Source: Norana najaformis (taxonomy: Eukaryota; Annelida; Clitellata; Crassiclitellata; Hormogastridae). From it: 64,000 nucleotides of DNA. The notes beneath the pieces were generated by a model. It saw nothing but the letters and a program-made list of their open reading frames with translations, was not told the DNA's origin and did not search any database. Shown here piece by piece: positions 1 to 64,000 of the stretch. The position numbers and the translations under genes were made by a program. Every line of letters begins with the position of its first letter. Positions within the stretch are counted from its first letter, which is position 1. The stretch lies in assembly GCA_964023275.1 (NCBI GenBank), contig OZ029929.1, forward strand, positions 124,001 to 188,000, read 5' to 3'.

Positions 1-900
1 GAAGTATGATTAGCCGCGTTGTTTCTTTGAACGTCAATGGCATCGTTTAGTCTGTCCCTCCTTTTGCTCGCGTGTAGATTAAGCAGATGAAAGCAACGGC
101 CGAGCGACAAGCGCCGAGGGAGGGAGGGAGGGAAGGGGAGAAGAAAGGGTGACCGACCGACAGAGACATATGAATGAAGGACCGCTTTCTGTTCGCACTG
201 ATTCTAGCGTTGCTCTGTGGCGCCGCCATGTCCGTGCGACTGCGCAGCGGTGGACAGCCATGTTCAATGGACGCCTCTGTAGCCTTCTAAGTCCCTTTGC
301 AGATATCATTTGCTTCTAAATGGAATAACACATGATACTCACCTCCCTCCATCCATCCTTACCACCTCCCTCCTGCAGCTGATTCAATCTTTGTTTAATT
401 TTATAACGGTGGCTTTCATCGACATACTGAACGAATTAATTAACTCACCTAAGAATTAATTATAATTAAATTCACCAGAAGACAACAGTGGTCTCTGTTT
501 ATTGAAGAAACATTTCACATCAAATGAAGCCACAATTAGCATCAAAAATCGTACAAAATGGCTTACGCTCTTTAGAGTCGGTTATAATGGGTCTACTACA
601 AGACCGTCTAAGACACTAGTAATTGCCTGGCGAGATTAGATGCTTTCACAGAACAATAAACATGAAAACTGATTACATCTGAGCAAATGAAAGTCATTAA
701 TGAAGCTAAACAGAGATATACATAGAGTACGCGGTTCTTCGGACAGTTTCAAGCAGAGACTCTGTGCTGGGAGTCAAAGCATCTTTCAAAGACACGGCAC
801 CTGAAATTCCAGAGAACACATCATCACAATTTTAGAAACGACTGGTTGGATTGCAGAACTCATGACAGATCATACAGCGACTACCGCAATGACGCATGTC
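1..900. other. Left edge, no supported gene
   Basis: No coding exon could be supported here. A GC-rich patch at about 200-290 contains a CGCCGCCATG context on the plus strand, an ATGGCGGCG context on the minus strand (start at 229), and an NRF1-like CTGCGCAGC. It could be the promoter and first exon of a gene running off the left edge, but neither short frame has a clear splice donor or a recognisable domain. The stretch from about 300 to 900 is AT-rich and probably includes the 3' flank of the protease gene, whose stop codon is at 1305. Confidence 0.35.
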
Positions 901-920
901 TCTTGTGCACCGACCAGATT

Positions 921-1130
921 TTGCAAATCAAAGCGGGACCGACAGGGCATTCCATTGGAACAGTGAGGGCATTCCATAAAAACAGCAAGAGCATTACATT
1001 GGAACAGGAAGTGCATTCCACTGGAACAGAGAGGGCTTTCCATTGGGACAGTGAAGGCATTCCAGTGGGACTGAGAGGACACTCCACTGTAACAGAGAGG
1101 GCATTCCGTAGGGACAGACAAGTATTACAG
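921..1130. repeat. Diverged tandem repeat, about 20-24 bp unit
   Basis: The phrase 'gggcattccattggaacagtga' recurs about ten times with substitutions (for example gaagtgcattccactgg, gagggctttccattgg). It lies downstream of the protease stop codon and may be within its 3' UTR. All frames across it are open for some distance because of the repeat, not because it is coding. Confidence 0.7.
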
Positions 1131-1304
1131 TGAGTGCAATCCAGGTACAGAAACACAGACCACACCTGGAAAATCCAGTGACTCTGCCCGCAATCAGCAT
1201 AATTTCTACCATACAGCATTTCAAAGCAAAATCATGTATAGTAAGACATCAAAGTGATCATCAATCCAACCAAGGCATTTATATATAGTGCCTGTACCAA
1301 GGTG

Positions 1305-4300
1305 CTACATGAGAACAAAAGTGGCTGCCGTGGCAACGCCACAGTTGTTGTCCTTCTGCGACATGAGGACGTATCCGTCGTTTCCCCAATACGTCGACCA
1401 CGAGTTCTTGATCAGCCAATATGGCTCTCCATTCAGGACGCCATAGCCAACTGCTAGAACAGCATGGTCCAGCTGTTCCAGTTGACTCCCTGCAAATCAA
1501 CACAGATGACATACATTCAGTAAAACTTTGACGATGTTGCCTGCCTCTGTCTGTCTGTCACTTTTTGTTGCCTGCCTCTGTCTTTATGTCTCTCTCTCTC
1601 TTTCTGTTTCTCTGTCTCACTTTCTCTGTCTCTCCCGACATAGCATGCAGTTTCAAGGTCATTCACTGCACATTTATCAAGGCCTATGCAAAACAGGAAT
1701 TAATTTTCTTTAACTCAAAGTTTAAAAATGATGACAAGAAGCTCAGCAAAAAAAGCACACAGAGAGAGGATGAGAAAAAAGACGAGTAGAAGAGGAAGCA
1801 GAAAGCGGAAGCAGAAGCAGAAGCTCAAGATGATGGATGCAATTGATGAGACTGATTAGGCTGATGAGTCTGATGCCTGTGGTGGTTTACCGCAGTCGGG
1901 TTCATAGTAGACGCCGCTGGCATAGAAAGAGAGACTGCGATGCGAGGCATCGATTGCAACAGACACCGGACCGTTCTTGGCAATCGCCAGCCTCAGAGCA
2001 CCTAGGTCACCAGATGTAACGTTAACAAACGACTTCACAAAAGCCGTTGGCTTTGACTCCTTCGCATGACACAAACCGTCCTGCAAGACAATCACCCAAA
2101 ACAAACCGATATAACACCACACCTCTGGAATAAACTCACACCAGAATTATGACAATTATCTGATCCATCGTATGAACTCACCATCACCCCTTCACCCCTT
2201 GCAATCAATGTGCCAGTCTTTCACTCAAACCTAAAACATTCCTTGTCCACAAATCCTATCCTAATTCTTCCCTTGCTCCTTGTCACACTTTCCAGTTTAA
2301 TTCCTAACACCATCCACCATAGCCGTCTGACTGTCTGACTCTTGGATCCTGACCTGGAACTAAACCCTTCCTGCCAATGAGTTTTGTTTTGACTGAGACC
2401 CTGTGAAAAAGTTGGTTCCCGTGACTTTGCCTTCGTTGAGTGCAGTAGAAATCTTGAGCTTACAATTACAATAACAACAAAATTCAAAGAAAAACATAAA
2501 ACAGAAACTAAAGCATCAGACCATTTACCAGAAACTTCAACAGAGCTGATTGAATCGGATTTATAATGCATAACGTAATAAAGCCACAGACATTTATATG
2601 GCGGCTAGCAAAACCGTCTCAGAGACACTGCAGAGCGCAATAACACCATACCTTAACTTACAGGTACTTATCACAAACAAAACCAGTGGGGGGGTATATC
2701 TCACCTGTCCTAGGTATGGTCCGTAGGTCTCTTTGGAGGCCAATCCACTTTTCATGATCTCACCTGTCCTAGGTAGGGTGTGTAATCCACGCTTCATGAT
2801 CTCACCTGTCCTAGGTAGGGTGTGTAATCCACGTTTCATGATCTCACCTGTCCTAGGTAGGGTGTGTAATCCACGTTTCATGATCTCACCTGTCCTAGGT
2901 AGGGTGTGTAATCCACGTTTCATGATCTCACCTGTCCTAGGTAGGGTGTGTAATCCACGTTTCATGATCTCACCTGTCCTAGGTAGGGTGTGTAATCCAC
3001 GTTTCATGATCTCACCTGTCCTAGGTAGGGTGTGTAATCCACGTTTCATGATCTCACCTGTCCTAGGTAGGGTGTGTAATCCACGTTTTATGATCTCACC
3101 TGTCCTAGGTAGGGTGTGTAATCCACATTTCATGATCTCACCTGTCCTAGGTAGGGTGTGTAATCCACGTTTCATGATCTCACCTGTCCTAGGTAGGGTG
3201 TGTAATCCACGTTTCATGATCTCACCTGTCCTAGGTAGGGTGTGTAATCCACGTTTCATGATCTCACCTGTCCTAGGTAGGGTGTGTAATCCACGTTTCA
3301 TGATCTCACCTGTCCTAGGTAGGGTGTGTAATCCACGTTTCATGATCTCACCTGTCCTAGGTAGGGTGTGTAATCCACGTTTCATGATCTCACCTGTCCT
3401 AGGTAGGGTGTGTAATCCACGTTTCATGATCTCACCTGTCCTAGGTAGGGTGTGTAATCCACGTTTCATGATCTCACCTGTCCTAGGTAGGGTGTGTAAT
3501 CCACGTTTCATGATCTCATCTCACTGGTCCTAGGTAGGGTGTGTAATCCACGTTTCATGATCTCACCTGTCCTAGGTAGGGTGTGTAATCCACATTTCAT
3601 GATCTCACCTGTCCTAGGTAGGGTGTGTAATCCACGTTTCATGATCTCACTGGTCCTAGGTAGGGTGTGTAATCCACGTTTTATGATCTCACCTGTCCTA
3701 GGTAGGGTGTGTAATCCACGTTTCATGATCTCACTGGTCCTAGGTAGGGTGTGTAATCCACGTTTCATGATCACACCTGTCCTAGGTAGGGTGTGTAATC
3801 CACGTTTCATGATCTCACCTGTCCTAGGTAGGGTGTGTAATCCACGCTTCATGATCTCACCTGTCCTAGGTAGGGTGTGTAATCCATGTTTCATGATCTC
3901 ACCTGTCCTAGGTAGGGTGTGTAATCCACGCTTCATGATCACACCTGTCCTAGGTAGGGTGTGTAATCCACGTTTCATGATCTCATCTGTCCTAGGTAGG
4001 GTGTGTAATCCACGTTTCATGATCTCACCTGTCCTAGGTAGGGTGTGTAATCCACGTTTCATGATCTCACCTGTCCTAGGTAGGGTGTGTAATCCACGTT
4101 TCATGTTTCATGATCGTTTCATGATCCACCTGTCCTAGGTAGGGTGTGTAATCCACGTTTCATGATCTCACCTGTCCTAGGTAGGGTGTGTAATCCACGT
4201 TTCATGATCTCACCTGTCCTAGGTAGGGTGTGTAATCCATGTTTCATGATCTCACCTGTCCTAGGTAGGGTGTGTAATCCACGCTTCATGATCACACCTG

Positions 4301-7300
4301 TCCTAGGTAGGGTGTGTAATCCACGTTTCATGATCTCACCTGTCCTAGGTAGGGTGTGTAATCCACGTTTCATGATCTCACCTGTCCTAGGTAGGGTGTG
4401 TAATCCACGTTTCATGATCTCACCTGTCCTAGGTAGGGTGTGTAATCCACGTTTCATGATCACACCTGTCCTAGGTAGGGTGTGTAATCCACGTTTCATC
4501 ATCTCACCTGTCCTAGGTATGGTCCGTAGGTCTCTTCTGAGGCCAGTCCATGTTTCATGATCCACTGGTAGGCACGGAAGTCTTCGCCACCGTCACAGGC
4601 ATTGTTGCCTTCGCCCCAACTACAGTCAATCAATTCCTGCTGAGACAGCCTCACCAATTCACCCATCTACAACAGAAAATGAAATCACTCACCATCATCT
4701 GAAGCGTTTCTACGTTTGTCGAAATCATATAACAGAACTCGTAAATAAAAGAAGAAACGTTATTATGGTGAAAAAAAATAACAAGAAAAGAGAAAGAAGA
4801 AATAAAGGAAAAGTGGAGAAGAGGAGAGATGGAGCGACCCAACCCACAGCACTTGCCTTAAGGAAGTAAGCGCCTTCAACTGCACCGGTTGTTCCAAAGC
4901 TCCAGCAAGATCCACAGACTGCCTGATCCTTAACTGGAGTCACAGCCCCTACCAACACAATGCATCACAGGTTCATCAACATGCAAATACATTTACATAC
5001 TAATTGCTCTAAAGTACCAGCAAGACCACAAGAAAACCATTTTGAATTACCACAGATGATGACCACTACAATTGACCACTAAGAATGACCACTGCAAATG
5101 ACCAAGTGTTGAGAATGACCATTGTGAATGACTGCTGATGATGACCACTGCAAACAACCACTCAGAATGACCACTGTGAATGACCAAGTGTTGAGATGGA
5201 CCATTGTGAATGGCCGCTGATGATGACCACTGAAAATGACCATTGAGAATGACCATTGAAGATGACCATTGAGGTGGCAACTGACCACTTAGCCTCCAGT
5301 CGAGGTGGTCAGGGATATCATTGTTGTTGTACTGTGACTTATCAAACGGAAGTCCGCCATTGTATCCGGTGGAGCGTAACCGTCCGCGCATCATCCTCAT
5401 CTCGTCGTCCGTCCAATCGGCCAAATGATTGACAGCCAAGCTGTAGCCAAGGGACGCACGATTCTTGGAATGAATGAACCTGTTATTCACCAGAGCACAA
5501 CAAACAAAACCACCTGTTTAATAAACACAATTAATTCAACCAAAACATCCGACACTGTTTATATATCAGGCCATAAATTCAGTGATTTCTAAGAACGTCT
5601 GCATTTGAAAAACAGGCATCCGAATAAATCACTTTATTTAACTGAAAGAAGACTTATCATAATCGTAAGCTCGAAATTTCTAAAGAAAGATAAGTCGCAG
5701 TAACCAGCTTACTCACAGACGCTCAGTCAAAACAAAATCGATAGGCAGAAAGGAATCGGTTACAGGTCAAGATCCAAGAGTCAGGCAGGGAAGCTCAGAG
5801 GGCTATGGTGGGTGGTGTTTGGAACTGAACTTAAGAGGTAAATGACCAAAAGAACTAAATGACCAAAACAGGCAAATAACTGAAAGGGGTATTTGAAAGA
5901 AGTACTTGACCTAAATGTCCAAAACAGGCAAATAACTGAAAGGGGTATTTGAAAGAAGTACTTGACCTAAATGACCAAAACAGGCAAATAACTGAAAGGG
6001 GTATTTGAAAGAAGTACTTGACCAAAAGTGGTAAATAACCGAAAGAGGTAATTAAAAGAGGTAAATGACCGTAGGTTGTTGTGAAAGATGTGTTTCCTCT
6101 GAGTGTGTTCATGGTCATCCTTGTAATTCTTTTCGTGCTCTGCTTTGAAGGAGTGGAAGACTTTGTCGATGTGGCAGTTGGCGTCTGAACTGTGGATATA
6201 TTCGCGCATGGGGTTCATTGCCAAACAGTGACCCTCGTGACCCGGTCCAGGAAAGCCAGCACAGGTCAAGTCTAAACAAGAACACAAGAACAAGCCAGCA
6301 CTCAGCTGCAAGTGCCAATAAAGCTTCAGGCTTATTAACAGGCAATTTAAGAAGGAAATCAAGTCCAGAATCAATCAAGCAATCAATCAATCAGTAAATT
6401 ACAAGTGCAAGGTCTCCCTCCTCCATCAATTGCATTTAATATTAGATTGCATATCAGATGCAACAGTCCCTTTGAAAGTCGTTTGCACATTGGAAAAGAC
6501 AGATGCAATGAACCTTTCTTCCCTCCCTCCCCCTCTCTCTATCTCTGTTTCTCTGCACCTGATTCAACGAAACCATACATTTATATGGCGCCAGCTGAGC
6601 AGAGCACAGCTTACTTGATGGAGTGCGGAAGTTTTCGTCCGGCAGAGACTGACAGGCTTTGAACAGAGTGTAGTCGATGTAGTATTTGTCGTAGTGTGAG
6701 CCAAGCAGAGTGTCGTAGCCAACCATTTCATAGCGAACTGGGTCTTTGCTGTCGACAGCTTGATAGAACGTATAGACGTTCTTCTTTTGGCCGATCTTTT
6801 TGACGTCCTGCCAGACGGAACAATTCTTACCAGCCTTCATTTTATAGCCAATCATCTGCAAATTAACAAAACCATTATTATTAACCATGCCCTCATCACC
6901 ACCATCACCACCAACCCTGCCAGAACTATCTCTTACCTGGAAATCCATCAGCTCAATCTTTAATCTGTAATCCCATCAGATCCATCTCTTACAAGGAACC
7001 CTCTCAGATCTATCTCTTGCCTGGAAACTCATCAGATCCATCTCTTACCTGAAATCCCGCCAGGTCCGGTAGAAGTGCCTGAGGCACGACTACGTTGCTC
7101 TCTGTTCCATTGACGAGGAAACAGTGCTTGACATTGACAAAGTCTTCGGTTGTCATTGGAGCGATCTTGTAGCTCTGGCCAAAGTTCTTGACTCCGTCTC
7201 CTCCGATCTGATACGTCTGAACCAAATCTATCATCAGAAACCACATTAAATCTATTATTGAATACAGCTGGCAGTTAGAATGTAACCACACATCATAGTT

Positions 7301-7990
7301 CCCCACCTGACTGGATGCTTCAAACAGTCTGCAAAAGGACCAAAAAAAACAAACAAATTAAACAGACAAAAACGTATCCATCAACCAACATCATTTATTG
7401 GCATTCGACAGTTGTTGTTCAACTGGTGACTGCAGATATCACCTCATCTGGAGTCCTTTCATTTGAAGCACCATCGCAATCGTAATCTCTAAATTTCTAA
7501 AGCACTACTTTGAAGCTAAGGGCATCAGCTTGTTCACGAGCACTGCTTCAATTCAGTGAGGTTGTCCAAAGATGCCATGTAAAGAACCAAGTCAACTGCC
7601 AGAAGACCAGAGAAAGAAGAGGAAGGAGCCGTTAGAGTGGGTTGCTTTTAACCCGACAGAAATGAAAAGGCAGCACCATCAGAGACATACAGCTGAGCAA
7701 CAGACTTGACATAAAATATTACCTCTACGAACCAAAAACAATGCATTTAACAAGACACCACTTCAGGGCATCAAGGGACAACAAATAAAAAGTAATCAAC
7801 TACCATAGTAATCAACGCGACTTCGATTCTTCTTCGCTTCAAAGTAACCAACAAATGGTTCGTTGATTTCTGCATAAGGAAGTCGCAAAACGCCAGACAC
7901 AGAGTAGCAGTCTGGCCATTGCGGTGAGGTGGTTGCATGTCCAGCAACAACAAAAGCAATGACCAACAGCAGGCAACAACCTACAAACAT
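1305..7990 (-). CDS. Secreted papain-like cysteine protease, counting factor associated protein D type
   Basis: A C1A-family cysteine peptidase with an extra N-terminal domain and an I29 propeptide, as in counting-factor-associated-protein-D and digestive cysteine proteinase-like proteins. Coding exons from 5' to 3': 7990-7804, 7328-7312 (17-nt microexon, least certain), 7216-7049, 6855-6615, 6271-6070, 5479-5289, 4948-4857, 4666-4508, 2080-1891, 1489-1305. All phases match, giving 543 aa. Residues 1-18 form a hydrophobic signal peptide ([17 protein letters not shown]). A conserved [10 protein letters not shown] segment follows. The I29 inhibitor domain lies at about 225-300. The peptidase domain starts at about 336 with Gln345, catalytic Cys351 in CGSCW, His491 in [11 protein letters not shown], and Asn511 in KNSW. 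It probably acts in lysosomes or is secreted for digestion. Oddities are a GC donor at 4856 and a donor-bearing minisatellite after exon 8. Confidence 0.93.
2225..2480 (-). repeat. SINE family B copy
   Basis: One of at least seven copies of a roughly 230-bp interspersed repeat. It is recognised by 'ctcagtcaaaacaaaat', 'aagagtcaggcagg' and 'tatggtgg(a/g)tggtgttt' (here in reverse complement). The others are near 5660-5835 (+), 11880-12100 (-), 34890-35000 (+, partial), 36510-36720 (+), 51740-52000 (-), 54230-54420 (-) and 60075-60330 (+). The repeat starts with a GTAATCGTAAACTCGAAATTTC type head. No clear tRNA boxes were seen, so calling it a SINE is an inference from size and dispersal. Confidence 0.7.
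2706..4545 (-). repeat. 42-bp minisatellite made of an exon end plus its splice donor
   Basis: About 43 units of 42 bp, mostly identical or one to three bases different, occupy most of the intron between protease exons 8 and 9. On the gene strand each unit contains CTAGGACAG|GTGAG, the same bases as the exon 8 end and its donor at 4508/4507. The true exon lies at the upper edge. A second copy of the exon end (encoding [14 protein letters not shown] and the donor) closes the array at about 2706-2760. The unit looks like this exon end with about 20 bases removed. Because 42 is divisible by 3, both strands stay open over long stretches, which should not be read as coding. Confidence 0.95.
4857..4948 (-). 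CDS. Protease exon 7: catalytic cysteine, GC donor
   Basis: A 92-nt exon encoding [18 protein letters not shown], with the oxyanion-hole Gln and the catalytic Cys of the papain family. It ends in FLK at CTTAAG|GCAAGT. The only join that keeps the family sequence continuous (FLK followed by [10 protein letters not shown]) uses a GC dinucleotide as the donor, with a strong match to the rest of the U1 consensus. Confidence 0.88.
5060..5286 (-). repeat. Short tandem repeat starting at the exon 6 donor
   Basis: Repeats of the type GAATGACCATTGTGAATGACC (plus strand), with roughly 13-bp sub-units, begin right at the donor of protease exon 6 (5288, AA|GTGGTC). On the gene strand most units carry AGTGGTCA, nearly the same as the donor itself. 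It ends about 95 bp before the acceptor of exon 7 at 4949. Confidence 0.75.
5655..5835 (+). repeat. SINE family B copy
   Basis: Plus-oriented copy inside a protease intron, with the ATAATCGTAAGCTCGAAATT head, the CTCAGTCAAAACAAAATCG core and the GGTGGGTGGTGTTTGG end. It runs straight into the tandem repeat below exon 5. Confidence 0.7.
5838..6068 (-). repeat. About 60-70-bp tandem repeat starting at the exon 5 donor
   Basis: Three near-identical copies of a unit containing ATGACCAAAACAGGCAAATA and CTGAAAGGGGTATTTGAAAG run from about 5840 to 6010 and continue as shorter, diverged units up to the donor of protease exon 5 at 6069. On the gene strand the donor reads CG|GTCATTTACC, and the repeat units contain GGTCATTTAGGTC, so donor and repeat share sequence. 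Confidence 0.75.
7480..7665 (+). repeat. SINE family A copy
   Basis: A roughly 180-bp repeat with 'ttcacgagcactgc', 'gttgtccaaagatgccatgt', 'gccagaagaccagagaaag' and 'gttagagtgggtt'. Sister copies lie at about 24630-24810 and 59740-59940, all on the plus strand. It lies in the first intron of the protease gene. Confidence 0.7.
7804..7990 (-). CDS. Protease exon 1: signal peptide and N-terminal domain start
   Basis: The ATG at 7988-7990 opens a 62-codon exon with a hydrophobic signal peptide followed by [17 protein letters not shown], a conserved block of this family. It ends in phase 1 at TATG|GTAG. The bases just after the ATG (TTTGTAG) resemble a splice acceptor, so an upstream first exon is possible, but the frame from this ATG gives a good signal peptide and was kept. 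Confidence 0.85.
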
Positions 7991-9000
7991 ACCAAATGAA
8001 AAGTCATCATATGAAAAGCTGCATAAAATGAAAACAAATCAAAGTCCAGCGAAAACAGGAAGTGGCGCCATCTTCAGACGCAGTGTATAGCCTAAGTTTC
8101 AACAGAAGAACGCGCCCATCAGACGTTTTCACTTTCCTGCCAAATGTCTTCTGAATTCAGAAGCGTCAAAAAAGCACCACATATTATTCTAGAATAATGC
8201 TTTTGTAAATGTCCCTGATGCATTAATGCGTGCATCATATGACTAAATGAAACCCTTCGCGTGGCTTCGAGTAAAATCAACTGTGGACTTGTGGCTTCTT
8301 AAGCTACGTCATGTGGATCGCTTCCAGCTAGAGAAATCGGCTAAAAATTCAACCCCGGTACAAGGCCATACGGTCGCTACAGAAAACCGCGTGCATTTAC
8401 ATTTACTCCCAACCCACTGAATTTCACATAACGATTTGTGGCCGAGGAGCGACCAAAACAACCGGGTCAGCAGGTTTAACCTCGTAAACAGTCCTTATTA
8501 ACTTACACAATAAAGGCATTCTATGATCTGATTCTAAAATGCTTCAAAAACTCTACCTTTCGCATCCATTCTGTCGATCATCAATTTCACAAAGCCTGAC
8601 AAAACTAACAAAAAATCAAATTATGACAGAAATTCCAAACACAGCGCGTGATCGCAAACCAATACCGTATTCTTCTCAAGTGAAGCTCCTCATCAAACGC
8701 AAACGCAACTTCAAAAATGCACAAAAACGAATAATTAAGCTTCGATTTTAATTGATTAAATAAGCGTCGTCGTGTTACGTAAAATATTTAAACGCATATA
8801 ATATCTTTATTTTATTGCTTGAGATAATTAAAACATTTATTCCATTTTTTTAAATTAAATTAATAATGTAAACCCGTTATTAAACGGTCATATGACGGGC
8901 TCCCTTTCGTCATTTTACAATAATTGTCAGTAAAGTAGGCTTAGCTCAACATCTGGCGAATGAAAGAAAAACGAAAATGATGTTGTGTTGTTTGCTTTTA
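7991..9000. other. Protease upstream flank, no gene seen
   Basis: The region 5' of the protease start. It holds part of SINE family F at about 8330-8400 (phrase 'acaaggccatacggtcgctac') and is otherwise AT-rich. No exon with a supported splice site was found. A 70-codon open frame at 8539-8751 has no recognisable features and is probably chance. Confidence 0.5.
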
Positions 9001-11879
9001 TTCGGTCGATGACACCACTTTTGCATGACATATGCCGGCATATATGGAAATGTCTGCGTGAATTTTCATTTATGTTTAAAATAAAATAAAATTTGTTTCT
9101 TCATCTTGGATTTATCTTTGAAATAGAATAAATAAATACAAATAAATTTTAGGAATAAAGAAAGTGTAAATAATTAATTTATCCTAAAGGAAAACATTTA
9201 AGAAAAATATAGTTTATATACCACATTTATTGATGAAGCTGCAGACTCTTGAACGGACAGACACGAAAATTGTTAAGAAGAACCACACCATCATTTTTGA
9301 CTTGTCATTAATTTTTATCCGCCTCTAAAGATGGGGCGTTATTCGAATGTTAAACTCTGTGCTGAATGGCCGAAGGGATATTTATCTAGCGTCATTTTAC
9401 CAATAACCTTATTTAAATGAGGATCTATTAAGTTGGTAATTCTATTGCTCCATTCTGAAACAGTCTGGCGCCATATGAATCCATGACCTAATAACTGACT
9501 TCCCTCGCGGTCGGCTGAATTATATGGATGGCTACTGGTGAGGAGTTAAACATTCGGCTAAACCAGAGCTACAGCTGATGAATATGGAGACCATTTATAG
9601 GAAAAACTTGTACAGTAACTCGTTCTTTAGGTCATGACCCCGGACTGTGCCATTTGACCACACTAGTCAGTCTGAATGACACATCGCGCATTAGCGAACA
9701 GGACCATGCCAGAGCTCTACAAGTCATAGTATCTTACCTCAAAAGAGGTTAGAAAGGTTCAGCTGGACGCCGATGATAATGATTCGGTACTATTTGTGCA
9801 TGCCATCTGCCGAATAGAAAAACCAGCGCAAATTTTTATTTATGTTTAAATAAGACAAAATCTGTTATTTCTTTCTTCATTATTTATAAAATAAAAGACA
9901 AAAATATACATGATTTGAGAAACACAGACAGTCTTAAAGTAATTGATGCCTGTTAGGAAACATTTAAGAATAAAATTGTTCTTCTACCACAATAAATGAA
10001 AATACAATTAATTTTTGAAGAGATTTTAAAAATCGCCAACGAAATTATCAATTCTACTTTTGAATATATAAATTTTCCGCTGCTTAATAGGCAAACTATT
10101 CTAAAACTAAATCTAATTCTAAATGCGGAGTGTCAAAATGAATATCAAGTCTTTCAGTTAAGTCCACTGAGGTCACGACTCGGAACCTGCCCTTTGATCA
10201 CATGTGTGTCAGATGGCAGCTGAATCTAATTTAGGATGTCGTTAAACACTGGGAACTTGTGAGCCGATATATTTTACAGGCGAATTAAGCTGTCAGTCTA
10301 CTATTTGCTTTTATCAAAATTCCGTTTTAACCTACGTCTGTAATCGTTCAGTTGTAGTACATATAAGGCATGTGCGCTCGGCATAAATAAATAAAGGCAC
10401 ATTACTTGCTTACTTACTTACTTGCATGAGTTTCAGATAAGATTCAATTAGATTAGATAGGTTATATTAGGAGAATAAAGTAGAACTGTGTTCCTGAACA
10501 ATACGTCTTCCATGCCATCTACCGAATAACAATGCAAACATGACAACTGCGATTATTTCCTAAATTAATATTAATGCTTAATAATATCACGCTTACTTTT
10601 CCAGATTTCCGTTGGAAATTAAACAAAATAAATACAAGAGTTTGAAAAACAACGATAGTTTTCTGAATAATAATCTCTTTTTGAAAGAACACATTTAATA
10701 TCGGCATCCTATTGACACCAGATTCGTAAAAAACAACGGATCTATTTAAAAGAATGGACAACGAAACGGGACAATCCAAAGTATACTTAAGAAATAACAA
10801 ATTTTAGCCGCCGTTAACAGGCGAATAATAATAATAGTAATAATAATAAATAAATAAAGAGAAATAAAGGAAAATCAGTTCTTGTTCAAAGCGTCGAGTT
10901 TGCGTACAGGTGTGCGCAGAATATTTATGAGGTGCCAGTAGTTCAATGGCTTCATTTGAATGTCCATAATCTTATATTAACCAGTTGTTGAATATGATCC
11001 AAACAATTTAAACTAAATCTTCCTTACCAGCCACTTCAAACTGTACTTTACTTCCATTCGGTAGGTGGTAGCAGCCTAAAATAGACTCAGATATACTGCG
11101 TAAGTCTCAATAAATATACTTTTGAAAGCCACGATAAGCAACATAAATATTTTCTCACACTTGCTCCAACTCTCGGAGAATAATATATTTGCTTTAAATA
11201 CACGCAGTAGAGCTACATTTTAGCTGTACACTTGTGCCATGCCATCTAGCGAATAAAGCAAAGGAATCATAACAACGCTTCTACACACATTTTCATTACG
11301 CCGTATGTTTAACTGTGACGAATTCCGCTAATTTTCTGTATTGATGCTCGTAAAAAGACAAGATATACGAATTTTAGAAACACCAATAGTGTTTCTGAAT
11401 AATTATAAGTGTTTAAAAAGAACATTTAAGATTAGCAATATTATGACATCACATTCGTCCGGTTATATTGAACTTTTCAACACCTGAACAGCAAAACTGT
11501 CGCGATATAGTTGAAGAAGACGTTAATAAACTTTTTCCGCCAGAACAGGCGTATAATAAGCAAATAATAATAATAACAATAATAATAAAGAGCGTTCAGT
11601 GGAGTGCCTTGCCGGGTCCTGTGTCCAGATGCCCACTCCTTGGGCAAAGACCATCATCAACCTTTGGATTCGATTGGTTTAGATGTACACCCAGCGACTG
11701 GTGACTTGGCTTTGCTCAGTCGATGGATATGAGCATCATGCTAAGAATAGCTTTTCAGGCCGTTATCACTTATCGGATTTCTGGCCTGTTTTATTTCCGT
11801 AAAATGAACCATGGTAACAATTCAGCATTGATCCTATCGCTGAATTTTGTCCTGGGCTTTCGTCTCCCCATTAGAAAAA

Positions 11880-12105
11880 TAGATCTACTATTCTTCCCCT
11901 TATCTATCCTGCAGATCCAATTCCAAACACTACCCATCGTAACCGCCTGGCTGTCTGCCTGCCTGACTCATGGATCTTGACCTCAGGAACCGAACCCTTG
12001 CCCATTGATTTTGTTTTGACTGAGCGCCTGTGAATAAGCTGGTTCACGCGACTTAGCTTCCGTTGGGCGCTGTAGAAATCTCGAGTTTACGATTATGACG
12101 ACTCG
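11880..12105 (-). repeat. SINE family B copy
   Basis: Reverse-complement copy containing 'tgattttgttttgactgag' and 'gggcgctgtagaaatctcgag'. It lies in the gene-free stretch between the protease gene and the HIPK gene. Confidence 0.7.
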
Positions 12106-12654
12106 CCATGACTCACGTAAATATAAAATGTTACTTTACTTATGCATACATAACTTTTGAGGATTCAGCTAGACTAGGTAAGAATAGTGACCGTGGCATT
12201 CACCTCGACCAAACGCACCATGACGTCACGATTCATTTACCCAACTGCATAATATAGAATATAGTATATACAGGATGAGTTAAATTTCATTCGGTAGGCG
12301 TCAAGAATACTAAATGTAACATCGCCATCTACCGAATAACAAGCAAACTGTTATGCTCCAATTCTCTTTTTACGATAAAATACAATGTAGGTTGTAACCG
12401 TTCTTAAATTCCTGTTTTAAATTAAAGATAAATCTAGTCGAGTTTGAGTCATTAAGAGTTTCTCCGAAAGGTAATTTCTATTTAAAGGACGCATTTAAGA
12501 AAAGTATTGTTCTGCTACCACATTCATTGGTTAAAACGCTGTTCTTTAAGGGCTGGACAATAAGAAATGGTACGGTTAACACAAATTTGAAACTGATAAC
12601 ATGTAATGTTTAGCTGCCCTAAAAGGCGAATTAATCTAAGGTAAAATTTCGGTC

Positions 12655-12860
12655 TAAAGGAAATTTTAAGCAGTTAGAACAACCAGGAGGTGTAGTCTCG
12701 TGGTTAGCGTGAAAGACTAATCGAAAGGTCGGGGGATTAAGACTTCCCCAGCGCAGAATTTGTTTCCAGATTTCATCTCCACTAGCGCCCTCTAGCCAAC
12801 TCAGCTATAATAAGTACACTAACCGTTGACAGTCGGTGGGAAGATAAGTTGGGCGAAGGT
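12655..12860 (+). repeat. tRNA-like SINE head with CTCF-like site
   Basis: At about 12688-12755 the sequence GGTGTAGTCTCGTGGTTAGC resembles a tRNA A-box region, followed by a degenerate B-box (GGTCGGGGGATTAAGAC). No acceptor-stem pairing was found, so it is treated as a tRNA-derived repeat and not a tRNA gene. Just after it, at 12782-12805, the minus strand reads GGCTAGAGGGCGCTAG, a good match to the core of the animal CTCF motif. Confidence 0.45.
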
Positions 12861-15106
12861 TCTCTTATCAACTAAAGCAAAGAAAAATGAATTCGCATGT
12901 CAAATTTTCATAATCACACCATCGACCTCACTATACCCATAAAAATTGCCTTCAAACTATCGAGAATGCACTCGCTCTTGCTGTCACCAAAACCCCCCAA
13001 ACACCACTACATCACTCCTGTTCTCAAATCACCTCATTGGCTTAAAATGCCTGAACGAATAGAATACAAAGTCCTATATCATTTACCTACAATACACTGC
13101 AATCTTCTCAACCCTCCCGTCTGTCAGTTACTAATAATTCAACTACTCCGCTCAACCGCTCTTCATCTGCCCTAACATTATTGTGTTTAAACGCACTGTT
13201 TAAGAGTGGAAATGTCTTGTTACCGCATTTAACGAGACATAAGTGATTCTTAAGCTGCCTGCAGAACTGTTCGTATGACTTGTTAAAGAGAATTTTTAGC
13301 CGCCTTCGCAAAAGGCGAATTATGCACAGATCAAATCGAATTATTAGTAAATTGGCCTATGGGGGAAGCAATAACCCCTTACGATGAATACCGAACAGCT
13401 ATATAGGGCAATTTGCAAGCGGCTGATGTGTGATTGGCGCCATACAAGTTTTCACGTTTTATACTGTTTCGTTGAGCTGAGAATAACTTTACAGCGATCA
13501 AACTTTCTTATTGTACTCCGCACAAGTCTAACAGTTGTCTGCAGGGCTGGATATGTCGGGCTTCTTAGTAATGTTAAACTCCAGGTTGCCAAAAGTCAGG
13601 CACCCAATTGTTGATCGAAATGTTTCGACCAAGATGTTGGTTTCAACCACAATTGCTCACGCACACACGTAAAATTTTCAACCGACTTTTTCTTAGGATA
13701 AAGTCGTAGGCGGTCGGGGCTCCGGCTCGAACGAAAGCCTAACGACTCGGCTAATTTATGTGCATTCAAGCATTCGGCAACGCGCTGTCTCCATGGCCTA
13801 ACCCACGATGCGGATCTGGCGTCAAAACCGACCTTTAAAACCCGACTCTCGTGTACACCTGTTGTTAAGCTGATCCGAATGACGCGGCTTACGCGCGGCG
13901 CTGAGAAATTTTGGAGATTTACACTGTATTCGCTAGGTGGCAGCAGAATAGCAACCGTTGACAGCCGGTTTCATGTGGCAAATTTCATCTGCGTTAAAAA
14001 TAAAGCAGTTTGCATTGTTTTCTGGATATCTTTATAAAAATAATAATAATAATGAAATAAAATGCAAAGATCTGAGAAACATAAGCATTCTTTTATTTTA
14101 ATTATTTCTTCTTGAATAATACATTTAAACATAAAACATTGCGTCTACCTCATTTGTCCAGGAAGCAAGTGACTCTTAAACCATTTGTAACACAAAAGGA
14201 CTTTAAGAGCCGTTATGGTTAACTTTTTGAGCCGTAAATTTTTGACTGCCTGTAAAGGCGAATAATAAATTAGTCCATCAACATCAAAAAGTCCAAAACT
14301 TCAAAATGCAGAACACATGCTTGTAAAGCGGCAGAATGTTAAGTTATCCTCGTTGCACAGCCATAAAAGCAAACTTTCAACCAGCTGATGGGTGACAGTC
14401 TGACAGATAATTTCAGGATGGAGATAAGCAAGAGCCGAAAAAACAACCATGAACAAAATCTAATAGCAACAATCATCATCATCATGAACCGTGGGCTCAG
14501 CGCCCGTAGGTGTCCGATGTCATTTTCACCATGTTCTTCCACTGTTACTTGGCATCAGATTTCAATCGTCTTTGTTTTTTACTGTCAGCGCATCGACACT
14601 CATCTGACAAACCCTCCTCCTTTATCCGGGCTTGGGACCGGCACGAAGAGTTGCTGGTTTGCAACCCCCCGAGGCGGAGTAACAAGGCTTCACAAAAACA
14701 ATTCCGATCATTCATTAGTCAGGTCGCTAGACAGTAGAAAAACTTGTTTTGCTTAACGATACGTGTTATGCCATATACCAAATAAAAGTAACTTTAGCAT
14801 TTTTTTGTATCTCAATTTATCATTTGCGTTAAAATAAAATAAATCCTAATTCTCTTTTCTGATTTTCGGGGAAAAATACAATAAAAATGTACAAATTTGA
14901 TTTATTTTAATGATATGTTTTAAAACAAACCGCATTTAGTGAATAAACTCACAGTTCTTAAACCATAAAAGACAAAATTCATATTATGAATAGTCATAGA
15001 ACAGTTGGTTTTAAATTTTTAGCCGCCCAAAATAAAACGGCGAATTATTCCAAAATGAAATTCTAAATCTCAAACTTATATAGTACCTTTTAGGACAAAC
15101 TTCTGA

Positions 15107-15402
15107 TCAGATGCGGGTGCGGCTCCGGATTGGTGACTGTTCCAGAATCTCACCAAATTTTACCTGATGATAGATTTGAATATGAGTAGTCGAACAGGCC
15201 TATTCCCCTCTTCCGGAAACGATCCGGGAATTTTCTACGAATTTTCAATGTTTCAAATTTACACATTAAAATCGGTCCAGTTGTCGTGAATGTTTACACA
15301 GATTCCGGAAGGCACGTTCGACTACTCATATTCGAATCTATCATCGGGTAAAATTTGGTGAGATTCTGGAACGGTCCCAAATCCAGGCCCGTACCCAGAT
15401 GC
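15107..15402. mobile_element. Foldback or MITE-like element with long inverted repeats
   Basis: Two arms of at least 62 bases face each other around a centre of about 115 bp. The left arm at about 15135-15198 (TTCCAGAATCTCACCAAATT through GAGTAGTCGAAC) and the right arm at about 15312-15375 are nearly perfect reverse complements. Similarity continues outward for roughly 30 more bases with mismatches (GGGTGCGG against GGGTACGG). There is no coding capacity. The structure fits a non-autonomous DNA transposon or foldback element. The family is not identified and no convincing target-site duplication was established. Confidence 0.8.
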
Positions 15403-15653
15403 GCTTAAATGTAGTTCTAAGCACGGAAGAGATTTCCTGAGCGCCAGAATATTAATATCCTCATTGAAATCTTGTATTATCGTTGAATGAGACGTGAGAA
15501 ATTCGAAGGGGATAAGACCATGATTTTGTTAATCGGATTAATAGGTAGATCACAAGATTTGTCTAGTGGCGACTGCACCTTCGGCATTGCCCCGCCTCCT
15601 AACCCCAGAAGGAGGAGGCTCTTAGTTTCACTCTTGTCCTTGCCACCACCACC

Positions 15654-15687
<34 letters not shown>

Positions 15688-18052
15688 TCACGATCATCAA
15701 AATGTACGGTAGCCAGCCACACTGAGCTGTAACCAACTCGTGACGTCTTGCAGTGGATATTCTGCCTGAACACCTTAGAATACGTTGTTGATACCGCAGT
15801 AATATGGCATGTTTATCAGTCAGTGAAACCTATATATCATTGTATCAATAGTCTAGCCTATTCTTAAAGAAACCTACCTAAGCTAGCATTAAATTAAGTA
15901 TTTCACTTACTCTAAAAAACCGTCATCGTTGCATGCTGGCACAAACTGTCTTTCAGCCTGGTATTGGTCAATGAGGAAAATCCGGCAGTTCCCGTACTTC
16001 GTCTCACCAGATATTTTCCATTCACTTCAGTTTTTCCGGTCTCTCGCTTTCCGAGTTCATTTAACTCCACCGAATTACAATCCAGAACTAAGACAGTGTC
16101 GGAATCGCAATGTCTAAGCTGTCAGACTTTGACAGTCCGCTAACGATGTTCCTTCGCATACTTCGATCGATTAAACTACCATGGTCCGATTTCACGACTA
16201 TGGCGAGGTGACTATTCGTCCGATAATCCCAACGAAACGTTAATCCCAGACAGAACTATCGATCTCACAGTTCGTTCTAGATCGATTCGGAGTTTCACGG
16301 AGGGCTTTTCATGCGACGTCCAATCGCTTCAATAGATTCCGTACAAATAAAGAAACTATTGCTGCGCTTTACCGCCTCTCAGCGAGAGTCGTCTGCTTCC
16401 GACCAAACGACAGTCAACCGTTAATTTCAAATTTCATTAGCTGGTTCTCTGCTTTCCGTGTAGTTCCCAAGCACAACGTAAAACTTTCTCCCCCACTAAT
16501 AATTCTACGCCCTAATATAAATATATATAGTTTTAAATTACCTGCAATTTAAAACTCTGTGTATGTGTGTTGAATATTGGTAAGATTGGGGAACAGAGTG
16601 ACTTAAAATGCTGTGGTTGTGTGTTGAATATTGGTAAAATTGGGGAACAGAGTGACTTAAAATGCTGTGGTTGTGTAATGATTCTCCCCTTGTGTTCAAA
16701 ATTTTATCGACTATATGTTTTGGCTTGTTCGTTTATAGCCAGCACTAATATGATGCTAGGTTTAGTGCGGATATGCATATAATGGCCAGCATATATTAAC
16801 ATATACGGTGGCCATTATATACTTAAACACAAGAGAAATTCTGGATAACTGACAGGCATATAACTGGAAATTCATATGGTGCTATTTCAATTTGAAGCTT
16901 CTATGAAATGAACTCAACACCTGATCAACACTTCATCTTCATGATTATTTTCTCTGGCAAAACGCAATAATTCCAGTTCAATGTACCCGACGATAAAGAA
17001 CAGGAAGAAGACAAAAGCTCGTCGTGTGAACAGAAAACGCCTCAAACAGAGGCCAAGACGCGACTAGGTCCATCTCTCACAAGGAATACGTCAACAGGGA
17101 AGAACTGGAAAGACAACTACAATTAAAGCGTTTATAATCACAAAATATTGTCGTGTTTACAGCAACTGACCTGTTTGTAACACAAGAATCAATCCATCCA
17201 ACAGTTTCTCACCAACAACAGTCCTCCAATTCTTCAATTTTTCAGCAGCTCAAAATTGTCTAATCCTTCCTCACAATAATTATCGACTGGACTCCGCTCA
17301 ACCACAGACATCAAGAAGTCTGTTTCGACCACATAAATTATTTCTTTGCGCAGACCACTCCTGATAAAATAGACGCTAAATAAATGCCTTGTTAACGTTA
17401 CAGTCTGGGGCCAAGCGGGTCTTCCCTTTGCCCTAAGTTACAGCCTAGACCCACAGTTCATCCCATGAACCTTCCTTTGGATGAGTAGAGGTAACAGTGG
17501 AAGGGAAGACTGGGACTACACACACCCCACTTGAAAAAGCAACAACAGAGATCACTTGGTACTGGCCTCAATAGTAGTCAATCCAACTGTCGGTTTAAAA
17601 TGCACAACTTTCAACTTTGTGTGTGAGTGTCTCTCTCTCTCTCTCATTTTCTCTATCTGTCTCTGTCTCTCTCTCTCTGTCTGTCTCTCACTCACTTTCA
17701 GTTTAAAATGCACAACTTTCTCTCTGTGTCTCTCTGTTTAAAATGCACCTCCCTCTATGTCTGTCTCTGTTTTCTGCATAAAATGCACACTTTCAAGGTT
17801 CACTGGCCTCTGACCACAAGAGAGCAATTCATGTTTCTCATCATCACATCCAACCCGTCACAAACCAGCAGTCGACAATTACAAATATTTTCAGATTTAA
17901 ATACACACACAGCTCTAAAACAGAAAAGAAGAAGTTCTCAGAAAGCTCCACAACATGACAGCGTCTAAAAGTCAACTACGACTTTGACGTAAAGCGTCTC
18001 AACTACCTAAGGATTCCGCGACTCGAGTCGTGTCCGACTCCGGCATCGCGAT
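15400..18052. other. HIPK 3' flank, no exon seen
   Basis: This lies beyond the HIPK stop codon (18053) on the minus strand and probably includes its 3' UTR. It contains a CAC/CAT trinucleotide run at 15641-15690, two copies of a 54-bp tandem unit at 16563-16677, and a TCTC-rich tract at 17625-17725. A stretch of about 15780-16450 has fairly balanced composition but no recognisable reading frame with splice sites. Confidence 0.45.
16563..16677. repeat. Two-copy 54-bp tandem duplication
   Basis: Two near-identical 54-bp units beginning TGTTGAATATTGGTAA, differing at one position (AAGATT against AAAATT). The 18-codon frame repeats in register, but nothing else supports coding. Confidence 0.85.
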
Positions 18053-32120
<14,068 letters not shown>

Positions 32121-32229
32121 CTCTTCATTCTTTAGAAGACGAACAGCCCCGTAAGACGACCCCAGGAGGCAGCCATTGGTCAGTACCGTAACTAAGTGCC
32201 CGCAACTGCCGAGGGCCGGGCCAGAATCT

Positions 32230-32480
32230 CAAAGGGGTCGTCCATAAAAAACGTCTGCAAAAAGGACTTACTTTGACCCTTCCTTCCCCTTCTCCGCATT
32301 TAGCTTTACCCTGCCCATTGCAATCGTCGGCACTCCAACTCAGCATTAAGGTCCAAATTAGGTTACCCGTTGATCTTACCGGGCTAACATGTTGCAGGGG
32401 TGTGTACTGTGATACTGCCTTTGTAAAAATATTTGATGCAGATATCTGCATTGGAATAACCTCCCCTTGTCTGCATTTGG
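32230..32480. mobile_element. Fragment of a GGGGTCGTCCATAA DNA element
   Basis: One terminus, GGGGTCGTCCATAAAAAACG at about 32235, matches the terminus at 62717. The interior at about 32345-32425 (GTTGATCTTACCGGGCTAAC) matches the reverse complement of 62890-62960. The other terminus was not recognised, so this copy may be truncated. A family D SINE (32500-32640) follows it. Confidence 0.6.
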
Positions 32481-33069
32481 CCGACCCTCCCTACCTCCCT
32501 CTTTCTAATCTAATCTAAGAACTTCTATAGCGCCACTGTAACAATGCTCAAGGCATCAGTCTATGGTCGCTGCTAAACAAAATCATTGTCCAAGCCAATG
32601 CTGATGTCCTTTATCGACGCCCCAAAGCAGAGGTTCACGTGAAAAACTGTGAAAAAGGAACATTTGATTCATCCACGGGGACCCGAAATGTGAAGTTATG
32701 CTGCAGCCACTGATATGAAGTGTTAGCGTCTTCATTTTCTCGGCCTCGACATATCAGTCAGAGTTGCCGATTCTTTCCATAACCGTCCGATCTTCTGGTC
32801 TAAAGCGTACAGTCTTTTCATTGTCAAGTTCGCTGCGAGGCAGAAGTGCAGACTTGAACCAATGATCAATGGGTTAAAGATGGTCCAGCACATTAACCAC
32901 TAAATCAATTCCTCACAACTTTTATCACAGGCAGTAATTTAAAACTTTTAATTAGTTGTACACACCATTCAAATACAAAGGAAATAAAATGCAGGTCTGA
33001 CAGTCAACCAAAAGTAAACAAGAGCAAGAATTCAACTAAACATAAAACGTGTTCTTAAATTATACAACT

Positions 33070-33740
33070 TCCCTAAAAACTCCACAGAGTAAAGGTCTCT
33101 TCACTTTCCCCCTGACCCCTTTAAAACCACCCCATTGCCTAAAAAATCCCACCCAACTGCCCAAAAAATCCACAAGATACATGTCTCCAGTTTCCCTCTG
33201 ACCCCTTTGATCCCACCCTCCTTAAAAAAATCCACAAGATAAACATCTCTTCAGTTTCCCCTCTGGTCTCTTTGATCCCACTCAACTGTCTAAAAAATCC
33301 ACAGGGTAAACGTCTCTTCAGTTTCCCCTTTGATCCCACTCAACTGTCTAAAAAATCCACAGGGTAAACGTCTCTTCAGTTTCCCCTTTGATCCCACTCA
33401 ACTGTCTAAAAAATCCACAGGGTAAACGTCTCTTCAGTTTCCCCTTTGATCCCACTCAACTGTCTAAAAAATCCACAGGGTAAACGTCTCTTCAGTTTCC
33501 CCTTTGATCCCACTCAACTGTCTAAAAAATCCACAGGGTAAACGTCTCTTCAGTTTCCCCTTTGATCCCACTCAACTGTCTAAAAAATCCACAGGGTAAA
33601 CGTCTCTTCAGTTTCCCCTTTGATCCCACTCAACTGTCTAAAAAATCCACAGGGTAAACGTCTCTTCAGTTTCCCCTTTGATCCCACTCAACTGTCTAAA
33701 AATCCACAAGGTAAATGTCTCTTAAGCTTCCCCTTCGACA
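33070..33740. repeat. 58-bp minisatellite, very uniform
   Basis: About eight nearly identical 58-bp units (GGTAAACGTCTCTTCAGTTT, CCCCTTTGATCCCACTCAAC, TGTCTAAAAAATCCACAG) between about 33290 and 33710, flanked by more diverged units down to about 33070. The uniform centre and diverged edges suggest recent expansion. It lies downstream of the ABCB8 stop. Confidence 0.93.
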
Positions 33741-33744
33741 CCCC

Positions 33745-34589
33745 ATTGCCTAAAAAATCCGACAAAACAATGTTCTAGTAAAATGGACCTAGAGTCTGTG
33801 GAACGCCTCAAATAACAATCCTATGGATTTAGAGCAGACAGGGTTGAATACGCTTTGCATTCCCAAATGGTGTGACTGCTGCAGTTGACAACGCTCCGTT
33901 GTTACTGGATTTGCCGTTGTCATAGTCTTTACAACAGAACAACACTGAAACAAAGAACAACACCAGTTATATTACAAGCAGATGATATTAATTCATATAA
34001 CACAACACATCAGGCAACCGTTTAGTAACCACTTTCTCACAACATGTAACATACAAGAATTTAATTTTGACAATTCAGTTCTAAATCAGATGAAAACTGA
34101 GCCCAGCCTCAAGAGCCGGCCTTTCAGAGATTCAGAGAGGCCTGGGCCACTGCACATATGAGGTCCCAATCTCGAAGCATGCACATCATGAGCCTAGCAA
34201 ATCAGTCATGAATTATGATACAATAAAAGGAGAAATCAATATTAATAAAAATTACCTACAACCTTTTTTTCAAAATCTGAGTCCTATTTTGTATGTGAGG
34301 CCTAGGCATAATGGCCCTTCTGGGCCCCTTCTGACAGGCTCTGCTCATGAGCAACTATGAACTTCACGGTTTCCTCTGAGGTAGCAAACGAAGAATAAAT
34401 CAAGACCTTCAACATTCCACGTGAAACCGAGAACCATCTTTCAAAAAGACTGCATAGCAAAGCACATCTTAGCAGGTTCCCTGAAAGTCAACAAAGTCAC
34501 CCTTCACACGAAGCCCTGGATTCGACCTTAGGGTAAAGACAGACGCTTAGAAACAGACCTCGGTAGTTGATCCCGGTGCATCAGTTGGT
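33745..34589 (-). other. ABCB8 3' flank
   Basis: Follows the ABCB8 stop codon on the minus strand and probably contains its 3' UTR. A short open stretch at about 33945-33843 (CKDYDNGKSSNNGALS) preceded by TTTCAG looks exon-like but matches no family I know. Otherwise no feature was seen. Confidence 0.4.
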
Positions 34590-55231
<20,642 letters not shown>

Positions 55232-55479
55232 TTTTACGATGGACGCATCTCATGACCACCCTCTGAACATACACGATAAATATTCATATCTTCTTGACCT
55301 TGTTTACGAGAATCTGAAGATTTTTTCCTACATAAAAGATTAAAATAGTTGTGTGTAACCGATGCGCTGGCACAGGGAAAGCGATCCTTTGGCCTTGCAT
55401 TAAATAAAACTAGTAATATAAAGATCAAATCTGATTTTTGCTTTAATTTTAATTTATATAAATGATTAAAATTGATTAT

Positions 55480-55517
<38 letters not shown>

Positions 55518-56291
55518 AATATATAGAACCAAATAGTCCAAGAATCATGGAAATCTACATAATATATAATAATTGCGTGGGCGTATATAGCGCCCAGTTC
55601 AACTATGATGGCTACGCAATCCAGACCAGTCTCCTATGGTCCGACTTAAGCCAGTACAGTTCAGTCCATTTAATTACGTACCTGCGTACCGGCTTCAATG
55701 TGCACTTTGTAATGAGGTAGATCAAACTTCATCTGCATTATATTGCAACGGCCTATTTAAGGAGCCCATCTCAGCAAATTTTCAAACTGTACATGCTGCA
55801 TAGAGACTCGAGCGTTGACGGACAAAGAAAGTTATTACAGGTAAAGGGTTTTCGACAGCAAGTTCTTGCAGCAAGTCAGCTTTTGGAACTATTTCTCATA
55901 TATAATAAAGTAATTCGATTTATTCTAAATATATAGTACTTTTGTGTAGTATTTCTTTTACATTCCGCTGCAATAGCGAGAATAAGGCTGACTTTCTAGC
56001 TAAGCAGATATTAGACCATCTCCTAATTCCTCTCAGGCAGAGATATATACCCCATTTGGAATTAGCGTCCCCCAAAACGAACCCCAGCTTAGATGAAAAT
56101 GTGGTTTAAATTCAGTAGAAATATTACTCGAAGCTATAACGCTCAAAGCGTTAAATGCTTCAAAACTATATTCGACAGTTTATTTTAAAAATTGTTTCGC
56201 TACTTTGTGTACACGTTGAATCGCATACATATTTACTAGATGTCTCTGATTTGTCGCTCTATTTATATCTAAGTCACTGACAACAAGAAAA
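55232..56291. promoter_or_regulatory. Shared intergenic region of ABCB8 and the nicotinamidase gene
   Basis: The two start codons are 1060 bp apart and face away from each other. The region contains an AT dinucleotide run (55475-55530) and a repeat-like 'gtatatagcgcccagttcaa' near 55580, but no exon. No TATA box or named factor site can be asserted. The arrangement makes a shared or adjacent promoter pair likely. Confidence 0.5.
55475..55530. repeat. AT dinucleotide run
   Basis: About 50 bp of (AT)n with a small interruption (ATTATATATATATAATATAT). It can form cruciforms and is likely to vary in length. Confidence 0.95.
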
Positions 56292-59200
56292 ATGGCGCAT
56301 GTAAACATCGTCACTAACAGCGCTGTCAGTTGGATTATGTCGAGCCGCGATCCTCTGAATATCTTCGATCGGATGAGAAAGAAAAACACGGCGATCCCGC
56401 CTGTCAAACTGGAAGAATGCTTCAAACACTTCGACTGCGACAGGTAGGTGTTCTAAGACTCGTGAGCAGGTGGTCGCATATTACGCAGGTCGACCCACAT
56501 ACGTACCTGTACTTTGTTGAGTGCAGCTGTACTGCGTAATCAGATGAACTCCATCTGATTCTGTCTAAAAAATTAGCTGCGAGTTTAATGCGCGATGGAT
56601 TGTAACTGCAAATTCATGTGCGTATCAGATCCAGCACCTTTTCAAAAACGTCACAAAGATTTTGTATGAGTATCAGTATGGCGAATTTTTTTATAAAGTG
56701 GGCTTATTTGCAGCACCACATCTGATGATTTTCAACGGCCTAATAAGTTATGTAAATCGTGTTTCAGGGATGGTTTTCTGAATCATGCGGAGTTTGAGCT
56801 GCTGCTGAAATCTCTCTTTAAGAGGAAAGGCATTCCGTATCAGTTGACAGAGAAACAGCAGGCAGAATTTCTGCAACTACTCGACGAGAAGCAGGCAAGG
56901 GATCCGCCATTTCGTGTCTAGCATTAATAGAGTGTAGCCTTTCTAAAGCCGACTGGTTAACTGCACTTTTAACCCTTTCAGTCTGGGTTACCAAGTTTTC
57001 AGATTAAAGGTCTTCGTCTGGATTCAATCTAAAGTTTCCATTATCATCACCACCACCACCACCACCATCATTCATCAGATACTTATACTGTGCTAATTTA
57101 TGAATTCACCTCAAAAGTGAGGATAGCTGGAAAAAGATAAGTCTTAGTTGTTTGCGAAATGAAATAAAAGAAAGAGAAGCATCCCTCAATGCTGGTGGTA
57201 GTGAATTCCATAGACATGGACCAGCATTTGAAAAGGTACAGAAACCATGCATCTTGGTTTGGTTTGGTAAGTTGGAAGAAACCGTGGACCAGAGGAAACA
57301 GAGGAAGCTGATCTTAAGTTTATCCTGGTGGGATTAAGTGTGAGTGGATTGTAAAGGTCAGCAAGGTAGCTCGATGCTAGGTTATGAAGTGCCTTGTATA
57401 CAAGGACAACAACTTTAAACTGGACCTAAGCTGGAAAAGATAGTCAGTATAAATTTTAAGACATTATGTTATACGAGGTAGTGTTATGCTTTGATTCTTT
57501 TACCTAGGACGGCAAACTAGACCTCTGTGAATTCAAGATCAGCTGGAGTCCGTGGATGAAGCAGGTTGGATCTGTTCAACTCTTACCTTTTTCAAATTGC
57601 TTATCCACCGTAGGCTGCCTCTCTGTCCTGTGGACTGACCTTCTGGATGTTGATCTGATTGCGGATTGGCTTTGGTGTGCCATCCGTTGGTGCCTTGTGC
57701 ATTAGACACCGGTGCATTAGAAGTTACTAATCCATAATAATAATAATGATAATAATATTACTATTAATTATATTAATAGCTCTTTACTTAGTTTTAAGCA
57801 CATCTCAGCTAATCTAATCTAATCTGTTTCATTTGAATCTGTTGTGGCAACGATACTTTATACAAGCATCAGCTGATGGCTGTCTAAATGAACTATAAAA
57901 AACCCTGCTGAGAAGTTGTCCACCCAACCCAGAGAGAGGAAATTTCCAAATGGCTGTTAAGCCAGGAGATTCAAAACCAGGAGTAGAATTTAATCACAAT
58001 TTGTCTGAACTTGAATTTATGTGTTGTTGTGGATTTAGATCGTCTCCCCGATCTCTGCTCTGATCATAATCGATCTGCAGAATGATTTCATCTCTGGATC
58101 CCTTGCAATTGAGCGATGTCCAGCCGGTCAAGATGGGCGTGCGGTTGTTCCGATCGTCAACGATCTTATTGAAAACATTCCTTTTGACGTGATCGCTTAC
58201 TCGCTGGACTGGCATCCAGAGAATCACATTTCCTTCGTTGACAACGTACATCTACGCCCACTGCACTCTTCAAGCAAGGTATCTTTGCCAAATGCACATC
58301 ACTGTGGTCACCTTTAGCTCAGTTACATTACCTAAGTTACTGTAATAATACAGTTTTGTACAGGATTATCACAAGTAGTCCACCGAACCCGCAATCGCTA
58401 GGCAACAGTCCAGCACAAAAACTGAATAGACCAACTGGCTTGGTTGGCTACACGCATATGTCAAGGCGTCTCTGAGCATGAGCTTTCCGCTTCGCATCCC
58501 AGTTGTGGCTTATTTCAGAGACTTAAATCTCGGGCTTTCCCGGTCCATACACGGGGACTTAAAATGCCTTGATGCCTTTTGAAATGGGTAGCAGTGCTGA
58601 AGGATCTCGCCCAATGAATTCGTTGAAAATGAGCCGGGTTGAGGCCATCTGGTTGCTATAGAAAAATGGTTATGTTTACATTCATTTACCTCTTTGATCG
58701 CGAGAAGTGTCATTCTTTGGCTCGTGCATAAACTTTGATTGAATTGTATTGATTGATAAAATTTCTGTGGGTTTTTGGGACATAATTATCCAACTGCATT
58801 TGAGAAAATTTCAGTAAAACATAATTTGAAAGACAGACAGACAGACAGGGAGGCAGACAGACACAGACAGACAGATAGACACACGGACAGACAGACAGAC
58901 AGGCAGACAGACAGATGCACAGATACAGACAGACAGACTGAACTTTAACATGGAGTTGGACGTCTCTGGTTCTGTCTCTGAGCAGACGTTGATGTTGTCG
59001 TATGTTGTAACGTTGCCATTTGTTGTGTTGTGTTGTGTGCAACAGGTGTGTGCAGAAGAGGCGTGTTGTTATGATTCGGTTGTCTTTGAGGGTCCACCCG
59101 TTATGCCACAGGTCCTATGGCCAGTGCACTGCGTACAGACCACATGGGGGGCACAGCTTCACCCTCTGCTTAAGGTAACATCTTACATGTATTATACTGC

Positions 59201-61370
59201 ATCTTTTCATTGTAATTGATTCACAGATTTATATAGCGCCTGTTCAAAACACACGTATCAGAGGTGCTCCTGACCGACATCACAAGACCAAGATAAACAG
59301 AATGGCTTACACGCTTATTATTTCTGCATTTATGAAGCGCCACTATCTAATGACTAATCATCCCCTTTTGTCTGAAGGCCTCGCTCAATGTCCCTACATG
59401 GTAACCGTCTCGGGGAGGACATGAACCCTTAGCCTCCAGGCAATTCAGTTTCTGAGATTTGCACAGACTTCAGATGGCGCCGCATAAAGCAGGCTCTGCA
59501 CTGCTTAACAAAGACTGTGTGATGTGCATAGATTGTTCCAAACGGCATCTGCATTAAAAAAGGAATGAATCCAGACATCGACAGTTACTCCGCCTTCTGG
59601 GACAATCAGAAGCTGACGAGCACTGAGCTCCACTGCAAACTTCAAGACGCTGGAGTCACAGACGTCTACATCTGCGGCCTCGCATACGACGTTTGTGTTG
59701 GTAGGTCGTGCATAACAACACTCCTATCTGTCCAAAGAACATCTAGTCGTAATCCTAAACTCAAAATTTATATAGCACTACGTAAAAGCTAAGCACAGTG
59801 CACCAGCTTATTCATGAGCACTGCGTCAAGGCACTGGAGTTGTCCAAAGATGTTGTGAGAAGAACGAAGTCTAGTTGCCAGAAGATGATAGAGAGAAGGG
59901 GAGATGAGCTGTTAGGATGGGTTGCGTTTAAGCTGAGAGAACTGGGAAGGGAGTAGATTCGATGGATCAGGGTGGGATGTCTGTATGTAAATCTGATGTA
60001 ATCCAATCGCTTGGTTTAACAGGCATGAGGCTGGGGATAAGAAAACATCGCTGAGCAGGAGCTAAATGTATAGGTAATTGTAATCATAAACTTGAAATTT
60101 CTGCAGCGCCCAATGAAAGTTAAGCCATCTGAACCAGCTTATTCACAGGCACTCAGTCAAAACAAAATCAGTGTGCTAGAAGTGTTCGGTTTCAGATCAG
60201 GATCCAAGAATCAGGCAGGCAGGCAATCATACAGCTATGGTGGATGGTATTTGGAATTGGATCTGCAGGATGGATAAGGGAAAGAAGAGGAATCAGGATA
60301 GGATCTGCGCAAGAGGAGTGTTTTCAGTTTTGAGTGAAAGACCTGCACAGAGGTTGCAGAGAGTGAAGTGATGATGAGTTCATATGATGGACAAACAGTG
60401 ATTTTAATGGGAGATAGTTCCTCTTGTGCCACTTCCACAGATCATAGGTTTTGGATCTGTGCAGCATCTTGTTGTCATTTGAGATGGTGATTGTTTGCCA
60501 GGTTCGACTGCTTTACATGCCTTGGAACTCGGTTATCGAACAATCCTTATTGATGACGCCTGCCGCGGAGTCTCGCTTGCTAGCATTGATGACATGAAGA
60601 AACGTCTCCAGGACAGGGGAGCCATCATTGTGAACTCATCCGAGGTCAGTCAATCAATCAATCAGTCAGTCAATCAATCAGTCAATCAAGCAGTCAGTCA
60701 ATCAATCAATCAGTCAGTCAGTCAATCAGTTAATTAGTCAACAAATTGCTTAATCTCAATCACCTAGCCAGCTGCTTACTAGGCGGGTGTAGGTAGCACT
60801 TTTTATATTATTATTTTTATTTATTTTTTACCCGAGGTGCATATGATCCCTCAGGATTACAAAAATTAGCGGAGCATTAGTCTGGGAAGGCTGATCTTCG
60901 CTGATGGCTGTTTCAGTGGAAAAGGTGCTGCGGAAAGCGATTGCATTGTAGCGTTGGATGGCTATAAACGCTGATGGAGAAAGTAGTTTCTCTATTATCG
61001 CCCGATATCTGTGCAAGGCGATAGTCTAGGTGCTTGATGAAATTATGATTATGATGATGATTATGATGATTATTATTATTATTATTACTATTATTATTAT
61101 TATTAAGTAGCAACATCTATGGCGCCAGTGTAAAATGCACAAGGCATCAACTGATGGTGCACCAAACCCAAGCCGCAGTCAGGTCAACACCAAGAGGTGT
61201 TAAAGGTGCTATATTAAGTGTCTAGTGGTTGTTTGTTTTAACACCAGGTGGCTGATCTGGTGAGTGCCAAGGACAGGCGTCCTGAGCTCGGCCTTCAAGC
61301 GGCTATCAACTGGAGGTCAGAGACCATGGGTCAGCGAGATCAAAAGTCGAAGTGCAAACCGGTCTTTTGA
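56292..61370 (+). CDS. EF-hand nicotinamidase
   Basis: Hydrolyses nicotinamide to nicotinic acid, the first step of NAD salvage in animals that keep the deamidating route; nematode PNC-1 has related architecture. Exons: 56292-56443, 56768-56894, 57508-57564, 58039-58278, 59046-59174, 59532-59700, 60502-60644, 61248-61370. All phases agree: 379 aa. EF-hand loop 1 at 48-59 (DCDRDGFLNHAE) and loop 2 at 90-101 (DEKQDGKLDLCE) have the calcium-ligand spacing. The hydrolase domain has catalytic Asp124 in IDLQNDF, probable metal ligands Asp169, His171 and His175 in DWHPENH, His220 in WPVHCVQ, a Lys at about 245 in CIKKG, and catalytic Cys290 in GLAYDVCVGSTA. No signal peptide. Exon 2 ends with a GC donor. 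Confidence 0.95.
57050..57435 (+). repeat. Interspersed repeat, also present at 27450-27640
   Basis: Phrases 'gctaatttatgaattcacc', 'gtgaggatagctggaaaaag', 'gtagtgaattccatagacatg' and 'ggaccagcatttgaaaagg' recur in reverse complement at about 27640-27450. It might be a LINE 3' fragment, but the reading frame (EREASLNAGGSEFHRHG) did not match anything I could name. Confidence 0.55.
58828..58935. repeat. ACAG microsatellite
   Basis: About 110 bp of GACAGACAGACAGG type, in the intron upstream of nicotinamidase exon 5. Confidence 0.93.
59735..59945 (+). repeat. SINE family A copy
   Basis: Starts about 35 bp after the donor of nicotinamidase exon 6 and shows CAGCTTATTCATGAGCACTG, 'gttgtccaaagatgttgtg' and 'gagctgttaggatgggttg'. 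Confidence 0.7.
60075..60330 (+). repeat. SINE family B copy
   Basis: The fullest plus-strand copy: GTAATCATAAACTTGAAATT head, CTCAGTCAAAACAAAATCAG core, 'aagaatcaggcaggcaggc', and a GGTGGATGGTATTTGG end. Confidence 0.72.
60645..60742 (+). repeat. CAATCAGT microsatellite that includes the exon 7 donor
   Basis: The donor of nicotinamidase exon 7 (GAG|GTCAGTCAATC) is itself the first unit of a 95-bp CAAT/CAGT repeat. If the intron were retained the frame would stay open through the repeat as Gln, Ser, Ile, Asn and Val codons. Confidence 0.92.
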
Positions 61371-62700
61371 AAGAAGACAGCCTTCCTTCATACATTGTTT
61401 TCTTACATGGCCAGAGTGAAAAAGAGAGAACAACTGAGAGAGGCAGGGAGAGAGACAGAAGCAGAGAGAAAGAGAGATGGTTGTTTCTTGTGCTGTAGAT
61501 AGATTTTTAGCCAAAGTCTTTTTGCGTCTTTTGCATTTTCTGTGTCTAGTCTTCTGTATGTTTCATGATTCAAGAGCAAAAACATTCACTTGCATTTTAT
61601 TTTCTTTATATACGGTAAAACTTTGTTAAAATGTTGAATATTTTCTGGTTGGAACTTGCCAGTTGCTCGACTGCCACATTTACCTGAGTTGGTCTTTGCC
61701 ACCTTTTACATGTTTTTCTTCATAATCAAGTATTTTGTGGTATTTTTATGCAACCAGCTTCCCATTATAAGGACTTGCTTGTGACTAAAGGCTTTTCTTC
61801 AAACACAAAAACGGTCTTAGGCTTTCAGACTTGGTTTAACTTGTTTATGAAATGAGCAGCAGAGTAAAATTTGTCCTGAATATTTGTGCTCCTTTTATAA
61901 AGCGTGTATTTAAGATGGACGGACAGACGTACAGATACCGCTGTCGGTTCATTATTATTTCTGCATTTATTAAGCACCACTATCTAATGACAAAGCATCA
62001 ATCACTGATGCTGATTAAGTGTGAGTGAAGGACTTGCACAAGGTCCCTACACAGTAACCATTGGAGAAGAGCCTCGAACCCATACTCTCCGCGTTGCAAG
62101 CCAAACGTTCTAACCAATCGGCCACCGTGCCCAATGACTCTATGAGTTTATTGTGTTGGGTGCTGATGATTAGATAGCGATTATTATTATTATAATTATT
62201 TTTTTGCCCCGAGGTATTTATGATCCCTCAGGAAGCTGAAAAATATTATTATTATTATAATTACTATTATTATAATTATTATTATTACTATAATTATAAT
62301 TATTATTGTTATTATTATTATTATTTAGTCATTTAGAGACTGAGGCAATGAATCTTCACTGTACTTCATGTTTCAGTGTCTTTTTATGGCAGATTTTTCT
62401 CAGAATTTGTCATCTGCTTGTTCTCTAGGAAATGTTTTTCTAAGGGACGTTGGATTTAACCAAGTTAAGTTGATTCTGACCTTGAAGGAAAGAGAACCAG
62501 AGTCAAGGTCAAGGCTGAGAGCAGTTAAGCTAGGATGCCTGAACAAGAAGATTTCTATGGTTGATACTTATTTTTTTATTTGTCCCAAAAATAATGTTAA
62601 TTAATTTTCTGCCAAACTGAAAAAAGGTTGCAGTGTATTAAGGCTAGTTAAGTTTCTGTTAATTTGTAATTCAATTTTATCCTCAGTACAGTGCAAAGCA
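61371..62700 (+). other. Nicotinamidase 3' flank
   Basis: No exon seen. The part up to about 61900 probably includes the 3' UTR; no clear AATAAA was found. It then holds a family C SINE (61945-62140), TTA/TAA runs (62175-62325) and an AT-rich stretch. Confidence 0.4.
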
Positions 62701-62712
62701 GAATTTCGTGAA

Positions 62713-63055
62713 AAGGGGTCGTCCATAAAGGACATCCGCAAAGGGGGGGCAGGTAGGGGTCGTCCAAATGCGGACAAAGGAAAGGGTTATTTATTTAAAT
62801 TTCGTACATAAAGTTATCTACGTACAGCTTGTGCCTCAAACACCAGTTTCAGTCAGACAGTCTGTACTCTGTTGGATAAATTGAGAGTATCTATGCTGGA
62901 TGCGGCAGCATTAAAGTACCCCACTGTGTAGCACAGTTAGCCCTGCAAGATCAACCGGATAGACTATTCTAAGCTTTAGTATCTGCTGGAGTGCACAAAG
63001 AGGGATGGGTCGAAGTTAGGTCATTTTTGCGGACGTAATTTATAGACGACCTCAA
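62713..63055. mobile_element. Small DNA transposon with GGGGTCGTCC ends
   Basis: The left end reads GGGGTCGTCCATAAAGGACA then TCCGCAAA. The right end in reverse complement reads GAGGTCGTCTATAAATTACG then TCCGCAAA, giving imperfect terminal inverted repeats of about 28 bp around some 285 bp of non-coding sequence. AAA flanks both sides. A related fragment lies at 32230-32480. It is non-autonomous and its superfamily is not identified. Confidence 0.75.
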
Positions 63056-63669
63056 ACCACTTGCATCTCAAGTGATGTCAGCACTTGCTATTGTTTATTC
63101 GAAAAGCCACAACTGGCTGGAAATCCGATGATCACAGCAGCCAATCAGATTATAAGTATAGTATGAAACGATTCACTGATTGACTGAATCATTCTGTGAA
63201 TCAGCTGAACAAATTCAGTCTTTGCGACTGTCAATCATGTTCTCGTAACTGGATTACGTATTTCATTTGCAACGGTGAAACACAGATGCTGTGGTCTTTT
63301 CTGAATTTTCTACTCATTTGGCTGAATTGCAATGACGCAAACGGTTTTCGTTTCACTCAAACTGAACTGAAGCTTTAAAAATGCTTTTCACGTTCATTTG
63401 CTGGGTTATTCATTAATTAGTGAGTAACTAATTTTATTCTCTTCATGTTATTTTGCATTTTAAAACTGCTTAGAATATTTGTTTTTCTCATGTGATGTTG
63501 CACAGTTGACAAATGCTCCAAATTCTCTTCAGGAAGCCCTTTGCAGCTTACTTCAGATAGTCAACAGTTTACATACTTACTCAGCCAATCAGTGATTTGC
63601 ATTCTCATTTGTCAGTAACTCGTTATCAAAGCCAGTTTTCAACTTATTATATCTGATACATAGATATAT

Positions 63670-63850
63670 TCTTATTATTATGTCTGCATTTATTAAGTGC
63701 CACTATCTAATGACTAAGCATCAATCGATGGCGCCGAGCAATTGTGAGTAAAGGGCTTGCTCAAGGCCCCTACACAGTAACTGTCTGAGGAGAGGTGTGG
63801 ACCTGTACTCTCCGTTTTACGAGCCAAGCGCTCTATCCAATCGTGCCCCA
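63670..63850 (-). repeat. tRNA-derived SINE family C copy
   Basis: Shows 'tctgcatttattaagtgcc', 'gcatcaatcgatggcgccg', 'ggcttgctcaaggccccta' and 'gagccaagcgctctatcc'. In reverse complement the tRNA-like head starts GGGGCACGATTGGATAGAGC. Confidence 0.8.
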
Positions 63851-64000
63851 ATGTGTGCTAATATTTCTGCTCATTTGTTTAATTTTCAAGACGCAGTTAT
63901 GCTGAATCAGGTCAAGATCAACTGAACCATTATGCAGTTTGCAGTTCAGTGTAACTTTGGGCAAATTATGAAAATCTGTAAGCAAGGTCAGTGCATAACT

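Follow-up and report, generated by a model that had tools for sequence, protein, structure and literature searches.

Minisatellites that span exon-intron boundaries have, as far as literature searches show, been described mainly in amphioxus and in some human genes. The amphioxus examples, called mirages, are intragenic tandem repeats that lie across such a boundary and often carry an AG/GT in each unit. They are known from Adh3, troponin C, the globin genes BflGb6 and BflGb9, and PGBD5, and they are reported not to disturb splicing (PMC3087553, PMC3902484). In human IFI6, minisatellite units are reported to serve as splice donors, with downstream units used in mRNA (PMC4526556). Furthermore, human segmental duplications contain internal tandem repeats at exon-intron boundaries that are reported to be capable of altering splicing (PMC2812944).

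A minisatellite built from an exon end and its splice donor

The minus strand of the window (the whole 64-kb stretch of DNA that was analyzed) carries an intact gene for a cysteine protease of the 26/29-kDa type, with nine coding exons and a 542-residue product. An I29 propeptide (PF08246, from residue 241), a papain domain (PF00112), and an N-terminal extension roughly 200 residues long place the protein in this family of digestive cysteine proteinases, for which full-length homologues were found. Exon 7 (4508-4666), which ends in CCTAGGACAG, is followed by a phase-0 intron of 2427 bp (intron 7, 2081-4507) that is the longest in the gene and begins with the true donor GT at 4506-4507. Exon 8 lies at 1891-2080, and exon 9, which encodes the catalytic His and Asn, lies at 1305-1489. 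These positions are given by the gene model, with protein alignments additionally supporting exons 7 and 9. Indeed, a homologue with 84% identity aligns without gaps or insertion across the exon 7/8 junction, and its contig of 1874 bases is too short to contain introns of this length. The exon bordering the array had previously been numbered as the eighth; it is the seventh coding exon, and an additional upstream non-coding exon is possible.

An array of 42-bp units occupies positions 2700-4507 on the minus strand. The exon-end motif CTAGGAC is present 43 times on the gene strand, from the exon copy at 4516 to the last at 2713, and 39 of the 42 spacings are exactly 42 bp (the other three are 47, 59, and 59 bp). 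The original prediction held that every unit carries CTAGGACAG/GTGAG, where the slash denotes the exon-intron border. This is true of 34 of the 43 copies, true donor included, whereas the remaining nine differ (four GTGTG, three CCA/GTGAG, one GTGGAT, and one ATGAG, the last having lost its GT). The 14-mer formed by the exon end and donor has at least 34 matches in the 608-Mb assembly, all of them within this array, against one match for its reversed control (repeat counts being lower bounds), which rules out chance.

Fuller copies of the exon end had been proposed to reside at both edges of the array, and this is the case. One is the exon itself, and the other is an unshortened distal copy (2705-2758, minus strand) that is identical to 4508-4561 at 49 of 54 positions and preserves a 59-bp precursor form. 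We infer from this anatomy that a stretch of about 59 bp, made up of the final 54 bases of exon 7 and the initial 5 of intron 7, was duplicated in tandem, that one inner copy then lost bases, and that the resulting 42-bp form spread by ordinary minisatellite turnover. This agrees with the suggested origin by border duplication, small loss, and expansion, although the shortening from 59 to 42 amounts to 17 bases net rather than about 20. Reading past the first donor in the exon frame gives CTA GGA CAG GTG AGA TGA, which bears out the claim that TGA is met within three codons. Use of a later donor would accordingly read GQVR-stop ahead of the catalytic His and Asn and truncate the protease, as had been proposed.

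The array is also open on both strands and produces spurious reading frames as long as 308 codons, a caution for gene annotation. Separately, a 221-nt stretch is predicted to fold somewhat better than its shuffled versions (z = -2.6).

Arrays at other splice donors

A second boundary-spanning array in the protease gene is located at intron 2 (6921-7058, minus strand; donor at 7048) and has five 28-bp units that are versions of GGATTTCAG/GTAAGAGATGGATCTGATG. Two other arrays on this strand begin at the protease intron 4 donor (CG/GTCATT; 5836-6070) and 12 bp past the intron 5 donor (TG/GTCAGT; 5036-5273), the latter with units that resemble TGGTCATT. Minus-strand arrays likewise begin 3 bp and 5 bp past two HIPK donors (27905-28008, donor at 28011; 25706-26120, donor at 26125) and 8 bp and 10 bp past two ABCB8 donors (48999-49171 and 35420-35456). 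Another HIPK exon end and its donor are present in two copies (26855-26918, minus strand; donor at 26896, with the second copy 36 bp further along), a duplication that falls below the array score. On the plus strand, an array seen by eye, and kept outside the statistics, begins at a nicotinamidase exon donor (GAG/GTCAGTCAATC; 60645-60740).

Within the window, 5′ splice sites are starting points of minisatellites more often than chance predicts. Arrays begin no more than 12 bp from the donor in 8 of 30 introns, a count that leaves out nicotinamidase introns and HIPK introns past the seventh, against 0.95 expected (p ≤ 2e-4). Acceptors in the same test are at chance level (2 of 30 versus 0.94 expected). 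The donor excess is also seen when 50 nt are kept free at the acceptor (8 of 30 versus 1.78 expected, p = 5e-5) and when the protease gene is removed (4 of 22 versus 0.49 to 0.56 expected, p = 0.001 to 0.002). In ABCB8 by itself, donors and acceptors have the same count (2 of 15, p = 0.05 for each), and therefore the contrast between donors and acceptors depends on the protease and HIPK genes. Two other measures yielded no significant signal. Local self-similarity is no higher at 31 donors (11.3 matches of 20) than at window positions taken in 7-base steps (12.2, p = 0.92), because one fifth of the window is itself array sequence. The 31 donors include, besides those of the 30 introns in the array-edge tests, one from HIPK whose acceptor is not annotated; 30 acceptors were used. 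Recurrence of the donor octamer within its own intron, strongest in protease introns 2, 4, 5, and 7, is not significant across the 30 introns (p = 0.11).

Boundary-spanning arrays recur elsewhere in this genome, with two further clear cases on other contigs. An ABCB gene (C11, locus L027) has nine units, each with 20 exon and 8 intron bases, and an AhR-like gene with a PAS exon (C4, L039) has the same architecture. Outside the window, however, arrays are anchored at donors in 2 of 65 introns (0.45 expected, p = 0.07), with 0 of 42 in the C1 protease paralogues, and thus the generality of the donor preference is unproven. These counts exclude 8 of the 50 paralogue introns, in which a short exon had been skipped or the score was poor, and 1 of 24 ABC introns (L027, donor score below zero); loci L026 and L029 yielded no usable intron. 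A 50-bp threshold gives 6 against 1.77 expected (p = 0.005), but it was picked with the data already in view and does not count as proof. The 654 genome-wide matches to a triple-donor pattern, versus 349 for the reversed pattern, are only suggestive because matches overlap and clump and the intron 7 array adds many. It is tempting but still doubtful to propose that 5′ splice sites are preferred minisatellite birthplaces in this lineage, perhaps with duplication starting at the donor, through slippage from one donor-like word to another or through breaks associated with transcription or U1 binding. Arrays would then build up precisely where exons end, above all in regions as rich in arrays as this one 124 kb from a contig end, and many genes would receive variable numbers of serial decoy donors.

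Likely effect on splicing and rival explanations

We consider it likely that the intron 7 array is a mirage-type minisatellite whose first donor is used and whose inner donors are passengers. The first donor is most likely chosen by the spliceosome because it closes the normal 159-nt exon against the upstream acceptor, and the entire array would then leave with intron 7. If a later donor were used now and then, the stop-bearing mRNA would presumably be degraded. The array is probably harmless repeat growth and not a working switch. An unlikely alternative role is that of a regulator, in which near-identical decoy donors compete with the first and the length of the array determines what fraction of transcripts is truncated and degraded, and hence the protease level. 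The 34 exact donors are indeed strong (score 11.0, among the highest of 31 donors tested with a consensus matrix), the same early stop follows every later donor, and human IFI6 offers a reported precedent for repeat units acting as donors (PMC4526556). However, inner donor cores accumulate changes rather than being conserved (8 of 42 columns hold 9 of 20 substitutions), and the window's other intronic arrays have few or no strong donors, so that tuning of expression by array length finds no support here. Local folds predict similar accessibility for the first donor (0.46) and the rest (0.48), with no edge for the first; whole-array folds favor the first donor slightly (0.42 to 0.47, against 0.36 to 0.38 on average for the others). 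Moreover, amphioxus arrays with this layout reportedly leave splicing undisturbed (PMC3087553, PMC3902484). The earlier dilemma, in which the cell must pick the first donor or make many dead-end transcripts, is therefore weaker than stated, but IFI6 does use downstream units.

Even less probable is a service to the intron, with the array acting as a U1-binding platform that helps to define intron 7 or guards this long intron from premature polyadenylation. The unmatched length of intron 7 within its gene and the 38 strong sense donors in the array by matrix score are compatible with such a role. This candidate failed on strand distribution, given 83 donor-like words on the opposite strand of the same array, and on comparison with the window's other intronic arrays, each of which has at most two on the sense strand. 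An ABCB8 intron of 5940 bp, the longest found in the three genes, also lacks a serial-donor array. An assembly artefact or a wrong array length is very improbable: long tandem arrays are often mis-sized, but the full-length units differ at 9 columns, 3 of the 42 spacings are irregular, intact exons flank the array, and the same layout is found at two loci on other contigs. As a result, the existence of the array is safe, whereas its exact copy number is not. We give least credence to the birth of intron 7 itself from tandem duplication of an AGGT-bearing exon piece, even though exon-derived AG/GT units fit a published model (PMC3087553). A new intron is rejected because 16 of the 18 C1 loci fetched are predicted to share a phase-0 intron at the equivalent position, in no case with an array within 12 bp of that donor; intron 7 therefore predates its array.

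Comparison with known systems

Like mirages, the units at protease introns 7 and 2 and at the two loci on other contigs hold exon-end and intron-start sequence together. The intron 7 array, with 43 copies, is long compared with amphioxus mirages, and it is known from one assembly, whereas length instability and RT-PCR are reported for the latter. Amphioxus mirages are also reported to include 3′ boundaries, in contrast to the donor excess and chance-level acceptors of this window. Judged by its proteins, this animal is probably not an amphioxus. Branchiostoma is absent from the best 120 protease protein matches listed and from a second listing of matches, and the nearest named ABCB8 proteins are annelid. 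These arrays, comprising a long clear case in another animal, a second in the same gene, and two on other contigs, are material on minisatellite birthplaces. They let one ask whether minisatellites favor donors over acceptors and how the spliceosome chooses among dozens of near-identical donors.

The repeat unit of human IFI6 is 12 bp long. As in IFI6, the units here retain an intact donor consensus (34 of 43 exact, 42 of 43 with GT), but use of the IFI6 units in mRNA is reported (PMC4526556), whereas any later donor here would, as judged from genomic sequence, truncate the protein. The cases reported from human segmental duplications concern recent paralogues that have new introns and evidence from transcripts (PMC2812944), unlike the old intron and added array of the protease gene. 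The intron 7 array thus belongs to a class of repeat that is known but has seldom been studied, the mirage, for which human IFI6 is a precedent at the transcript level.

The protease gene and the array in its seventh intron

In the window (G000:C17:124001-188000), the protease gene (7990 to 1305, minus strand) has nine coding exons and a 542-residue product in which a domain search recognizes both I29 and papain domains, and digestive cysteine proteinases align over its full length. Its closest protein, the homologue P0001, is 84% identical and is probably a transcript from a relative, since its contig has 1874 bases; no insertion interrupts the alignment where exons 7 and 8 meet. The next named homologues among the matches listed come from molluscs, a leech, a nemertean and others. 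For ABCB8 in the window, the best match is 73% identical, and the next named among the matches listed are annelids (Paralvinella, Capitella). No Branchiostoma protein was seen among the 120 best matches listed for either gene. The matches suggest a spiralian host, perhaps an annelid. Protease intron 6 (4856-4667) is of the GC-AG type (AAG/GCAAGTG, the slash marking the splice site). Clusters of cathepsin-L-like genes lie at G000:C10:21.04-21.15 Mb and C12:0.54-0.60 Mb of the searched assembly (608 Mb, 17 contigs).

Intron 7 (2081-4507) opens with the array of 42-bp units (2700-4507, minus strand). On the gene strand, 43 copies of CTAGGAC run from 4516 to 2713, with a spacing of 42 bp in 39 of 42 cases. 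The original observation that each unit carries the exact exon end and donor holds for 34 of the 43 copies (donor 9-mer CAGGTGAGA), but the remaining nine carry variant donor 9-mers (CAGGTGTGA in 4, CCAGTGAGA in 3, and CAGGTGGAT and CAGATGAGA in 1 each). A genome-wide search with the exact 14-mer formed by exon end and donor returned at least 34 matches, such repeat counts being lower bounds, and all lie in this array. A fuller copy of the exon end was indeed found at the far edge (2705-2758), where 49 of 54 bases are identical to exon bases 4508-4561 and GTGAG follows, but the expected loss of about 20 bases proved to be 17 net, the unit corresponding to a 59-bp piece less this number. Translation continued past the end of exon 7 runs L G Q V R stop. 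The invariant His and Asn are encoded farther downstream, in exon 9, which bears out the proposal that later donors truncate the protease before these residues. The 42-bp repeat also keeps long frames open on both strands (2594-4592, up to 308 codons) and is a trap for gene prediction.

The 39 full-length units differ by 20 substitutions confined to 9 columns. Because the donor core, 8 columns wide, holds nine of these 20 (nominal p 0.007, counted regardless of shared descent), the inner donors are not preserved, and there is no sign of their upkeep. All variable columns lie within 18 contiguous ones (unit columns 8-25), a clustering with p about 0.002 under random placement, and the other 24 columns are invariant (2700-4516).

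A phase-0 intron is predicted at the position equivalent to GQ/DG in 16 of 18 fetched paralogous C1 protease loci, the junctions being placed by a weak homology of about 35 to 50% identity. Because the corresponding donor is free of arrays for at least 12 bp in all of these 16 loci, the array was added to an already existing intron.

Arrays at donors within the window

Thirty introns were annotated by homology (protease 8, ABCB8 15, HIPK 7). Array edges lie no farther than 12 bp from the donor in 8/30 introns, versus 0.95 expected if arrays were placed at random inside each intron (p 2e-4 or less); for the acceptor the count is 2/30 versus 0.94 (p 0.24). The donor count is 7/29 versus 0.92 expected without protease intron 7, and 4/22 versus 0.49 (p 0.0013) without the entire protease gene. 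With 50 nt held free at the acceptor, the expectation for the eight donor cases among 30 introns rises to 1.78 (p 5e-5), and leaving out the protease gene gives 4/22 versus 0.56 (p 0.0017). The contrast between donors and acceptors stems from the protease (4/8 versus 0/8) and HIPK (2/7 versus 0/7); ABCB8 alone is borderline and without contrast (2/15 for donors and 2/15 for acceptors, each p 0.05).

Five 28-bp units stand at the start of protease intron 2, all of them variants of GGATTTCAG/GTAAGAG plus following bases. The array of intron 4 starts from the donor itself, and that of intron 5 starts 12 bp past its own donor. Outside the 30-intron count, a nicotinamidase exon has a donor that is the exact starting point of the array GTCAGTCAATCAATC (60645-60740). 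One HIPK exon end is duplicated together with its donor, the copies lying 36 bp apart (26855-26918), and this is perhaps a newborn boundary array. One ABCB8 exon is present a second time, in degraded form, within a later intron (51326-50322). The exon copies at 50435-50533 and 52327-52479 adjoin arrays at 50538-51146 and 52486-52999, respectively, and these differ, one being GGTC-type and the other AATCAATCA-type.

Boundary arrays elsewhere in the assembly

Among introns of C1 (42) and ABC (23) paralogues outside the window, 20/65 contain arrays. An array comes to 12 bp or less from the donor in 2/65 versus 0.45 expected (p 0.07), and equally close to the acceptor in 1/65 versus 0.46. Both donor cases belong to one ABCB gene, L027 (G000:C11:13246500-13255500). 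At one of its exon ends stand nine 28-bp units (L027:5085-5336), each ATATTGGAATTGTAAACCAG/GTATGTGG with 20 exon and 8 intron bases, which is clearly a second boundary array, on another contig than that of the protease; in the next intron an array lies 12 bp from the donor. Donor arrays are more frequent in the window than outside it, both per intron (8/30 versus 2/65, p 0.001) and per array-bearing intron (8/18 versus 2/20, p 0.03), with the outside sample including clustered paralogues that are mutually non-independent. Tandem arrays make up about a fifth of the whole window (7 to 30% in six 10-kb pieces, versus 3.2% of 20 fetched loci). Such dense coverage would be consistent with a location close to a chromosome end, the window lying 124 kb from a contig end that is a putative telomere.

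A pattern of three CAGGTRAG motifs separated by 12 to 42 bases hints at more such arrays across the genome, with 654 matches versus 349 for the reversed pattern; such matches overlap and clump. Those listed (up to contig C4) represent at least 36 loci by hand count after merging within 5 kb. Three loci were picked from these by choice rather than at random. At L039 (G000:C4:10851300-10851800), the coding exon end ALSGFLVIITCDGEVFYASDNVEQYLGFHQ matches the PAS domain of the aryl hydrocarbon receptor (E 5e-6), with no match for this short piece in a Pfam search, and 30-bp units start at the donor of this AhR-like exon (G000:C4:10851792-10851949). L037 has a putative short exon, for which a Pfam search gave no match, and in L038 no more than 16 open codons precede the first donor.

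Possible origin and relation to known boundary minisatellites

The anatomy of the array indicates that the border of exon 7 and intron 7 was duplicated, and that the copy was shortened and then expanded. The first donor would most likely be chosen because it yields a normal exon, and later donors would seldom be used and their product destroyed. Array length would then be neutral, and a regulatory reading of the array is unsupported. Donors may seed minisatellites in this lineage.

In our literature search, where most subscription papers were beyond reach, no boundary arrays were found in animals other than amphioxus and human. Earthworm metallothionein introns likewise contain minisatellites, but the accessible part of that account (PMC12783039) makes no mention of donors inside the units. 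In human IFI6, several donors of a minisatellite are reported to be in use. Splicing at the boundary arrays of amphioxus is reportedly undisturbed (PMC3902484). The protease array is a genuine, well-formed case of this known kind of boundary-spanning minisatellite, and the host lineage seems to be new for it.
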